Source of the DNA: Spirochaetales bacterium Spiro_09
GTDB lineage: Bacteria > Spirochaetota > Spirochaetia > Treponematales > Treponemataceae
NCBI GenBank assembly: GCA_001604385.1
Contig: LVBK01000033.1
Location: forward strand, 257-64,256
DNA length: 64,000 bases
Direction: 5' to 3'
In this document: one piece after another, positions 1 through 64,000 of the stretch
How the letters are laid out: every line of letters starts with the position of its first letter
How positions within the stretch are numbered: position 1 is the stretch's first letter
Translations under genes and position numbers: made by a program
The notes under the pieces: generated by a model
What the model saw: only the letters and a program-made list of their open reading frames with translations
The model's database searches: none
Told to the model about the DNA's origin: nothing

Positions 1-70
1 AGAATAGGGGATTCGAACCCCTGGCCTATTGATTGCGAACCAATCGCTCTACCAACTGAGCTAATTCCCC
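1..70 (-). tRNA. tRNA-Ala (anticodon CGC), 3' end cut by window edge
   Basis: Reading the minus strand gives a full cloverleaf. The acceptor 5' strand is GGGGAAT, the D arm GCTC/GAGC, the anticodon stem ATTGG/TCAAT with loop TTCGCAA, the variable loop AGGCC, and the T arm AGGGG-TTCGAAT-CCCCT. The anticodon is CGC, reading GCG (Ala). The visible part of the acceptor 3' strand puts a U opposite G3, which is the G3:U70 identity pair of tRNA-Ala. The last two acceptor bases, the discriminator base and any CCA lie outside the window. Confidence 0.95.
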
Positions 71-109
71 GCAGAAACGAACTTCCCTGATGATAGCAAA
101 AAAACAGCT

Positions 110-138
110 TTGAATTCAAGCGTCATCACGGCTACTAT
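110..138 (+). promoter_or_regulatory. Sigma70-type promoter giving a leaderless transcript
   Basis: TTGAAT and TACTAT are separated by exactly 17 bp. The -10 ends 7 nt before the A of the ATG at 145, so the predicted transcription start coincides with the start codon. No Shine-Dalgarno sequence precedes the ATG. Confidence 0.6.
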
Positions 139-144
139 TATAGT

Positions 145-636
145 ATGAAATCATTTTTCCAGTTTTTGTCAATTACCCTGGCACTTGTGCTGCTTCACGC
201 CTGTGCAGGCATCCAGCCCGCAAACGAAAAACAGGACACCGACACGCTGGCCAATGCCCTGACCGGGAAACTCTTTGTTCTTGCCGGTTATGAAAGCAAA
301 AACGGCTTCGTCCCCATCGAACCGGAGCACGGCGGCCTGGCTGCCCTCTACTTTGAAAACAGGAACACCATTAATGGACATACCGGCATCAACCGTTTTT
401 CCGCTTCCTGGACTATCAATCCACACAGGAGAGGCAAGGTACAGGAAATTCGCATTTCCCCGGCAGGTATCACGAAAATGGGCGCTCCAAGCCAGGAAGT
501 TGCTGAATTCGAACGCCGTTTTCTGGAACTTCTTGACCGGTCCCGGCAGATCGAAACCGGCCGGGATTCTTTCATCCTTCTCGACACTAACGGAAAGAAG
601 TTGCTTCATTTCATATGGCGTGAACGGGTTCTCTGA
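145..636 (+). CDS. META/HslJ-domain lipoprotein
   Basis: This 163-residue protein has a lipoprotein signal peptide: a charged start, a hydrophobic stretch and the lipobox LLHAC with the acylated Cys near residue 20. It should therefore be membrane-anchored on the periplasmic side or at the cell surface. From about residue 40 it resembles the META/HslJ (DUF306) fold: a strand with LTGKLFVLAGYE, then NTINGHTGINRFSASW, matching the family's G-x-x-G-x-NR-(F/Y) core. HslJ-type proteins are linked to envelope stress and antibiotic tolerance, but their biochemical role is unknown. It is monocistronic and convergent with the phosphofructokinase gene. Confidence 0.7.
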   Translation: MKSFFQFLSITLALVLLHACAGIQPANEKQDTDTLANALTGKLFVLAGYESKNGFVPIEPEHGGLAALYFENRNTINGHTGINRFSASWTINPHRRGKVQEIRISPAGITKMGAPSQEVAEFERRFLELLDRSRQIETGRDSFILLDTNGKKLLHFIWRERVL

Positions 637-653
637 AAGAAAGCAGGGGACGG

Positions 654-2030
654 TTACTTGTTCTTGTGTCCCTGCCGCTCCCGGCTGTTCCTCAGGAAAG
701 AATCCTTGTCGTTCACCATCAAAACCGGCTGGCTCGTTGCGTCAAGACAATCACGCCACAGAGACCCCTCCGGATCCACATAATTGCGTTTGCTGGTGGT
801 CAGCTTGATGGGCAAATGCACGAATTTGCTGTGTACCAGACCGATCAGCAACTTGGTTTTACCGGCCATGGCAGCATGCACTGCATTATTACCCAACCGT
901 TCACAGTATATCGAATCGATCGGCGCAGCCGGGGCAGAGCGAATCTGGTAACTCGGGTCAATATACTTCAGGTTAATATGCATTCCGATCGACTTGAAAT
1001 AGGCCTCTATCCGGTCCTTCAGGAAGGTACCAATATCAGCCAGCTTCTTGTTCCCGGAGGCATCGGAACCTTCCACCCCTTTCATCAGGTCCTGCCCTGC
1101 ACCCTCTGCGACAACGATTACCGCATGCTGTCGCCGACGTAACCGCTCTTCAAGATGATGTAAAAAGCCCTGGGGGCCATCAAGATCGAAAGGAACTTCG
1201 GGGATCAATACAAAGTTCGCCTCATGACTCGCGATTGCGGTGTGTGTGGCGATAAAACCCGATTCACGGCCCATCAGCTTGACCAGACCTATACCGTTAA
1301 TTTGCGAATGGGCTTCCATATGAGCTGCCGCAACGGACTCTGCCGCCTTGACGACTGCCGTATCAAAGCCGAACGATTTCTGGATGAATGAAAGATCGTT
1401 GTCAACCGTTTTCGGTATCCCGACAACGGCAATTTTCAGTCCACGCCGTTCGATCTCCTCAGCCACTTCAAGTGAACCACGCTGAGTACCGTCTCCGCCT
1501 ATGATAAAAACCATGTTGAGATTCAGGTTTTCAATGGCATCCGCTATTTCGACGACCCTGTCTCCGCCTCCGCGGGAGGAACCCAGTATCGAACCACCGG
1601 TTTTGTGACAATCGTCGACAACTTCCGGGGTCAAGGGCAGAATTTCAAACCCGTATTCAGGTAATAACCCCTTGAAACCAAACCGGATACCGCTGATCCT
1701 TCTCACGCCGTACCGATTCCATAAACAACGCACAATAGCGCGAATAACATCATTAAGACCGGGACACAAACCGCCGCAGGTGACAATGGCGGCGTGTACA
1801 TGGTTCGGATTGAAAAAAATCTTCTCGCGTGGACCGGCTTTTTCAAGCAGCTCGGACCGTTTGCTCGGCCCGACAACCTCGTCAATACTTGCATTGACAT
1901 TGTAACGAATAAACTCGTCATCATCGACATAGTTTGCAATGAAGTCGCCTTCGACACTCGACAGTTTGATCGGGGATGTAACCTTGCAGGGGCCCAGGGT
2001 CGCAATTGTAAAATCATTCGTATCGGACAT
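654..2030 (-). CDS. pfkA: 6-phosphofructokinase, TP0108/trypanosome-like group
   Basis: The 458-residue protein phosphorylates fructose 6-phosphate in glycolysis. Visible signatures are [34 protein letters not shown] and MGRESGFIA. The phosphoryl-donor site has Gly in GGDG, where PPi-dependent enzymes have Asp, combined with Lys in PKTVDND. From family knowledge, this Gly/Lys combination occurs in the long ATP-dependent PFKs of trypanosomatids and some bacteria. ATP is therefore the more likely donor, although the fold belongs to the PPi-PFK-related branch. The ATG at 2030 follows AGGAGA at good spacing. The gene is transcribed divergently from the nifU-like gene. Confidence 0.9.
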
Positions 2031-2047
2031 GCGTTTCTCCTGATGAA

Positions 2048-2076
2048 AGTATAGTGATTTGCACTTTCTGAAACAA
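2048..2076 (-). promoter_or_regulatory. Promoter of the phosphofructokinase gene
   Basis: On the minus strand TTGTTT and TATACT are spaced by 17 bp. The predicted start lies about 11 nt upstream of the pfk ATG, and the short leader contains AGGAGA. Confidence 0.55.
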
Positions 2077-2086
2077 TAGCGACAAC

Positions 2087-2115
2087 TTGACCCCTTTGAA
2101 CAACACTGGTATCTT
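2087..2115 (+). promoter_or_regulatory. Promoter of nifU-like/ygiQ pair
   Basis: TTGACC and TATCTT are spaced by 17 bp. The predicted start is about 30 nt before the nifU-like ATG. The site lies back to back with the pfk promoter in the divergent intergenic region. Confidence 0.6.
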
Positions 2116-2150
2116 TCACCCAGATACTACACTTCACATGGAGATATTAT

Positions 2151-2375
2151 ATGCTTATAGATGATGTTCGAACCGCTCTTGAAGATATTCGCCCCCAGCT
2201 ACAGGCTGACGGTGGTGATATTGAGCTTATTTCAGTGGATGACAATGGCAAGGTGTTGGTAAAACTGACCGGTGCCTGCGGATCGTGTCCCATGGCAACA
2301 ATGACGCTCAAAATGGGCGTGGAAGCCCATCTGGTCAAAACAGTTCCCGGCGTTACCGAGGTTGTTCAGGCGTGA
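2151..2375 (+). CDS. NifU C-terminal-domain Fe-S scaffold protein
   Basis: This stand-alone 74-residue NifU/Nfu domain has the motif TGACGSCPMATMTLKMGVE. Its CxxC binds a transient [4Fe-4S] cluster for delivery to apo-proteins. The length is typical of single-domain NifU-like proteins; no IscU or A-type domain is attached. Its stop codon overlaps the start of a radical-SAM enzyme gene by 4 nt (GTGA), so the two should be co-translated. A role in cluster supply to that enzyme is plausible but inferred. Confidence 0.9.
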   Translation: MLIDDVRTALEDIRPQLQADGGDIELISVDDNGKVLVKLTGACGSCPMATMTLKMGVEAHLVKTVPGVTEVVQA

Positions 2376-4219
2376 GTACCGGGCGCTTTTCCGGTAATTC
2401 CGGGAAACAACGGACAGAGTTTCTCCCGATTAACCGGGAAGACATGGAAAAGCGCGGCTGGGAGATGTGCGATTTTATAATCGTCAGCGGTGATGCGTAT
2501 GTGGATCATCCATCCTTTGCTGCAGCCATTCTGGGCAGGATACTCGAAGCGGAAGGATTCCGCGCAGGTATCATTGCCCAACCCCGCTGGCAGGGAGCAG
2601 AGTGCAAACAGGACTTTCTGGCCATGGGTGAGCCCCGACTGGCATGGCTGGTATCCGCGGGTGCCATGGACTCCATGGTTGCTCATTACACTGCAAACAA
2701 TAAACCAAGATCCGAGGACAGCTATTCACCCGGAGGCAAACCGGGGTTCAGACCCGATCGGGCCCTGCTCGCCTACACGGCCTGCATTAAATCTCTTTCA
2801 CAAAACAAACCGGTAATCATTGGCGGCATTGAAGCCTCTCTCAGACGGTTCGCGCATTACGACTATTGGTCAAACACCGTCAAACACTCGATACTCCTCG
2901 ACACAAAGGCGGACCTGCTGGTCTATGGTATGGGGGAATATCCGCTTCGGGAAATCGCTCGGAGACTTAAAAGACTGCACGGTGAATCGTACACGCCCGA
3001 AGCACTCAGGGGCATTCGCGGAACAGTATGGAGAACCGGCAAAAAAGACGATCTTCCCGTCAATGCGATCCATTTGCCCTCGTTTCAGGAAATAAAATCC
3101 TCACCAGAGGCATATTGTACCCATTACCGTTTACAGGAAGAACACACTGATCCCTTTCAGGCACGCATCGTGATCGAACAGAGCGAAGAACGGTTTATCG
3201 TCCAGGAACTGCCCACTCTTCCCCTGGAAACGGCCGACTTTGACCGTGTCATGGAGCTGCCGTATACCCGATCCTGGCATCCGGTCTATAACGAATCAGG
3301 CGGAATCCCGGCACTCTCCGAGGTGCTTTTCTCACTGACCAGCTGTCGAGGGTGTTTCGGTGCATGCTCGTTCTGCGCAATAACCTTTCACCAGGGCCGT
3401 TTGATACAGACCAGAAGCCATGAATCGCTTGAAAGAGAAGCCCGCCTTCTGACTGCGCACGCTGATTTTAAAGGCTACATTCATGACGTTGGCGGGCCAA
3501 GCGCCAATTTTCGCATACCGGCCTGTGATAAACAGAGTAAAAGCGGAGCATGCCCCGACAGGCAATGCCTTGGCGTAAACCCATGCCCCGCCCTGAAGGC
3601 GGATCATTCGGACTACCGTAGTCTTTTGGCAAAATTACGGGCTATACCGGGTATCAAGAAGGTATTCATTCGTTCCGGCATACGTTATGACTATCTCATG
3701 CTTGATCCGGACACGCGCTTTTTCAGGGATTTATGTGAATGGCATATCTCGGGACAACTCAAGGTTGCGCCTGAACATACAAATGATACGGTACTTGGCT
3801 ATATGCGAAAAAGCACCCATAGCATGTACAAGCAGTTCGCTCATGCTTTTACGAAAATGAATGAGCAGCTGGGCAAGAAGCAATATCTTGTCCCCTATTA
3901 CATTGCAAGCCATCCGGGGGCCGGACTTAATGAAGCGATCGACACCGCTGTAGAGCTGAAAAAGACAGGGTTTTTTCCTGATCAGGTCCAGGACTTTTAT
4001 CCAACACCGGGAACGCTCGCTACCTGTATGTATTATACCGGGCGGGATCCATTTACCGGAAATCCGGTTTACGTTGCCAAAGGTGCGCGTGAACGTGCCA
4101 TGCAACGCGCATTGCTTCAATGTAACAAAAAAGAAAACCATCCGCTTGCGCGCGAGGCACTGCGGATGGCTCAGCGTGAGGAACTTATTCCCTTCTTGCT
4201 GGGAAAAGGTTCACGATAA
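2372..4219 (+). CDS. ygiQ: YgiQ family (UPF0313) radical SAM protein
   Basis: The ORF track opens at 2285, but the first 29 residues lie inside the nifU-like gene. The GTG at 2372, overlapping its stop as GTGA, is the likely start and gives 615 residues. The protein has the N-terminal YgiQ domain (CDFIIVSGDAYVDHPSF), then the radical-SAM motif GCFGACSFCAITFHQGR (CxxxCxxC) in mid-protein, and a downstream YgiQ-specific region (VGGPSANF, KVAPEHT, PYYIASHPG). YgiQ proteins are large B12-independent radical-SAM enzymes of unknown substrate. An alternative start is the ATG at 2444. Confidence 0.9.
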   Translation: MSTGRFSGNSGKQRTEFLPINREDMEKRGWEMCDFIIVSGDAYVDHPSFAAAILGRILEAEGFRAGIIAQPRWQGAECKQDFLAMGEPRLAWLVSAGAMDSMVAHYTANNKPRSEDSYSPGGKPGFRPDRALLAYTACIKSLSQNKPVIIGGIEASLRRFAHYDYWSNTVKHSILLDTKADLLVYGMGEYPLREIARRLKRLHGESYTPEALRGIRGTVWRTGKKDDLPVNAIHLPSFQEIKSSPEAYCTHYRLQEEHTDPFQARIVIEQSEERFIVQELPTLPLETADFDRVMELPYTRSWHPVYNESGGIPALSEVLFSLTSCRGCFGACSFCAITFHQGRLIQTRSHESLEREARLLTAHADFKGYIHDVGGPSANFRIPACDKQSKSGACPDRQCLGVNPCPALKADHSDYRSLLAKLRAIPGIKKVFIRSGIRYDYLMLDPDTRFFRDLCEWHISGQLKVAPEHTNDTVLGYMRKSTHSMYKQFAHAFTKMNEQLGKKQYLVPYYIASHPGAGLNEAIDTAVELKKTGFFPDQVQDFYPTPGTLATCMYYTGRDPFTGNPVYVAKGARERAMQRALLQCNKKENHPLAREALRMAQREELIPFLLGKGSR

Positions 4220-4230
4220 CACAGAAGGAA

Positions 4231-4512
4231 TTACCACCAGCCGAACAGGGTTCCGGCACGGGTGACATACCACACCAGGATTATCAGGGAAATGACGCTC
4301 AGGCTTTTGAACCAGTATGAAACGGCCATACCTTCCTTGCTCAGGAGCATGGTTTCAAACAGGGACACAAACACTAGCAGAATAAACCCTATCAGGGCGA
4401 ATGTTCCGTACAAAACCTGATTGTTAGAAATGGCATCAAGAGAGAGTGTGAACGAAAAGACGAATACAACCAGAAGGATGAAAAAAAGAACGACGACCGA
4501 CTTGTTTTCCAT
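4231..4512 (-). CDS. Small three-helix membrane protein, unknown function
   Basis: The 93-residue protein is very hydrophobic, with three predicted membrane segments near residues 5-25, 33-53 and 66-86. There is a short charged connection (LLSKEGMAVSYWFKS) and a C-terminal GWW. The ATG at 4512 is preceded by AAGGAG at about 9 nt spacing, which supports translation. I do not recognise the family. It stands alone, convergent with ygiQ and divergent from slyD. Confidence 0.6.
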   Translation of the reverse strand: MENKSVVVLFFILLVVFVFSFTLSLDAISNNQVLYGTFALIGFILLVFVSLFETMLLSKEGMAVSYWFKSLSVISLIILVWYVTRAGTLFGWW

Positions 4513-4677
4513 GAATCGATAACTCCTTTGCTCTGATTATAGCCCGACACCATCTATTTGTCCATTGAATATCGGACTTCACTTGCCGATGACCAGCTAA
4601 TATGTTACTTTCATTCTATGCGACAACTCCGGCATACAATGTACGGGATTGTCCTATCTTAATGCAAGGAAACAGAT

Positions 4678-5226
4678 ATGACCATTTCCAAAGACAGCGT
4701 CGTAAGCATAGAATATACCCTTACAGACGACCAAAATGAAGTTCTTGATTCTTCCCAGGGCACAGGGCCCCTTGAATATCTTCACGGACATCAAAATCTT
4801 ATTCCCGGACTTGAAAAAGAGCTGGAAGGCAAAAAAGCCGGGGACAACTTCAAGGCGACGGTACCACCTGCTGAAGCCTATGGAGAATATCAGGATGAAC
4901 TTGTTGTTGAAGTTGACCGCTCACAGTTTCCAGATGATGTAGAAGTCGTGGAAGGTATGCAATTTGAGGCAGGCAGTCCTGACGGCTCACGGGTAGTGAC
5001 TGTCACATCGGTAGAAGGACAGAAGATTACTGTAGATGCGAATCATCCGCTCGCCGGTGAAACTCTTCACTTTGACGTTAAGGTTGTTTCCGTCCGTGCT
5101 GCAACAGAAGACGAAAAGGAGAATGGCCTGGATCACGGTTGCGGTTGCGGCTCCGGCGGCTGTGGAGATGACTGCGAATGCGATGACGGCGGCTGTGGCT
5201 CCGGCGGTTGCGGCTGCGGACACTGA
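4678..5226 (+). CDS. slyD: SlyD-type FKBP peptidyl-prolyl isomerase with Cys/Gly-rich tail
   Basis: Residues 1 to about 150 form an FKBP domain with the SlyD insert-in-flap layout: VSIEYTLTDDQNEVLDSS, GPLEYLHGHQNLIPGLEKEL, VPPAEAYGEY, and the later HPLAGETLHFDVKVV. It should catalyse prolyl isomerisation and act as a cytoplasmic chaperone. The last 30 residues form a tail rich in Cys, Gly, Asp and His (eight Cys, ending CGCGH). This resembles the metal-binding tail of E. coli SlyD, which serves nickel delivery. AAGGA precedes the ATG. A strong terminator follows the stop. Confidence 0.92.
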   Translation: MTISKDSVVSIEYTLTDDQNEVLDSSQGTGPLEYLHGHQNLIPGLEKELEGKKAGDNFKATVPPAEAYGEYQDELVVEVDRSQFPDDVEVVEGMQFEAGSPDGSRVVTVTSVEGQKITVDANHPLAGETLHFDVKVVSVRAATEDEKENGLDHGCGCGSGGCGDDCECDDGGCGSGGCGCGH

Positions 5227-5234
5227 TACATTAC

Positions 5235-5266
5235 AGGAGCCGGTCCTTGACCGGTTCCTTTTTTTT
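5235..5266 (+). terminator. Rho-independent terminator after slyD
   Basis: An 11-bp stem (AGGAGCCGGTC / GACCGGTTCCT, one G-U pair) closes a 3-nt loop and is followed by a run of T. It separates slyD from the downstream transporter gene, whose ATG lies about 20 bp further on. Confidence 0.85.
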
Positions 5267-5284
5267 ACCCGCCGGGATAACACT

Positions 5285-6307
5285 ATGAAAGAACGGGATG
5301 AAGCCCTTATTGTTTGGTTTGGAGCCCTCAGTTTTTTTCTGTCGACAATCGAATATCTCATACCCAAACCACTACCATTTTTACGTCTCGGACTTGCCAA
5401 CCTTCCACTGCTGCTTGCCGCATCTTTCTTCCCGATGAAACACTACCTTTTACTGGTATTCATTAAAATACTTGGCCAGGGATTAACCGGCGGCACACTT
5501 TTCTCCTATATTTTCTTCTTCTCGGCCGCCGGGACAATCTCCTCGGCGCTCATTATGAAAACAGTGTTTTCTCTTTTTCCCCATCAAGTCTCCCATGCCG
5601 GAGTCAGCGCCCTGGGTGCTTTTATTTCAAATGTTGTACAGCTCATACTCGCGCGATTCTATATCTTCGGGATCAGCGCCTGGTATATCGCCCCTCCATT
5701 TATGGCAGTCGGCCTGGTATCGGGCTTTGTGCTGGGAGCCTTCGCCAATGCCTACTATCACAATTCCCGATGGTTCGCCGAATTGCGGGAGGGAAAAATC
5801 AGCATTCCCTCAATTCCGGAAGTCTCCCCCAAAAAAAACAAACACAGAAGGAACAGCAAGCTTCTTCGGCTCATAGTCGGCGGCAGCATGATTGGTTTGC
5901 TACTGACTGCCTCCGATGTGAAAATTATGGCTGCAATCTGTACCCTGGCCATAACCTTCCTCCTGCTTGAAGGAAGCACAATTCATGTTTTCCCGGTTAT
6001 TATCATGTCCGCAAGCATTATATTCTTTAATCTTCTCGTGCCCAGCGGAAAAATCCTCTGGGAACCCTTTTACCTGCAGATTACCGAGGGTGCGTTATTT
6101 TCCGGCATAAAAAAAGCCCTCCTTCTGGAGGGCATGATATTTTTATCACGATGGATGCTCAAGCCGGGAATCGAGCTCCCGGGTATAACCGGCAAGCGTA
6201 TTTCGCGCATGTTTACCGTGCTTGCCCTGTTGCTTTCTTCCCGGAAAAAGATATCGCCACGGAATATTGTGGCCAGTATTGACGATATTATGTACGGACT
6301 CGGTTAA
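5285..6307 (+). CDS. Gx transporter / heptaprenyl-diphosphate-synthase component I-like membrane protein
   Basis: The track ORF begins at 5036 inside slyD. The ATG at 5285, downstream of the terminator, gives about 340 residues and the expected N terminus. Residues 1 to about 170 match the Gx transporter (HepS/DUF) family: LRLGLANLPLLLAASFF and IKILGQGLTGGTLFSYIFFFSAAGT, with small-residue-rich helices like those of ECF-type S-components. A charged linker (KKNKHRRN) leads to a second membrane block and a soluble tail. The substrate is unknown. The 3' end overlaps the convergent TPR gene by about 20 bp. Confidence 0.7.
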   Translation: MKERDEALIVWFGALSFFLSTIEYLIPKPLPFLRLGLANLPLLLAASFFPMKHYLLLVFIKILGQGLTGGTLFSYIFFFSAAGTISSALIMKTVFSLFPHQVSHAGVSALGAFISNVVQLILARFYIFGISAWYIAPPFMAVGLVSGFVLGAFANAYYHNSRWFAELREGKISIPSIPEVSPKKNKHRRNSKLLRLIVGGSMIGLLLTASDVKIMAAICTLAITFLLLEGSTIHVFPVIIMSASIIFFNLLVPSGKILWEPFYLQITEGALFSGIKKALLLEGMIFLSRWMLKPGIELPGITGKRISRMFTVLALLLSSRKKISPRNIVASIDDIMYGLG

Positions 6308-6935
6308 GACCCTCGGTCGCTTCACGATAATCTGGTCGCAGTCGAAGCGCCCGTTGATATGCCTCGGAGGCGCCGCCCTTATCGCCGACAGTTTCGCGCA
6401 CCGTTGCAAGCCGATACCACCACAACGATATTGCCGGCTCATAATACACCGCGGCAGAATAGGCTATATCGGCCCGGTTATACTGTTGCTGGATGCGGAA
6501 AATCTCGCCCATAAAAAAGTAGGCGGTGCTTATACGTTCTCCTCGCGGGGCGGCATCTATATACCGCTCCATTTGCTTGAGCGACTCGCGATAATTGCGC
6601 AAATAAAAGTAGCCTTCGCCAAGGGTTTCAATAATCCTGACATCAGGGGTAATCTTCAGAGCTTCAAGGCAGATATCCACGGTTTCCTGGTATTTTTCCA
6701 GACGGATAAGAGCCCATCCATACACGGTATACGCGTCCATGTTTTTTGGATTAACCCCAAGGTCCTGCTTGCACACCTCAACAGCCTGTCGGTAGGCTTC
6801 CCGTGCATCAGCGGTCCTGCCGTTATACTCAAGATCGCGGCCGTTTCGGAAGAGTTTAAGGGCATCAGGTTTTTCCTGGGAATATAATGCCACAACGGAA
6901 AAAAGAAAGATTACGCCGGCAATAATACGTTTCAT
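6288..6935 (-). CDS. Secreted TPR-repeat protein
   Basis: The track start at 7049 lies inside cheD. The ATG at 6935 gives 215 residues beginning with a signal peptide (MKRIIAGVIFLFSVVALYSQ), so the protein is exported. The rest is tetratricopeptide repeats: ALKLFRNGRDLEYNGRTADAREAYRQ, AYTVYGWALIRLEKYQE, IIETLGEGYFYLRNYRES, a repeat near IFRIQQQYNRADIAYSA, and ASEAYQRALRLRPDYREA. TPRs are protein-interaction scaffolds. It is the last gene of the chemotaxis operon's strand, 46 bp after cheD, so co-transcription is possible. A direct role in chemotaxis is not shown. Confidence 0.75.
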   Translation of the reverse strand: MKRIIAGVIFLFSVVALYSQEKPDALKLFRNGRDLEYNGRTADAREAYRQAVEVCKQDLGVNPKNMDAYTVYGWALIRLEKYQETVDICLEALKITPDVRIIETLGEGYFYLRNYRESLKQMERYIDAAPRGERISTAYFFMGEIFRIQQQYNRADIAYSAAVYYEPAISLWWYRLATVRETVGDKGGASEAYQRALRLRPDYREATEGLNRVRT

Positions 6936-6981
6936 GAATGTAACTATGCCCTGTTTATCCGCTAAAATCAACCTGCCATAT

Positions 6982-7557
6982 CTAAAAAATGATTGGTTTC
7001 CCGGCATTACGGGCGTTTTCCAGCAAGGTCTCGGAATACCGTCTTTCACGATTTGCCAATCCGGGAGTCCTGATCGTGGTATACTTCATCAACACGCGTC
7101 CTGACGCCGGGAAAAAAAACACTTTCCGCGGAACGGCGCCGCCCACACTATACGATTCAACCGGAATTTTCTCCGTTTCCAGAAACTCGAACACGAATTC
7201 AATATTCTTCTTGGCGACATTGAAAGAGGTCGCTTTTTCGTATTCCAGCATCGAACTTCCCCCAAAAACCTTTGCATGGAGCATCTTCTTTACGGCGCCC
7301 AGCTTGAACAGATCGTTGATGAGCAATTCCATTGCCTGTATCCCGTAACGGGCCTCGGCGGAATAAACGGTTGCTTTCTCCGGTATGCCGGGCAGCATAA
7401 AATGATTAAGGCCTCCAACCTTTCGGAAGGGTTCATACAGGGCAACCGCGATACAGGAACCGAGAAGAGTCGAAATAACAATATCTTCTGCCGTGGCATA
7501 ATACTCGCCAGGGCCGATTACTTTCTCGGTTTTATCAAATTGGGCATTCAATTTCAA
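6982..7557 (-). CDS. cheD: CheD chemoreceptor glutamine deamidase
   Basis: The 191-residue protein has the CheD core LLGSCIAVALYEPFRKVGGLNHFMLPG, with the catalytic Cys in GSC and the His in NHFML. Also present are FGGSSML and SYSVGGAVPRKVFFFPASGRVL. CheD deamidates Gln residues on methyl-accepting receptors and, in many bacteria, interacts with CheC/CheY-P. The start overlaps cheY by 4 nt, indicating translational coupling. No CheC or CheX lies in this operon. The N-terminal extension of about 15 residues is ordinary for the family. Confidence 0.93.
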   Translation of the reverse strand: MKLNAQFDKTEKVIGPGEYYATAEDIVISTLLGSCIAVALYEPFRKVGGLNHFMLPGIPEKATVYSAEARYGIQAMELLINDLFKLGAVKKMLHAKVFGGSSMLEYEKATSFNVAKKNIEFVFEFLETEKIPVESYSVGGAVPRKVFFFPASGRVLMKYTTIRTPGLANRERRYSETLLENARNAGKPIIF

Positions 7558-7919
7558 GGAATTACTTTCTTGATTGTCTCAAGAAGTTTTTCATTATTGA
7601 AGGGTTTGACAATCCAACCGGTTGCGCCGGCCTTTTTCCCCTCCTCAACGACGGATCCCTGGGATTCTGTCGTCAGCACCAATACCGGAACGAATTTTAT
7701 TCCATCAGTCTCCCGGATCTTTTTCACCATCGTCAAACCATCCATATTTGGCATATTTACATCGGTGATAACAAGCTGAATTTTCTGTTCTCCAAGACGC
7801 TGTAATCCTTCGACACCATCAGCCGCCTCGTATACGGTATACCCGTTTTGTTCCAGAATAAACCGCACGCTCTGACGAATGGAAATGGAATCATCAACAA
7901 CCAGAATAGACGCACCCAT
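7554..7919 (-). CDS. cheY: CheY response regulator
   Basis: This is a single 121-residue receiver domain. The acidic pair is in ILVVDDSISIRQSV, the phospho-acceptor Asp in VITDVNMPNMDGLTM, the conserved Thr in VLVLTTES, and the Lys in GWIVKPFN. There is no output domain, as expected for the protein that carries CheA phosphate to the flagellar switch. It follows cheB after about 74 bp and overlaps cheD by 4 bp. Confidence 0.95.
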   Translation of the reverse strand: MGASILVVDDSISIRQSVRFILEQNGYTVYEAADGVEGLQRLGEQKIQLVITDVNMPNMDGLTMVKKIRETDGIKFVPVLVLTTESQGSVVEEGKKAGATGWIVKPFNNEKLLETIKKVIP

Positions 7920-7993
7920 ACATTACTCCTTCCTTAGGTTAGCAAAACACACAAAGCGACACAGCACCGCTTCACAATTCATACCCTGCAATT

Positions 7994-9085
7994 TCACTTT
8001 GCCAGACTCTTTGCAATAACCGCCTGGGCAAGTTCTTCAAGCGGTAAGATTTTATCAACCGCACCAAGCTTGACCGCTTCTTTCGGCATACCATAGACCA
8101 CACATGATTTTTCATCCTGCGCGAACGTATAGGCTCCGGATTCCTTCATTTCCTTTAACCCGCGGGCACCGTCGTCTCCCATGCCGGTCATGATGATGCC
8201 GATTGCGTTTTTTCCCGCATACCGGGCAGTAGACCTGAAAAGAACGTCTACCGACGGCCGGTGACGCGAAACAAGCGGACCGTCCTTTACTTCTACATAA
8301 TAACGGGCTCCGGCACGTTTTAAAAGCACATGACGGTTCCCCGGAGCAATCAATACCCGTCCGCGCAAGACGGTATCATTATCCTCCGCCTCCTTGATGG
8401 ACACAGGGCAAATCCCGTCCAGCCGCTTCGCAAAAGCGGCGGTAAAATGCTCGGGCATATGCTGAACAATGACGATACCGGGACAATCAATCGGAAGTTT
8501 TTCCAGAAATACCCGAAGGGCTTCCGTCCCGCCGGTAGAAGCGCCAACGACTATGACACTTTCAGTGGTCTCTATATGAACCTGTGAAACAGGCGGGGCA
8601 ATTATCGCGTCTGCTGTCAGCTTCGGGGTTATTTCATGACTAACAGCCGAAGGCAATTTTTTGACCCGGGTCAAATATGCCCCGCGGACCGCATCAGATA
8701 TCATTACCCGAGACTCTTCAAGAAACTGCTTGGTACCTATCTTTGGTTTTTGGATAATATCTACGGCCCCGAATTGCATTGCCTGAAATACATTGCTGGA
8801 ACCGGCTTCGGCCTTGCTTGAGCATATTATTACCGGTAATGGATGCTGACTCATCAACTTCTTCAAGAACGTTATTCCGTCCATTCGCGGCATTTCAATA
8901 TCAAGAATTATTACGTCGGGTACGGCTTTCTTCAGTTTTTCGGCAGCGTCATAGGGGTCTGAAGCGGTTTGCAACACATGTATGTCCCGTTCGCGGGACA
9001 ACACCTCTGTCAAGGTCTGCCGGACAACAGCAGAATCATCTATCAGCATCACCTCAATCATCCGATTCTCTTCCTTGGCAGACAC
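7994..9085 (-). CDS. cheB: CheB receptor methylesterase/deamidase response regulator
   Basis: An N-terminal receiver domain ([30 protein letters not shown]) is joined by a linker to a C-terminal methylesterase. The catalytic Ser is in [13 protein letters not shown], the His in VQHMPEHFT and the Asp in [10 protein letters not shown]. CheB removes methyl groups from receptors and is activated by CheA. The track begins at a GTG (9091) only 1 nt from the AGGGAGG ribosome site. The second GTG at 9085, with about 5 nt spacing, is preferred. The ATG at 9061 (MIEVMLIDD) is also possible. Confidence 0.93.
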
Positions 9086-9100
9086 AGACACCTCCCTTGG

Positions 9101-9919
9101 CTACTCTTTTCGATAAACCGCTGAAGCAACGGTTTTTACCGCAAGATGCGACTGCCCGATATTTTCTGAATGACCCATAAACAAATGACCGCCGGAAGGA
9201 ATGTGATCCATCAGGCGGTCAAGAACTTTTTTTTGGGTCGGCCGGTCGAAATAAATAAACACATTGCGACAAAACACAATATGGTACAATTTCCGTACAG
9301 GATACGAGGAGTCCATCAAATTCAACCGTCGAAACATCACTCTGTCCCGAAGCTCGGGTTTTAATCTGATGGTTTTTTGCTCGGGATTTCTGCTTCGCAG
9401 ACAATACCGTTTTAAATACGCTGGAGGAATATTACGTCCCTGGTGTTCGGTATAAATTCCCGCACCCGCCACGCGTAAAACTGTTTCCGAAATATCTGTA
9501 CCCAATATATTATAGGAAAACTGTACCGAGTGTTTCTTCTTGTATTCTTCCATCACCATTGCCAGTGTATAGGCTTCCTGCCCGGTCGATGCCGCAACAG
9601 ACCAGATATTGATGTCCCGCAAACCTTGCCGGCCTACAAGGTCTGGCAATAATACCTCGGAAATATATTCAAAATGCGCCGGTTCCCGAAAAAAATCGGT
9701 CTCATTGGTCGTTACAACATCTATCAGTTGCTGAATCTCACGCTCAAAGCCTTCGGCGCTGAAAACATAGCTGCAATAGTCCTCGTAGTTATTCATCCGC
9801 AAGGCCCGCAACCTTTTTGCGAGCCGGGACTCAAGCATCACCTTCTTTGAAGGAGGTATCTTGATTCCCAGAGTACCTTCGATAAATTCCTTGAAGCGAA
9901 GAAAAGTTTCCGGATTCAT
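9101..9919 (-). CDS. cheR: CheR chemoreceptor methyltransferase
   Basis: The 272-residue protein has an N-terminal helical CheR domain (FIEGTLGIKIPPSKKVMLESRLAKRLR) and a SAM-binding domain. Visible motifs are VTTNETDFFREPAHFEY, IWSVAASTGQEAYTLAMVM, NILGTDISETVL, and YHIVFCRNVFIYFDRPTQ. CheR methylates Glu side chains on the receptors. The ASTGQE motif replaces the common CSTGEE/CSSGEE, a conservative change. The start overlaps cheA by 4 nt. See the Mcp entry for a possible CheR tether. Confidence 0.95.
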   Translation of the reverse strand: MNPETFLRFKEFIEGTLGIKIPPSKKVMLESRLAKRLRALRMNNYEDYCSYVFSAEGFEREIQQLIDVVTTNETDFFREPAHFEYISEVLLPDLVGRQGLRDINIWSVAASTGQEAYTLAMVMEEYKKKHSVQFSYNILGTDISETVLRVAGAGIYTEHQGRNIPPAYLKRYCLRSRNPEQKTIRLKPELRDRVMFRRLNLMDSSYPVRKLYHIVFCRNVFIYFDRPTQKKVLDRLMDHIPSGGHLFMGHSENIGQSHLAVKTVASAVYRKE

Positions 9920-12006
9920 ACCTCAGCCTTCTCCGCTGCTTCAATAATACGTTCCGCATCCAGAATAAGCGCTACCGAACCATCCCCCAGTACCGATGCA
10001 CTTGAAATACCGTCAGCCCGTTTGAACAGTTTCCCCAAAGGTTTAATTACCGTTTGATTACCGCCGATCACCTGGTCAAACAGTAAACCAAACTGCTGAT
10101 TTTTAAGGGTGACAATGACCATTTGCTCGATTGCCGGGCGTGCCCCGGGAACGCCGAAGAAATCGCGCATGTTGACGAAGGGCAGCTGTCGCCCCTGGAA
10201 AATGACGATGTTGTGATCATTTTTCTGCTTTTCGCTCATGTATTCCAGACAACCAACGATTACGGCAAGCGGTACTATGAAATTTTCCCGGTCAATTCTT
10301 ACCAGTAAGCCGTCGATTATCGCGAGGGTTAACGGGATTTTCAGCGTAATTCGGGTATACTGATAGGGCTTGCTATCGATTGCGATGCTCCCGCCAATCA
10401 ATTCCATCTGCCGGTTCACCACATCCATTCCGACGCCGCGACCGGATACCGCAGAGACGGTTTCCTTCGTCGAAAAACCGGGAGCGAATATCAATTTGAA
10501 CAGGTCCTGCTCCGGCACCACCTCATCCTCTTTGAGCAGCCCCTGGGAAACAGCTTTCTTGCGGATAGCCTCGGTATCCAGTCCCTTTCCGTCATCCTCG
10601 ATCACCAGATGTACAGAAGCCCCGGTTTGCTCGGCTATCAGGCGAATGGTACCTGTTTCCGGCTTGCCATGGGCAAGGCGGTCAGCAGGCTGTTCAATAC
10701 CATGGTCCAGACTGTTCCGGATAATATGTATGAGCGGATCATTAAGCTTTTCGATGACCGTTTTATCAAGCTCGGTGTCTCCACCATCAGTGACCAACTC
10801 AATCTGCTTCCCGAGCTCGGAAGACAAATCGCGAACAAGCCGTTTGAACGTACTGAATGTTGAGCCAATGGGAACCATCCGGATACTCATGGTATTGTTG
10901 CGCAGTTCATCGGTCAGCCGCCCGAATTGTTCGACCACAGAGAGCATTTCATCGTTCATGCCGGCGTCGCGGGTTGTCTGCAGTATCCGGGCATGAATGG
11001 TCACCAATTCCCCGACAAGGGACATAAGCTGATCCAGCTTGTCAGATTTTACCCGTATAGTGCTCATGTCCATCGCGACGGTTTTTGCCTTCTGTACGCT
11101 TTGAATCTGCTTCTGCGTTTCAAGGGCAACGCGCAAATTGGTTGGAGACACGATTTTTTCTTCAATTAGAAGCTCGCCGATTTTCTTCTGGGACTTCAAC
11201 ACGCGATCTATGGCCTCGCGGTCCACAGAGCCCCGTTCGACAAGAATTTCGCCCAATCGTTTGGGGGAGACAGTCTCTTCGTCGGATACAGTTGTCATGC
11301 AATCAAAGGAAATCTCCGAAAAATCCTCCACGAAAATGAATACATCGCGCAGTTGATTCTCGGTTGCGCGGGTACTGATGAACAAATGCCAGCTCGTCAG
11401 GCACTGCTCATAGTTGAACTCGGACAGTATCGGTATCCGGTCAAAATCGGGGATACTGACCAATTCCCCCATCGAGGCAAGCTCAGAAATAACGGCAAGC
11501 GGATTCGAACCATGTAAAAAGCTCTCCAATCCGGGTTTGAAAATTATATACCAGGTATGTAAAGGCGCGTCTTCGCGGGCTTCCTTTGAGGGAACCTTCT
11601 CTGCCTTCACCCCTTCCGGATAGAAACCGACAGATTCACGGAAGGACTCAAGAAAAACCACCATGTCATGGGTAAGCGGACCCGATGCAACTTCTGGTTT
11701 ATCGAGCATTTCGCGAATCATGTCACGGGACACAAGGGTGTTCCCGATCAATTCGGAAGAAACGGATATTTTACCGTCCCGCAGCGCGCTCAGGATTGTC
11801 TCAACATCGTGCGCAAAGGCGGAAATGCAATCAAGGCCGAACATCGCGGCAGAACCCTTGATCGTATGCATAACGCGAAATACAGCGGATAACAGCTCAC
11901 GGTCAGAAGGGGCCTCTTCAAGTTCGAGAAGCGTAGCTTCAAGTGTGCCCAACAACTCAAGAGCCTCTTCTCTGAATGTTTCAATAAATTGTTCGTTTGA
12001 CACCAT
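9916..12006 (-). CDS. cheA: CheA chemotaxis histidine kinase
   Basis: The track starts at a TTG (12018); the ATG at 12006 (MVSNEQF) fits better and gives 696 residues. Order of domains: HPt with the phospho-His at about residue 47 (VMHTIKGSAAMFGL), an acidic P2-like region, a short stretch with two MshEN-like repeats (LGEILVERG, IGELLIEEK), the dimerisation helices, and the HATPase (IIRNSLDHGIE, EDDGKGLD, GRGVGMDVV). The C-terminal CheW-like P5 domain follows. It phosphorylates CheY and CheB in response to receptor state. It overlaps cheR by 4 nt and lies 13 nt after the STAS gene. Confidence 0.95.
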   Translation of the reverse strand: MVSNEQFIETFREEALELLGTLEATLLELEEAPSDRELLSAVFRVMHTIKGSAAMFGLDCISAFAHDVETILSALRDGKISVSSELIGNTLVSRDMIREMLDKPEVASGPLTHDMVVFLESFRESVGFYPEGVKAEKVPSKEAREDAPLHTWYIIFKPGLESFLHGSNPLAVISELASMGELVSIPDFDRIPILSEFNYEQCLTSWHLFISTRATENQLRDVFIFVEDFSEISFDCMTTVSDEETVSPKRLGEILVERGSVDREAIDRVLKSQKKIGELLIEEKIVSPTNLRVALETQKQIQSVQKAKTVAMDMSTIRVKSDKLDQLMSLVGELVTIHARILQTTRDAGMNDEMLSVVEQFGRLTDELRNNTMSIRMVPIGSTFSTFKRLVRDLSSELGKQIELVTDGGDTELDKTVIEKLNDPLIHIIRNSLDHGIEQPADRLAHGKPETGTIRLIAEQTGASVHLVIEDDGKGLDTEAIRKKAVSQGLLKEDEVVPEQDLFKLIFAPGFSTKETVSAVSGRGVGMDVVNRQMELIGGSIAIDSKPYQYTRITLKIPLTLAIIDGLLVRIDRENFIVPLAVIVGCLEYMSEKQKNDHNIVIFQGRQLPFVNMRDFFGVPGARPAIEQMVIVTLKNQQFGLLFDQVIGGNQTVIKPLGKLFKRADGISSASVLGDGSVALILDAERIIEAAEKAEV

Positions 12007-12018
12007 GCACCCCCGCAA

Positions 12019-12315
12019 TCATGCAGAAATATAAGATCGCAGAAGGGATTCCAGCTCTGCAACTGACGTTTCGCCCTCACGACAAAAACCCGCACGCCGC
12101 AAACGGTCAAGAACAGACTCTTCCAGAGTGCCGGTAAACGCAAGCGGTATTTTTTTCACCGTGCATTCACGGATAAAACTGATCAACAGCTGGACACCGG
12201 CAAGATCAAAAGAATGCATTTCGCTGATGTCCAGAGTTACCGGCGCAGCCTTGCCGATCAAAGATGAAAACTCTTTGTACAAATCAGCTGCATTGTCGAT
12301 TGTCAGATCTTTCAT
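12019..12315 (-). CDS. STAS-domain protein in chemotaxis operon
   Basis: This 98-residue single STAS domain has the pattern VTLDISEMHSFDLAGVQLLISF. In SpoIIAA-type anti-anti-sigma factors the loop reads D-S/T-S-G with a phosphorylated Ser. Here the position before Gly is Ala (about residue 39, DLAG), as in MlaB-like STAS proteins, so regulation by Ser phosphorylation is unlikely. The gene overlaps cheW by 4 nt and precedes cheA, so it is translated with the signalling core. STAS proteins occur in other che operons; their role there is not settled. Confidence 0.8.
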   Translation of the reverse strand: MKDLTIDNAADLYKEFSSLIGKAAPVTLDISEMHSFDLAGVQLLISFIRECTVKKIPLAFTGTLEESVLDRLRRAGFCREGETSVAELESLLRSYISA

Positions 12316-12815
12316 GCATTTTCTCCAACATACTCGCGCGAAAGAAGCTCGTGTTCGGAAAGAAGATTGCCAAGCGCGAGCAGGAGTACGAACTCGTCCT
12401 GAACCTTGCCCATACCGGCAATAAACGACGTATCAACGGCAACGCCTATTTTGGGAGCTGGCCGTATATTCCCCGGCTCAATGTCCAACACCTGGTCGAC
12501 ACCGTCAGTATAAATTCCGATTGTCAGGAGCTCCCCTTGATCGTCATGAAAGAAACTGGGAATTTCAGTCACTATCACATTGGTATTCATCCGTCCGGCA
12601 GTTTCATTAAGAGAAAACTTTAGTCGTAAATCCAGCAGGGGAATAACATTGCCGCGCAAGTTGATTACACTGTTAAGATAGGTCGGCATTCGAGGCACAC
12701 GGGTAATCCGTGGCAATTCAAGTACTTCCTTGATGTGTCCGACATTTATTCCATATCTTTCTTCTGCAAGCCAGAATGTTAAATACTGATGTATTTCAAG
12801 CTTTTGTGCGGCCAT
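12312..12815 (-). CDS. cheW: CheW coupling protein (copy 1)
   Basis: The 167-residue CheW fold couples receptors to CheA. Visible elements are IHQYLTFWLAEERYGINVGHIKEVLELP, RITRVPRMPTYLNSVINLRGNVIPLLDLR (the conserved NLRG/P-DLR core) and a C-terminal strand region. It is closely similar to the adjacent copy 2 over most of its length, indicating tandem duplication. The C terminus is shorter and lacks the acidic tail of copy 2. It overlaps the STAS gene by 4 nt. Confidence 0.93.
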   Translation of the reverse strand: MAAQKLEIHQYLTFWLAEERYGINVGHIKEVLELPRITRVPRMPTYLNSVINLRGNVIPLLDLRLKFSLNETAGRMNTNVIVTEIPSFFHDDQGELLTIGIYTDGVDQVLDIEPGNIRPAPKIGVAVDTSFIAGMGKVQDEFVLLLALGNLLSEHELLSREYVGENA

Positions 12816-12829
12816 GAAATCTCCTTGTT

Positions 12830-13372
12830 TTACTGATCTGAAACAACGGCGGATTCGGTTTCTGGCGCTGTTATGGTCTCGGCATCCGCACTTATTTCAC
12901 GCAGCTCATCTCCAGTCAATATCTTGTGAATATCCAGAATTATGATAAAGTCGTTGTCTACATGGCCCATCCCCTGAATAAAAGCCGTATCAATGGCAAC
13001 GCCGATTTTGGGGGGCGGTTCAATCTGATCCGGTTCAATGGTTATGACCTGCTGAACCATATCGCTGAATATTCCAATAGTCAGGGTTTCATTCATTCCA
13101 GAATCTGACGCCATCGATAACTCGGTAACGATAATTCCTGTATTCGCGCTCTGACGGGTTTCACCAAGCTCGAATTTCTTGCATAAATCAAGCACGGGAA
13201 CGACCATACCCCGCAGGTTAATTATTCCGCTCATGAAAGAAGGCATCTTGGGCACCCGGGTTATTTTCGGTACCGTTAACACCTCTTTTATATGTGCAAC
13301 ATTGACAGCATACAGTTCGTCTGCAAGCATAAATGTCAAATACTGATGAATCTCGTTTTTCACGCTGCCCAT
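12830..13372 (-). CDS. cheW: CheW coupling protein (copy 2)
   Basis: The track starts at a TTG (13399), but GAGGAGG lies 8 nt upstream of the ATG at 13372 (MGSVKNE), which gives 180 residues. The CheW core is IHQYLTFMLADELYAVNVAHIKEVLTVP, then ITRVPKMPSFMSGIINLRGMVVPVLDL. It shares most core residues with copy 1, including KEVL and KITRVPKMP. The C-terminal 25 residues are acidic and low-complexity. Two CheW proteins may allow mixed arrays or compete for CheA; which applies cannot be told from sequence. Confidence 0.93.
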   Translation of the reverse strand: MGSVKNEIHQYLTFMLADELYAVNVAHIKEVLTVPKITRVPKMPSFMSGIINLRGMVVPVLDLCKKFELGETRQSANTGIIVTELSMASDSGMNETLTIGIFSDMVQQVITIEPDQIEPPPKIGVAIDTAFIQGMGHVDNDFIIILDIHKILTGDELREISADAETITAPETESAVVSDQ

Positions 13373-13395
13373 GATATATACCTCCTCACTCGTCT

Positions 13396-15813
13396 TCAAA
13401 ATTCCTGAAAGTCATTGTCTATCTCATCCCTGCCTTTTGGCCGGACATCTTCATCCAATATCAAATGTATGCCGCTTACAGGTTTTCGCTCATCTTTCAC
13501 GGATGGCTTAGTAGCTGTTTCCTTTGTCACCGGTGTTTTCTGTGCGGCAGGTTTAACGGCAGTTGCCTTCGGCACGGTTGCTTTGGATACAGTCGGTACT
13601 GCCTCTACGGAATCCTTGGATTTGCTATCCACCTCGCTCACGACATTTGCTGCGGCAGGTTTTACTGATTCAGCGACTGCATTCTTTTCAGTCTTTGCAG
13701 TCTTATTCTTGCCCGGTGCTACCGCCACAGATGTATTATCAGGAGGTTTAGTCCCGGATGAAGCGCTTGATTTTGCCATCTTTTTCTCGGCAGACGTTGC
13801 GTTTACGGCCGGGACTTCCTCTGGAGGTTTTACATCCGGCTTTTTTATTAACGAACCGCTTGCGGCTATTTCAGTTTTCTTTACGGCGGATTTATGACCG
13901 GATCCAGCACGGAAGTAGGACATCGCTGTTTTCATTTGTTCTGCCTGGGCTGACAATTCTTCAGCCATCGAGGCGGACTCCTCCGAGGCACTCGCATTTT
14001 GCTGTACAACAAGATCGAGCTGCATTATGGCAGCGGTTATTTGCTCTGCCCCGGAATTCTGCTCTGCTGTAGCGGCGCTTATCTCTTGTACCAAATCTGC
14101 CGTACGCTTGATTTCCGGAACCAGCGCGGTAATTGTGCTGCCGGCGTCTTCAGCAATCCCCACACTCTTTGCGGATAACTCGCTAATTTCAGAAGCTTCC
14201 TTGTGGCTGCGTTCGGCAAGTTTACCAACTTCTGCCGCAACAACTGCAAAGCCCTTGCCGAATTCGCCGGCTCTGGCAGCTTCTATCGAGGCATTCAGGG
14301 ACAGCATATTGGTGGATCGGGCAATTTCTTCAATTATCGAAATTTTGGACGCAATTTGTTTCATCGCGACGACTGTTTCCGCGACCGCTTTCCCGCCTGC
14401 TTCCGCAGATTGGGCCGACTTGCGTGAAATTTGTTCAGTCTGCAGCGCATTTTCCGCGTTCTGCCGTATGTTCGCCGACATCTGCTCCATTGAGGCAGAG
14501 ATCTGTTCAACCGACGAGGCCTGCTCGGAGGCACCCTGAGCTATTTGCTGCGAGGTATCGCTCAGTTGCTGGCTCCCGGTTGACACCTGTTGGGCAGTAA
14601 CACTCACCTCGCCGATAATCCCGCGCAACTTTTCAATCATATTTTGAAGCGCCCTCGACAGGACGCCGATCTCGTCATTCCTGTTGCGATACTCGACCGC
14701 GAGATCCCGTGACAGATCGCCGGCGGCCACTTCCTCTGCGCGCGTGACTGCCTGCCTGATAGGCAATACAATTGTCCGGGTAATCAACAACACCACAAAA
14801 ACGGCAAAAATGACCCCGAAAAACCCTATTCCCAAAAGTAGCGTGACCAGGGAAAAGGCCCCGGCACGCAACTCCCGATCAGGGATATTGACTTCAACGA
14901 CCCATTTTTGGCCGGACGAGCCTATCTCCACGGGAATACTTGCGTACACTACCGGGGCGTTCAACAACGTAGAATGCCTGACGCCGCCCTGCGGCCGGCC
15001 TGATAACAAGGCTTTTGCGGTCGTCTCGCCCATCACCGTTGAGACAGGCTTGCCGATCTCGGTTCTTATCGCGCTCGCAACCACCATGCCGGAGTCAGCA
15101 ACAATGCGCATATACTCCCCCTGGATCCCGGGGATATCAATCGAATCGACGAATTTCTGCACAGAATCCAGGACGATATCGGCACCCGCAATGCCAAGAA
15201 ACCGCCCGGAGGCATCCTTAACGGGAAGGATCAGGGAAGTAATCCGGAGACGCTGGCCGCCAAAATCATATTCATAGGGCTCAATAACAACCGGCCTGTT
15301 CAGGCGGCGGGTGATACTATAGTAGTTTTCCGTGCCGTCCTCATATCCGGTCATTGCCTCAAACAGTATGCCGCCCTTTCCATCACGGGCAAGCAGCGGA
15401 ACAAAACGGCCGGTTCCGTCATGGCCGATCGTATTGCGGAATTGATCGTCCTTCCCGTCGAACGCGTTACTCTCGAACCCGGTATATACGCTAAGCAGCT
15501 CAGGATTTTTAACCAGAACATCCCGAAGCATATAGAGGACAGTATACCTGTCAAATGAATACCCCTGTTCACCCTGTACCGAGCCTTCCAGAATATTCGC
15601 GAGCGGAGTTACCTTGGAAAATACATTGTCGAGTTGGGCCTTTATCTGCCAGGCATACACCGACGCTGTTTCGCGTGACAATTCCTTCGCATCAGACTCA
15701 GACTTGTTGAGTATATTGCGTGCGGCTATCAACGTGAGGGATATGACAATTACCGCTATCAAAGCGGATATACTCAACACCAGACGAGCGCCTATGGAAA
15801 GTTTTACAGACAT
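13396..15813 (-). CDS. Methyl-accepting chemotaxis protein with Cache sensor and C-terminal tether
   Basis: The track start (15843) is replaced by the ATG at 15813, which follows GGAGGA; about 805 residues. TM1 is near residues 7-30. A periplasmic double-Cache-like ligand domain follows to about 275 ([31 protein letters not shown]). TM2 is [20 protein letters not shown], then HAMP. The signalling coiled coil has the hairpin tip [21 protein letters not shown] Lys/Ala/Pro/Thr-rich linker of about 130 residues ends in DFQEF, which matches the aromatic-x-x-aromatic pentapeptide that tethers CheR/CheB. It is the first gene of the chemotaxis operon. Confidence 0.93.
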
Positions 15814-15854
15814 TACATTCCTCCGATCAGACAGCGCGATCAATTCTTGTGTTA

Positions 15855-15883
15855 AGTCTAGTTTCCCGATATGCGATTGTCAA
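15855..15883 (-). promoter_or_regulatory. Promoter of the chemotaxis operon
   Basis: On the minus strand TTGACA and TAGACT are spaced by exactly 17 bp, about 40 nt upstream of the mcp start. This is a housekeeping-type promoter. No sigma28-type flagellar sequence was seen in this 90-bp gap. Confidence 0.65.
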
Positions 15884-15904
15884 ATAATGAGCTATAGTTG
15901 CCTC

Positions 15905-16759
15905 ATGCTCAGCTATCGCCATGCCTATCATGCCGGCAATCAGGCAGATATTTTCAAACATTTCACTCTTTTCCATATTGTAAAGTACCTTTTACAAAAA
16001 GAAACGCCTGTTGCCTATCTGGATACCCATGCCGGGGCAGGCTTGTACCGGCTGGATTCCGAGGCCTCCTCGAAGACAGGTGAAGCACAAGCGGGTATTC
16101 TTTCCCTGCTAGAGGCTCAGTCGAAACTACCCCCAAAAACGGACAGCACGCAATCATTTGTCGGGTTTTGCAAAACCTTCCTGGATAAAACAGGATATTA
16201 TCCGGGATCGCCAGCCATCGTAGCCAGTTTGCTTCGTAGTCAGGACAAGCTCATCCTGATGGAACTACACAACAATGAAATAGATATTTTGAAACACAAT
16301 TGTGGCCCGGACAAACGAATACACATCCATCACCGTGACGGGTTTACCGGTTTAGAGGCATTAACCCCGCCAACGCCCCGACGGGGTCTGTGTCTGATTG
16401 ACCCGAGCTATGAACTTCCGGGAGATTATGCCTCTACAGCTCAAACTGTGCTGGAAACCGCCCGCCGGTGGCCAGCAGGAATCATGTTGATCTGGTATCC
16501 TGTTGTCGGACGTCGTGAGAATCAACTTAAAGCCATGCACCACGCAATATGCACAAGCGGACTTCCGGTACTGGATATCTGCGTGCAGTCAAAAAACGCT
16601 GTCACTGAATACGGCCTTGCCGGTTCGGGAATCCTGGTGGTCAGGCCCCCCTGGAACATTCATCACACTCTGGGTCTGGGCATTCGGGAGATTCTGGAGA
16701 TCCTTGGCCTGCAAGAAGATACGTTTTTTTCTTGTACACGACATGGCCGCTCAGATTAA
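15905..16759 (+). CDS. rlmJ: 23S rRNA (adenine-N6)-methyltransferase RlmJ
   Basis: The track ORF starts at 15614 inside the mcp gene. The ATG at 15905 (MLSYRHAYHAGNQADIFKH) is the family-typical start and gives 284 residues, close to E. coli RlmJ. RlmJ methylates A2030 of 23S rRNA. Motifs are YLDTHAGAGLY (SAM site, with the usual DTHAG), ELH for the ribose contact, and LIDPSYEL at the catalytic loop, where most homologues have DPPYE. No ribosome site is present. TATAGT ends 7 nt before the ATG, suggesting a leaderless message. Confidence 0.9.
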   Translation: MLSYRHAYHAGNQADIFKHFTLFHIVKYLLQKETPVAYLDTHAGAGLYRLDSEASSKTGEAQAGILSLLEAQSKLPPKTDSTQSFVGFCKTFLDKTGYYPGSPAIVASLLRSQDKLILMELHNNEIDILKHNCGPDKRIHIHHRDGFTGLEALTPPTPRRGLCLIDPSYELPGDYASTAQTVLETARRWPAGIMLIWYPVVGRRENQLKAMHHAICTSGLPVLDICVQSKNAVTEYGLAGSGILVVRPPWNIHHTLGLGIREILEILGLQEDTFFSCTRHGRSD

Positions 16760-16761
16760 GG

Positions 16762-16790
16762 TTGACACCCCAAAAAAGCCCCCCTACACT
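16762..16790 (+). promoter_or_regulatory. Promoter of the HD-GYP gene
   Basis: TTGACA and TACACT are spaced by 17 bp. The predicted transcription start is about 5 nt before the ATG at 16802, leaving no room for a Shine-Dalgarno sequence. Confidence 0.65.
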
Positions 16791-16801
16791 TAATCAATTC
16801 T

Positions 16802-18397
16802 ATGAATGTGTTTTCCTTTCCCGACAACAGCGACGACATAACTGAACTTGAACAACGGTTCACACTCGATTCACTCGACAACTGGAATACTTCCGCCGGT
16901 TTGGTGGAGTCAGCCATACACATGATACAGCAAACCATTTCGGGCGCCGAATGCCGCGTTTTCGTCCACGTCCCCGAAGCGCGCGAGTATCGGGAAATAG
17001 ATCGTGAGGGTATCGCCTCCATTCCCGATGACTCCCTTTTTTCTGGATGTCTTGCCATGTGCGACACCGGCCTTTCTCTTGACCAGTTTTTTTCCGAATT
17101 CGCTCTCGAAGACCCGCTGCTTCACGAATTGCTTACCGTTTCCTACGGTGCCTATTATATCTATCCGATAGTACACCGCTTCAGTCTTCTTGCGTTTATT
17201 CTTCTGTGCCAACCGGCCATCAACCTGCTCAACAGTCCAATGACCGCCTCTCGGGACCATATCGATTTTCTCGATGATGTCGCATCCCGCATGAAAATCA
17301 ATCTCTATGCATCCTCCATCGCGGACAGACGGCAACGGGAGTTGATCGGGATTGCCCGTTTCCCGGCACGCCTGAAGAGGCATCACAGCATCGCCGAACT
17401 CTCGTCGCATATTCTGGAAGATCTTGCGGAACAAATACCATTTGACCGCGGTGTGTATTATGAATTCGACGAGTATTTGCACAAGCTGATACCTGCCGCC
17501 TGGAGCGGCATACCCACAGAACCGGGAGTACTCGAATCGGGTAAGGGTGTTTCAGGCCATGCCGTCGAAAAGCGCCGGGCGTTGTACATCCCGGACCGAA
17601 GCAAGCATCCCTCATTTTCCTTCATCAACGAAGAAGCCTTCATACAGGGTTCTTTCATATCGGCTCCCGTATGTACCGACAAGCGGGTCATCGGGGTCAT
17701 TACTATCGCGCGAAAACCGGAATCAGGCGAATCGTTTGGCGTTGAACACCGCTATACACTTGAAATCGCGGCGGCCTTTACGGCGAGCGAGATTAGCAGC
17801 AGGCGGCTGTATGATGAACTTGAGCAAAGCTACTTCTCGACGGTGGCCTCACTCTCGCGCGCCCTGGAAGCCAAAGACGAATACACGCGGGGACATTCGG
17901 AGCGGGTCATGACATATGCCGTCGGTATTGCGCGGACGCTGAAACTGTCCCCTGAGTCGGTCAGGCGGATTCGCTACGCAGCCATTCTGCACGATATTGG
18001 CAAAATAGGAATCAGTGACTCGATTATATGCAAGCCATCCTCACTGACGGACATCGAGTATGCGGAAATAAAACGGCACACTGAAATAGGGTATGATATT
18101 GTCAACTCTGGCAGCTTCTTCGCTGAAATCCGGGATTTAATCAAATATCATCATGAAAAACTGGATGGCAGCGGATACTACGCCAAACACCGGGGAGATT
18201 ATCCCTGGGAGGCGATGATTATCAGCCTGGCGGATATCTATGATGCGCTGACCTCGGATCGCCCGTATCGGGAAGCCTTTCCCCGGGAGAAAGCCCTTGA
18301 AACCCTGAAAGAGGTCATCGGAATAAGCTTTGACGACCGAATCTATGACGCCTTTACCAAATGGCTTGTCCACTCGGAAACCGCTCACCCCTCTTGA
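16802..18397 (+). CDS. GAF/HD-GYP c-di-GMP phosphodiesterase
   Basis: The 531-residue cytoplasmic protein has three parts. An N-terminal region of about 160 residues is unassigned. A GAF domain spans about residues 185-335 (FDRGVYYEFDEYLHKLIPAAWSG, GVSGHAVEKRRALYIPD). The C-terminal HD-GYP domain has RGHSERVMTYAVGIA, ILHDIGKIGI, KRHTEIGYDIV, KYHHEKLDGSGYY and ISLADIYDALTSDRPYR. HD-GYP enzymes hydrolyse c-di-GMP. The HD and HHE metal ligands are intact; the GYP tripeptide reads GYY here. It probably opposes the GGDEF proteins encoded elsewhere in the window. Confidence 0.9.
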   Translation: MNVFSFPDNSDDITELEQRFTLDSLDNWNTSAGLVESAIHMIQQTISGAECRVFVHVPEAREYREIDREGIASIPDDSLFSGCLAMCDTGLSLDQFFSEFALEDPLLHELLTVSYGAYYIYPIVHRFSLLAFILLCQPAINLLNSPMTASRDHIDFLDDVASRMKINLYASSIADRRQRELIGIARFPARLKRHHSIAELSSHILEDLAEQIPFDRGVYYEFDEYLHKLIPAAWSGIPTEPGVLESGKGVSGHAVEKRRALYIPDRSKHPSFSFINEEAFIQGSFISAPVCTDKRVIGVITIARKPESGESFGVEHRYTLEIAAAFTASEISSRRLYDELEQSYFSTVASLSRALEAKDEYTRGHSERVMTYAVGIARTLKLSPESVRRIRYAAILHDIGKIGISDSIICKPSSLTDIEYAEIKRHTEIGYDIVNSGSFFAEIRDLIKYHHEKLDGSGYYAKHRGDYPWEAMIISLADIYDALTSDRPYREAFPREKALETLKEVIGISFDDRIYDAFTKWLVHSETAHPS

Positions 18398-18422
18398 CAG
18401 CTCCACGGACACTTTCTATGAT
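18394..18422 (+). promoter_or_regulatory. Promoter of the riboflavin operon
   Basis: TTGACA and TATGAT are spaced by 17 bp. The -35 overlaps the stop codon of the HD-GYP gene. The predicted transcription start is just upstream of the first base of the FMN aptamer. Confidence 0.75.
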
Positions 18423-18430
18423 GGCCGCAT

Positions 18431-18559
18431 AATTCTTCAGGGCGGGGTGCAATTCCCCACCGGCGGTATAGCCCGCGAGCCCGTGCGCCTTTTCGGCACA
18501 CCATGGCAGATTCGGTGAAACTCCGAGGCCGACAGTTACAGTCTGGATGAAAGAAGAAA
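18431..18559 (+). promoter_or_regulatory. FMN riboswitch (RFN element) aptamer
   Basis: The conserved RFN blocks are present in order: CTTCAGGGCGGGGTGCAATT, CCCACCGGCGGTA, a variable arm GCCCGCGAGCCC, then GGTGAAACTCCGAGGCCGAC, ACAGTCTGGATG and the closing GAAAGAAGAA. It binds FMN and controls the riboflavin genes immediately downstream. The 5' strand CTTCAGGGCG (18435-18444) is also perfectly complementary to the 5' arm of the downstream terminator, providing an antiterminator. Confidence 0.96.
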
Positions 18560-18619
18560 CCAACTCCGGTACGTGCGCTTTCCCGAATATAGTGTGCGTA
18601 TTGGCTGAATCTGTCTATT

Positions 18620-18654
18620 CGCCCTGAAGACATCCTTGTTTTCGGGGTTTTTTT
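18620..18654 (+). terminator. Riboswitch-controlled terminator abutting ribD
   Basis: CCCTGAAGAC and GTTTTCGGGG form a 10-bp stem with loop ATCCTT, followed by seven T that end directly at the ribD ATG. The 3' arm's GGGG is the only Shine-Dalgarno-like sequence for ribD (7 nt spacing). The hairpin could therefore block both elongation and ribosome binding when FMN is bound. Confidence 0.85.
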
Positions 18655-19806
18655 ATGCACACGCATCAACACGATGAACAATTCATGCGCCTGGCACTGA
18701 AGCTTGCCCGCCGGGGCCAGGGCAGAACCAGGGCCAATCCCCTGGTGGGAGCCGTAATCGTAGATAACGGACACATTCTGGCAACGGGATGGCATCGTGC
18801 CTGGGGGAAAGCGCACGCCGAAATCGACGCATTGAATGCGGCACGTAAGGCCGGTCATCACGATCTTTCGCTCGCCACGCTCTATGTGAATCTTGAACCG
18901 TGCTGTCATCAAGGCAAAACACCACCCTGTACCGGGGCCATTATTCGCGCAGGAATCGGGACTGTGGTATGCGGAATGGAAGACCCGAATCCTCTTGTCA
19001 GGGGCAAGGGCATGAGCGAACTGCGTGCTGCGGGCATACACATTCGCTCGGGTATCTGCGAAACAGAATGTCGTGAACTCAATCATCCCTTTATCAGGTA
19101 CATGGAAACAGGTCTACCATCAATCACCCTGAAAACGGCTTCCTCCCTTGACGGCAAGATAGCCACTGAAACCGGAGCTTCACGCTGGATTTCGTGTGAA
19201 CAGTCCCGGGCGGAAGTACACCGCCTCCGCTCCCGGTCGGACGCGGTCCTTACCGGCCTCGGCACAATTCGGGCGGACAACCCGCTCCTCACCGCCAGGG
19301 TTTCCGGCCAATCATGTTCACCCCAACCGGTTCGGATCATAATTGACTCGCGGCTTCAGATCCCGCCCGAAAGCGCAATTCTCGCGACAGCCCTTCAATT
19401 TAAGACAATTATCGCAGTCAGACGAGATCTGGTTGAGCATGCCGACGCCGATTTCCTGAATCGTATGCGCATGGCAACCGAAGCCGGCGCGGAAGTGCTT
19501 CCAGTCAATCAAAAGGATGGGCACATCGACCTTGTCTGCCTGGCGCGCCTTCTGGCAGACAGGGGATTCCTCTCGATACTGCTTGAGGCGGGCAACACAT
19601 TGGGAAACGCAGCGCTTCACGCCGGAATTGTGGATCGGGTGCGAATGTATATTGCTCCCATCATTATTGGCTCGAATGAAGCGCCATCAGTATGCGGAGA
19701 CAAAGGCGCGATAACGATTCAAAGCGCATGGCGTCTGCACCGAACCCGCTATCGTCGCTGCGGGACGGATATCGTTGTGGAGGGAACATTATGTTCACCG
19801 GAATAG
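18655..19806 (+). CDS. ribD: Bifunctional riboflavin deaminase/reductase RibD
   Basis: The 383-residue enzyme has an N-terminal cytidine-deaminase-like domain with zinc ligands in HAEIDALN and NLEPCCHQGKTPPC. The C-terminal reductase domain has LKTASSLDGKIATETGASRWIS, VLTGLGTIRADNPLLTAR and ILLEAGNTLGNAAL. It carries out the second and third steps of riboflavin synthesis: deamination and then NADPH reduction of the pyrimidine. The ATG at 18655 directly follows the riboswitch terminator's T run. An alternative ATG at 18685 would remove ten family-typical residues. It overlaps ribE by 16 nt. Confidence 0.96.
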   Translation: MHTHQHDEQFMRLALKLARRGQGRTRANPLVGAVIVDNGHILATGWHRAWGKAHAEIDALNAARKAGHHDLSLATLYVNLEPCCHQGKTPPCTGAIIRAGIGTVVCGMEDPNPLVRGKGMSELRAAGIHIRSGICETECRELNHPFIRYMETGLPSITLKTASSLDGKIATETGASRWISCEQSRAEVHRLRSRSDAVLTGLGTIRADNPLLTARVSGQSCSPQPVRIIIDSRLQIPPESAILATALQFKTIIAVRRDLVEHADADFLNRMRMATEAGAEVLPVNQKDGHIDLVCLARLLADRGFLSILLEAGNTLGNAALHAGIVDRVRMYIAPIIIGSNEAPSVCGDKGAITIQSAWRLHRTRYRRCGTDIVVEGTLCSPE

Positions 19807-20447
19807 TTGAAGAAATCGCTGTAGTCCGAAACATTACCAGCCGGGGAACCGGCATGACAATCTGTATCAAGGCACCAAGGATTGCCGGCAAAATATCAGT
19901 CGGAGACAGCGTGGCGGTGAACGGGGTCTGCCTTACCGCCCGGGTATGTGACGGGACAACGTTTACAGCAGATATTATGGCGGAAACTCTTGCACGTACA
20001 ACCTTTTACCGTTTGAAGAGCGGACACAAACTGCATCTTGAACGCGCCTGTACGCCGGAAACCCGCCTCGGGGGGCACATTCTCAGCGGTCACATCGATA
20101 CCCTTGGCACAATTGAGCGGATAGCGCACACGGATACGGGCATACATATCCTGGTTAGCCACAATCCCGCATACTCACGCTATATTGCCGATCGCGCCTC
20201 CATCGCGCTGGACGGTGTCAGTTTGACAGTCATGCACGAAGATTCCGGCCATTTTCAGGTATCGCTCATTCCTCATACCGCCAACACCACCCTCCTGGCT
20301 ACCAGACACCGGGGAGCCGCCGTCCATCTCGAATTTGATCAACTGGCAAAATATGCACAGAAAACGCAGTTCATATCTCATGCGTCAAAGGACCAGGCAG
20401 CAACAAAAACACTCACGATTCACGGACTCATCGAACAGGGGTATTGA
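19791..20447 (+). CDS. ribE: Riboflavin synthase alpha chain RibE
   Basis: The track start (19692) lies in ribD. The ATG at 19791 follows GGAGGGAA and gives the universal N terminus MFTGIVEEIA; 218 residues. The two lumazine-binding repeats are visible: a first with SVAVNGVCLTA and a second with ASIALDGVSLTV, joined by RLGGHILSGHIDTLGTI. The enzyme dismutates two 6,7-dimethyl-8-ribityllumazines to riboflavin. The catalytic N-terminal Phe and the GVCLT Cys are present. Confidence 0.96.
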   Translation: MFTGIVEEIAVVRNITSRGTGMTICIKAPRIAGKISVGDSVAVNGVCLTARVCDGTTFTADIMAETLARTTFYRLKSGHKLHLERACTPETRLGGHILSGHIDTLGTIERIAHTDTGIHILVSHNPAYSRYIADRASIALDGVSLTVMHEDSGHFQVSLIPHTANTTLLATRHRGAAVHLEFDQLAKYAQKTQFISHASKDQAATKTLTIHGLIEQGY

Positions 20448-20449
20448 AC

Positions 20450-21652
20450 ATGAATAATCACATGAAAAAAGCCATTGCGGATCTTGCAGCGGGAAAACTC
20501 ATCATAATCGCCGATGATGAAAAACGGGAAAACGAGGGAGACCTTGTCATGGACGCGCGCTTTGCATCACCCGAACGCATAGCGTTTATGGCGCGTCATG
20601 CATGCGGACTTATTTGCGTTCCCATGCGGACTGAACGGCTCGCGGCACTCGGATTAAAACCGATGGCCGAAGTGAATAGGGATCCTCATGGAACGGCTTT
20701 TACAGTATCGGTCGACCATCGCAGCTGTACAACCGGAATATCTGCGGCAGATCGGGCCTTGACCATACGGGCTCTTGCCGACGACTCCTCGACGGCATCG
20801 GACTTTCGCATACCGGGTCATGTGTTTCCGCTTGCCGGCCGTACAGGAGGGATTGCGGAACGGCAGGGTCATACCGAGGCGTCGCTTGAAATGGTACAGG
20901 CAGCACGTGCCGACAACAGTTACCCTGCAGCGGTAATATGCGAAATATTGAATCCGGACGGAAGCATGACCCGCGGTGTTGACCTGGAACGGTTTGCACA
21001 AGTTCACGAACTTCCACTGATCACGGTACGGGAAATTATCGAATACCGGAATACGCGTTTAAACACCCTCATACGCGAAGCACATACACGGTTACCTTTG
21101 GAGGACGCGGTATTTGATTGTTACGGGTACCGCAATGTCCGAACAGGGGAAGAGCATCTAGCGCTGGTACTCGGCCCGGTATCTGAACGGCAACCGGTAA
21201 TATGCAGGGTCCACAGCGAATGCCTTACGGGAGACGCCCTCGGATCACTCAGATGCGATTGCGGGGCCCAATATAAAACGGCAATCCGGATGATTGCGAA
21301 GGAAGGCTGCGGAATACTTGTCTATCTTCGGCAGGAAGGACGAGGCATCGGGCTGGTAAACAAACTCAAGGCGTACAGTCTTCAGGACGCCGGGTGCGAC
21401 ACGGTGGACGCAAATCTCAGACTGGGTTTTCAATCTGATGAACGCACGTATGAGTGTGCTGCAGACATTATACGGGACCTGGGCGTCGACTCGGTCCAGC
21501 TTGTCACGAATAACCCTGATAAATGCAAATCTCTTGCCGAAAACGGCATCGAGGTAACCCGACGTATTCCCCTGGAAATTACCGCTAATGAGTACAACAA
21601 AGTGTACCTGGGCACAAAAAAAACACGAATGAATCACATTCTGTCACTGTAA
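20450..21652 (+). CDS. ribBA: RibBA: DHBP synthase / GTP cyclohydrolase II
   Basis: The track opens at a TTG (20444). The ATG at 20450, after GGGG at about 8 nt, is preferred and gives about 400 residues. The N-terminal half is 3,4-dihydroxy-2-butanone-4-phosphate synthase ([42 protein letters not shown]). The C-terminal half is GTP cyclohydrolase II, with zinc ligands in [19 protein letters not shown] and the [11 protein letters not shown] loop. The fusion supplies both precursors of riboflavin. The 5' end overlaps or abuts the ribE stop. Confidence 0.96.
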
Positions 21653-21677
21653 AGAATTGACAACAAGGAGTCATACA

Positions 21678-22169
21678 ATGAACGTAATAGAAGGAAATCG
21701 TTTATCCAGCGGAATCAGATTCGGCATTGTCGCCTCGCGCTTCAATGAATTCATTACCTCACGCTTGCTTTCGGGCGCTCTTGATGCCATTACCCGTCAC
21801 GGCGGCTCCAAAGAAAATGTCACCCTTCTATGGGTTCCGGGTGCATTCGAAATTCCACTGGCGGCGCAACGGCTTGCACGATCCGCGGATATTGATGCCG
21901 TCATTTGCCTAGGCGCGGTCATACGGGGATCAACACCCCATTTTGACTATGTTGCCGCTGAGGTTTCAAAGGGAATCGCCCAGGTTTCCCTGACAACTGA
22001 AAAGCCGGTCATTTTCGGCGTGCTGACAACAAACACACTGGAAGAAGCAATTGAACGGGCTGGCAGCAAGGGCGGGAACAAGGGCTTTGACGCCGCCCTT
22101 ACCGCAATTGAAATGGTCAATCTGTTGACGGCAATACCCTTGCAACAACCAGCCATTCAGCGCTCATAG
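21678..22169 (+). CDS. ribH: 6,7-dimethyl-8-ribityllumazine synthase RibH
   Basis: The track opens upstream at 21657. The ATG at 21678 follows AAGGAG and gives 163 residues. Motifs are [65 protein letters not shown] and [26 protein letters not shown]. It condenses the ribD product with DHBP and forms icosahedral or pentameric shells. It is the last gene of the riboswitch-controlled operon. Confidence 0.96.
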
Positions 22170-22203
22170 TCTTTTTTTTTCGTTTGGGGTACACTGTAGG
22201 TCT

Positions 22204-23967
22204 ATGGCAAAGACAACAGACGACAAAAAAATCATCTATACGATGGACCGGGTTTCAAGAAGTCATGGCACAAAACAAGTGCTCAAGGATATCAGCCTGT
22301 CCTATTTTTATGGCGCCAAAATCGGCGTACTCGGTCTGAATGGTTCGGGAAAATCGAGCCTTCTGCGCATCCTTGCGGGGGTAGATACCGAATTTACCGG
22401 CGAAACAAGCTGTGCGCCGGGTTATTCCATCGGCTACCTGGAGCAGGAACCGCATCTGGAACCGGGTAAAACGGTAAAAGAGGTGGTGTCTGAAGGCGTT
22501 CAGGAGACCGTCGACCTTCTGGCGGAATTCGACGCGATAAACGAAGCGTTCGGCGACCCGGATGCGGATATGGACAAATTGATGGACAGACAGGCCCGGG
22601 TTCAGGAGCGGCTTGACGCAACCAATGCCTGGGAGCTGGACAGCCAGCTCGAGCTAGCGATGGATGCCCTCCGTTGTCCGCCGCCAGACCAGATAGTGGA
22701 CGTTCTTTCAGGAGGAGAGCGCAGACGGGTTGCCCTCTGCCGTCTTCTTCTGCAAAAGCCCGACATCCTTCTCCTGGATGAACCGACGAACCACCTTGAC
22801 GCCGAAACGGTCGCCTGGCTTGAACGTCACCTGCAACAGTATGAGGGCACCATCATCGCTGTAACCCACGACCGGTACTTCCTCGACAATGTTGCCGGCT
22901 GGATATTGGAACTTGACCGCGGAGAGGGAATCCCCTGGAAAGGAAACTACTCAAGCTGGCTCCAACAAAAAAATGACCGGCTTGCCCGGGAAGAAAAAGG
23001 CGAATCGGATCGACGGAAACAGCTTGAGCGGGAACTTGAATGGATAAGCATGAGCCCGAAGGGCAGGCATGCAAAAAGCAAGGCACGTATTTCTCAATAT
23101 GAAAAACTTCTTGCGGATGACGGGAAGGAAAAGCTTAAAGACACAAAAATCACCATACCGGCAGGACCACGGCTTGGAAATGTCGTTATCGATGCCAAGG
23201 GCTTGTCGAAAGCCTATGGCGAACGGCTCCTTTTTGACAACATCGAATTTCTTGTCCCTCCCGGCGCCATTGTCGGCATTATCGGCCCAAACGGCGCGGG
23301 AAAGACAACGCTGTTCAAACTCATTGCCGGAGCCGCCGGCCAGGCAGTGCCGAACGGCCCCGGAAACAAGCCGGAAATCGTCAAGCCGGACTCAGGAACC
23401 ATAAAACTGGGAGATACCGTAAAACTTGCCTATGTGGACCAAATGCGCGGGAAGCTTGATCCAGAAAAGACTGTCTGGGAACAGCTGTCGGACGGCCTTG
23501 ACGTTATCAAGCTCGGTGCCGTCGACGCAAGTGGTCGCGGCATTAACGGCCCGATCCGGGAGGTCAACTCGCGGGCATACTGCTCATGGTTCAATTTCTC
23601 CGGTTCTGACCAGTCCCGCAAGGTCGGGGTCCTCTCAGGCGGGGAGCGCAACAGATTGAATCTTGCCATGATGGTCAAGGAAAGCGCAAACGTACTCCTG
23701 CTCGACGAGCCGACGAACGATCTTGACGTAAACACCATGCGCGCGCTTGAAGAAGCGCTTGATACCTTCGCGGGATGCGCCCTCGTTATCAGCCATGACC
23801 GCTGGTTCCTTGACCGGGTATGCACGCACCTTCTGGCCTTCGAGGCGAACGGAGAAGTTGTCTGGTATGACGGCAACTGGAGTGAATACGCGGAATGGCG
23901 GCGACAGAAATACGGCAAGGAGGCAGACACCCCGCACCGGGGCGTCTACCGGAAACTGGAACGCTGA
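22204..23967 (+). CDS. ettA: ABC-F translation factor EttA
   Basis: The 587-residue protein has two ABC domains and no membrane part. The first has GLNGSGKSSLLR, LSGGERRRVALCRLLLQ and LLLDEPTNHLD. The second has GPNGAGKTTLF, LSGGERNRLNLAMMV and LLLDEPTNDLD. Between them is the charged linker region that enters the ribosome (WISMSPKGRHAKSKARISQYEKLL, typical of EttA). EttA regulates entry of ribosomes into elongation according to ATP level. TACACT lies so close to the ATG that the leader would be about 2 nt. An intrinsic terminator follows. Confidence 0.93.
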   Translation: MAKTTDDKKIIYTMDRVSRSHGTKQVLKDISLSYFYGAKIGVLGLNGSGKSSLLRILAGVDTEFTGETSCAPGYSIGYLEQEPHLEPGKTVKEVVSEGVQETVDLLAEFDAINEAFGDPDADMDKLMDRQARVQERLDATNAWELDSQLELAMDALRCPPPDQIVDVLSGGERRRVALCRLLLQKPDILLLDEPTNHLDAETVAWLERHLQQYEGTIIAVTHDRYFLDNVAGWILELDRGEGIPWKGNYSSWLQQKNDRLAREEKGESDRRKQLERELEWISMSPKGRHAKSKARISQYEKLLADDGKEKLKDTKITIPAGPRLGNVVIDAKGLSKAYGERLLFDNIEFLVPPGAIVGIIGPNGAGKTTLFKLIAGAAGQAVPNGPGNKPEIVKPDSGTIKLGDTVKLAYVDQMRGKLDPEKTVWEQLSDGLDVIKLGAVDASGRGINGPIREVNSRAYCSWFNFSGSDQSRKVGVLSGGERNRLNLAMMVKESANVLLLDEPTNDLDVNTMRALEEALDTFAGCALVISHDRWFLDRVCTHLLAFEANGEVVWYDGNWSEYAEWRRQKYGKEADTPHRGVYRKLER

Positions 23968-23982
23968 TCACGTATTGAACGG

Positions 23983-24014
23983 GGCTCGCTCTTCAGGGGC
24001 GAGCCTGTCTTTTC
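23983..24014 (+). terminator. Terminator after ettA
   Basis: GGCTCGC and GCGAGCC form a 7-bp stem with a 9-nt loop, followed by TGTCTTTTCTTT. It extends into the 3' end of the convergent GGDEF gene. Confidence 0.65.
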
Positions 24015-25954
24015 TTTCGCTTTTCGTCATACAGCAACCGGTCCGCCCCGGACAGCAGCTTTTCCAGATTATACTGACCCTTCCCGAAACTGACGCTGCC
24101 AAGGCTGATAGACAGGCAGAAGGGTTCTCCCGAAGAACGATTCCACTCAGCCAATAATGTATCAAGGCGCATACGAATGTTCCTGTAGCTTTCTCGGTTG
24201 CTTTCGACCGCAACAACGGCAAATTCATCCCCCGAAAGCCGCGCAATTATATCAACCGCCCGAAACGCTTTACGCAGCAATACGGACATGGCAATCAGGG
24301 CCCTGTCTCCGGCGTCATGACCCCAGGTGTCGTTGATATATTTCAAACCGTCAAGATCCCCGAAAATCACCAGGCCGCCCTTATTCATGCGTTGATACAT
24401 ACGAATTGCCTGTTGCCCAAGCGCAAGAAAACCCCTCCGGTTATACAAGCCGGTCAGTTCATCAACGCGGGACATACTGTCCAGTTCCCGGTTGGTTTTC
24501 TCAAGGTGTTCCCGGAGGGCCCCCAGATTTTCCTCAATAAGAAGATTTTCCATATATACCAAATCGAAGCTGATAATATGCGAAAGCTGTACGCACAGTA
24601 TTTCGTAGATGCCGGAACTCATTTTTCCGGGTTCGAATACCAGATATCCCAGTAAATCCTCCTGCTGATGCATGGAAGTAACCACGAGCTTCCTTCTCCT
24701 GTCAGAGAAGGTACCGTCAGGCAGCAGCATTTGTCGGGGATTAAAGCTGACTCCCTCAGAATCCCGCATTTCAGGCCAGTCAAGATCATAGCTCAAAATC
24801 AGGCGCGCATGGTCGGGAAGCACAAATTCGTCTTCCTTTTTACAGGTAATGCGCTCATCGTATAATACCAGCGCGGCGCTCTGAATCCTGAATGATTCAA
24901 GATCATGCTGCAGGGTTTCCAGAAGTTCCGAGAGCGTGAATACCGTATTGAGCCGGGCAATATAGTTCCGCATCCGGTATACATCGTCCTCGATTAAGAA
25001 ACGTTCGTATCCCGGACTTCCGGAGAAGGCGACGTGCCACAGCACATTGTTTCCGCTCTCATCCACCGCGTTAATCTTTGGCTCAAGCTTTGCGACACAG
25101 CCACAGCTTTGCCTGAATAGAGCCCGACAGGGGACTTCATGGACCAGGGGGACAGATTCTCCCCGGGTAAGCCGTTCCGCGATCGACGCGGCGAAGCGTG
25201 ATTGGCCGTACATATCCTGACTGACGGTGCTGATGGTCGGACTGTGATAGCTTGCGTGCTTGATGTCATCAAACCCGGTGACGATCACATCTTCCGGCAC
25301 CCGATACCCCTTTTCCTGCAACGCGCGCAAGGCCCCCATCGCCATCATATCGCTCAGGGCAATCACGCACGAAAACTCGGGATGGGGACCTTTCAGGAAT
25401 TGTTCCATCGCGTTATAGGACGCGGTGGTATTAAAGCCCCCGACAAGTATTCGCGACGAGTCAAGCTCTATCCCGTTTATGGACAGGCGTTTTTTGACCA
25501 AATCCAGCCGCTGTACGGATTCCGGGTTGTCCACCGGTCCGGTTATAACCAGGGGAGCAAGCCGGCCATGCACATGCAGCACATGATCAACGACCGCTGT
25601 CAGCCCGGGCACAATATCGGCTACAACGCTCGGTATGCCGGGAAGCGGAATCGATATGCTTACCAGGGGAATATCCCGAAGCGGCTCCAGCCAACGGACA
25701 TATTCATCAAGCTTAATATAGTTGCACTGTATTCCCGTCAACACAATAAGGGCGTCGACAGAATGGCGCCGGATCATCGAATACACCGAAAGATGCTGAT
25801 ACTCAAAGCCAAAGGGCCAATTTGGGGAGCGCGCCGAAAAAACGACCAGATCCAGATCATGTTCACGACACCATGAATCGGCGCCATCCATAAAATCGCG
25901 GGAAAAACTGAGATCATATTCGTGCAGCAGGAGCCCTATTCTGGTACGCTTCAT
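23993..25954 (-). CDS. Diguanylate cyclase with LacI/periplasmic-binding-protein-like sensor (SGDEF variant)
   Basis: The 653-residue protein has three parts. The first (about 1-290) is a LacI/XylR-type ligand-binding domain without a helix-turn-helix (RIGLLLHEYDLSFSRDFMDGADSWC, VIVTGFDDIKHASYHSPTISTVSQD), ending at a RQSCGC motif. A GAF-like middle region follows. The C-terminal GGDEF domain has VDELTGLYNRRGF, an I-site RxxD (RAVD) and SGDEF in place of GGDEF. There is no signal peptide, so sensing would be cytoplasmic. The start overlaps the upstream paralogue by 4 nt. Activity with SGDEF is plausible but unproven. Confidence 0.85.
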   Translation of the reverse strand: MKRTRIGLLLHEYDLSFSRDFMDGADSWCREHDLDLVVFSARSPNWPFGFEYQHLSVYSMIRRHSVDALIVLTGIQCNYIKLDEYVRWLEPLRDIPLVSISIPLPGIPSVVADIVPGLTAVVDHVLHVHGRLAPLVITGPVDNPESVQRLDLVKKRLSINGIELDSSRILVGGFNTTASYNAMEQFLKGPHPEFSCVIALSDMMAMGALRALQEKGYRVPEDVIVTGFDDIKHASYHSPTISTVSQDMYGQSRFAASIAERLTRGESVPLVHEVPCRALFRQSCGCVAKLEPKINAVDESGNNVLWHVAFSGSPGYERFLIEDDVYRMRNYIARLNTVFTLSELLETLQHDLESFRIQSAALVLYDERITCKKEDEFVLPDHARLILSYDLDWPEMRDSEGVSFNPRQMLLPDGTFSDRRRKLVVTSMHQQEDLLGYLVFEPGKMSSGIYEILCVQLSHIISFDLVYMENLLIEENLGALREHLEKTNRELDSMSRVDELTGLYNRRGFLALGQQAIRMYQRMNKGGLVIFGDLDGLKYINDTWGHDAGDRALIAMSVLLRKAFRAVDIIARLSGDEFAVVAVESNRESYRNIRMRLDTLLAEWNRSSGEPFCLSISLGSVSFGKGQYNLEKLLSGADRLLYDEKRKKRQARP

Positions 25955-27930
25955 TCCCGCTCGCTCCTGCGCGATTTTTTCTCCTCGTACAATATGGTAT
26001 CGGCCTCGCCGAGCAACTGTTCCAGGTTCGCTTCCTGCGAACCGTCAAACTGGATCGCTCCCAAACTGAACGACAGGACAAAGGGCTCCCCCGAGGTTTT
26101 ATTATATTCGTCAAGCGAATGCGACACGCGTTCCCGAAGGCTTTCCAGGAATCCCCCCGGTATATCGGTGGCAAGAACGACAAACTCGTCCCCTCCCAGG
26201 CGGCTGACAATATCGGAAGCGCGAAACACCGAGGACAATACCTTTCCCATAGCAATTATTGCCCGATCCCCGGCCTCATGCCCGCATCCATCATTGATTT
26301 TCTTGAGGCCATCCATATCGCAATATACCAGAAGACCCTTGCGCCCCGTGCGGCGGACAAGATCAACCTGCTGGTTTCCCAAAGTAACAAAACCGCGCCG
26401 GTTATATAAACCGGTAAGCTCATCCGTTTGTGAAAGCGTTTGCAGGTCCCGGTTGTTGTTTTCCAATGCCTCGAGAGCTTCGCCTAACTGACGCTGTATC
26501 AATCTTCGCGCCTCGAATACCAGTGAAGTCTGGATGGAAGCGGCTATCTGGACACACAGGGTTTCGTAAATAACCGGATCGCAATTTCCGGGTTCGTACA
26601 CGATGTACCCCAATTGCACGTCACGATGGAATAGCGCGGACGCGACGAATACCGACCCCTCGTCCGAAAGGACGCCGGGCGGCAACATGTTTTTTGACGG
26701 ATCGAAGGGAATGGGCCGAAGCTCTTCTTCGAGACCGGTGTGCCGGTCATAATGCAGGACAACCTCCGCCTGCCGCGGCAACACAAAATCTGCCTCGCTA
26801 TGATAGGCCCGGTGCTCGTAAAAAAGCACAATAACGCACGACTTCACGTCGAAAGACGCAAGTCCTCGCTTAATGTCTTCAAGTATTGCCTGCATTGAAC
26901 GCATCGACACAAGCTGGGCCAGATAATGGCGCATATGGCTCACATCGTTTTGCATCCTGAGCCAGTCCATGCCCGCTAGCGATATCTGGCTGAAAGAATA
27001 GGGAATGCGCTCATTTGCGTCGGTAATAGCGACAAAGGTTTCTTTCTCATAATCCTTCGAAATACAGCCGCAGCTTTGCCGGTACATCACCCGGGTCGGA
27101 AGCTCCGTCAGCAGGGGAACGGAGTCTTGTGACACCAGCTCAAAAAGCAGCTGGGCGGCGGCTCTCCCCTGCCGGGGAAGATCCTGGCTAACCGTTGTCA
27201 GGGTAGTTCTTTCATGCCGGGCCCGCATAATATCGTCAAAACCCGTTACTATAATATCTTCAGGTACCCGATATCCACATTCCTCTATCACATGCATCAC
27301 CCGAATAGCCATATCGTCGTTCATGCATATAATCGCGTCAAAATCGGGAGGTCCTTTTTGCAACAGGGCTCGAAGAACCCGCGGATTATAGTCAACGGTA
27401 AAATCGCCCTCAAAAACATGATTGTCCGCAAGAGACAGGCCCTTCTCGGCGGTGTAGGCCAGAATAATCTCGTACCGCTCCCGGGCTTCCGGGTTCGAAT
27501 CAGGCCCTTTTACGACCGCAAACCGCCTGACCCCGTGTTCTGTATACAGATGTTCAAGCAAAATACGCATACCCGCGCGGTTATCGATAACGACGCTCGG
27601 AGTGCCAGGAATTTCTACCGATACACTGACAACCGGAACCGGTGAAATGGACGCGACATACTCCCGAATCTCCTGTTCCGACATAAAAGTGGCAACAGCG
27701 CCGGTCACCATGATAAGCCCGTCAATATTCGCCGGGGTTAAATGGGAATATATAGCCGGATTTTGATACTCATATCCATGCTCGCCACGGAAAGCCCGTC
27801 CCGAAAAGACAACAAGCGACACATCATCCCTTCCACGGCACCAGGCAGACACGCCCTGAATCATGCTCTTCGCATAATCCGAGTCGGTCGTATTTACTTG
27901 CAGCCCTATCCTGAATGTTCCCTGATACAT
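25951..27930 (-). CDS. Diguanylate cyclase with LacI/periplasmic-binding-protein-like sensor (canonical GGDEF)
   Basis: The 659-residue protein is co-linear with the downstream 653-residue protein. It has a LacI-type sensor (FRIGLQVNTTDSDYAKSMIQGVSAWC, IVTGFDDIMRARHERTTLTTVSQD), a RQSCGC motif, a GAF-like region, and a GGDEF domain with TDELTGLYNRRGF, I-site RASD and the canonical GGDEF. It has no DNA-binding domain and no membrane anchor. It should make c-di-GMP in response to a small ligand, possibly a sugar by analogy with LacI/XylR domains. This and the next gene are a tandem duplication with diverged sensor halves. Confidence 0.87.
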   Translation of the reverse strand: MYQGTFRIGLQVNTTDSDYAKSMIQGVSAWCRGRDDVSLVVFSGRAFRGEHGYEYQNPAIYSHLTPANIDGLIMVTGAVATFMSEQEIREYVASISPVPVVSVSVEIPGTPSVVIDNRAGMRILLEHLYTEHGVRRFAVVKGPDSNPEARERYEIILAYTAEKGLSLADNHVFEGDFTVDYNPRVLRALLQKGPPDFDAIICMNDDMAIRVMHVIEECGYRVPEDIIVTGFDDIMRARHERTTLTTVSQDLPRQGRAAAQLLFELVSQDSVPLLTELPTRVMYRQSCGCISKDYEKETFVAITDANERIPYSFSQISLAGMDWLRMQNDVSHMRHYLAQLVSMRSMQAILEDIKRGLASFDVKSCVIVLFYEHRAYHSEADFVLPRQAEVVLHYDRHTGLEEELRPIPFDPSKNMLPPGVLSDEGSVFVASALFHRDVQLGYIVYEPGNCDPVIYETLCVQIAASIQTSLVFEARRLIQRQLGEALEALENNNRDLQTLSQTDELTGLYNRRGFVTLGNQQVDLVRRTGRKGLLVYCDMDGLKKINDGCGHEAGDRAIIAMGKVLSSVFRASDIVSRLGGDEFVVLATDIPGGFLESLRERVSHSLDEYNKTSGEPFVLSFSLGAIQFDGSQEANLEQLLGEADTILYEEKKSRRSERE

Positions 27931-27962
27931 TAGACCCCTTTAGCAGATGTCGCACCACTTTT

Positions 27963-27991
27963 ACTATACAATACTTTCCACTCAGATTGAA
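27963..27991 (-). promoter_or_regulatory. Probable promoter of the tandem diguanylate cyclase genes
   Basis: On the minus strand TTCAAT and TATAGT are spaced by 17 bp, about 35 nt before the ATG at 27930. The -35 is weak. The leader contains AAAGGGG. Confidence 0.4.
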
Positions 27992-28043
27992 CGCCCTTCC
28001 CGTGAATTTGTGCTATTATTGGTCATAACACAAGGAGCTCCAA

Positions 28044-28751
28044 TTGAGCGAAAACTATCAAAGCATCGCGGTTCTCATTGACGCGGAAAACATCTCGCAT
28101 ACCTATATAGAAGACATTCTCGAAAAAGTGGCCCTCTACGGCGTTATCTCGGTTCGCCGCATCTATGGTGACTGGACTTCAGAAAAAATGAAGGGCTGGA
28201 AAAATCACCTCCTGGAGTTCGCCATCCAGCCCATTCAGCAGTTCAGCAATACAGCCGGCAAAAACTCCACCGACAGCGCGCTCATCATCGACGCCATGGA
28301 TCTTCTCTACCTCCAGCACGTCGACTGTTTTTGTCTGGTGTCGAGCGACAGCGACTTCACCCGCCTTGCCAGCCGCATCCGCGAGCAGGGCAAGTATGTC
28401 ATCGGCATCGGCGAACGCAAAACGCCATCCTCCTTCGTCAACGCCTGCAACGAGTTTCTCCACATTGAACACGAGAAAAAAGACCCCAAGAGTGCGAAAA
28501 AACCGCCCGAAAAACGCAACAAGGCCGAAATTCTCCTGGAAAAGGCGGTCGATCAGCTTGCAGACTCCTCCGGCTGGGTGATGTTGCCCAAGCTCATGCA
28601 CTATATCCGCCAGGTCAAGCCAGACTTCGACATCCGCGAACTGGGCGTCCGCAAACCCCTCGACTTCTTCCAGTCGCACAAGGACCAATACCGCGTCACC
28701 AAGGAACGGGAGGACGCTCCCGGCGCCATTTTTATCTCCCGTATCAGATAG
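28044..28751 (+). CDS. NYN-domain (LabA/DUF88-like) protein with C-terminal LOTUS/OST-HTH domain
   Basis: Translation begins at TTG 28044, with AAGGAG 6 nt upstream; 235 residues. Residues 8 to about 145 form a PIN-like NYN domain: VLIDAENISH, RRIYGDWTSEKMKGW, KNSTDSALIIDAMDLLY, CLVSSDSDFTRLASRIREQGK. The clustered Asp residues (IDAEN, STDSALIIDAMD, SSDSDF) are typical metal ligands of these putative RNases. A Lys-rich linker leads to a LOTUS/OST-HTH-like domain (VDQLADSSGWVMLPKLMHYIRQVKP), which binds RNA in other proteins. The RNA target is unknown. Codon use is strikingly C-ending compared with its neighbours. Confidence 0.85.
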   Translation: MSENYQSIAVLIDAENISHTYIEDILEKVALYGVISVRRIYGDWTSEKMKGWKNHLLEFAIQPIQQFSNTAGKNSTDSALIIDAMDLLYLQHVDCFCLVSSDSDFTRLASRIREQGKYVIGIGERKTPSSFVNACNEFLHIEHEKKDPKSAKKPPEKRNKAEILLEKAVDQLADSSGWVMLPKLMHYIRQVKPDFDIRELGVRKPLDFFQSHKDQYRVTKEREDAPGAIFISRIR

Positions 28752-28759
28752 ACGGAACA

Positions 28760-28877
28760 GGATGAGGCAGAACGGGCGACGTTCTGTGGTCGGCAGGCCG
28801 AAACTTCCGCACGGAAAGCCCGGCCTGCCGAAACGCCGAGCGCAGCCGCGCCTTCGAAAGAATAACGGTTCGCGATC
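28760..28877 (+). repeat. Dispersed intergenic repeat, copy A
   Basis: This GC-rich element between the NYN gene and the lipoprotein gene begins with GAGGCAGAACGGGC (28764-28777), shared exactly with copy B at 48234-48247. An 11-bp perfect inverted repeat (TCGGCAGGCCG / CGGCCTGCCGA, 28790-28800 and 28821-28831) encloses a smaller TTCCG-CA-CGGAA hairpin. The 3' part (GAGCGCAGCCGC...GAAAGAATAA) resembles the 3' part of copy B. No gene is seen here; the rest of the gap up to 28988 is an AT-richer leader. Confidence 0.55.
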
Positions 28878-28988
28878 TCTCTTTTGTCCGATTTATACGC
28901 TTTTTACGTTAAAATCTCCATTTCGCCCTGTTCTTTTTCACCGATATTGCTACACTTTAAACGAATCAACTCATAGAGGAGGATGCGT

Positions 28989-31502
28989 ATGCACAAAAAA
29001 ATATTGATTCCCCTGCTGATCCCGGCTCTGGTAATTCTGCTCGGATCATGCGGATGGCAAGTACCCACATCGGCGAGGGTCATTACCAATCCGACCGTAC
29101 AGGCAGGGTTTGGAACAAAAACCTTCGCCCTGTCCGAATATCTGGGTATCGACAATATCTCGGAACTCTTCGGTGAATCCGAAGATATGCGCGTATATGA
29201 CTATCAGGACGGGGGGACAACCCAGAAGTACCTGATACACATGCCGATCGTAACCGTCCAGGTTGACGTCGGAGACTATCTTGACCAAACCTTCAGCCAG
29301 GACATAGAGCCCATATCCATTTCCATACCCGCGGTGGACTTTTCATCGTCCTTTAATACAACAGTGGACATCGGATCCATTGCAGCGGGCACCATTACGC
29401 AGCCGGCACCGGTTTCCCTGCCGGTAGCGGAAACTGGAACCAGCATGACCGAAGAATTGCCTGCTACAACCCTAGAGATGGCCGGATTCGACACCGTAAC
29501 GCTTGAAAGCGGTAGTCTTGACCTTGTCCTCTCTCTTGACGGAGCAAGCGCAGGTTTCTCGGTCGACATTGTTTCGATAGAACTGCGTAACCCCGACACG
29601 AATGCGCTTATATCAAACGCAACGCCGAATGTTGCCGTTCCCCTCGATCCGGGAACGACGACCGTATCGCTCCCGCTCGCGCTGCGGACCATCCCGAACC
29701 GGCTCAGCCTGGTCGTGGAAGTAAGCATCTCGGGCGGCACGTTCGGTACCACGCGGAATATAAACGTTGCGTCCAGCCTGAACAATGTTGTCCTCTCCGG
29801 CGCCACCGGCATCGATTTCGCCGGCACCAACTTCCCCATCAGCACAAGCATCCCGGTATCTGCAGGAAGCGGATTCCACAGCGCTACCATCGGAGCGGGA
29901 GCAATCGATATGACCCTGGCCGCCCTCCCCACCGGCTGGACGGGCTTTACCCGTAACACGGAACTGTCCATTACGCAAACAGGCGGCCTTTCCCTCACTC
30001 AAAACCCGACAACGGATACCGCAATCAATCTTCCCCTTACCGGGGAGACGCTCAACACCGAAAGCATCAGCGTAAGCGGCAACTTTGCGATAAGTGCCTC
30101 AGACGCCAGTTTCTCCGGTTTATCGGGCGGCATTTTAACCCTAGGATCAAGTGTTGCTACTTCCATCACCAATTTTGCAACGCTTGTAATCGACGCGCCA
30201 TCCGGTATTACCGACCCCATTTCCTATACCGAACCCACCAGTCCGGAACTCCTCGACTGGGTACAAAGCGTAACCTTTGACCGGGTCGGCATGGCCCTGA
30301 CACTGACCAATACCCTGCCTGCAGGAAACGACCTTGACATCACGGTCAATTCAGCAGCCTTCGACCTGGTCAACGTGGAAAACACCTTCACCGCGGGAGC
30401 GACTGACGAAACCCTGGACTTTGTCAGGACAAACCTCACCTATACCCCGGGACCAACCATGGACTTCACCATCACGCTCGAACCGGTCGGTCTTGATGAT
30501 CCTTCGGCCGGCCTTTTAACCCTGTCAAACATTACCCCAGGAGGAGACCCCATAACCATTTCCGGCCGCGTTGACATCATCGCCGAATGGTCCAGCGCGT
30601 CGATCGATGCGAACAGCCTTGCCCCCATCGTCGGAACCTTCCCGGAAGGGGACGTGATTGACCTTTCGGAAATTTCCTCTTTCCTCGGAGACCTTGAGTT
30701 CGACGAGATTCCCGTCTATCTCTATCTGAGCGGCATCGATGCCGGCTTGCAGCTTGACGGCTATCTTGAAGAAACCCATGGAGACATACCCTCTGGCCTT
30801 ATCGGAAGTTCATCTTCACCCCAGACTATATCGCTTGTACCGAAAGGGCCGGTCTTCCCTGCGACAGGCAATGTCTTCTCAGGTACACTCCCCGAACCGA
30901 GCATAACCGCAGGAGTCGGACTTGAGTATTCATTCAATCTCGCAGAGGTATTGAATGCAACACCGGCAGACCTCGTGCTCACCTACAACTTCCAGCCCTC
31001 CGGTTCGGTAATCATTTCGCAAACCAACCTTACGGCCAGAGAGCTCACCGCAGAGCTCGTTATCGTTCTTCCCCTTGCGCTTAACAAAGCAGATCCGCTT
31101 GCACCGGCCGAAATCGTCATCGACGACCTTTCGGAGGAGGGCCTCGATCTCTTCGACCGGGAGGCGGGTCAAACCGATGAGGACATGGACAGGGTGTTCA
31201 ACTCACTCAAGGAAATGTATCTCAACCTTGCGTACGCCAACTCGACCGGCATTACGGGAACGGTCAGTTTGCGGCAGGGAGCTTGGGAGTCAGAGCCCTT
31301 CACCCTCGCTTCCGGAACCGGTGACGCGACCTTCAGGATGACGGAAGACGACTTCCAGTTTATCCGGGATACCATTCCCTTCGCGCCGGACATTGTCATA
31401 TCAACCAATGACGACGACCTCATGATTCTCCGTAACGCGGAGTTCACCATGACGCTCACCTCGTCCATCAGCACAGAGGTCGACGAGACCTTCGAGTTCT
31501 AA
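28989..31502 (+). CDS. Large beta-rich lipoprotein, unknown function
   Basis: The track starts at 28983, but GAGGAGG directly abuts that ATG. The ATG at 28989 has proper spacing and gives 837 residues. A lipoprotein signal peptide ends at LLGSC. The mature protein is acidic, rich in Ser, Thr, Gly and Leu, and reads as many short beta strands with loose repeats of about 100 residues (LDLVLSLDG..., LSLVVEVSISGG..., IDMTLAALPTG..., MALTLTNTLPAG..., MDFTITLEPVG...). This suggests tandem beta-sandwich modules. I recognise no enzyme motif. It lies 11 nt upstream of a probable outer-membrane barrel gene, so the two probably form one envelope system. Confidence 0.75.
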   Translation: MHKKILIPLLIPALVILLGSCGWQVPTSARVITNPTVQAGFGTKTFALSEYLGIDNISELFGESEDMRVYDYQDGGTTQKYLIHMPIVTVQVDVGDYLDQTFSQDIEPISISIPAVDFSSSFNTTVDIGSIAAGTITQPAPVSLPVAETGTSMTEELPATTLEMAGFDTVTLESGSLDLVLSLDGASAGFSVDIVSIELRNPDTNALISNATPNVAVPLDPGTTTVSLPLALRTIPNRLSLVVEVSISGGTFGTTRNINVASSLNNVVLSGATGIDFAGTNFPISTSIPVSAGSGFHSATIGAGAIDMTLAALPTGWTGFTRNTELSITQTGGLSLTQNPTTDTAINLPLTGETLNTESISVSGNFAISASDASFSGLSGGILTLGSSVATSITNFATLVIDAPSGITDPISYTEPTSPELLDWVQSVTFDRVGMALTLTNTLPAGNDLDITVNSAAFDLVNVENTFTAGATDETLDFVRTNLTYTPGPTMDFTITLEPVGLDDPSAGLLTLSNITPGGDPITISGRVDIIAEWSSASIDANSLAPIVGTFPEGDVIDLSEISSFLGDLEFDEIPVYLYLSGIDAGLQLDGYLEETHGDIPSGLIGSSSSPQTISLVPKGPVFPATGNVFSGTLPEPSITAGVGLEYSFNLAEVLNATPADLVLTYNFQPSGSVIISQTNLTARELTAELVIVLPLALNKADPLAPAEIVIDDLSEEGLDLFDREAGQTDEDMDRVFNSLKEMYLNLAYANSTGITGTVSLRQGAWESEPFTLASGTGDATFRMTEDDFQFIRDTIPFAPDIVISTNDDDLMILRNAEFTMTLTSSISTEVDETFEF

Positions 31503-31513
31503 GGAGGAATACC

Positions 31514-32767
31514 ATGAAACGAATTATTACTTGCATACTGTTAGCCCTTCTTGTCCTTTCCTCCTTGACCGCCCAGTCCGCGCGCTTTGGCGACGCTCGC
31601 CGCTACTTCGAGCTTGGCGTACGGGGAAACGGAGGTTTCAGCAACAACGTCATCGCCGCTTCCGACATTTTTCAGGAGGTCATCGTCATCGATCTGGTCC
31701 AACTGTCGAAGGATCTTCCCGAAGAGGGCATCGTGTTCAGCATGGAGGCAGATACCGGCTTCGATTTAAGCCTGAATCTCAAAAACTTCGGCGCGGGCCT
31801 TTCGTTCGGTGTGGAAACATCCGGATACGGAACCATACCCAAGGGAATCGTAGACCTTCTTGCGGAGGGCAATCGCCTCGACGAGACAAACTCGGGCAAT
31901 GCCGAGATTATAGCCGACGTCCGCATGGTTCTGGACACCTGGTTCGGCACCCGTGTGAGTACCCCGTTCGGAAAAATAAACCTGCGGGTTAATCCCGGCT
32001 ATTATGTTCCCTTGCTGCATATCGCGGACACAGACATCCAGTACAGTTTCCGGACAAACAGCGACGGTTCGATGGAAGCCCGGTCAGTCATGGATATTCC
32101 GGTCTATACCTCCTTTTCGGGAACGCTTGTCGAGGATGCCATAGAAAATGGCGACTTTGACGCAGCCTCCGCCTTCTCGGGCATTCCGGCAGGCGGACTT
32201 GACCTGAGCGCGGAAGCGGACTACAAGCTGTTCTCATTCCTGACAGTCGGGGCGCGTGTAAAAAGCATCCCGTTTATACCCGCCGTCATGAAGAACAGGA
32301 CGCGTGTAATCGTGACGAATGAAGCGGTCATGACACCGCTCCTTTCCGATGAAACCGATGTAGACGATATCAATGTTGACGATCAAATCACGACTACAGA
32401 AAGCACAGAATATGTCTATGACACCAAGGAAATTCGCGTTTTACGTCCGTTCAAGTTGGGCGTAAACGCGGTCTACGCGCCCTTCTCGAACAAACTGCTC
32501 ACCCTTCACCCGAATCTTGACCTTGCAGTGTATCAGGGTGTCTATGCGGATGTGGGACTCAAGGTTCAGGTAAGTCTTGCCGACCTCTTGATCCTCAAGC
32601 TTTCAACCAATCTGGAAGACAGACTGTGGAAACAACAGGCAGGCATTATTCTGAATGCCCGCGTCATTGAACTTGAAGCTGCCTTCGCGGGAACCTCTGC
32701 AAGCTTTACCAAGAGCTTCCAGGGAGCGGGGACCTCGCTTCTCCTGGCAGTCCGGATGGGCTTCTAG
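31514..32767 (+). CDS. Probable outer-membrane beta-barrel protein
   Basis: The 417-residue protein starts with a signal peptide (MKRIITCILLALLVLSSLTAQ) and ends in LLLAVRMGF. A terminal Phe on an alternating strand is typical of proteins inserted by the BAM machinery. The body alternates hydrophobic and polar residues (LSLNLKNFGAGLSFGVETSGYG, LKVQVSLADLLILKLSTN). GGAGG lies upstream of the ATG at 31514. It is in an operon with the large lipoprotein and is followed by a strong bidirectional terminator. Function is unknown; a pore or a structural partner of the lipoprotein is possible. Confidence 0.65.
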   Translation: MKRIITCILLALLVLSSLTAQSARFGDARRYFELGVRGNGGFSNNVIAASDIFQEVIVIDLVQLSKDLPEEGIVFSMEADTGFDLSLNLKNFGAGLSFGVETSGYGTIPKGIVDLLAEGNRLDETNSGNAEIIADVRMVLDTWFGTRVSTPFGKINLRVNPGYYVPLLHIADTDIQYSFRTNSDGSMEARSVMDIPVYTSFSGTLVEDAIENGDFDAASAFSGIPAGGLDLSAEADYKLFSFLTVGARVKSIPFIPAVMKNRTRVIVTNEAVMTPLLSDETDVDDINVDDQITTTESTEYVYDTKEIRVLRPFKLGVNAVYAPFSNKLLTLHPNLDLAVYQGVYADVGLKVQVSLADLLILKLSTNLEDRLWKQQAGIILNARVIELEAAFAGTSASFTKSFQGAGTSLLLAVRMGF

Positions 32768-32805
32768 GATTTTGCTCTCTGTAATAAGTTTCAGACATAT
32801 TTAAT

Positions 32806-32846
32806 AAAAAGCGGGGCTGTCAGAATCTGACAGCCCCGCTTTTTTA
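32806..32846. terminator. Bidirectional terminator between convergent operons
   Basis: A perfect long inverted repeat, AAAAAGCGGGGCTGTCAG with its complement, closes a 3-nt loop (AAT). It has A on one side and T on the other, so it can terminate transcription from both the lipoprotein/barrel operon and the liv operon. Confidence 0.92.
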
Positions 32847-32869
32847 CACTGTACAGGATATTTCGATCC

Positions 32870-33583
32870 TTACAAGCCAAGATATGCTTTACGAACTTCT
32901 TCATTGGCTAACAGCCGTTCTCCGGTATCTTCCAGTTTGATGGAGCCATTTTGCAGGACATAACCCTTGTGCGCTATTTTCAGGGCCATGTTTGCGTTCT
33001 GCTCGACCAAAAAGATGGTGGTTTTTCTTTCCTGATTGATTTTTTTGATTATTTCAAAAATATGTTGCACGATTAACGGAGCGAGGCCGAGCGAGGGTTC
33101 GTCAAGAAGTAAGATGCGGGGTCGCGCCATCAGGGCCCGTGAAATAGCCAGCATTTGCTGTTCGCCGCCGCTCAGGGTTCCCCCGGCCTGATGCCGGCGT
33201 TCCGCAAGCCGCGGGAAAAGAGAAAAAACTTCCTCCAAATCCTGCCTGATTCCGTCTTTGTCTTTTCGTAAAAAGGCACCCATATCAAGGTTTTCTGTAA
33301 CCGTCAGTTGCGGAAATATACGACGACCCTCCGGAACCTGCGATACTCCCATTTCTACCAAACGATGAGGAGCAATATTCGTAATATCCGTTCCGTCAAG
33401 CAATACCCGACCGCTCCGTACCGGAGTTATACCGCAAATCGACATTAAGGTCGTGGTTTTTCCGGCACCATTTGCCCCGATCAGAGTAACTATTTCACCC
33501 TCTTCAACGCTCAAAGAAATATTTCTCAGGGCCTGAATGTTTCCATAAAAAGTGCATACCGCGTCAAGCGTCATCAATGCCAT
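32870..33583 (-). CDS. livF: Branched-chain amino acid ABC transporter ATPase LivF
   Basis: The 237-residue ABC ATPase has GANGAGKTTTLMSICG (Walker A), LSGGEQQMLAISRALMARP (signature), ILLLDEPSLGLAP (Walker B) and FLVEQNANMAL (H-loop replaced by Q as usual in LivF, followed by the LivF-specific NANMAL). The length and the PSLGLAP motif distinguish it from LivG. It is the last gene of the liv operon, 4 nt after livG, and pairs with it to energise uptake of branched-chain or related amino acids. Confidence 0.95.
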   Translation of the reverse strand: MALMTLDAVCTFYGNIQALRNISLSVEEGEIVTLIGANGAGKTTTLMSICGITPVRSGRVLLDGTDITNIAPHRLVEMGVSQVPEGRRIFPQLTVTENLDMGAFLRKDKDGIRQDLEEVFSLFPRLAERRHQAGGTLSGGEQQMLAISRALMARPRILLLDEPSLGLAPLIVQHIFEIIKKINQERKTTIFLVEQNANMALKIAHKGYVLQNGSIKLEDTGERLLANEEVRKAYLGL

Positions 33584-33587
33584 CAGT

Positions 33588-34379
33588 TCACTCTCCCAGA
33601 TAGGCCCGGATTACTTCGGGATTGCTTTTTATTTCAAGCGGACTTCCCTCTGCAATCATGCGCCCATAATCAAGTACATAAATACGTTCCGAAACATTCA
33701 TGACAAGACTCATATCATGCTCGATCAAAAGGATGGTAACGCCCTCGGTGTCGCGAATAAAGTGTATGGTCTCTTCAAGTTCCCGTGTTTCCTGTGGATT
33801 CATGCCGGCAACCGGTTCATCCAGCAAAAGAAGGAAGGGATCGGTTGCCAGGGCACGTGCAATTTCAAGACGACGCTGGGCTCCATACGGAAGATTACGC
33901 GCCATTTCATTCACAAACATATGCAGACCAAGTTTCTTCAGTATGTCATAACTTTCCTCGACAACCAGTTTTTCCTCAGCCCGAGTCGCCGGATTCCGGG
34001 CGATTGCCTGTAAAATACCGGCCTTCAGAGAGTTATGCCGGGCAATCATAACGTTTTCAAGAACACTCATATTTCCGAAGAGACGAATGTTCTGAAACGT
34101 ACGAGCCAGCCCTTTCCGGTTAATGATGTTAGGCTTCAAGCCCTGAATCGACTGCCATTTTTTTCCGTCCGGATTGATACTGACAGTCCCTTCCGTCGGG
34201 GTATAAACACCGGTAATGCAATTGAAAATAGTGGTTTTACCGGCACCATTTGGCCCGATAAGCGCAGTAATCTCGCCCTTGTTGATGTGCAAGCTTGCCG
34301 TATCAATCGCTCGCAATCCGCCGAATACCATCGAAAGGCGGTCAATTTCAAGTATTTTCATCTTGGTGCCTTCCATCAT
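33588..34379 (-). CDS. livG: Branched-chain amino acid ABC transporter ATPase LivG
   Basis: The 263-residue ABC ATPase has GPNGAGKTTIFNCITG (Walker A), the LivG-typical RTFQNIRLFGNMSVLENVMIARH, PYGAQRRLEIARALATDP in place of a standard LSGGQ, LLLDEPVAGMNPQE and LLIEHDMSLVM (H-loop). The PVAGMNP and QNIRLF motifs identify LivG. The ATG at 34379 overlaps the livM stop (ATGA) and has GAGGAG 5 nt upstream. Confidence 0.95.
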   Translation of the reverse strand: MMEGTKMKILEIDRLSMVFGGLRAIDTASLHINKGEITALIGPNGAGKTTIFNCITGVYTPTEGTVSINPDGKKWQSIQGLKPNIINRKGLARTFQNIRLFGNMSVLENVMIARHNSLKAGILQAIARNPATRAEEKLVVEESYDILKKLGLHMFVNEMARNLPYGAQRRLEIARALATDPFLLLLDEPVAGMNPQETRELEETIHFIRDTEGVTILLIEHDMSLVMNVSERIYVLDYGRMIAEGSPLEIKSNPEVIRAYLGE

Positions 34380-35641
34380 ACGGTCTCCTCAAAAAGATGC
34401 TTTTTTCTGATGCGAGGAATCAAACCGTTTGGCTTGAAGATAATAATGACCAGCATGGCAAATCCGTAGATAAGCATTCGATATTGGGATAACGCGCGGA
34501 AATATTCCGGTAAAAGTTTCAGGAGGAGCGCCCCGACGATAGTGCCCGGAATTGACCCGGTACCGCCAATAACGACGGCCATCAAAATCATGATCGATTC
34601 CCACAGCGTAAAGCTGTCGGGATTAATAAAGGTTGTCTGGGCGGCGAGCAATACGCCCGCGATACCCGCAAAGAAGGCGCCCAGGGCAAAGGTCATCAAC
34701 TTGTTTTTCAATAAATCGATCCCCATGGCCTCACACGCAATTTCATCTTCACGCATTGCCTCAAGGGCTCGGCCGACCCGGGAGTCCTCGATCCGGCGAA
34801 CTACCATAATAGTAAACAGCACAATAACGACAACAATAAAATACAGGTACACGGCCCGTTGTGCAGGATTCAACCGGATATTAAACAACCAGGGCTGGGG
34901 AATGCGGGGAATACCCGAGGCTCCGCCGGTCAGGTCTCCTGAATTTTGCAATACCATGCGAACAATCTCACCGAATGCGAGTGTAATAATGGCCAGATAA
35001 TCACCCCGCAGTCGCAATACCGGAAGGCTCAGCAAGACTCCAAAAAAAGTCGCAATAACTCCCGCAAGCGGCAGGGATATCCAGAAAAGGAACCCGGTTG
35101 AAATACCGGCTTCAACAAAGATTGGACCGACATACTTCCATAACAGCCCATAGGTGTAGGCGCCAACGGCAAAAAAAGCCGCATACCCCAAGTTTAATAG
35201 CCCGCCAAGACCTACAACAATATTTAAACCAAGAGCAAGAATGACATAAATCAGGGCGGTAATCATGATGTTGGTATGGTACATACCCAATACAAAGGGA
35301 TAGGCGGTCACCAGCAGGGCGGCCACGGCAACCAAAGCGATCCGAACAGGCTGAACGGAAACCGCAGAGGTCAATTTCCGTCCCGCTCTGGATAACAAGC
35401 CGTTCGTGACATCCCGGGAGCCGCGACCTTCATTCCACTCGAGCGCGCGTGCCCACACCCAGGAAAAAACAACCGCTCCAATAAAAACAACCGGAACCAG
35501 GCTCCAGCGGAACTCAACCGAGGCGCGACCGGAAGAAACGGTCACTTTCATGACTACCAGTGGGAACAGCAAAAGCACAAACCACAGCGAAACCCGTAAT
35601 GCCTCAAAAAGCTCTTTTAGCAATTTATTCAAACGTATCAT
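34376..35641 (-). CDS. livM: Branched-chain amino acid ABC transporter permease LivM
   Basis: The 421-residue permease carries a long N-terminal extension of about 110 residues with two hydrophobic segments, as in E. coli LivM, then the LivM core ALIYVILALGLNIVVGLGGLLNLGYAAFFAVGAYTYGLL. Further on are GDYLAIITLAFGEIVRMVL and the cytoplasmic coupling region RVGRALEAMREDEIACEAMGI. The C terminus has LKLLPEYFRALSQYRMLIYGFAMLVIIIFKPNGL. It forms the membrane channel with LivH. The start lies 3 nt after the livH stop. Confidence 0.95.
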   Translation of the reverse strand: MIRLNKLLKELFEALRVSLWFVLLLFPLVVMKVTVSSGRASVEFRWSLVPVVFIGAVVFSWVWARALEWNEGRGSRDVTNGLLSRAGRKLTSAVSVQPVRIALVAVAALLVTAYPFVLGMYHTNIMITALIYVILALGLNIVVGLGGLLNLGYAAFFAVGAYTYGLLWKYVGPIFVEAGISTGFLFWISLPLAGVIATFFGVLLSLPVLRLRGDYLAIITLAFGEIVRMVLQNSGDLTGGASGIPRIPQPWLFNIRLNPAQRAVYLYFIVVVIVLFTIMVVRRIEDSRVGRALEAMREDEIACEAMGIDLLKNKLMTFALGAFFAGIAGVLLAAQTTFINPDSFTLWESIMILMAVVIGGTGSIPGTIVGALLLKLLPEYFRALSQYRMLIYGFAMLVIIIFKPNGLIPRIRKKHLFEETV

Positions 35642-35644
35642 CCG

Positions 35645-36547
35645 TTACACCTTCTGTTTTTGATTCTTTCCCAGAATACCGGCCGGTTTGAAAATTAGGA
35701 AAAGAATGAGTATGACAAACGCAAAGGCATTTTCATAATCGCTCGAGATATATCCGGTGCCCAAACTTTCAGTCCAACCCAGTATAAAACTACCCAATAC
35801 CGCGCCCGGAATACTTCCAATGCCGCCCAACACCGCGGCAACAAAGGCTTTTATCCCCGCGATAAATCCTATGTAATAGTTTATTTGCCCCATGTAGGAG
35901 CAAACCAGTACGCCCCCGACCGCGGCAAGGGCTGAACCGATAATAAAGGTTACGGAAATGACGGAATTAATGTTCACCCCAAGCAATTGCGCCATATCCT
36001 TGTCTTGTGCGGTCGCACGCATTGCCTTGCCGATCCGGGTAAATTTGATGAGGAAAATCAATAAAACCATAATGACCGCAGTCACCATTAATATGATCAA
36101 CTGAGTTGAATTGATATACTCCCGAACCGGTACAAGAAAGGCGAATTCAGGCAAATAGGAAGGAAAGGACAGAAACTTTTCTGTTTGAACCAGCATGACA
36201 AAATTCTGCAAAATCATTGAAATGCCGATTGCGCTTATCAGGGCCGAAAGGCGGGGCTTGTTCCGCAACGGCCGATACGCAAGCCGTTCAACGGTATATC
36301 CGAATGCCGAAGAGAAAATAACTGCAGCCAAAACCGATAAAATGAGTACTCCATATATGGGTACCCCAAGGGTATATAAAAAACCGCCAAAAATGAGTGC
36401 GGTAAATCCGCCAATCATATAAATTTCGCCATGAGCGAAATTGATCAACTGCACAATTCCATACACCATCGTATAGCCGAGGGCGATCAGGGCATAAATG
36501 CTTCCCTTTGCTGTGCCGCTTAACAGCAGCTTGATAAAATAATCCAT
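35645..36547 (-). CDS. livH: Branched-chain amino acid ABC transporter permease LivH
   Basis: The track starts at a TTG. The ATG at 36547 (MDYFIKLLLSG) follows AAGGA at about 9 nt and gives 300 residues. The LivH signature is GSIYALIALGYTMVYGIVQLINFAHGEIYMIGGF, with RIGKAMRATAQDKDMAQLLGVN at the coupling loop and GSFILGWTESLGTGYISSDYENAFAFVILILFLIFKPAG at the C terminus. It pairs with LivM. It is separated from livK by about 270 bp that contain a hairpin. Confidence 0.95.
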   Translation of the reverse strand: MDYFIKLLLSGTAKGSIYALIALGYTMVYGIVQLINFAHGEIYMIGGFTALIFGGFLYTLGVPIYGVLILSVLAAVIFSSAFGYTVERLAYRPLRNKPRLSALISAIGISMILQNFVMLVQTEKFLSFPSYLPEFAFLVPVREYINSTQLIILMVTAVIMVLLIFLIKFTRIGKAMRATAQDKDMAQLLGVNINSVISVTFIIGSALAAVGGVLVCSYMGQINYYIGFIAGIKAFVAAVLGGIGSIPGAVLGSFILGWTESLGTGYISSDYENAFAFVILILFLIFKPAGILGKNQKQKV

Positions 36548-36734
36548 AAAAAGCAATCCTTGTTGGGTACAGCAATCCTCTCAAACGAGGTTAATCGGAA
36601 TGAGGGGTATCCGGAACAACCTGTTCGGTAGTTCGGGACACCGTATCCAAATCCTTGCAGAACCTGGAATTAATGTTTGGAAACTTTCCACAATCGACAG
36701 AAAGGGCAAAGTTAACCAAAAAAACGTTCAAGAA

Positions 36735-36779
36735 CAAAAGCAGGGCTGTCCCGGAAGCAATAAACTTCCGGGACAGCCC
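36735..36779 (-). terminator. Attenuator-like hairpin between livK and livH
   Basis: On the minus strand a 15-bp perfect stem (GGGCTGTCCCGGAAG and complement) closes a 7-nt loop and is followed by TGCTTTTGTTC. The tail is imperfect, so partial read-through from livK into livHMGF is likely; this would give more binding protein than permease. The rest of the 270-bp gap down to livH (about 36548-36734) shows no convincing gene; the 66-residue track ORF there is not supported. Confidence 0.6.
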
Positions 36780-36818
36780 CGGCTGTTTCACGCGATCTCA
36801 GTAAATGTCAAAACTCTG

Positions 36819-37940
36819 TTATTTGAGTTCGACAAACTGGCCATCCCGTACCTGATAAATTGAGAAACCGAAACCGACTACGTCGCCTCTTTCATCAAAA
36901 CTGATCTTTCCAAGCGCTGTATCAACAAATTCAGAACGAAGTGCCTTGGTGATCGCGTCATACTCTGTTGAACCGGCTTTTTCAATGGCGTTAACCAGTG
37001 CGGTCATGGCAGCATGGGCTTCCTTGAAGAACGCGCCCGGTTCAGAACCGAACTTCGCCTGATGAGAGGCAACAGCGGCCTTTGCCGCGGCAAGTTCATT
37101 GGTATCCATCGGTCCTGTTGCGTATACGCCTTCCGCATAACGTCCGGCTACCTCGATAAAGGTATTATCCTTGATACCGTCAGCAGAAATCATCGGAGCG
37201 TTGATACCACGATCGCGCATTTGCTGAACAAGTTTTGACGCTTCGGGATGATAGCCACCCCAGACGACACCGTCAGGACGGGCATTACCGATTTTATTGA
37301 CAACAGCAGAATAGTCCGGAGCTCCGGGATCAACACCTTCGTACAGAAGAACGGTTATTCCCGCTTTCTCTGCATAATCTTTCACGAGATCGGCAAAACC
37401 TTTTCCGTAATCACCCTTATCATGAAGAATTGCCAGAGTTTTCAGCTTGAGCGAGGCGTTGATAAAATCAACGGCCAGGCGGGCCTGGGCATCATCCGGA
37501 GCGATAGTACGGAAAAAGTTCGGGTACAGACCGCTCTGGGTGAGGGGAGGATTCGTAGCCGACGGAGATATGGTTACGATGTTTGAGTCTACATAGATTC
37601 CCAACGCACTGCTGGTTGCGCCGGAGCAGATATGGCCAAGAACGGCGACGACCTTGTCGCTGACCAGCTTGGATGCGGCATTGGTTGCCAATTCCGGCTT
37701 GCACTGGTCGTCAACCACGACAAGCTCAATCTTCTTGCCCTTGATACCGCCACGGGCGTTAATTTCATCCGCAACAAGCCGCGCGGCATTTACCGAAGGC
37801 AGACCGTATGAAGCAAGGTCACCTGTATGTGCACCAGCAACACCGATTTTAATGGTTGTTTCTTTCTGTGAGCAACCGACAAGCAAACCCGCAACCAAGG
37901 CAAGGGCGAACAGTACCACAAGTACTTTTCGTTTTTGCAT
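36819..37940 (-). CDS. livK: Branched-chain amino acid ABC transporter substrate-binding lipoprotein LivK
   Basis: The 373-residue protein has a lipoprotein signal (LFALALVAGLLVGCSQKE), so it is anchored at the membrane. The type I periplasmic binding fold is visible: IKIGVAGAHTGDLASYGLPSVNAARLVADEINARGGIKGKKIELVVVDDQCKPELA, VLGHICSGATSSALGIYVDSN, FRTIAPDDAQARLAVDF, and YEGVDPGAPDYSAVVNKI. The NARGGIKGKKIE motif is typical of LivK/LivJ. CAGGAGG precedes the ATG. It supplies ligand to LivHMGF. The exact ligand (Leu/Ile/Val or another amino acid or amide) is not determined by sequence. Confidence 0.95.
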   Translation of the reverse strand: MQKRKVLVVLFALALVAGLLVGCSQKETTIKIGVAGAHTGDLASYGLPSVNAARLVADEINARGGIKGKKIELVVVDDQCKPELATNAASKLVSDKVVAVLGHICSGATSSALGIYVDSNIVTISPSATNPPLTQSGLYPNFFRTIAPDDAQARLAVDFINASLKLKTLAILHDKGDYGKGFADLVKDYAEKAGITVLLYEGVDPGAPDYSAVVNKIGNARPDGVVWGGYHPEASKLVQQMRDRGINAPMISADGIKDNTFIEVAGRYAEGVYATGPMDTNELAAAKAAVASHQAKFGSEPGAFFKEAHAAMTALVNAIEKAGSTEYDAITKALRSEFVDTALGKISFDERGDVVGFGFSIYQVRDGQFVELK

Positions 37941-37961
37941 ATAATTCCTCCTGATGTTTTA

Positions 37962-37979
37962 CAATGTAAACAAACATTG
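37962..37979 (-). promoter_or_regulatory. Palindrome at the livK transcription start (candidate operator)
   Basis: CAATGT and ACATTG form a perfect inverted repeat with a 6-bp spacer. It lies directly downstream of the livK -10, covering the predicted transcription start, a typical repressor position. Confidence 0.45.
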
Positions 37980-37987
37980 CATCTTGT

Positions 37988-38016
37988 ATATTATGTATCG
38001 GCGAAGGAATTGTCTA
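37988..38016 (-). promoter_or_regulatory. Promoter of the liv operon
   Basis: On the minus strand TAGACA and TAATAT are spaced by 17 bp, about 50 nt before the livK ATG. Confidence 0.6.
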
Positions 38017-38042
38017 TATACAAATTACAGAAAACTGTATTT

Positions 38043-38960
38043 TTATACATTCAGAAGTGCAAATAGTGAAACAATAAACGGCATTGCTGTATAAACTGAA
38101 AAAGCAAACAGGAAAAGATACCCAATCAGTTCAATTCCGGAGGACAGAACGAGCATACGCGACTCCTGCCTGCGCAAACTGAAAAAAAGTCCGGTCCGAC
38201 CGAACCAGGCAAGATAGCCGGCAGCAATCACCGGCAGGGACATTCCGGTGGACATTGCAAGGACTGAAAGTACGCCGGTTCCGGTCATATTCAGGGTAAC
38301 TGACAAAATCAAAACCAAAATTGCACCTGGACAAGGGTACAAGCCGGAAAGTAATACCGCCCCGAGACGGGTCGTTTTTTTATCGCCCCCATGACGATTT
38401 CCGGCAAGTTCCAATAGTACCCGTATAATCAGATACACCGACAGAAAAATCAAAAGGATATATGAAAAGCCTTCCATGTATACACCGGCCAAAGATGTAT
38501 GCGCTGAAATTGCGCCGGATACGCTTCTATATACCAATATGAGAACAACAGCTGAACCACCATGCAGATATGACAATAGGAGGCCGCTTGCGGCCGGTTC
38601 CCATACTGGTGCCTTCCGGGCCAGATATAATGAAAACAGAATCGTTTTCCGGTGTCCGGGACCTGCGGCATGTAGCAGTCCATAAAAGAACGACACGGAC
38701 AACAAACCCCACAACAAGCCGGTATCACCAGTCTCCTCAAACTGCCGGAAAGCATCGGCAAGCTTCTCGCGGACGGAACGTTGCCGGGCATTATAAACAG
38801 GATCCGTAGAACTAAGTCGTACCGGGGCAGGCATAAAACGCGGAGACACGGTCGTCTGTGTGTCATCCGGGGGAGGAGCCATAAAGGGATTTGAATAAAC
38901 CGTTACGGCTGTTACCAAAAATACCGCACAGAAACACAAAAACCGGGGTTTAATTATCAT
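38043..38960 (-). CDS. NicO-family nickel/cobalt-type transporter
   Basis: The 305-residue protein has an N-terminal signal/anchor and a periplasmic-side segment of about 90 residues, then about six membrane segments. The family motif HAAGPGHRKTILFSLYLARK fits the H-(A/S)-x-x-PGHxK pattern of NicO/RcnA/UreH-type metal transporters. A second motif, SGLYPCPGAILVLILS, also fits the family. It overlaps the DUF1007 gene by 11 nt; NicO and DUF1007 are often paired. Direction and metal are not evident. No His-rich loop, as in RcnA, is present. Confidence 0.8.
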   Translation of the reverse strand: MIIKPRFLCFCAVFLVTAVTVYSNPFMAPPPDDTQTTVSPRFMPAPVRLSSTDPVYNARQRSVREKLADAFRQFEETGDTGLLWGLLSVSFFYGLLHAAGPGHRKTILFSLYLARKAPVWEPAASGLLLSYLHGGSAVVLILVYRSVSGAISAHTSLAGVYMEGFSYILLIFLSVYLIIRVLLELAGNRHGGDKKTTRLGAVLLSGLYPCPGAILVLILSVTLNMTGTGVLSVLAMSTGMSLPVIAAGYLAWFGRTGLFFSLRRQESRMLVLSSGIELIGYLFLFAFSVYTAMPFIVSLFALLNV

Positions 38961-39597
38961 AATAAATCCGTATTTCTTTCGGATAATAGGTTTTCAAGCC
39001 CGGCCTGTACGAATAATGAACCGTTGTATCATCGGCCGTGGCAAGCGGATCATAATACACCGGATAGTCTTTATTCTCGACAATTTCAAAACGGGGGCGG
39101 ACAAGCGCAGGTTCATAGCGAAGGCGGACAGGTTGTTCACCCGGCCGAATGTCGCAAAAAAAGGTATAATCATAGACCGCCAGAAATAGTTCTCCCGGGG
39201 CATACCCGGAAAGATCGATATAAAACCGGTAGGATACCGTGCCATTGCGCTGTCGCGCGCTGAACTCTTTGACCGCTGCCGGATTGGACCGTTTTGACTG
39301 CTGACGGATAAATGTGAAGTAATAGTAATGTCGTAGATTGGTAAACGCATTGTTGAATATTTCCCGGGTTTCCGTTGCATCGAACTTGCCGTCACGGTTG
39401 TGGTCATAGCCATGAATCAGGTCAGCGCTGAAAAAGGAATCAAAGGTCCAATCAAGATATGCCCCTGACAAACGCTCCCCGCTCCATACAAACTCAACCT
39501 CGCTAGAAAAAAACATATGAGGGTGCGCGTTCAATGATCTACCTGCAAGTACGACTAATACGAACAAAACCATAAGAGCCCGTGAAGGTCTTCCCAT
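38950..39597 (-). CDS. DUF1007-family exported protein
   Basis: The 215-residue protein has a signal peptide (LMVLFVLVVLAGRSLNAHPH) whose predicted mature end begins at HPHMF, the hallmark of DUF1007; the N-terminal His could bind metal. Further features are WTFDSFFSADLI and an EF-hand-like loop DHNRDGKFDATE, also typical. It lies 4 nt after feoB's stop and overlaps the NicO gene. It probably serves as a periplasmic partner of the metal transporter; this role is inferred from co-occurrence. Confidence 0.82.
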   Translation of the reverse strand: MGRPSRALMVLFVLVVLAGRSLNAHPHMFFSSEVEFVWSGERLSGAYLDWTFDSFFSADLIHGYDHNRDGKFDATETREIFNNAFTNLRHYYYFTFIRQQSKRSNPAAVKEFSARQRNGTVSYRFYIDLSGYAPGELFLAVYDYTFFCDIRPGEQPVRLRYEPALVRPRFEIVENKDYPVYYDPLATADDTTVHYSYRPGLKTYYPKEIRIYYDN

Positions 39598-39601
39598 TGC
39601 G

Positions 39602-41611
39602 TTACCTCACTACAAGCAAGCCGATTTGATACACAAGGGCAGAGGCCAGCCATGCCGATCCTGTCTGAAAGACCACTGCGGCAATGGTCCATTTCAATGA
39701 GCCCATTTCCCTGCGGATTGCGGCAAGAGCGGCAAGGCAGGGTGTATATAAAAGAGTAAACACCAGAAATGACAAGGCGGTTAAAGGAGTAAAATAACTT
39801 TCAAATCCCAGCGGAAGGACTACCGACAGGGTGCTGATCACCGCCTCTTTGGCGGCAAAGCCGCTTGTCAATGCGGCGACCGCCTGCCAGGAAGCGAAAC
39901 CGTTCAAGCTGAACAAGGGAGCGATAAAACCTCCAAACAAGGCCAACATGCTTTCCCCTGCATCTTCAACCATTGAAAAAGATCCATCTAGGTTGGTAAA
40001 AAACCAGATAACCAGAGAACCCAAAAAAATAACCGTAAAAGCCCGATGCAAGAAATCCTGAATCTTGTCGTACAAATGCAAAATCACCGTACGGACAGAA
40101 GGGAGTCGATATACCGGCAGCTCGAGCACAAACGGTATTGAACGACCACGAAAAAGCGTATTCTTGAACAAAAACCCGCTGAGAATGGCAATGAGAATCC
40201 CCCCAAAATATAAAAGGCTCATGACAATCACCCGGTGCGAGGGGAAAAAGGCTGCAGTGAATACGGCATATACCGGAACTTTTGCCGAACAGGACATAAA
40301 TGGGGTTAATAAAATGGTCATACGTCGATCACGGTCACTCGAAAGTGTCCGGGTAGCCATCACTGCAGGAACCGTACAGCCAAAACCGATCAGCATGGGC
40401 ACAAAGGATCTGCCTGACAGGCCAATGTGTCTGAGCAGTGAATCAAGCACAAAGGCTACGCGGGCCATGTATCCGGTATCTTCCAGCAGGGACAAAAAGA
40501 AAAAGAGAATCACAATAACCGGCAAGAAGGAAAGCACGCTACCGACGCCGGTCAAGGCCCCATCAACAATCAAGGATCGAATCCAGGGATTCACTTCGGT
40601 TTTACCCAGAACCTCATCGATCATGCCTATAAGATATTCTATACCACCGGAAAAAAGGTCGCTGATAAAGGATCCGGGAGGACCGAAGGTACAAAAAAAG
40701 ATGGCTACCATCGCAAGAATAAACACAGGAATGCCCAAATACGCATGCGTCAAGAGACGATCAAGATTAAATGATCGTTGTTGCTCCCGACTCTCTGTTG
40801 CTTTATTAACCGCCCGGGAAACCAGGTCTTCTATAAAACTGTACCGCATATCGGCAATAGCAGATTCTCTGTCAGTGCAAAGGTCGCTTTCCATTTCGCG
40901 AATAATACGACGGATAATGTCCCTATCAGCTGCGGGCAAAGCCAGGGACGCTTCCATCGGAGGGTCGCCCTCGATCAGCTTGGTCGCTGCAAAACGGCTT
41001 TCAATCCCCAGCCGCGTTGCCGCCTCTTCAACAATATGACTGATTGAGTGCAGAGCCTTATGTACCGGACCGGAGCAAAAATCGATACGTCGACGGCCAT
41101 CAGTTACAGATGCGGGGATCTTTCCTGCTGCGGCGTCAACAATTCGCTCGATCAATTCTTCGATTCCCTCGCCTTTGTTTGCAACAATGGGTACGATAAA
41201 AACACCAAGCTCTTTCTCAAGCATCGCAATGTCTATGGACCACCCATTTGCCCTGAATTCATCCATCATGTTAAGCGCAATAACCATCGGTATTCCCAGG
41301 GTCATCAGCTGCAATGACAGGTAGAGATTGCGCTCGATATTTGTTGCATCGACAATATTTAATATGACATCGGGCTTTTCGGATACCAGAAAGTCCCGGG
41401 ATACCACTTCCTCGGGGGTAAAAGGAGAGAGGGAATAAATTCCCGGTAAATCAACAACGGACAATGCGGGATGTTTCCGTACCGTCCCCTCTTTTTTCTC
41501 TACCGTGACACCGGGGAAATTGCCGGTATGCTGATTACTTCCGGTCAACTGGTTGAATAGCGTTGTTTTTCCGCAATTTTGGTTACCAGCAAGCGCGATA
41601 CTGATATTCAC
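39602..41611 (-). CDS. feoB: Ferrous iron transporter FeoB
   Basis: The 669-residue protein has an N-terminal G domain (GNQNCGKTTLFNQLTG for G1, VVDLPGIYSLSPFTPEE for G3, ALNMMDEF for G4) and a helical spacer. The membrane part has the Gate regions with conserved Cys (LIGFGCTVPAVMATRTL and TPFMSCSAKVPVYAVF). It imports Fe2+ across the inner membrane. The usual GNPN of G1 reads GNQN. It overlaps feoA by 4 nt. Length is somewhat short of E. coli FeoB (773) but in the normal range. Confidence 0.96.
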   Translation of the reverse strand: MNISIALAGNQNCGKTTLFNQLTGSNQHTGNFPGVTVEKKEGTVRKHPALSVVDLPGIYSLSPFTPEEVVSRDFLVSEKPDVILNIVDATNIERNLYLSLQLMTLGIPMVIALNMMDEFRANGWSIDIAMLEKELGVFIVPIVANKGEGIEELIERIVDAAAGKIPASVTDGRRRIDFCSGPVHKALHSISHIVEEAATRLGIESRFAATKLIEGDPPMEASLALPAADRDIIRRIIREMESDLCTDRESAIADMRYSFIEDLVSRAVNKATESREQQRSFNLDRLLTHAYLGIPVFILAMVAIFFCTFGPPGSFISDLFSGGIEYLIGMIDEVLGKTEVNPWIRSLIVDGALTGVGSVLSFLPVIVILFFFLSLLEDTGYMARVAFVLDSLLRHIGLSGRSFVPMLIGFGCTVPAVMATRTLSSDRDRRMTILLTPFMSCSAKVPVYAVFTAAFFPSHRVIVMSLLYFGGILIAILSGFLFKNTLFRGRSIPFVLELPVYRLPSVRTVILHLYDKIQDFLHRAFTVIFLGSLVIWFFTNLDGSFSMVEDAGESMLALFGGFIAPLFSLNGFASWQAVAALTSGFAAKEAVISTLSVVLPLGFESYFTPLTALSFLVFTLLYTPCLAALAAIRREMGSLKWTIAAVVFQTGSAWLASALVYQIGLLVVR

Positions 41612-41838
41612 GATGCGTCCTTTTTGACTTTTATGATGCGTGCATCCTCGCCGCGTATGGTCAGTTCATACCCGCGCAGGGAAAGTTCCAATGGATCCCC
41701 AAACGGAGCAACCTTTCTCACCCTTACTCTCGTACCGGGGGTCAACCCCATATCAAGCAACCGTCGGCGCAAGGCCCCTTCGCCCCCAACGGCAGATATC
41801 ACACCGGATTCTCCGGGTTTCATTTGGTCAATGCTCAT
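41608..41838 (-). CDS. feoA: FeoA, ferrous iron transport accessory protein
   Basis: The track starts at 41859 inside the operator. The ATG at 41838 has AAAGGG 6 nt upstream and gives 76 residues. The SH3-like FeoA fold is visible: MKPGESGVISAVGG, RRRLLDMGLTPGTRVRVRKVAPFGDPLELSLRGYELTIRGEDARIIKV. FeoA is thought to regulate FeoB. It is the first gene of the minus-strand metal operon (feoA-feoB-DUF1007-NicO). Confidence 0.95.
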   Translation of the reverse strand: MSIDQMKPGESGVISAVGGEGALRRRLLDMGLTPGTRVRVRKVAPFGDPLELSLRGYELTIRGEDARIIKVKKDAS

Positions 41839-41858
41839 TGTTAGCCCTTTCTTACACA

Positions 41859-41876
41859 AACAGTATAATTACTGTT
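41859..41876. promoter_or_regulatory. Palindromic operator candidate between feoA and the DtxR-type gene
   Basis: AACAGTA and TACTGTT form a perfect 7+7 bp inverted repeat around TAAT. On the minus strand it contains TATACT, a -10 for feoA. On the plus strand its end touches the -35 (TTGTTT) of the regulator gene. This is the arrangement expected for a repressor controlling both sides. Confidence 0.6.
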
Positions 41877-41903
41877 GTTTCCCGGGAAAAATTACAGTAT
41901 AGT
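41875..41903 (+). promoter_or_regulatory. Promoter of the DtxR-type regulator gene (leaderless)
   Basis: TTGTTT and TATAGT are spaced by 17 bp. The predicted transcription start falls on the ATG at 41909. AAGG lies only 1 nt before the ATG and is unlikely to act as a ribosome site. Confidence 0.55.
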
Positions 41904-41908
41904 AAGGT

Positions 41909-42313
41909 ATGCCCGATTCATTGAGCGCATCCAAACAGGATTACCTGGAAACCATATTAGAATTTTCTGCCGAGTCAGGCAAGGCGCGATCCATCGATAT
42001 TGCGCGAACACTCGGCGTTTCACGCGCAAGTGTCAATAAATCCCTGTCGGTTTTAAAGGAAACCGGGTTAGTTGAACACGAACATTATGGAGATGTTCGC
42101 CTGACTGCTGAGGGACTGCGCATGGCACGAGCTATACGGGGAAGACATGTCATGCTCAAAGCCTTTCTCTCTGAGGTACTGGGCCTCCCCGCAGAAACCG
42201 CTGAACGGGACGCTTGCCGTATGGAGCATGCTATTTGCACAGAGACAGCAGAAAAGTTTGCGGACTACCTTTCAAAGATACTGGAAGAAAAAAAGATACA
42301 TCATTCAACATGA
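41909..42313 (+). CDS. DtxR-family iron-dependent transcriptional repressor
   Basis: The 134-residue protein has a winged helix (KQDYLETILEFSAESGKARSIDIARTLGVSRASVNKSLSVLKETGLVEHEHYGDVRLT) followed by the metal-binding dimerisation domain. Likely metal ligands are Asp/Glu in QDYLE, His in RGRHVMLKAFL, and the cluster ACRMEHAI. The Cys three residues before the Glu-His pair matches the Cys ligand of iron-responsive DtxR/IdeR, whereas manganese-responsive MntR has Glu there. There is no C-terminal SH3 domain. Divergent from feoAB, it probably represses it when iron is plentiful. Confidence 0.85.
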   Translation: MPDSLSASKQDYLETILEFSAESGKARSIDIARTLGVSRASVNKSLSVLKETGLVEHEHYGDVRLTAEGLRMARAIRGRHVMLKAFLSEVLGLPAETAERDACRMEHAICTETAEKFADYLSKILEEKKIHHST

Positions 42314-42324
42314 CCATGAAACGT

Positions 42325-42357
42325 ACCTCCTGAAGACCTGTCGGGAATCCAGGAGGT
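42325..42357. other. Stem-loop between convergent genes
   Basis: ACCTCCTG and CAGGAGGT form a perfect 8-bp stem with a 17-nt loop between the dtxR-type gene and the hydrogenase gene. No T run follows on either strand, so termination is doubtful. Confidence 0.35.
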
Positions 42358-42370
42358 GTTGCTCACCGGC

Positions 42371-43819
42371 TCAAACGCCGGCTGTCTCCACGTATTTTTT
42401 CAGTTGTACACCCGCTACCTTCAGATTTGTAATTACTGACGGCCCTGCAATACAGCCTCCCGGACACGCCATGACTTCCACCAGATTACCTTCTGCGGGT
42501 TTTTTATCCGCTGCAGCCTTACCAAAGGCTTTCAACTGCTTCATACCTGCAGCATCCAGTCCGTTGATGACATAGGGGCGCAGCCGCTCCGTATCCTTAA
42601 CCCTGATGCGGACAGCTTCGGCGACACCGCCGGATTGGGCAAAATTCCGTGCAGACCCGGTTGGCTGCGTTTCGCACACAAGACTTTCGCTCGTTCCGAC
42701 ATCGATACCCTTGGCAACAAAAAGGGCTCCCAATTCCTCAGCCGACAATACATAATCGACATAGGGATCGTCGAGGCCTTCCTTTCTTTTGGCAAGACAG
42801 GGACCGATAAATACCGTTACATACGACGCATCCTCTTTCCGCGCAATTTCCGCGGTATAATGCATGGGCGATCGGGTTTCAGACACGCAGGGAATCAACT
42901 CCGGTGCATGCAAATGAACTGCACGAACATATGCCGGACAGCAGGACGTTGTCATAACTACGTCGCCCCGATCCATCCGCTCTTCAAATTCATGGGCTTC
43001 CTTGTCGGCGGTAATATCGGCACCCACGGCAACTTCAAAGGTTTTATAAAATCCCGCAGATTTCAGGGCACCTTCAAGCTGTCCGGGTGCGGCCCGAAAC
43101 TGGGCAGCTATTGCCGGCGCATACATCGCTACGACCTTTTTTCCTTCCATCAGATTCTTTATTACGTCAACCAGCTGCCCCTTGTCCATCATCGCCCCGA
43201 ACGGGCATTCACGCATACAGGCACCGCAAAAGGTGCATTTGCTGTAATCGATGCGCTCCTTTCCGTTTTCATCCTTGGAAATGGCACCCACCGGGCAGGC
43301 TTCCTCGCAGGGTACGGGAATTTTGATAATGGCATGATAGGGACAATTCTGTTTGCATATGCCACAATTTATGCAGGCTTCGGCGTCAATAACAGCCCGG
43401 CCATTTTTAATTTCAATACACTTTTTCGGGCAATTCATGACACAGGGACGGGCAACACAAGCCTGGCAGGCGTTGGTCACCATATAATGTGAACGGACAC
43501 ACGCATTGCAGGCTTCATCCAGAACAGTCAGCATGGGCTCTGTCGGGCGGTCACGATTCAGGGCGTCACGGGCATACTCGGCCAGTTTCTTTTCGTCATC
43601 GTAGTCTTCGACACTGTGCCCCAACCGCGCTATAACACGCATGCGCAGGACTTCACGGTCATGATACACGCAGCAACGAAACGGGTCGGCATTTAATGGA
43701 GCCATCTCGCGGGGTATATAATGAACTCCCTCTTCAAGCTTGCCTTCCAGCTGCAATTTTGCGATACGAACCAATATTTCACGCTTTAGTTGAGCCGCGC
43801 CATTATTGATATTAAGCAT
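42371..43819 (-). CDS. [FeFe] hydrogenase, group B-like catalytic subunit
   Basis: The 482-residue protein has N-terminal Fe-S domains (CNACVRSH, CQACVARPCVMNCP, CINCGICKQNCP, CTFCGACMRECP), then the H-cluster domain. All H-cluster motifs keep their Cys ligands: L1 TTSCCPAYV, L2 IGPCLAKRKEG, L3 VMACPGGCIAGP. The L1 Cys pair includes the proton-transfer Cys, so the enzyme should be catalytically competent. TSCCPAY is typical, to my knowledge, of the group B monomeric enzymes. It should interconvert H2 and protons with ferredoxin. It overlaps the 2Fe-2S protein gene by 8 nt. Maturation genes hydEFG are not in the window. Confidence 0.88.
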   Translation of the reverse strand: MLNINNGAAQLKREILVRIAKLQLEGKLEEGVHYIPREMAPLNADPFRCCVYHDREVLRMRVIARLGHSVEDYDDEKKLAEYARDALNRDRPTEPMLTVLDEACNACVRSHYMVTNACQACVARPCVMNCPKKCIEIKNGRAVIDAEACINCGICKQNCPYHAIIKIPVPCEEACPVGAISKDENGKERIDYSKCTFCGACMRECPFGAMMDKGQLVDVIKNLMEGKKVVAMYAPAIAAQFRAAPGQLEGALKSAGFYKTFEVAVGADITADKEAHEFEERMDRGDVVMTTSCCPAYVRAVHLHAPELIPCVSETRSPMHYTAEIARKEDASYVTVFIGPCLAKRKEGLDDPYVDYVLSAEELGALFVAKGIDVGTSESLVCETQPTGSARNFAQSGGVAEAVRIRVKDTERLRPYVINGLDAAGMKQLKAFGKAAADKKPAEGNLVEVMACPGGCIAGPSVITNLKVAGVQLKKYVETAGV

Positions 43820-44069
43820 CTATCATCTCCCTGATCCGGGCAATCACGGCCGGCAGGGTCGCACCCGCCATAACTTGATCACCGACTATCACAAAAGGAG
43901 CTCTGCCATTTTTTGCATCCTTGCAAAAGCCAAGACAGGTTGCGCCTTCCACTTCCACCAAATCCCGAATATCATCCGGCAATTCATCCTCCAGAAGAAG
44001 GATATCTGATGCGCCCATGACATAACAGGCTGTGCCTGAACAAATAACTATCCGTAATTTTTCCGCCAT
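43812..44069 (-). CDS. Thioredoxin-like [2Fe-2S] protein
   Basis: The 85-residue protein resembles the NuoE/HydC-type thioredoxin-like [2Fe-2S] fold. It has CSGTACYVMGA (CxxxxC) near the N terminus and ATCLGFCKDA (CxxxC) later, giving four ligands. It is the electron-transfer partner expected next to an [FeFe] hydrogenase, whose gene it overlaps. The other 2Fe-2S gene at the head of the operon is a distant relative, so each hydrogenase-like subunit has its own small partner. Confidence 0.85.
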   Translation of the reverse strand: MAEKLRIVICSGTACYVMGASDILLLEDELPDDIRDLVEVEGATCLGFCKDAKNGRAPFVIVGDQVMAGATLPAVIARIREMIDA

Positions 44070-44087
44070 GTTTCTCTCCCTGTCTGC

Positions 44088-45317
44088 TCACAAATACGAG
44101 ATATTGACCTCTTTGAGGTACTGTTCCGCAAGCAGCTTTTGTATTTTTTTAACGACATTTCGTCTGATCTCCAGCTCCACTGGCATGTTCGGGTCCTGAT
44201 GCGCCTCGTTAATTTTCGTGCCGACAACTATCTGTATACGATCACTATCCAGCAACAACTCGCACAGTTTACGTGCGCCATGTTCCCTCTCCTGCTCGAT
44301 ACCGGCCGAACCACCCGAACGCGCACCCCGCTCAAGTATTTCCGAAACACGGCCCAGCGTAATAATTCCTTCTGTAACCAAATCCGCGCCTTCCATTACA
44401 GACATTGGGGGTATCTCCGGATCAATATTTTTCAAATCAAGCTTGAGCTTGCGTCCCAATTCCCGGGACAGAATATTTGCAGTCGTTCCCCCGCACAGCA
44501 CCTTTTTACCCGGAAACATGGAAAACAGGCGGGCCATTTCAGAATCCCGGTCCTGATTGACCGGTGGCCCGGTCATTATCAACAAGTCCCGCGGATTCCT
44601 GAAATAAATAACCCCGCAGGTTATGTCATCCTTGGCGCGGAAGCTGTCCTGCTGACGGGCCTGTGTTACGACGGTCCGCGCAAGATCCCGCGCGCTGATC
44701 GAAGGATTCCTGCTTATATTATCCAGAATAAAATCCTGTACAAGACACGGACCCCATCCCAGGGGAAAAGCCCGCGACCCCATACCTGACTGGGTTACCC
44801 CGTCAGAGAAAAAAACCAGACGATCACCAGGCCGGGCTTTATAATCTGAATAATAGAGCGTGGCCTCCTTTGCGGGAGCAGTCTTCTTGTTCTTGCGTTC
44901 TATCGGGGTGCACTGCTTGATCGGTTCGACAACGGTATTTTCGCGAATCAGGACGTACCCCGGGTTATCGTACTCCATAATGCGCACAGACGAATTCGGC
45001 TCAATATCGACAAGGGTGAAGGTGGCATAGCTGATACCCCGCTCCTTGCATACCGGAAGAGTGCTCATGATAATATCGGCCGCCCGCTTGATCGGTATGT
45101 CCGACGCTATGAACTTCAGCGCCATGGTGGCGGTCAGCGTTGACAGAACACCGGCTTTGATACCGGACCCAAGACCATCCGACAACACGGTAATAACACG
45201 GCCATCAGTCTCATTTTTCCGGGATAGAAAGGTGTCTCCCGGGGCTCCCTGGTTATATTTCGAACACTGATAGTGTCCGACTTCAATAAAGGCACCGGCA
45301 GCTATAAGATCGCTCAT
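44088..45317 (-). CDS. SpoIIE-like PP2C serine phosphatase
   Basis: The 409-residue protein has a PPM/PP2C phosphatase core in its N-terminal part (ITVLSDGLGSGIKAGVLSTLTATMALKF, DRLVFFSDGVTQSGMGSR, and a later DDITCGVIYF). The Asp residues of SDG, FSDG and DDIT are the usual metal ligands. The C-terminal half (about residues 250-409) has no recognised domain (MTGPPVNQDRDSEMARLFSMFPGKKVLCGGTTANILSRE). In HydS-type clusters this phosphatase is thought to relay the sensor signal. The gene overlaps hydS by 4 nt. No partner STAS protein with a phosphorylatable Ser is in the window. Confidence 0.87.
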   Translation of the reverse strand: MSDLIAAGAFIEVGHYQCSKYNQGAPGDTFLSRKNETDGRVITVLSDGLGSGIKAGVLSTLTATMALKFIASDIPIKRAADIIMSTLPVCKERGISYATFTLVDIEPNSSVRIMEYDNPGYVLIRENTVVEPIKQCTPIERKNKKTAPAKEATLYYSDYKARPGDRLVFFSDGVTQSGMGSRAFPLGWGPCLVQDFILDNISRNPSISARDLARTVVTQARQQDSFRAKDDITCGVIYFRNPRDLLIMTGPPVNQDRDSEMARLFSMFPGKKVLCGGTTANILSRELGRKLKLDLKNIDPEIPPMSVMEGADLVTEGIITLGRVSEILERGARSGGSAGIEQEREHGARKLCELLLDSDRIQIVVGTKINEAHQDPNMPVELEIRRNVVKKIQKLLAEQYLKEVNISYL

Positions 45318-47092
45318 ACATCGTCCTCATCGATCGCAGAGAAAGATTCAATAATCGAGTTGAGCGTTGCTTCGGTTTCAGCCGCATTTTCCCCAAGCAA
45401 GAAGGCAATTTTTTGAACGACCGCCAGGTTTTTGTCAATAACCTTGCGGGTTTGCCTGATAACCCGGTCGCGTTGAACTTGAGGCGCCGTAACATCCTGA
45501 ATGACCCCGCACGAACTTTCCCCTTTTTCGATGGAAAATACGGTCGCATGGAATATCTTTTTCCCTTCCCGGAATTCATGTTCCACTACATCCGGACCGT
45601 CAACTGTCATAACATCGCGGAAAAATCGCGCCATGCCGGTTATGGCTTCCAGGTCTGCCCCTTCCATCCCCGGCCTGGCCTCATACATCGACTCAATATC
45701 GCTTCCCATCAAGTGGGCAAAATTCTCGTTGCACTCCACTATTTTCATGGAAGAATCGCAAATTACCACACCGGACGGGATCGCTTTAATCAGCCCGTTA
45801 GCCTTCTTTTGTGCAAGTTTTCGCATGTAGGACACGCACATGGTCTTTTCTGCCCGGTTTTCCAGCATAGCGGCAACAAAAAGACGGCAGGTATCATAGC
45901 CGCAGCTGCCGCAATTGAGCTCATCCGCAATCGTCAGTTTTCCAACCTGCTTCAATGCGGAACGAAGCTCATCCTCGCTGTGACTGAGCGGAACAGGCCG
46001 TTCAATCGGCAGAGTCCCGGCAAGCTCCGGAACCGGATCACAGAGGGCGGCTGATTCCTCTGGGGCATTTTGGGCATATTCAAGCAACCTGATTCGCCGC
46101 AGGGATGAAGGTCTTTTCAAGGAAACAAGCGGACCGTTTACACAGCCGCCCGGACAGGCGAGCAATTCCATAAAAAGAGGAACCTCAAGGTCTTCATTTT
46201 TCAGGCCGCGAATAGCCGCATCAATCGCGCCGAGTCCGGTTACCGACATCATATGAACTCCGACGGAAGGTGAAAACTTTTTAACCGAAGCGATCATTCC
46301 ACCGTCAACGCCGTACAAGCTTCCCGAGGAAGCCCGAAAGGGTATGAACCCGCTGCCAGAACCCATGTTCTTGTCATGTCTTTCGCGGAGATTTCCGGGA
46401 TCAATTCCCGCATCGTTCATCCATCCGGCCAGTTCGGCAAAACTGATCGCCGCATCAACGGTCTGCCACACATCAGCTTCACGTTTTTTGGCAATACAGG
46501 GGCCGACAAACACAACGCCGATATCTTCTCCATAAATTTGCCGCAGGTAGCGGGAATGGGCCAGAAGGGGGGAAGCCCTGTCGGTAATAAACCGCTCGTA
46601 CTCGGGTAAATAACGTTTCACGTACTCCACCGCGGACGGGCAGGCAGACGACAAATACAGACGTTTTGTATCAGATTCCGTACCGGAAGCTATCTTTCCC
46701 CGCGCAAGGGCAAAATCCTCAGCCAGACGGGCAGACACCAGGTCCGCCCCGATCGCAGTCTCCGAAACGCCAAAGAAGCCCAGGCTTTTAATCGCTTCAA
46801 CAAGTGTCTCGGGTGGAATTCCGGTAAATTCCGAGGCAAAAGAAGGAGCAAGGGACACAATAACCTTGTCCTTCAGTTTCAACAGCTGGCGGGCACGACC
46901 CAGATCGTCCCGGACTCGCTTTGCTCCGGCCGGACACACCGTCACACAATGGCCGCACAGGACGCACAGGGAAGAAATAACCGCCGCATGCCCGTTTTCA
47001 ACACGTATTGCCTTTACCGGGCATTCACGGATACATTTGTAACAATCCTGGCATTGCGTCTTTTCTGTATAAATGGGATTAAGATAATTCAT
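45314..47092 (-). CDS. hydS: Sensory [FeFe] hydrogenase HydS with PAS domain
   Basis: The track starts at 47215; the ATG at 47092 (MNYLNPIYTEKTQCQDC) gives about 592 residues. Order: two [4Fe-4S] motifs (CQDCYKCIRECP, CVLCGHCVTVCP), an H-cluster domain with L1 SSACPSAVE, L2 VGPCIAKKREAD and L3 LLACPGGCVNGP, a further [4Fe-4S] domain (NCGSCGYDTCRLF...MC), and a C-terminal PAS domain (SGVVICDSSMKIVECNENFAHLMG). In L1 the proton-transfer Cys is Ala while the ligand Cys is kept, as in group C sensory hydrogenases. It probably senses H2 or redox state rather than turning over. Confidence 0.9.
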   Translation of the reverse strand: MNYLNPIYTEKTQCQDCYKCIRECPVKAIRVENGHAAVISSLCVLCGHCVTVCPAGAKRVRDDLGRARQLLKLKDKVIVSLAPSFASEFTGIPPETLVEAIKSLGFFGVSETAIGADLVSARLAEDFALARGKIASGTESDTKRLYLSSACPSAVEYVKRYLPEYERFITDRASPLLAHSRYLRQIYGEDIGVVFVGPCIAKKREADVWQTVDAAISFAELAGWMNDAGIDPGNLRERHDKNMGSGSGFIPFRASSGSLYGVDGGMIASVKKFSPSVGVHMMSVTGLGAIDAAIRGLKNEDLEVPLFMELLACPGGCVNGPLVSLKRPSSLRRIRLLEYAQNAPEESAALCDPVPELAGTLPIERPVPLSHSEDELRSALKQVGKLTIADELNCGSCGYDTCRLFVAAMLENRAEKTMCVSYMRKLAQKKANGLIKAIPSGVVICDSSMKIVECNENFAHLMGSDIESMYEARPGMEGADLEAITGMARFFRDVMTVDGPDVVEHEFREGKKIFHATVFSIEKGESSCGVIQDVTAPQVQRDRVIRQTRKVIDKNLAVVQKIAFLLGENAAETEATLNSIIESFSAIDEDDV

Positions 47093-47094
47093 GG

Positions 47095-47349
47095 TTACCC
47101 CCGGCACAAGGTGTGTTCGAGCAAATCGGTAATCATACCGGGAAGAACGCCGCGGATCAGTTCGCCGTTGATCATGATATTCGGTCCGTCCTTGCATTTG
47201 CCCGTGCAAAGGCATCCCTGTATTTCTACTGTTGCGGACAATTTGTGCTCACGCAAAAAGCGTTCTATAATTTCCGCATTAAGGTTGTTTCCGCGGGAAA
47301 AGCAGGAACTGCCCATGCAAACAGTGATGATTGTTTCGGGATCTTTCAT
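47095..47349 (-). CDS. Thioredoxin-like [2Fe-2S] protein at head of hydrogenase operon
   Basis: The ATG at 47349 follows CAGGAG at 6 nt and gives 84 residues; the track start at 47394 lies in the promoter. Ligand Cys residues lie in TVCMGSSCFSRG (CxxxxC) and QGCLCTGKCKDGP, from which CxxxC supplies the second pair, the NuoE/HydC pattern. It is 2 nt upstream of hydS and probably passes electrons to or from it. Confidence 0.85.
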   Translation of the reverse strand: MKDPETIITVCMGSSCFSRGNNLNAEIIERFLREHKLSATVEIQGCLCTGKCKDGPNIMINGELIRGVLPGMITDLLEHTLCRG

Positions 47350-47365
47350 AACGGCTCCTGAAGCA

Positions 47366-47394
47366 AATGTATAAAAATATATCGATTTGGTCAA
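47366..47394 (-). promoter_or_regulatory. Promoter of the hydS operon
   Basis: On the minus strand TTGACC and TACATT are spaced by 17 bp, about 20 nt before the first ATG. It lies in the 65-bp divergent gap facing the methyltransferase gene. Confidence 0.6.
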
Positions 47395-47414
47395 TAATCC
47401 ATGGAGGCTCGCTT

Positions 47415-48224
47415 ATGGACATATCAGCGTCACGGACAAACCCGCCCGTCGACATTGTCGAAAACCTGCAGGAATTTTATTCACGTATCCAGGAATACTA
47501 CGATGAGCTATTCCCTCTGGACGAGCGGGTGGTTCGCTTCTACCAGGGCATGGAACAGGAATATCGGCAGTCTCAACGGGGAGACGCAATTCCCATGTTC
47601 CGCTTTCTGGGAATTGGTTGCGGAACAGGAAATCTGGAAAACAGACTGGTTACCCTCGGCTTTGACGTAACCGGTATAGATAAAAACGCGGATATGGTTG
47701 CCACGGCTCAACGCAGAATGAAACGGAGCGGGGCCTCAATCAGGTTTTTTGAAATGTCCTCAATAGATATGCGGCGGTTTCTCAAGGCATCATCGTTCAA
47801 CGCGGTATCATCTCTGGGCAACATTCTACCCTTTATTGGAGATGAAACACTGATCAGGAAGTTCTTTCATGACAGCAAGGCCCTGCTCGCACCAGGAGGA
47901 GCCCTCGTCGTCGAGCTGGCCAATTTCGATGCCTACCGCCCGAACGAAACAATACGACTACGCGATAAAAGTTCCGTGCGAGTCCTGCTCGCCAGAAGTT
48001 TTACCCCGGCAGATGACGGCAAAATGCTGCTGGACGTCATGCTTGAATTGGGTAACGGAAGCAGGATTGTACTTCAAAAACGCACCCATATTCTGCCCAT
48101 TCACAGTCAAACCGCCGAACAATGGGCGCGCGAAGCAGGGTTCACCACAATGAATCGGTACAGCGGTTTTGACAAGGAGCCATGGTCAGCTGAATCCGAG
48201 TCAATGGTCCTGGTGTTCAGCTAA
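47415..48224 (+). CDS. SAM-dependent methyltransferase
   Basis: The track starts at 47367; the ATG at 47415 (MDISASRTNPP) follows GGAGG at about 7 nt and gives 269 residues. The class I methyltransferase motif I is FLGIGCGTGNLENRLVTLGFDVTGIDKN, then AQRRMKRSG. Motif IV is around FNAVSSLGNILPFIG. The substrate is unknown; the shape fits small-molecule or ubiquinone-type class I enzymes. It is monocistronic, divergent from the hydS operon, and is followed by repeat copy B. Confidence 0.75.
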   Translation: MDISASRTNPPVDIVENLQEFYSRIQEYYDELFPLDERVVRFYQGMEQEYRQSQRGDAIPMFRFLGIGCGTGNLENRLVTLGFDVTGIDKNADMVATAQRRMKRSGASIRFFEMSSIDMRRFLKASSFNAVSSLGNILPFIGDETLIRKFFHDSKALLAPGGALVVELANFDAYRPNETIRLRDKSSVRVLLARSFTPADDGKMLLDVMLELGNGSRIVLQKRTHILPIHSQTAEQWAREAGFTTMNRYSGFDKEPWSAESESMVLVFS

Positions 48225-48228
48225 TACT

Positions 48229-48299
48229 GGATCGAGGCAGAACGGGCCCTGCCGGTTGTCCGAAGGGCCGCGCGGAGCCGCCGCGAAGAATGGTCAACG
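48229..48299 (+). repeat. Dispersed intergenic repeat, copy B
   Basis: The segment begins GGATCGAGGCAGAACGGGCC, sharing GAGGCAGAACGGGC exactly with copy A near 28764. Its 3' half (GCGGAGCCGCCGCGAAGAAT) resembles copy A's end. The centre is shorter, and an inverted repeat GGCCCT/AGGGCC (48245-48250 and 48264-48269) replaces copy A's long stem. It sits 3' of a plus-strand gene, as copy A does, and between convergent genes. Confidence 0.55.
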
Positions 48300-48300
48300 A

Positions 48301-49221
48301 TTATTGAACGCGCCACTTTCCGTCAACCCGGGTCATGCGGGATGCGGGAATTTCAAGAATCCGGCCATCCTCGCCCTGCAAACGGATCATACGTGTGAGC
48401 GGATTAACCTCCGATACACGGAAATTGCATTCGTCATAATATAGCCGGATACCCTCATTCGGCAGGGTTTTCCGTTCCTCGCAATACCACTCGTGCTCAT
48501 ATGCCAGGCAACACAGAAGACGTCCACACTGTCCGGAAATTTTCAGCGAATTGAGCGATAAATTCTGGTCCTTTGCCATGCGAATTGAAACAGGACGGAG
48601 TTTATCAGTCACGGAATTACAGCAATACGGCCTGCCACACACACCAAGCCCGCCCGTAATGCGCGACTCGTCTCGCACACCAATCTGTCGAAGCTCAATG
48701 CGCATTTTAAAGATTGATACCAGATCCTTGACCAAATCCCGAAAATCAACCCTGTTTTCCGCGCTGAAGAAAAACAGAATTTTTGATTCCTCTAGCAGGT
48801 AGTGGGTAGCGACCAGTTTCATGTCCAGCTTGTGCTGGGCAACTTTTTCCCTGAATATGGAAAAAGCCTGTGCTTCCTTAACCTTCAGCTCGGCAGATCT
48901 CTCCAGATCATGCTCTGTCGCCTTGCGGTCTATGACAACAACATCTTCCGGCCTGATACCGATGGGAACCCTTACAGTACCCATCACCAAGGCCAGATCC
49001 TTGCCATAGCGGGTTCCGACCATTACATGATCACCGGAATGAAGTTCCAGAGACTCATGGGTTGCATATAAACTTTCGCTTGAGTACTCCAGTTTTAAAT
49101 GATACAGGGGAACAGGAAAAACAAAATTCCCGCCGCTTGTATCTATGTGTTCACCCTGAGGATCCTCAAGGCTTGATAAATCGTCTGCATGATAATCGTC
49201 CTCAGTATATGACGGACTCAT
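48301..49221 (-). CDS. ricT: PSP1-domain protein RicT/YaaT
   Basis: The track starts at 49254; the ATG at 49221 (MSPSYTEDD) follows GAGGGGG and gives 306 residues. The PSP1 region has RYGKDLALVMGTVR, LELRQIGVRDESRITGGLG and a Cys-rich segment GVCGRPYCCNSVTDK...SGQCGRLLCCLAYEHEWY, which binds Fe-S clusters in RicT. In Firmicutes RicT acts with RicA/RicF on RNase Y and mRNA maturation; those partners are not in view here. It is the last gene of an operon with yaaR-like, bactofilin and M23 genes. Confidence 0.88.
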   Translation of the reverse strand: MSPSYTEDDYHADDLSSLEDPQGEHIDTSGGNFVFPVPLYHLKLEYSSESLYATHESLELHSGDHVMVGTRYGKDLALVMGTVRVPIGIRPEDVVVIDRKATEHDLERSAELKVKEAQAFSIFREKVAQHKLDMKLVATHYLLEESKILFFFSAENRVDFRDLVKDLVSIFKMRIELRQIGVRDESRITGGLGVCGRPYCCNSVTDKLRPVSIRMAKDQNLSLNSLKISGQCGRLLCCLAYEHEWYCEERKTLPNEGIRLYYDECNFRVSEVNPLTRMIRLQGEDGRILEIPASRMTRVDGKWRVQ

Positions 49222-49257
49222 AATTCCCCCTCGTATGGATGCCGATACACTCACCTG

Positions 49258-49791
49258 TCAGGACAGCAGGTCTACCAGCAATCCGTTGATTTCTTCGATC
49301 CTTTCCAGCAAATCAAGTTGTGACCGCTGATTTGAAAGGATTCCTGCAGCTAACTGCTCCAGTTTTTGATCAATAACCTGCACTTGCGTGAATTTTTTCC
49401 GCTTCAGGATGTTACCGCCGGAAATCTGCTCGGTAACTGTAAAGGCCCGGTCAACAACATATTTAATAAACGACCGGACAGCATCTTTATACGCAATTAT
49501 ATTGTCAGGTAACGGCTTCTCTTTTAAAAGATCTCCTGCAGTATGAACCTCGTCAAGGAGAATCTCCAGAACCTTCTCGGGAGCCAACCCGATAAACCGG
49601 GCTGCAAGCGGCGGAGCCGCAGACTGACTTTCCTCAAGCTCATCCCGGATCAAGCGATCAAAGGGACGGGAAGCGGTCCGTACTTTCTTTTTGTCGTCCC
49701 GCTGATGGGCCTTCTGACCGGCAAGTGCGGCCTGCCCGGCAATGGAAGAAAAAAAAAGCGATGCAGGATCGACAGAACCGGGACCGGCCAT
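49258..49791 (-). CDS. YaaR-like (DUF327) protein
   Basis: The track begins at a GTG (49797). The ATG at 49791 overlaps the bactofilin stop by one base (TGATG) and gives about 177 residues. The C-terminal half has the YaaR/DUF327 pattern SFIKYVVDRAFTVTEQISGG, then KRKKFTQVQVIDQKLEQLAAGILS. The first 60 residues are low-complexity and basic. In Bacillus yaaR lies close to yaaT (ricT), and here too the two are adjacent. No enzymatic motif is present. Confidence 0.75.
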   Translation of the reverse strand: MAGPGSVDPASLFFSSIAGQAALAGQKAHQRDDKKKVRTASRPFDRLIRDELEESQSAAPPLAARFIGLAPEKVLEILLDEVHTAGDLLKEKPLPDNIIAYKDAVRSFIKYVVDRAFTVTEQISGGNILKRKKFTQVQVIDQKLEQLAAGILSNQRSQLDLLERIEEINGLLVDLLS

Positions 49792-50240
49792 CACCACTGC
49801 CCGCTTGCGGTGGAGACAGGACGGCTGCCCGCAAGGGAACCCTCCCGAAGAGCAATGCGGTTTTGATAATCAACCAGGGCCTGATTAAAGCGCTGTTCAT
49901 CATCAATTGCAAAGCATGGTCCGTTCAGGAGCACAGATTCTTCTACCTCCAGCTTCCTGGTAAGAATTGCTCCCAGCACTATTCCGCTCGCCAACACAAC
50001 AACACGATCCGGCGCAATGACATCACCCTGGATAATCCCGCCAATAGTAATGGAGCGGGATCTGACTGAACCACGTACCCGTGCATCCTCACCGATTATG
50101 ACGCGTCCGGCAGTTTCAAGACTACCATCGATGTCCCCGTCAACACGGATAAATCCATTCACCTTGACGTCGCCACGAATGGATGAACCGGGGCCCAAAA
50201 GGGTATTTATGGAGATTTCATCGGGATAACTATGTGCCAC
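49791..50240 (-). CDS. Bactofilin
   Basis: The 149-residue protein starts at GTG 50240. It is a bactofilin (DUF583) beta-helix: SSIRGDVKVNGFIRVDGDIDGSLETAGRVIIGEDARVRGSVRSRSITIGG, with regular G-x-V/I-x-G turns. Bactofilins polymerise without nucleotide into filaments that position cell-wall enzymes. It lies directly downstream of an M23 peptidase gene; bactofilin/M23 pairs control cell shape in other bacteria, for example helical form in Helicobacter. It is likely cytoplasmic or membrane-associated. Confidence 0.92.
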   Translation of the reverse strand: MAHSYPDEISINTLLGPGSSIRGDVKVNGFIRVDGDIDGSLETAGRVIIGEDARVRGSVRSRSITIGGIIQGDVIAPDRVVVLASGIVLGAILTRKLEVEESVLLNGPCFAIDDEQRFNQALVDYQNRIALREGSLAGSRPVSTASGQW

Positions 50241-50244
50241 CGGC

Positions 50245-51273
50245 TTACCTGCTCGCAGCGATTTTTATATTCAGATATTTCATCGGATCAACTACATCTG
50301 AACCGATATGCACTTCATAATGAAGGTGGGGGCCGGTAGAGACACCGGTATTACCGATATAGCCGATTACCTGACCTTGCTGAACATATTGTCCGCGTTG
50401 AACGCGGAAGGACTGCATATGGGCATACCGGGTATAAAAACCGTGTTTATGCTTGATTATCATATAATTGCCGAAGCCCGGGTCCCATTCGGCAGTTACA
50501 ACCTGACCGTCGGCGGTGGCAAGTATGGCATCTCCGGAACGATACGTTGAAAGATCTACACCCTTATGTATATACCACTGACCGGTAAAGGGATGCTTGT
50601 TTTGACCAAACTGCATTGACACATGCCCAATACCGCCCTTGATCGGCCACAAACTCGGAATATCTGAAAACAGAGTGCTTTGTGAATCCAGCAACCGTCC
50701 AATTTCCTGAATTGGTTGTACAGAATTATCAAAAAAGGCACGCAGTCGTTGGATCTCTGCTATTTCTCGTACAGATCCCTGCGCTGTTTCCGTAACAGAA
50801 AATAAGGACGAAAGATCACCGTTTTGCATGGTGCTCTTTGAACTGGAAACCGCCGAATCAAGACCAATCAGGGACAATGTTCCCGAAAAGGCTGTTTGAA
50901 AATTATGGGCTGCTTTTAAAAGGGCTCCAGTTTCATCCTTCAGCTGATCCAGACTTGCACGCGTCTGACTCGCCTCCGCCTGCAACCGGCTGACAGTTTG
51001 TACAGAATCAATACTTACCCGACTGTACCAGAAAAAAGCTCCAATTACACCGGCTGTCAGACCAATAAATAACACCACAGAAAATACGGTCGTTTGAAAA
51101 TTCACAACCTTTTTCTGTGAATGAGGAACAATCATTATAGTCAGCTTTCGGCGGCCGCCATTAAAAAGGCCTGCAAAGCCTTTGCCGATTGCGGTGCCTA
51201 TTCGTGCAATAAAACGGCCGATCATGCGTACGGCGGATATTTCGGCACGCTTGTAGCCTCGTGTTTTGGGCAC
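50245..51273 (-). CDS. M23-family peptidoglycan endopeptidase
   Basis: The track starts at 51321; GTG 51273, with GGGGAGG 5 nt upstream, gives 342 residues and is preferred. A cytoplasmic basic segment of about 50 residues precedes a single TM (TVFSVVLFIGLTAGVIGAFFW). A coiled coil follows (LQAEASQTRASLDQLKDETG), then the C-terminal M23 domain with zinc ligands in YIHKGVDLS and GPHLHYEVHIG. It should cut peptide cross-links from the periplasmic side. The operon continues to bactofilin, which may localise it. Confidence 0.9.
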   Translation of the reverse strand: MPKTRGYKRAEISAVRMIGRFIARIGTAIGKGFAGLFNGGRRKLTIMIVPHSQKKVVNFQTTVFSVVLFIGLTAGVIGAFFWYSRVSIDSVQTVSRLQAEASQTRASLDQLKDETGALLKAAHNFQTAFSGTLSLIGLDSAVSSSKSTMQNGDLSSLFSVTETAQGSVREIAEIQRLRAFFDNSVQPIQEIGRLLDSQSTLFSDIPSLWPIKGGIGHVSMQFGQNKHPFTGQWYIHKGVDLSTYRSGDAILATADGQVVTAEWDPGFGNYMIIKHKHGFYTRYAHMQSFRVQRGQYVQQGQVIGYIGNTGVSTGPHLHYEVHIGSDVVDPMKYLNIKIAASR

Positions 51274-51311
51274 TCTGGCCTCCCCTAAAAAAACCTGTCC
51301 ATTCAACTTTA

Positions 51312-51341
51312 ATAGTATCATGGAATAAAAAACACTGTCAA
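51312..51341 (-). promoter_or_regulatory. Promoter of the M23-bactofilin operon
   Basis: On the minus strand TTGACA and TACTAT are spaced by 18 bp, about 40 nt upstream of the GTG start. Confidence 0.55.
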
Positions 51342-51370
51342 ACCATTACCACCCGTTCCGGTCTTTTTGA

Positions 51371-51399
51371 TTGACGACAGGCGCTGGCTGTGTTATCTT
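51371..51399 (+). promoter_or_regulatory. Promoter of tatD
   Basis: TTGACG and TATCTT are spaced by 17 bp, 49 nt before the ATG at 51449. A small ATCCCG...CGGGAT inverted repeat lies in the leader (about 51409-51431). Confidence 0.55.
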
Positions 51400-51448
51400 G
51401 TTAGCATAATCCCGGTAACTCATTACGGGATCACTACTCTCGAATCGG

Positions 51449-52231
51449 ATGTCAGCCATGCAGTTTTTTGATACTCACGCTCACATAGGGCTTATTTATG
51501 AAGATCCTATCGAGCAGCTTCGTGTTATACAGGAAGCAAAACAGGCACAAGTTACGCGAATAGTCAGCATATGCAACAGCTTGCATGACTTCAGCCAGGT
51601 GTACCCGATGCTCAAGACGGCATCATCGGTGTATCATGCGATCGGCGTATCTCCGTCCGAAGTAACAAATCCGGGAAAGAACTGGATTCAAACTATTGAA
51701 GACGGACTCAAACAACCAAACGTCGTCGCGTTGGGAGAGATCGGCCTTGATTATTTCCGCAAGTTCGGTGACAAACGATCCCAAATCGAATTGTTTATTA
51801 CTCAGCTCGAGCTGGCGAACAAAGCAAACGTTCCCGTCATTATACATAATCGGGATGCGGGAAAAGATATATTAGATATTCTTGCGGAACGCCTTCCGGA
51901 AGCAGGCGGAGTACTCCACTGCTATTCCGAGGATGCAGAGTATGCCCGTATCGCGCTGGACTTGAACCTGTACTTCTCCTTCGCCGGCAATCTTACCTAC
52001 CGGAATGCCAGAAATTTGCATGAGACAGTACTATCCCTTCCGCTGGATCGCATTCTGGTTGAATCTGAAAGTCCATTCATGGTTCCCGCAGAATACCGGG
52101 GTAAACGTAACATGCCGGCATACACACCATCAACAGTGCGCTTTATGGCCGAAATGCTTGACATTGACCTTGAAGAGCTCGCTGCCCAACTTTGGAAGAA
52201 CAGCTGCACATTCTTCCGTTTGCCAGAATGA
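51449..52231 (+). CDS. tatD: TatD-family metal-dependent hydrolase
   Basis: The 260-residue protein has metal-ligand motifs FFDTHAHIG, VALGEIGLDYFRKFG, VPVIIHNRDAG, VLHCYSED and LVESESPFMVP. TatD proteins are 3'-5' DNA/RNA exonucleases or deacylases in quality control. E. coli TatD has YxxTDSP at the end of the barrel; here VESESPFM replaces the usual ETDSP, a Glu-Ser substitution of the TD pair. The downstream ATG at 51458 is an alternative start. It overlaps dusB by 4 nt. Confidence 0.88.
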   Translation: MSAMQFFDTHAHIGLIYEDPIEQLRVIQEAKQAQVTRIVSICNSLHDFSQVYPMLKTASSVYHAIGVSPSEVTNPGKNWIQTIEDGLKQPNVVALGEIGLDYFRKFGDKRSQIELFITQLELANKANVPVIIHNRDAGKDILDILAERLPEAGGVLHCYSEDAEYARIALDLNLYFSFAGNLTYRNARNLHETVLSLPLDRILVESESPFMVPAEYRGKRNMPAYTPSTVRFMAEMLDIDLEELAAQLWKNSCTFFRLPE

Positions 52232-53238
52232 CGAGCGGGCCCCCTCTGTACCGGCCGGTACGGATCGGGCAGCTGTCACTGTCCGGAAATCTATTCCTTG
52301 CACCTGTCGCAGGCTATTCAGACAGGGCATTCAGATCACTGTGCATTGAATGCGGCGCCTCTTTCACCTATACCGAAATGGTTTCATCCGAAGCACTTAC
52401 CCGTGAATCGGGCAAGACAGAGGATCTCCTGAAAAGATCGCCCAATGAGCAGCAGTATGCCGTACAACTATTTGGAAGCGACCCGGTCAGGATGGCTGAT
52501 GCGGCACGGATTGTCATTGATCGAACCCGTGCGGAATGCATCGACATTAATGCCGGATGCCCCGTACCAAAAATCGTTAAAACCGGGGCAGGGTCGGCAC
52601 TGACCAGGGAGCCAGAAAAACTACACATCATCGTCAAAGCCGTGACGCAGGCTGTTTCAGTTCCAGTCACCGTAAAAATCCGTTCAGGCTGGGATGAATC
52701 GTCCATAACCTGGAAGGAGGCAGCATCCGCAGCGCTGGAAGCGGGAGCGGCAGCAATTACCCTGCATCCCCGCACCCGCGCCCAGGGATACGAAGGGAAA
52801 GCACGCTGGGATCATCTCGCAGAACTGGTGAATTTTGTGCATGAGAAGGCACCCTCAGTTCCGGTATTCGGCTCGGGAGACCTATTTTCTCCGGAAGATG
52901 CCCGGTCCATGCTGTCCACTACCTTATGCGACGGCATCATGTTCGCACGGGGAGCAATGGGGAATCCCTTTATCTTCACCCAGACTAAAGAACTCTTGCT
53001 TACAGGCCAGCATACCGACATTCCACCCCATATCCGCATTCAGGCCGGCTGGAAAGAACTACTTCAACTTGTTGATGATGCCGGAGAAATCGGGGGCTGT
53101 CGGGAAATGCGCAAGCGTTTTTGCGCATATTCAAAGGGAATCGAGGGTGGTGCGACAATCCGGGAAGAAATCGTGCATGCAAGCACAATCACTGAGTACC
53201 GGCGTATATTCGAGTCGCGCGGCATCAGCTTGAATTAA
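52228..53238 (+). CDS. dusB: tRNA-dihydrouridine synthase
   Basis: The track starts at 52192; the ATG at 52228 overlaps the tatD stop (ATGA) and gives 336 residues. FMN-binding and catalytic regions are visible: GNLFLAPVAGYSDRAFRSLC, VQLFGSDP, IDINAGCPVPKIVKTGAGSALTREPE (Cys is the general acid), ITLHPRTRAQGYEGKARWDHL, and MFARGAMGNPFIF. It reduces uridine to dihydrouridine in the tRNA D loop. The DusB subfamily is suggested by ARGAMGNPFIF and by its common pairing with tatD-like genes. Confidence 0.92.
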   Translation: MTSGPPLYRPVRIGQLSLSGNLFLAPVAGYSDRAFRSLCIECGASFTYTEMVSSEALTRESGKTEDLLKRSPNEQQYAVQLFGSDPVRMADAARIVIDRTRAECIDINAGCPVPKIVKTGAGSALTREPEKLHIIVKAVTQAVSVPVTVKIRSGWDESSITWKEAASAALEAGAAAITLHPRTRAQGYEGKARWDHLAELVNFVHEKAPSVPVFGSGDLFSPEDARSMLSTTLCDGIMFARGAMGNPFIFTQTKELLLTGQHTDIPPHIRIQAGWKELLQLVDDAGEIGGCREMRKRFCAYSKGIEGGATIREEIVHASTITEYRRIFESRGISLN

Positions 53239-53259
53239 GTACGATTCCTGGCATAGTAT
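53230..53259 (+). promoter_or_regulatory. Probable leaderless promoter of the gene at 53265
   Basis: TTGAAT and TAGTAT are spaced by 18 bp. The predicted start falls on the ATG at 53265, and no ribosome site is present. The -35 overlaps the 3' end of the dus gene. Confidence 0.45.
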
Positions 53260-53264
53260 AGCAT

Positions 53265-54908
53265 ATGGATATCCTGCTAAAAATCCTCGTCGCGCTCCAG
53301 GATTTTTTTGAGGCGCTTTTTACCTCATCTTCACCGGAATTCAAGAAAAAGCAGCAACTCAGGCACATTGCAGCACAGATCAAGGCAATTGACCCGCCCA
53401 TATATCGTGCTGACGGGTTTTTATTACCTGCGTTTCCTGCTGCACTTCATCAAATCTTCACATACATTCTCCCCCTCAAGGAGCTACTTGATACCACAAT
53501 AGCCAGCACAGACAGCCGGACGGCACATAAATATACCGATATACTGATAGAGGATGCCCTGAATGATGATCAACGCTTGGCGCGTAATATGCTGCTTTTT
53601 GCAAACCGGGCAAGTGTCATTGCGGAAAATACCATTCCGTTGCAAAAAACAATAGACGAACAAGCGCGTATTCTTACATCCTACATTCGTCAGCTGGATG
53701 CTCCGCATATCAAACGGGAAACCGATATCCTGGAACAGGTGCTTGCCTTTGCCGATTTTTGCCAATTTGATTTTAACGGCTTCTTTTCAGCTTTTGATCC
53801 CGCATTCAAGTCGCATACAGGTAAAGAAACGACAGTAACCAATCCGTCATTCAAACCGATAGACGTTGCGGAACTCATCCCTTCGTTGCTTGATCTGTAC
53901 TATCTCTTGTATCACCTCGTAATAAACGAGGCCCTGGTAGACCGGATTTCTCTTTTGGCAGAAAAAAAGCATTCTGCAAACGACACCACACAGCACAAAA
54001 GCGCGATATCACGTATTTTCCAGGCAGTTCATTTCCTGTTTCAAAAAAGAATTAACGCGCCCATAATACTTTCAATCATACGTTTGACAAAAAAAGACTG
54101 CAATTATGTACCGGAACAGCCTGCGACAACCCACTCCTTTCTTGCGGACTACAAAAAAAGACTGACAGAACAATTTGACAGCGACTCCAGAAAATTGACC
54201 AGCGAAAGCCAAACCAAGGAAATTCTCGGCATGCTCCAATCAATTTTCGGTAACCGGGAGCTGGAAACGATTGACGGATACAACGAAGGGCTAAAAAATC
54301 TGCTTGAAGAATTTACAACGCTCACCCTGGAATGGATTCTGCCACTTCAAATAATAAAAACGTTCGCCATTCACTATTTCGAGCTTCACTTCAAGCAAAT
54401 TTTGCGAGCTGTCATCGTTGAGGGATATTTCACCAACCGGTCACAACAAAGTTCGGTTTCTGCGGCCTATCATCATTGTGAGTCCATGTCGGGAAAACTA
54501 ACAGAGTTTGAACGCCTGTTCGAGGACGGCCAGCCATGCAGTACCAAAATAATTACCGGGTACCTGACCGGCCTTGAAAAAGGGATGGACTTTGATAAAC
54601 CGTTACGGAAACTGGTTGAAAACAGCAACCAGCACGCACAGCGACTTATCCAGGAAGCTGTCAACCGCTATACTGATGTCTTTAATTTTTGCCTGCTCCT
54701 ACTGGAAGACAGTAAAAAAACACTCCCTGAATATATCAATAACATACGCGCACTCACCGGATCAGCGAAGAACAATGATTCGTTCCGGTGGCTGGAAAAA
54801 GAGATTGGAGTTTTCCGCAATTTTCTTGAAATTATGAAAAAGTATGCTATAGTAAATACGTTGTCTGTTCCTGCCAGTCTAGCAGAACCAACGGAGAGCC
54901 AGCAATAA
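53265..54908 (+). CDS. Conserved-looking helical protein of unknown function
   Basis: The 547-residue protein is predominantly alpha-helical and lacks a signal peptide or obvious TM. The N terminus MDILLKILVALQDFFEALFTSSSPEFKKK is amphipathic. Further features are QLRHIAAQIKAIDPPIYRADGFLLPAFPAALHQIF and a Leu-rich C-terminal half. I do not assign a function; it might belong to the spirochaete-restricted DUF5312 family, which I cannot confirm. The next gene starts directly after its stop (TAAATG) and encodes a GAF-GGDEF protein, suggesting a signalling link. Confidence 0.65.
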   Translation: MDILLKILVALQDFFEALFTSSSPEFKKKQQLRHIAAQIKAIDPPIYRADGFLLPAFPAALHQIFTYILPLKELLDTTIASTDSRTAHKYTDILIEDALNDDQRLARNMLLFANRASVIAENTIPLQKTIDEQARILTSYIRQLDAPHIKRETDILEQVLAFADFCQFDFNGFFSAFDPAFKSHTGKETTVTNPSFKPIDVAELIPSLLDLYYLLYHLVINEALVDRISLLAEKKHSANDTTQHKSAISRIFQAVHFLFQKRINAPIILSIIRLTKKDCNYVPEQPATTHSFLADYKKRLTEQFDSDSRKLTSESQTKEILGMLQSIFGNRELETIDGYNEGLKNLLEEFTTLTLEWILPLQIIKTFAIHYFELHFKQILRAVIVEGYFTNRSQQSSVSAAYHHCESMSGKLTEFERLFEDGQPCSTKIITGYLTGLEKGMDFDKPLRKLVENSNQHAQRLIQEAVNRYTDVFNFCLLLLEDSKKTLPEYINNIRALTGSAKNNDSFRWLEKEIGVFRNFLEIMKKYAIVNTLSVPASLAEPTESQQ

Positions 54909-55952
54909 ATGCCAAAACATAAAAAATATGCTACATCGGATACTTCCAAAGAAAAGCAAATATACGATCTCAAACAGTTACTGGAAATTTCCAAGAGCCT
55001 GACCTCAGTAATCGACTATGCAAACCTCATTGAAGCAATTCTCTATACATGCATGGGCCAGATGAAAACACTCGGAGTCGCCATTTTTACAAAGAAAAAT
55101 TTTGATGCAAATTGTTTTCAGCTAAACAGAAATTACTACGGTTTCGAGTTGTCAAATGAAAGAGAGTACGCTGTTCCCGAGACTCATCCGCTGATACGCC
55201 TGTTTACCCAAAATACCAGCTGCTTCACGGTGAATTCACTCAAAAAGCAGGTTGAAACAGACAGCGTCATGGAAACACTCTATTCGCTCAATCCGTCGCT
55301 CATTGTTCCCCTGAAGGCAAAAAACCACATAACCGGTTTATTGATTCTTGGCGAGCAAATTACCTCAGAGCCCTATTCTGCGTATGAAAAAGAACATATC
55401 ATCAACATTGCTTCTCTTGCCGCAATAGCAATCAATAATGCCGCTTTGCTCGAGATGACCACAACAGACATGATGACGCATCTCAAACTAAAGCACTATT
55501 TTTATACAGTATTAGTGGAAAAACTGGAGCTGTCCCGGGATATTTTAAGCCCGCTGTCTGTTCTGATGCTCGACATAGACTTTTTCAAACGGTTCAATGA
55601 CACTTATGGCCATGCATGCGGAGACGTTGTCCTTCAAATGGTTGCGCAAATAATTCAACAAAACACCCGCACACAGGACATGGCGGCGCGGTACGGCGGA
55701 GAAGAATTCACCCTCATGCTGTGTGACACAGATATCGTTCTGGCCGAGAAAATTGCGGAAAGAATCAGAAAATCAATCGAGAACCTTGATATACTTTATG
55801 ACGGTCAGCATTTGAACCTGACAATTTCCATCGGTGCGGCACAGTATAACCCGGAGACTAATGAATCCGCAAAAGAATTGGTTGAACGGGCAGATAAGGC
55901 ACTGTACACTTCCAAGCAGACCGGCAGAAACAAGGTAACCATAGCCCAATGA
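54909..55952 (+). CDS. GAF-GGDEF diguanylate cyclase
   Basis: The 347-residue protein has a GAF domain (about 20-175; ISKSLTSVIDYANLIEAILYTCMGQ, SLIVPLKAKNHITGLLILGEQ) and a GGDEF domain (about 195-345; DIDFFKRFNDTYGHACGDVVLQMVA, RYGGEEFTLML). It has an I-site RTQD five residues before GGEEF. It should make c-di-GMP with product inhibition. It starts directly after the stop of the unknown protein gene and overlaps the rhomboid gene by 4 nt. There is no transmembrane part. Confidence 0.9.
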   Translation: MPKHKKYATSDTSKEKQIYDLKQLLEISKSLTSVIDYANLIEAILYTCMGQMKTLGVAIFTKKNFDANCFQLNRNYYGFELSNEREYAVPETHPLIRLFTQNTSCFTVNSLKKQVETDSVMETLYSLNPSLIVPLKAKNHITGLLILGEQITSEPYSAYEKEHIINIASLAAIAINNAALLEMTTTDMMTHLKLKHYFYTVLVEKLELSRDILSPLSVLMLDIDFFKRFNDTYGHACGDVVLQMVAQIIQQNTRTQDMAARYGGEEFTLMLCDTDIVLAEKIAERIRKSIENLDILYDGQHLNLTISIGAAQYNPETNESAKELVERADKALYTSKQTGRNKVTIAQ

Positions 55953-56587
55953 CCTCATACCGGTTGCTTCGAACACCATTCCGCTATACGTTCTGGAATG
56001 CCGCACTCTTTCTTATTGCTGTCAATCTGGGTGTCTATATGCTGACCCGTATAGAACCTGTTTTTTATCAATATTTATCCTTGAATCCGCGTCTGGTTCT
56101 GGGGCAGGGGATGTTCTGGCAAGTTGCTACGTATCAATTTGTCCATGCCGATATGGGACATTTATTTTTCAATATGTTAGCTCTCTTTTTCTTCGGTACC
56201 AGCGTGGAGAAGAGACTTGGTTCCAAAGAATTTATTCTGCTCTATTTCACCGCAGGCGTTTTATGTGGCGTCCTGTCACTCTTCCTTTACATAGCAACCT
56301 CTGCATGGAATGTATACCTGATGGGCGCCTCCGGCGTTGTTTTTGCGATGCTGCTGGCGTATGCGGTCTTCTTTCCCCGCTCGGTAATATATATTTGGGC
56401 AATTATACCAATCCCGGCTCCCCTTCTGGTTATCGGCTATGCGGTTCTTGAAGTCTATTATATGCTTGCCGGGAACTCCTCCGGCGTAGCACACAGCGCG
56501 CACTTATTCGGGTTTTTCATTTCCTGGCTGTATATGGTGGTGCGTTTTGGCATCAACCCCGTGAAGGTATGGTTCGGTTCCCGATAA
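55949..56587 (+). CDS. Rhomboid-family intramembrane serine protease
   Basis: The 212-residue protein has about six TM helices. Catalytic Ser is in MGASGVVFAML (GxSG) and His in GVAHSAHLFGFFIS. The L1 region has HADMGHLFFNMLALFFFG, the usual H-x5-N helix. Rhomboids cut single-pass membrane substrates in the bilayer. Substrate is unknown. It overlaps the GGDEF gene by 4 nt and the next gene by 19 nt. Confidence 0.9.
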   Translation: MTSYRLLRTPFRYTFWNAALFLIAVNLGVYMLTRIEPVFYQYLSLNPRLVLGQGMFWQVATYQFVHADMGHLFFNMLALFFFGTSVEKRLGSKEFILLYFTAGVLCGVLSLFLYIATSAWNVYLMGASGVVFAMLLAYAVFFPRSVIYIWAIIPIPAPLLVIGYAVLEVYYMLAGNSSGVAHSAHLFGFFISWLYMVVRFGINPVKVWFGSR

Positions 56588-57249
56588 CGACCAGAAAACT
56601 CTTTCTGGCTTTCTTTTCTTTATTTTTCACCGTATATGGACAATCTCCGGATTCTGAAGCGCGCATTCGGGCCCCTGTCTGGATCTACATTGAGCCGGTA
56701 CCTGGCCACACGACGACCGATGAGGACAAACCGGATTATCAGGATATTGATGAACTGGCACGGTGGATAACGGCAGGAATGATATATGGATGGAAATATG
56801 AATATTCACCATCAGACAGGCGCCGCAATGTGCAGGAATATTTCACGCTCACCCCGCAGGGGTCCATCCCGGAAAATGATCCATTTTACACTTTAACTGA
56901 CCTGAACATCGAGTATCCCCGTGTTTCTGCATGGGCCCAATATACACCGAACGACACTGTTGTCAGATGGAAACGTTTCTGGTCTTCCGTCACCATCCAG
57001 TCAGGCAAGGGTCGCGGAACCGGTGAACGATTCGATGGAGCTGCGGGCATTAAAGCCGCCTATACAAACGCGCTCAAACAAGCGGTTCGGGAATACGCCC
57101 GTCGACTTGAAAAAAACAAGCCCCGTGTAATACACGGAGAAATCCTTATCCGGGAGAGCCCACGCCTTTATCCTGATGCGGGCCAATTTGTCGCAGAGGT
57201 CAGCGTGTCCCTGACAATACGGGAAATCATACCCTGGGCAATCTTTTGA
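56569..57249 (+). CDS. Exported protein of unknown function
   Basis: The 226-residue protein has an N-terminal signal peptide (TTRKLFLAFFSLFFTVYGQ). The mature part has aromatic-rich segments (PVWIYIEPVPGH, GWKYEYSPSDRRRNVQEYFTL, VRWKRFWSSVTIQSGKGRGTG) and a C-terminal AAYTNALKQAVREYARRLEKNKPRVIHGEILIRESPRLYPDAGQFVAEVSVSL. That tail resembles LPP20-type proteins only loosely. No family is assigned. It overlaps the rhomboid gene by 19 nt, so it is probably co-expressed. Confidence 0.6.
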   Translation: MVRFPITTRKLFLAFFSLFFTVYGQSPDSEARIRAPVWIYIEPVPGHTTTDEDKPDYQDIDELARWITAGMIYGWKYEYSPSDRRRNVQEYFTLTPQGSIPENDPFYTLTDLNIEYPRVSAWAQYTPNDTVVRWKRFWSSVTIQSGKGRGTGERFDGAAGIKAAYTNALKQAVREYARRLEKNKPRVIHGEILIRESPRLYPDAGQFVAEVSVSLTIREIIPWAIF

Positions 57250-57289
57250 ACTGCCAAAAGCTTTCAGCTAATCCAGCATGAGGCCGGAC

Positions 57290-57319
57290 TTTACTGTACG
57301 GCCAGTAAAATGTTATAAA
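57290..57319 (+). promoter_or_regulatory. Promoter of pheST with overlapping palindrome
   Basis: TTTACT and TATAAA are spaced by 18 bp. A perfect palindrome TTTACTG-tacggc-CAGTAAA (57290-57309) covers the -35 and spacer and could be an operator. The leader has AAGGGAG before the pheS ATG. Confidence 0.5.
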
Positions 57320-57367
57320 TACCGGCAGCAATTGATGTTGTGCAAACTGTGAAAAGGGAGCCTTGTA

Positions 57368-58924
57368 ATGGACATACAGTCAATCATTAAAAACTTGCAT
57401 CCTCTTGAAATTCGTGTTATTCGCGCCTATGAGCCAGGGCAGGAACTGACCGCAGACAAGCTTGTACAGGAACTGGGGTATAAACCGGGTCATGCAAATC
57501 AAGCTTTTTCCTGGCTCGCCGGAAAGGATCTCCTTGCCGAAACTGGTCGCACAACAAGTACATATTATGAAATAACCGATCTGGGCCGACAGTATGCGAA
57601 AGAAGGCACCCCTGAAGAACGCATTATAAACCTTTTACAAACCAAAGGGCCCCACAGCTTGCCCGAAATAGCCTCAGCCCTTTCGCTCGACAACAAGGAT
57701 GTCGGTTCTGCCTTCGGTATTCTGTCAAAAGAAGAAGCCGTCGCTATGAATGACGAGAAAAAGGCTGTTTTCATCGAAATGCCCAAAGCGAAACGTTTTG
57801 CAGTATCAGTAGCGCTGCATCGCCTCGCAGCAAAGAGCCCTTCCGGCGCCATTGACCAGAAAAATCTTACCGATGATGAAATACGTGTTATGGGGACACT
57901 TGCAAAGAAACGGGGCGCGGCAGACTCACCATTCCGTATCATTGAACGGGAAACTGTAAGCCATACTCTGAAACAAAGCATTCTGGAAGTAAAAAAGGCT
58001 CTAGATGCGGCAGGCATTACCGGCGACGAAATCGGTTCAATAACCCCGGCAATGCTCAAGTCAGGAGAATGGAAAAAAGGAAGCTTCCGGAGCTATAACA
58101 TTTCAATACCGCCGGCTCGAATTATTCCCGGGCGAAACAATCCCTACGTCAGCTTTCTGGAAAGTGTCAAAGACAAACTCTGCTCCCTGGGCTTTGAAGA
58201 GTTTGATGGCCCGCTCGTCGAGACGGAATTCTGGAATTCTGACGCATTGTTTATGCCGCAATTCCATGCTGCACGAGATATTCATGACGCATACTACATA
58301 AAAAACCCGACCCACGCAAAAAGTATTGATGAACCCTGGCTTTCTAATGTGGCAGCTGCGCACGAAAACGGTGGAGATACCGGTAGTCGTGGATGGAATT
58401 ATAAATTCGACCGGGATTTTACCCGACGGCTCATTCTGCGAAGCCAGGGAACCGCCCTCTCGGCGCATCAACTGCACAAGGCATCGATTCCTGGAAAATA
58501 CTTCGGCATTGCACGGTGTTTCCGTTACGATAAAGTTGACGCAACACACCTTTCGGATTTTTACCAGACCGAAGGAATCGTCTTGGGTGAGGAAGTCAAT
58601 CTGAAAACGCTGCTGGGCTTCCTTGAGATGTTTGCGGTAGAGATCGCGGGCGCGACCGATGTCAAATACGTGCCCGGGTACTTCCCCTTCACCGAACCAT
58701 CTATCGAGGTGCATATCAAGCATCCGGTGCTTGGCTGGTTCGAGCTGGGCGGGTCAGGCATTTTCCGCCCCGAAGTTACCCGTGCGATGGGCATCGAAGT
58801 ACCGGTGCTGGCCTGGGGTATTGGTATAGACCGCATGGCCTTGATGGCCCTCGGGTTGAACGATTTGCGCGAATTGTTCAGCCAGGATATTGAAGGCGTT
58901 CGCCTGCGCAAGGCTAAGTATTAA
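57368..58924 (+). CDS. pheS: Phenylalanine-tRNA ligase alpha subunit, archaeal/spirochaete type
   Basis: The 518-residue protein is longer than the usual bacterial PheS (about 340). The N-terminal 180 residues hold winged-helix-like modules (VIRAYEPGQELTADKLVQELGYKPGHANQAFSWLAGKDLL; a second one near LPEIASALSLDNKDVGSAFGIL), as in archaeal/eukaryotic PheRS alpha. The catalytic part has FLESVKDKLCSLGFEEFDGPLVETEFWNSDALFMPQFHAARD, ATHLSDFYQTEG and WGIGIDRMALMALGLNDLREL (motif 3). It attaches Phe to tRNA-Phe with PheT. Confidence 0.93.
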   Translation: MDIQSIIKNLHPLEIRVIRAYEPGQELTADKLVQELGYKPGHANQAFSWLAGKDLLAETGRTTSTYYEITDLGRQYAKEGTPEERIINLLQTKGPHSLPEIASALSLDNKDVGSAFGILSKEEAVAMNDEKKAVFIEMPKAKRFAVSVALHRLAAKSPSGAIDQKNLTDDEIRVMGTLAKKRGAADSPFRIIERETVSHTLKQSILEVKKALDAAGITGDEIGSITPAMLKSGEWKKGSFRSYNISIPPARIIPGRNNPYVSFLESVKDKLCSLGFEEFDGPLVETEFWNSDALFMPQFHAARDIHDAYYIKNPTHAKSIDEPWLSNVAAAHENGGDTGSRGWNYKFDRDFTRRLILRSQGTALSAHQLHKASIPGKYFGIARCFRYDKVDATHLSDFYQTEGIVLGEEVNLKTLLGFLEMFAVEIAGATDVKYVPGYFPFTEPSIEVHIKHPVLGWFELGGSGIFRPEVTRAMGIEVPVLAWGIGIDRMALMALGLNDLRELFSQDIEGVRLRKAKY

Positions 58925-58934
58925 GGAGACCTGT

Positions 58935-60668
58935 ATGCCAAAAATTGAAGTCAACGAAAAACTCTTCTTCTCCTTGCTGGGGAAAACTTACGATTATGAA
59001 ACCCTTGAGCAACGATTGACCTGCGCAAAGGCCGAACTTGACGATAAACCGGACCTCAGTCTTTCCGAGACTGAGCGAACTATTAAAATCGAACTGAACG
59101 ATACAAATCGTCCGGATTTATGGTCTACGGCAGGCATAGCCCGTCAATTGCGTCAGCATGCAAAAATTACCGGTGAGCAACATACATCGTATAATTCTTT
59201 TTTATCCTCACAGGCAAATGCCCGGGACCACGGAAACCGAACCGTCAAGGTTGATCCAGATCTCAAAACTATTCGCCCCTATATGACAGCCTTCGTCATT
59301 TCCGGTAAACCGATAGATGAGCCAATGCTGTTGGACATCATTCAGACGCAGGAAAAGCTGTGCTGGAATTATGGAAGAAAACGCCGATCGATATCCATGG
59401 GGGTGTACCGCTCAGCGGATATCACCTGGCCCATACATTATACTGCCGTTGACCCCGACACGACATCATTCATACCGCTTGCCGGTGAAAGTAAAATGAC
59501 CTGCCGGCAAATAATCACGGATCATCCGAAGGGGAAAGAATACGGCTGGATACTCAAGGATATGCCCAAATTCCCTCTTTTGATCGATTCCAAGAAAGAA
59601 GTTCTTTCCATGGCGCCGATCATCAATAGTGCGACACTTGGAGCAGTTCAGGTTGGAGATGCCAACCTCCTCGTCGAAATGACCGGAACGGATATGCCAA
59701 CCCTGTTATTGGCGACAAATATCGTAGCCTGCGATTTTGCAGATGCGGGATATAACATATTACCGGTTCAGGTCGAACACCCCTATGACACCGGCTTCGG
59801 GCACAACATAACCACGCCGTATTATTTTCAAAAAACAACCGCAACGACGATCGCGTCAGTTAACCGCTTACTGGGCGCCCAGCTCGGCAAGGATGAAATT
59901 CAGGATGCGCTTGAACGCATGGGCTGCGAAGTAGAAATTTCGGGGGAACACATTACGGTAACACCACCCGCCTATCGGAACGATTTTTTACATGAAGTTG
60001 ACATAATGGAAGACGTAATGATGGGCAAAGAAATATCATTCTTCGCCCCGCTTAAGCCCCGGGACTTTACTATCGGTAGATTGACCCCCATAACCATATT
60101 CAGCAGAAAAACAAAAAGCTTGATGGTAGGGCTTGGCTTTCAGGAAATGATTTTCAATTATTTGGGATCAGGCAAGGATTATATCGAAAAAATGAACCTC
60201 CAGGGAACTGATGCTGAACACAAGATTATCGAGATTTCAAATCCGATGACTGAAAACTTCCAGTTTGTTCGGCCCTCAGTTATTCCATCCTTGTTAATGG
60301 CAGAAGCCCCTTCAGGAAATGCAGTTTACCCCCACCGCATATTCGAGATAGGAAAAGTCGCGTATCTTGAGGAGACGGAAGTTACCGGAACCAGAACCAG
60401 ACAACATCTTGGCTTTCTCTCGGCATCATCCGATGCAAACTTCAATGAAGCGGCAAGTCAAATCGCCAGCCTTCTATATTATCTGGACCATGCATATATC
60501 GTATCAGAGTCACAGGATCCGCGTTTTATTCCAGGCCGTCAGGCGCATATCCTGGTCAAGGGTAAAATCGCCGGAATTTTCGGAGAACTTCATCCACAGG
60601 TTCTGGAAAACTGGACAATCGGGACACCCTGCATTGCAGCAGAAATTGATCTTGAGGCTCTCATGTAA
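58935..60668 (+). CDS. pheT: Phenylalanine-tRNA ligase beta subunit, archaeal/spirochaete type
   Basis: The track starts at 58890; the ATG at 58935 (MPKIEVNEK) follows AAGGAGA and gives 577 residues, against about 800 for the ordinary bacterial subunit. It lacks the bacterial N-terminal tRNA-binding domain and C-terminal anticodon-binding domain. Features are ELNDTNRPDLWSTAGIARQL, the B3/B4 editing-like region around LCWNYGRKRRSISMGVYR, B5 (RNDFLHEVDIMEDVMMG) and a catalytic-like fold. This short type occurs in archaea and spirochaetes. Confidence 0.93.
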   Translation: MPKIEVNEKLFFSLLGKTYDYETLEQRLTCAKAELDDKPDLSLSETERTIKIELNDTNRPDLWSTAGIARQLRQHAKITGEQHTSYNSFLSSQANARDHGNRTVKVDPDLKTIRPYMTAFVISGKPIDEPMLLDIIQTQEKLCWNYGRKRRSISMGVYRSADITWPIHYTAVDPDTTSFIPLAGESKMTCRQIITDHPKGKEYGWILKDMPKFPLLIDSKKEVLSMAPIINSATLGAVQVGDANLLVEMTGTDMPTLLLATNIVACDFADAGYNILPVQVEHPYDTGFGHNITTPYYFQKTTATTIASVNRLLGAQLGKDEIQDALERMGCEVEISGEHITVTPPAYRNDFLHEVDIMEDVMMGKEISFFAPLKPRDFTIGRLTPITIFSRKTKSLMVGLGFQEMIFNYLGSGKDYIEKMNLQGTDAEHKIIEISNPMTENFQFVRPSVIPSLLMAEAPSGNAVYPHRIFEIGKVAYLEETEVTGTRTRQHLGFLSASSDANFNEAASQIASLLYYLDHAYIVSESQDPRFIPGRQAHILVKGKIAGIFGELHPQVLENWTIGTPCIAAEIDLEALM

Positions 60669-60671
60669 ATG

Positions 60672-60699
60672 AAAACCCGCCACTCTGGCGGGTTTTTTT
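60672..60699 (+). terminator. Terminator after pheT
   Basis: AAAACCCGCCA and TGGCGGGTTTT form a perfect 11-bp stem around loop CTC, followed by T. Confidence 0.88.
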
Positions 60700-60814
60700 G
60701 TGACATTGTCACTATCGAATTGCCCCTTACTCTGTACAATTTATTAACAAACCTTGACCGCCCTGATCTGGCCAATACAACGGGGTGGCAATTGTAAGGT
60801 TCTGGAGGTATACC

Positions 60815-61216
60815 ATGGTACGAAAAAAACTGGCACAGATTGTTTTACTCACACTTTTTATCATAACAGCTTTTTATGGGCAAAATTCACGAAGCAACGG
60901 TGCCTATAAAACAATCAACGCCGAGATGGCACGAACTATGTTGCAGAAAAAGGAAGCAATTATTCTTGATGTTAGAACCCCGGAGGAAAACCTAAGCAGA
61001 AGAATTCCCGGAGACATACTAATTCCTGATTATGAACTGGTTCAACGCATTGGAAATGAAATTAAGGACAAAAATCAAACAATAATAGTGTATTGCCGAT
61101 CGGGAAACAGGAGTAAAAATGCAGTCCTACGTTTGATGGAGCTCGGTTATACCTCGGTTTATGATCTTGGCGGGATCAACCGATGGCCCTATGAGACAAT
61201 AGCCGGAAAACGTTAA
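60815..61216 (+). CDS. Exported rhodanese-domain protein
   Basis: The track starts at 60785; the ATG at 60815 follows GGAGG and gives 133 residues. A signal peptide (KKLAQIVLLTLFIITAFYGQ) indicates export. The single rhodanese domain has ILDVRTPEEN and the active-site loop VYCRSGNRSKNAV, with catalytic Cys and the six-residue loop size typical of sulfurtransferases. Its terminal LGGINRWPYET is canonical. A periplasmic sulfur-transfer role is likely. Confidence 0.87.
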   Translation: MVRKKLAQIVLLTLFIITAFYGQNSRSNGAYKTINAEMARTMLQKKEAIILDVRTPEENLSRRIPGDILIPDYELVQRIGNEIKDKNQTIIVYCRSGNRSKNAVLRLMELGYTSVYDLGGINRWPYETIAGKR

Positions 61217-61298
61217 ATTCTCGTCAAAAAAGTAAATAAAGGAGGCTGTAATGCGGCAGTTCTCTGCGCCAGAGCCATACCTGCAGGTAGGAAAACCG

Positions 61299-61313
61299 TC
61301 AATGTGCTACAAT
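61299..61313 (+). promoter_or_regulatory. Extended -10 element of the mlaE operon
   Basis: TGCTACAAT (TGn plus TACAAT, 61305-61313) ends 8 nt before the mlaE ATG. No clear -35 or ribosome site is seen, so a leaderless transcript is likely. Confidence 0.45.
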
Positions 61314-61320
61314 TTATCCT

Positions 61321-62082
61321 ATGCTAGGATATATAACTGAACATCTTGCGGAAACAGGGAAATACTTCACCTTTGTTGGGGAAACACTTCGTTCAATTAT
61401 TGAACGTCCATATCGTCCGGGAAGGATTATTTCCGAAATGGAACACCTGGGAGTGAACTCTATAACCGTTATATTCCTGTCCGGATGCGCAATAGGTATG
61501 ATTTTTGCCCTTCAAATGGTATCTCTTTTACAGCCGTTCCAGGCCGAAATTGGAACGGGCGCAGCCGTAGCAGTGGCTCTTGCCCGTGAATTTGCACCTA
61601 TCATAACAACACTCATGTTAATAGCAAAAAACGGTTCCGCCATGGCGGCAGAAATAGGAACCATGCGCGTAACCGAGCAGATAGACGCACTTGAATCGAT
61701 GTCTGTAAGTCCAGTTCACTACCTGGTAGTTCCCCGTGTCATTGCTTCAATTTGTATTTTTCCTGCCCTGACCATGCTCGCAAATATTGTCGGTGTGATC
61801 GGAGCATATGTCGTATCTACCAAATTATACGGCATTGATTCTGCAAGTTATCTGGATTATATGTTTGATGTCCTGAGTCCCCTGGATGTACATATCGGAT
61901 TGATAAAAGCCTCCATTATGGGCTTTATGGTCTCCACCATATGCTGCTATTTCGGCATGAATACAAAGGCAGGTGCGAAGGGTGTTGGAAATGGAGCAAC
62001 AAGAGCGGTTGTTGTTTCATCAGTATCGATACTGGTTGCTGACTATATTCTGGCAACTCTGATTATGATTATCCTTTCATGA
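61321..62082 (+). CDS. mlaE: MlaE-type lipid ABC transporter permease
   Basis: The 253-residue protein has an N-terminal interfacial helix, then about five TM segments. MlaE features are TVIFLSGCAIGMIFALQMVSLLQPF, ALAREFAPIITTLMLIAKNGSAMAAEIGTMRVTEQIDALESMSVSP (coupling helix with the conserved E-G-TM-x-x-TEQIDAL) and AGAKGVGNGATRAVVVSSVSILVADYIL. With MlaF and MlaD it moves phospholipids between the inner and outer membranes. It overlaps mlaF by 4 nt. Confidence 0.95.
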   Translation: MLGYITEHLAETGKYFTFVGETLRSIIERPYRPGRIISEMEHLGVNSITVIFLSGCAIGMIFALQMVSLLQPFQAEIGTGAAVAVALAREFAPIITTLMLIAKNGSAMAAEIGTMRVTEQIDALESMSVSPVHYLVVPRVIASICIFPALTMLANIVGVIGAYVVSTKLYGIDSASYLDYMFDVLSPLDVHIGLIKASIMGFMVSTICCYFGMNTKAGAKGVGNGATRAVVVSSVSILVADYILATLIMIILS

Positions 62083-62846
62083 TAGATCACACCGGCCTTC
62101 CAATAATCCGTACAGAACGATTGCAAAAAAGATTCGGGAGCCAGATAATACTGGACGGAATCGATTTATCAATTCCGGACAAGTGTATTTACACCCTTGT
62201 CGGACAGTCCGGAACAGGAAAAAGCGTACTTTTAAAAACAATCCTTGGTATGATCAAGCCGGATGCAGGAAAAGTCTGGCTACATGACAGCGAACTAACA
62301 ACCATGAAACATGCAGAACTAATCGCAACAAGAAAACGTTTCGGCTATGCATTTCAATATTCTGCACTCTTTGACTCTATGGATGTGGGGGAAAATATTG
62401 CATTCCCGTTACGGGAAGTATTGGGAATAACGGACAAGAAAGTGATAACACAAAAAGTCTCCCGAATGCTTGAATGGATCGAGTTGCCCGGCATAGAAAA
62501 AAAAAGAATCGACGAGCTTTCCGGTGGCATGAAAAAGCGGATCGGAGTTGCCCGGGCACTGGTGATGCAACCGGAAGTTCTTTTTTTCGATGAACCAACC
62601 ACCGGTCTTGATCCGGTACTTTCAGAGACCATACACAATCTGGTAATCCGGGTGCATAAAGAACTGGGTATTACCTGTATGCTTATAACACATGATATTC
62701 CGGCAGCTTTTAAAATGTCGGATCGTATAGCATTTCTTGACAAAGGGAAAATAGTTGCAGAAGGAACACCACAGGATATCGCGGCATCTGAACATGAAAT
62801 GGTACGCGACTTCATAAGAATAGCATTTAACAAGCTGGAAGTATGA
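62079..62846 (+). CDS. mlaF: MlaF-type lipid ABC transporter ATPase
   Basis: The 255-residue ABC ATPase has VGQSGTGKSVLLKTILG (Walker A; the GQSGTGKSV form is typical of MlaF), LSGGMKKRIGVARALVMQP (signature), VLFFDEPTTGLDPV (Walker B) and MLITHDIPAAFKMSDRIAFLDKG (H-loop). It powers MlaE. It overlaps mlaE and mlaD by 4 nt each. Confidence 0.95.
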   Translation: MIDHTGLPIIRTERLQKRFGSQIILDGIDLSIPDKCIYTLVGQSGTGKSVLLKTILGMIKPDAGKVWLHDSELTTMKHAELIATRKRFGYAFQYSALFDSMDVGENIAFPLREVLGITDKKVITQKVSRMLEWIELPGIEKKRIDELSGGMKKRIGVARALVMQPEVLFFDEPTTGLDPVLSETIHNLVIRVHKELGITCMLITHDIPAAFKMSDRIAFLDKGKIVAEGTPQDIAASEHEMVRDFIRIAFNKLEV

Positions 62847-64000
62847 ATATAGCACGATATATAAAAGTCGGGATTTTTTTCATAACCCTGGGAACAGCAG
62901 GAGCCGGATATATTGTATTTTCAACAGATGGCTTCAATTCTTTTAATACCAAGGCCTATGAACTCATTATGGAGGACGCAACCGGTCTTAGTACAAATTC
63001 GAAAGTGTACCTTGCCGGTGTTCCTGTCGGAAAAATTAGGGAAATAAGTCTTTCAGACGGAAATGCCCGCATTACCATCGCTTTCCTGAAAGACATTGAA
63101 ATTAGACGCGACGCTATTCTGGAGCGAAAAGCCTCATCAATTCTGGGAACATCAATCCTGTCCCTGTCTCCCGGTTCTCCCGATGAACCCGTATTACCGG
63201 AAGGAGGCAGAATTCTTCCGGGATCCACCGCACGGGACATGTCTGCCCTCATGGGAAGCGCACAAGAAATGAGTACAGAAATAATTCTTATCTTGCGCGA
63301 ATTACAGGAAAACCAATTACACCTTTTACAAACATCTCTTGAAACATTCAATGCAATTGCCCTCAAACTGGATAATCGTTCCGATGCGGAACTTGACCGG
63401 CTTTCACGAATCCTGGAATCCACCGCTCAGATTACAGAGCGGGTTAATGCGCTTCTCGAAACCCGTGAACAGGACATCGCCAAATCGGCGACCGATATAC
63501 ATATCGCCCTCGAAAACTTGCGGATTATCACTTCCGATATCCGAAACGGTCAGGGCTCGGTCGGCATGGCTCTACAGGATGAAAAACTGTATGCTCATTT
63601 GGCAGAAACAGCAGCGCAAGCTGAAATAGCATCACGGAAATTACAACAAACCCTGGACAGCATTACACGCCTTGCAGACAATGCAGACAAAGTAGTTACC
63701 GACGCCGGTGATATGGTCTATAAGGCCACCGGATTTACCGTACAAGTAGATTCTGCAGCACACCATTACATTCAGGGCGGCATAACACAGGGAGGAGCGG
63801 CACTGCGGCTGACGCCACGGAGCAATAAGGGCTGGTACCAGGTTGGCGTAACCAACGATGCGGAATTGAATGCGGAAATTGCCCGTCATGTCGGTCTTTT
63901 TACACTTAGAGGCGGTTTAATGGACGGAAGCGCTGGAGCCGGTCTTAACTTTACCCCAAATAAATGGATATCCCTTTCAGGAGAGGTTTTCCGTTTTACC
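62843..64000 (+). CDS. mlaD: MlaD/MCE-domain protein, 3' end beyond window
   Basis: The reading frame from ATG 62843 stays open to the window end (386 codons); it was not in the ORF track because it has no stop here. There is one N-terminal TM (YIKVGIFFITLGTAGAGYIVF), an MCE domain (about 35-115; TNSKVYLAGVPVGKIREISL, ASSILGTSILSLSPGSPDEP), a coiled coil (about 130-275), and a C-terminal segment of alternating polar/hydrophobic strands with many Gly and aromatic residues (TQGGAALRLTPRSNKGWYQVGVTN, GAGLNFTPNKWISLSGEVFRF) that resembles an outer-membrane barrel. It may bridge both membranes. Confidence 0.88.
   Translation, partial: MNIARYIKVGIFFITLGTAGAGYIVFSTDGFNSFNTKAYELIMEDATGLSTNSKVYLAGVPVGKIREISLSDGNARITIAFLKDIEIRRDAILERKASSILGTSILSLSPGSPDEPVLPEGGRILPGSTARDMSALMGSAQEMSTEIILILRELQENQLHLLQTSLETFNAIALKLDNRSDAELDRLSRILESTAQITERVNALLETREQDIAKSATDIHIALENLRIITSDIRNGQGSVGMALQDEKLYAHLAETAAQAEIASRKLQQTLDSITRLADNADKVVTDAGDMVYKATGFTVQVDSAAHHYIQGGITQGGAALRLTPRSNKGWYQVGVTNDAELNAEIARHVGLFTLRGGLMDGSAGAGLNFTPNKWISLSGEVFRFT

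Follow-up and report, generated by a model that had tools for sequence, protein, structure and literature searches.

A putative H2-sensing operon pairing a sensory [FeFe]-hydrogenase with a SpoIIE-family phosphatase in a spirochaete

The five-gene operon and its known relatives

The window analysed here is a 64,000-nt stretch of contig LVBK01000033.1 from Spirochaetales bacterium Spiro_09, a gut-type spirochaete. Five genes, all on the minus strand within 42371-47349, were read as ORFs from the sequence and encode, in operon order, a thioredoxin-like 2Fe-2S protein (TrxA), HydS, HfsC, a second 2Fe-2S protein (TrxB) and a group B [FeFe]-hydrogenase (HydB). The features are as follows:

47366..47394, minus strand: candidate sigma-70-like promoter (TTGACC-17-TACATT, 9/12 consensus match), directly upstream of the first gene
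47095..47349, minus strand: HfsA-like thioredoxin-fold [2Fe-2S] protein (TrxA), 84 aa; Pfam PF01257, 2e-7
45314..47092, minus strand: HydS/HfsB, sensory [FeFe]-hydrogenase, 592 aa; Pfam matches, motifs SSACP, GPCIAK and ELLACPGGC
45317..45805, minus strand: HydS PAS plus C-terminal helix module, residues 430-592, the putative phosphatase-coupling part (profile A3)
45350..45442, minus strand: conserved C-terminal region of HydS, predicted helix, residues 551-581 (VIxxNLxxVQxIAxLLGENxAETE), with many invariant columns in alignment A3
44088..45317, minus strand: HfsC, SpoIIE/PPM Ser/Thr phosphatase, 409 aa; Pfam SpoIIE 2.8e-15, Foldseek
44091..44600, minus strand: HfsC C-terminal domain, residues 240-409; AlphaFold2, Foldseek, fusion pattern
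43812..44069, minus strand: second thioredoxin-fold [2Fe-2S] protein (TrxB), 85 aa; Pfam PF01257, 1.9e-5
42371..43819, minus strand: group B monomeric [FeFe]-hydrogenase (HydB), 482 aa; TIGR04105, motifs TSCCP and EVMACPGGC

The first-pass annotation had described five tightly joined genes, and the junctions bear this out: a 2-nt gap separates the TrxA stop (47095) from the HydS ATG (47092), the HydS stop (45314) and HfsC ATG (45317) overlap by 4 nt (ATGA), 18 nt lie between the HfsC stop (44088) and the TrxB ATG (44069), and the TrxB stop (43812) and HydB ATG (43819) overlap by 8 nt. The operon is flanked downstream by a convergent DtxR-like gene and upstream by a divergent methyltransferase gene. 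As for the single promoter it was said to have, the 9/12 sigma-70-like site (47394-47366) does precede the first gene, but such sites show no excess over shuffled sequence in the scanned region. Both small proteins fall in the Pfam family 2Fe-2S_thioredx. HydB scored 534.8 bits against TIGR04105 (monomeric group B [FeFe]-hydrogenase; cut-off 450) with complete H-cluster motifs, and because these read TSCCP, GPCLAK and EVMACPGGC the proton-relay Cys is retained, with Gly at the position equivalent to M353. The annotated pair of a second 2Fe-2S protein and a hydrogenase with intact catalytic motifs is thus confirmed.

Judged from its sequence, the operon is of a kind already known, namely HydDB class C3, the Thermoanaerobacterium hfsABCD operon and the Ruminococcus albus cluster regulated by H2, in agreement with the earlier remarks that it is of the H2-sensing kind and that related gene associations exist. 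Class C3, "phosphatase-linked (putative)" (PMC5037454), likewise pairs the gene of a sensory [FeFe]-hydrogenase with one for a serine/threonine phosphatase, and there is no essential difference: placed by motifs and gene context, the window has the H-cluster domain, the PAS domain, non-canonical second-sphere residues and a SpoIIE-family gene overlapping HydS by 4 nt. The class description is silent on the phosphatase partner module, the C-terminal domain and the substrate. The hfsABCD operon (PMC5707799, PMC11837493), likened here by gene content, encodes HfsB (PAS hydrogenase), HfsC (serine phosphatase) and HfsD (ferredoxin-linked hydrogenase) in one operon; the window keeps the HfsA-HfsB-HfsC-HfsD order, with an HfsA-like protein in first place, and tight spacing, but has five genes instead of four, the extra one giving two separate 2Fe-2S proteins. 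The R. albus HydS/HydA2/AdhE cluster (PMC6776011) shares an H-cluster plus PAS sensor, a Ser/Thr phosphatase and a ferredoxin-only hydrogenase; it contains AdhE, which is missing from the window, and its enzyme was called group A1 whereas ours is group B. For R. albus, a feedback loop in which H2 acts via the phosphatase has been proposed before (PMC6776011).

The sensor and its phosphatase

HydS consists, in order, of two 4Fe-4S domains, the H-cluster domain, a PF04060 FeS domain, a PAS domain and the C-terminal helix. Pfam matches were obtained for Fer4, Fe_hyd_lg_C (4.4e-44), FeS (PF04060) and PAS (PAS_8 at 3.5e-4, slightly below the Pfam cut-off), so that the combination of PAS and H-cluster first annotated was recovered, with non-canonical motifs. 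The proton-relay Cys position is Ala (SSACP) and the two Met positions of the second sphere (equivalents of CpI M353 and M497) are altered. The sequence supports a sensory-type hydrogenase coupled to the phosphatase.

HfsC residues 38-237 are SpoIIE in Pfam, and structural searches (Foldseek) returned SpoIIE together with other PPM structures. Four Asp residues (D28, D47, D172 and D231) are kept and are invariant in 21 homologues, giving the PPM fold with metal-binding aspartates typical of SpoIIE/RsbU-type phosphatases, as the PP2C/SpoIIE-like label had stated. The phosphatase domain starts near residue 10 and has no N-terminal linker. PAS-coiled-coil-PPM control has been described for RsbP/RsbU (PMC12143880), in which a regulatory domain also drives a PPM phosphatase, in RsbP a PAS domain acting via a helical linker. 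In those proteins PAS, linker and PPM form a single chain, whereas here the PAS-helix and the PPM domain belong to separate proteins whose genes overlap, and HfsC is extended by a further domain at its C terminus. Since HfsC lacks the N-terminal linker used by the PPM phosphatases RsbU and RsbP, HydS most likely supplies the PAS domain and helix in trans.

The C-terminal domain, which the first-pass annotation could not assign, still has no assignment although it is predicted to be well folded (AlphaFold2 pLDDT 91.2, pTM 0.87). Searches with 38 members against Pfam gave no family and only stray matches at E >=0.02; NBD_C appeared weakly (E ~0.05) in two of the 38. A sequence-profile search of the PDB gave no match below E 1, and the isolated domain found no confident structural relative there (Foldseek best E 0.015, TM 0.43-0.46). 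Conserved residues in the domain include the stretches GGTT and NEAHQDP. Throughout 296 genomes of the phylum the domain is always fused to an HfsC-type phosphatase and never occurs elsewhere.

Conservation of the HydS-HfsC pair

The pairing was followed in these 296 genomes, 41 of which carry HfsC, and at 80 HfsC loci. HydS lies immediately upstream of HfsC at 79 of these 80 loci, which span about 14 phyla or groups of similar rank, a gene order far beyond chance. The sole locus without it, L078, is a small repeat-rich MAG contig. Every one of the 41 genomes with HfsC has the PAS-helix tail (profile A3) and none of the other 255 does; all 42 copies are adjacent, on the same strand, with the PAS-helix upstream. 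No HydS-HfsC fusion was seen among the 80 loci, and inter-protein covariation over 92 pairs (effective 66) gave no signal above permuted pairing.

The remaining neighbours are less constant. An HfsA-like 2Fe-2S protein lies near 65 of the 80 loci, a group B hydrogenase near 40, HydABC near at least 10 and CO dehydrogenase near three further loci; some loci are cut off by the edge of a contig, and a missing neighbour is therefore not always truly absent. AdhE stands in line with the HydS-HfsC operon at L107, L120, L188 and L199, and Rex lies within 10 kb of HfsC at 15 of 80 loci. What stays constant is the HydS tail together with HfsC, while the catalytic partner varies. This bears on the proposal of a self-contained feedback circuit between sensor and enzyme, in which HfsC would find its target within the operon, be it the group B hydrogenase or the 2Fe-2S proteins. 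The tight coupling of the genes in the window and the rise of hydrogenase activity after hfsB deletion in T. saccharolyticum (PMC5707799) speak for such a loop; against it, the partner varies or, with some contigs ending early, is not seen nearby, HydS and HfsC are the only constant members, and no phosphorylated target is evident within the five genes. We consider a true closed loop quite improbable, and the circuit as first drawn is not upheld.

The input side also varies. Three genomes have an H-cluster-free PAS-helix protein beside HfsC inside CO-dehydrogenase operons that also hold NuoE/NuoF-like genes, and in four genomes, all without HfsC, the HydS hydrogenase domain is fused to a histidine kinase. 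Together these arrangements suggest that the core is probably a PAS/phosphatase switch divided between two proteins, whose input part can be exchanged. HydS and HfsC could then be a general sensor of redox (ferredoxin or NADH) state with the H-cluster domain as one optional electron input, and the CO-dehydrogenase variants, the linkage of Rex and the accompanying 2Fe-2S proteins are consistent with this. We nevertheless regard it as unlikely, since 39 of the 42 PAS-helix copies keep the full H-cluster domain, and TmHydS and Tam-HydA do assemble an H-cluster (PMC10055695, PMC6984386).

The phosphatase target and the proposed pathway

As a SpoIIE-family protein, HfsC might act by classical partner switching, dephosphorylating a STAS anti-anti-sigma factor that a SpoIIAB/RsbW-like kinase keeps phosphorylated; H2 would then control a sigma factor. 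The genome search proposed with the first annotation found candidates on both sides: the genome has five STAS proteins and 12 HATPase_c_2 matches, and a CBS-HATPase_c_2 gene (a SpoIIAB-like kinase) lies about 9 kb from HydA of its HydABC, alongside DRTGG-like and PHP genes. This kinase is full-length in 19 of 41 HfsC genomes vs 37 of 255 others (p ~1e-5, uncorrected for kinship). However, three of the five STAS proteins already sit in other complete SpoIIE-STAS-kinase modules, and seven of the 41 HfsC genomes, each 95-99% complete and all of one family, lack STAS proteins of family PF01740 (the search covered this family, as distinct from STAS_2, PF13466). A classical SpoIIAA/RsbV substrate is therefore probably not general: for PF01740, STAS as a universal rule is rejected, and a general role among HfsC carriers is unlikely. 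The CBS-HATPase is likewise excluded as an obligatory partner, its full-length form missing from 22 of 41 HfsC genomes, and the 80 loci show no STAS or kinase family as a recurrent neighbour of HfsC. Partner switching thus appears rather unlikely. Also set aside as partner was the small HATPase encoded in the HydABC operon, with a strong match in only about half of the HfsC genomes.

The reading we favour, and think probably correct, is a class C3 H2-sensing operon in which the HydS PAS-helix sets HfsC activity in trans, the target is not generally a STAS protein and the output is reductant disposal. In HydS, H2 would bind at an H-cluster of low turnover; the FeS cluster would relay the redox change to the PAS domain, and from there it would reach the conserved C-terminal helix. 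The PAS-helix would dock on HfsC and set its activity, most likely as a split RsbP-like arrangement; HfsC would dephosphorylate its target, which its C-terminal domain most likely recognises, unless that domain binds a small ligand. We infer H2 binding by this HydS, the HydS-HfsC contact and the sign of its effect, as well as the substrate and the regulon. In variants that lack the H-cluster, general redox state may take the place of H2 as input. The output would fit reductant disposal (fermentative hydrogenase, AdhE) to the H2 level. In Thermoanaerobacterium adhE expression and ethanol rise on hfsA/hfsB deletion (PMC5707799), and in R. albus the cluster that holds sensor, phosphatase, AdhE and hydrogenase falls 111-fold in co-culture, which was ascribed to lower H2 (PMC6776011). 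The T. saccharolyticum data do not isolate the role of the phosphatase, because ethanol stays at the wild-type level on deletion of hfsC and hfsD.

The proposal that [FeFe]-hydrogenases sense H2 is more than 10 years old; new here are the exclusive PAS-helix/HfsC pairing, the private C-terminal domain, the STAS-less carriers and the exchangeable-input (CO-dehydrogenase) variants. We tentatively put forward, at somewhat short of even confidence, that HfsC may found a distinct and widespread module of split PAS-helix and PPM phosphatase with a private C-terminal domain, a non-STAS substrate and exchangeable input, tuning anaerobic reductant disposal in many phyla. Its input would come either from a hydrogenase domain that binds H2 or, in CO-dehydrogenase operons, from a PAS protein that has no H-cluster. 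Two questions about the step after HydS, the target of the phosphatase and the way in which HydS acts on it, are narrowed by these results: coupling probably runs through a defined PAS-helix module about 160 residues long, and specificity is most obviously to be sought in the private C-terminal domain. Because the switch turns up repeatedly next to AdhE, Rex, HydABC and CO dehydrogenase, the answer would bear on the choice between H2, ethanol and acetate in gut and other anaerobic fermenters.

The operon and known systems of its type

The open reading frames, junctions, families and motifs bear out the five-gene hydrogenase/phosphatase operon claimed by the first-pass annotation:

42371-47349, minus strand: five-gene operon (ORFs read from sequence) encoding, in order, a thioredoxin-fold 2Fe-2S protein, the sensory [FeFe]-hydrogenase HydS (592 aa), the SpoIIE-family phosphatase HfsC (409 aa), a second thioredoxin-fold 2Fe-2S protein and a monomeric [FeFe]-hydrogenase (482 aa)

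From first gene to last, neighbours are 2 nt apart, overlap by 4 nt, are 18 nt apart and overlap by 8 nt. The monomeric hydrogenase scores 534.8 bits against the group B model TIGR04105 (cut-off 450) and carries TSCCP and EVMACPGGC motifs. HydS shows SSACP, GPCIAK and ELLACPGGC, and its proton-relay cysteine is replaced by alanine, as in ~43% of sensory enzymes (PMC10055695). Co-transcription is suggested by the tight spacing. A candidate promoter directly 5' of the first gene is plausibly positioned, but its score is no better than chance. The genome is a draft (88% complete, 83 contigs) that probably belongs near Treponema, judging by its relatives, and all functional steps beyond the sequence are inferred or taken from other species.

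The operon belongs to an already described type, since three systems precede it. HydDB group C3 comprises phosphatase-linked putative sensory hydrogenases (PMC5037454). The Thermoanaerobacterium hfsABCD operon, whose HfsC is described as homologous to serine phosphatases, has a core in common with it (PMC11837493); strains deleted for hfsA or hfsB have a higher ethanol yield and express more adhE, an effect not seen on deletion of hfsC or hfsD (PMC5707799). The Ruminococcus albus cluster combines a ferredoxin hydrogenase, AdhE, a sensory hydrogenase with PAS and a phosphatase; co-culture lowers it 111-fold, and a feedback loop in which H2 acts via the sensory hydrogenase has been proposed (PMC6776011).

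Pairing of HydS with HfsC

Full-length HfsC relatives were found in 41 of the 296 genomes searched in this phylum. A profile of the HydS PAS-helix (residues 430-592) gave 42 strong matches, confined to exactly these 41 genomes and set apart by a gap (E 1e-16 to 5e-9) beyond which apparently generic PAS domains follow. Each of the 42 sits immediately 5' of an HfsC gene in the same orientation, with alignment ends 2-172 nt apart. HydS directly precedes HfsC in 79 of the best 80 loci from a broader collection (~14 phylum-level groups), locus L078 being the sole exception; a strict distance filter retains 76/80, the others being extended or frameshifted frames plus L078. These counts are uncorrected for kinship, but inheritance alone is an unlikely cause of the pairing because the phylum-level groups are so diverse.

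The HfsC C-terminal domain (residues 240-409) is unassigned, as had been claimed: it matched no Pfam family, and the PDB offered no relative with confidence (best E 0.015, TM 0.43-0.46). The model of this part alone, built with 38 diverse sequences, shows a well-folded alpha/beta domain (pLDDT 91.2, pTM 0.87), conserved as well as the catalytic domain, with motifs TGPP, GGTTA, MEGxDLVTEG and GTxINEAHQDPxxP. Its profile matched the identical 41 of 296 genomes, every time in a ~390-490-residue frame, fused to the phosphatase. Substrate docking or ligand binding would be a natural guess for its role.

RsbU and RsbP are switched through a helical linker (PMC12143880). HfsC lacks this linker, its phosphatase domain starting near residue 10 in the model. 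HydS ends in PAS and a predicted helix, and this helix contributes some of the module's most strongly conserved residues. The simplest reading would be a split RsbP, with PAS and helix on HydS and the phosphatase on the next protein, encoded by overlapping genes. Covariation between HydS and HfsC gave no support for contact.

Domain swaps around HydS and HfsC

Four genomes lacking HfsC encode the hydrogenase and FeS domains of HydS in direct fusion with a histidine kinase, matching HydDB C1. In three other genomes HfsC adjoins a 173-186 aa protein consisting of PAS and helix only, without H-cluster (22-24% identity to HydS 432-584, E 1e-8 to 1e-10), in CO-dehydrogenase-like clusters:

L189, 2336-10141: HfsC with H-cluster-free PAS-helix
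L190, 2228-10260: HfsC with H-cluster-free PAS-helix
L191, 32-8017: HfsC with H-cluster-free PAS-helix

Cluster members include ferredoxin, NuoE-like and NuoF-like genes and what we take, by sequence resemblance, to be CooC-like and CooS-like genes. Our search of open-licence papers found none describing this form. Together with the kinase fusions in genomes lacking HfsC, these H-cluster-free pairs mark the PAS-helix as HfsC's companion and the H-cluster as one possible input.

The window's own genome also encodes (contig C35, L139 3971-6238) a 755 aa protein with two 4Fe-4S, an [FeFe]-hydrogenase domain, an FeS domain and an apparent methyl-accepting chemotaxis module; it matches HydDB C2 and may be an H2 chemoreceptor.

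Phosphatase target and regulated process

A SpoIIAB-like kinase and a STAS partner, proposed earlier, were looked for. On contig C2 (L136 4941-6933), ~9 kb from HydA and near HydABC, overlapping genes encode a CBS-HATPase_c_2 protein, a 110 aa protein that we presume by sequence resemblance to be DRTGG-like, and a PHP-domain protein; translation of the kinase and of the possible substrate seems to be coupled. The CBS-HATPase_c_2 protein is enriched with HfsC among genomes, but its full-length form is missing from 22/41 HfsC carriers, which rules it out as constant partner; the small HATPase of the HydABC operon is similarly distributed. STAS (PF01740) is absent from seven HfsC genomes (95-99% complete). 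Four HfsC proteins from these genomes are in our alignment, and all keep the invariant aspartates D28, D47, D172 and D231. Because the seven genomes form one family and the search covered PF01740 rather than STAS_2, we claim only that the substrate is not generally a PF01740 protein.

A STAS-domain match at window ~12076-12309 (minus strand, 30.7 bits) has CheA/CheW-like neighbours, and its apparent link is to chemotaxis, not to HfsC. A 183 aa STAS protein on contig C49 of the own genome (L137 4144-4695) has a C-terminal cysteine-rich, zinc-ribbon-like tail, and no neighbouring gene was recognised as SpoIIE or kinase.

AdhE, as we presume by sequence resemblance, stands in line with the operon at L107 and L120 (two gut proteobacterial MAGs) and at L188 and L199 (two genomes of the window's phylum), accompanied in L120 and L188 by a presumed Rex. 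At L120 (226-8367) the same-strand order is TrxA-HydS-HfsC-TrxB-group B hydrogenase-AdhE-Rex, TrxA and TrxB being the two thioredoxin-fold proteins. In 15/80 loci a presumed Rex gene is no more than 10 kb away from HfsC. The AdhE-linked loci extend the Ruminococcus albus arrangement and fit the adhE effect seen in Thermoanaerobacterium. Such linkage supports reductant disposal as the process that HfsC would regulate.
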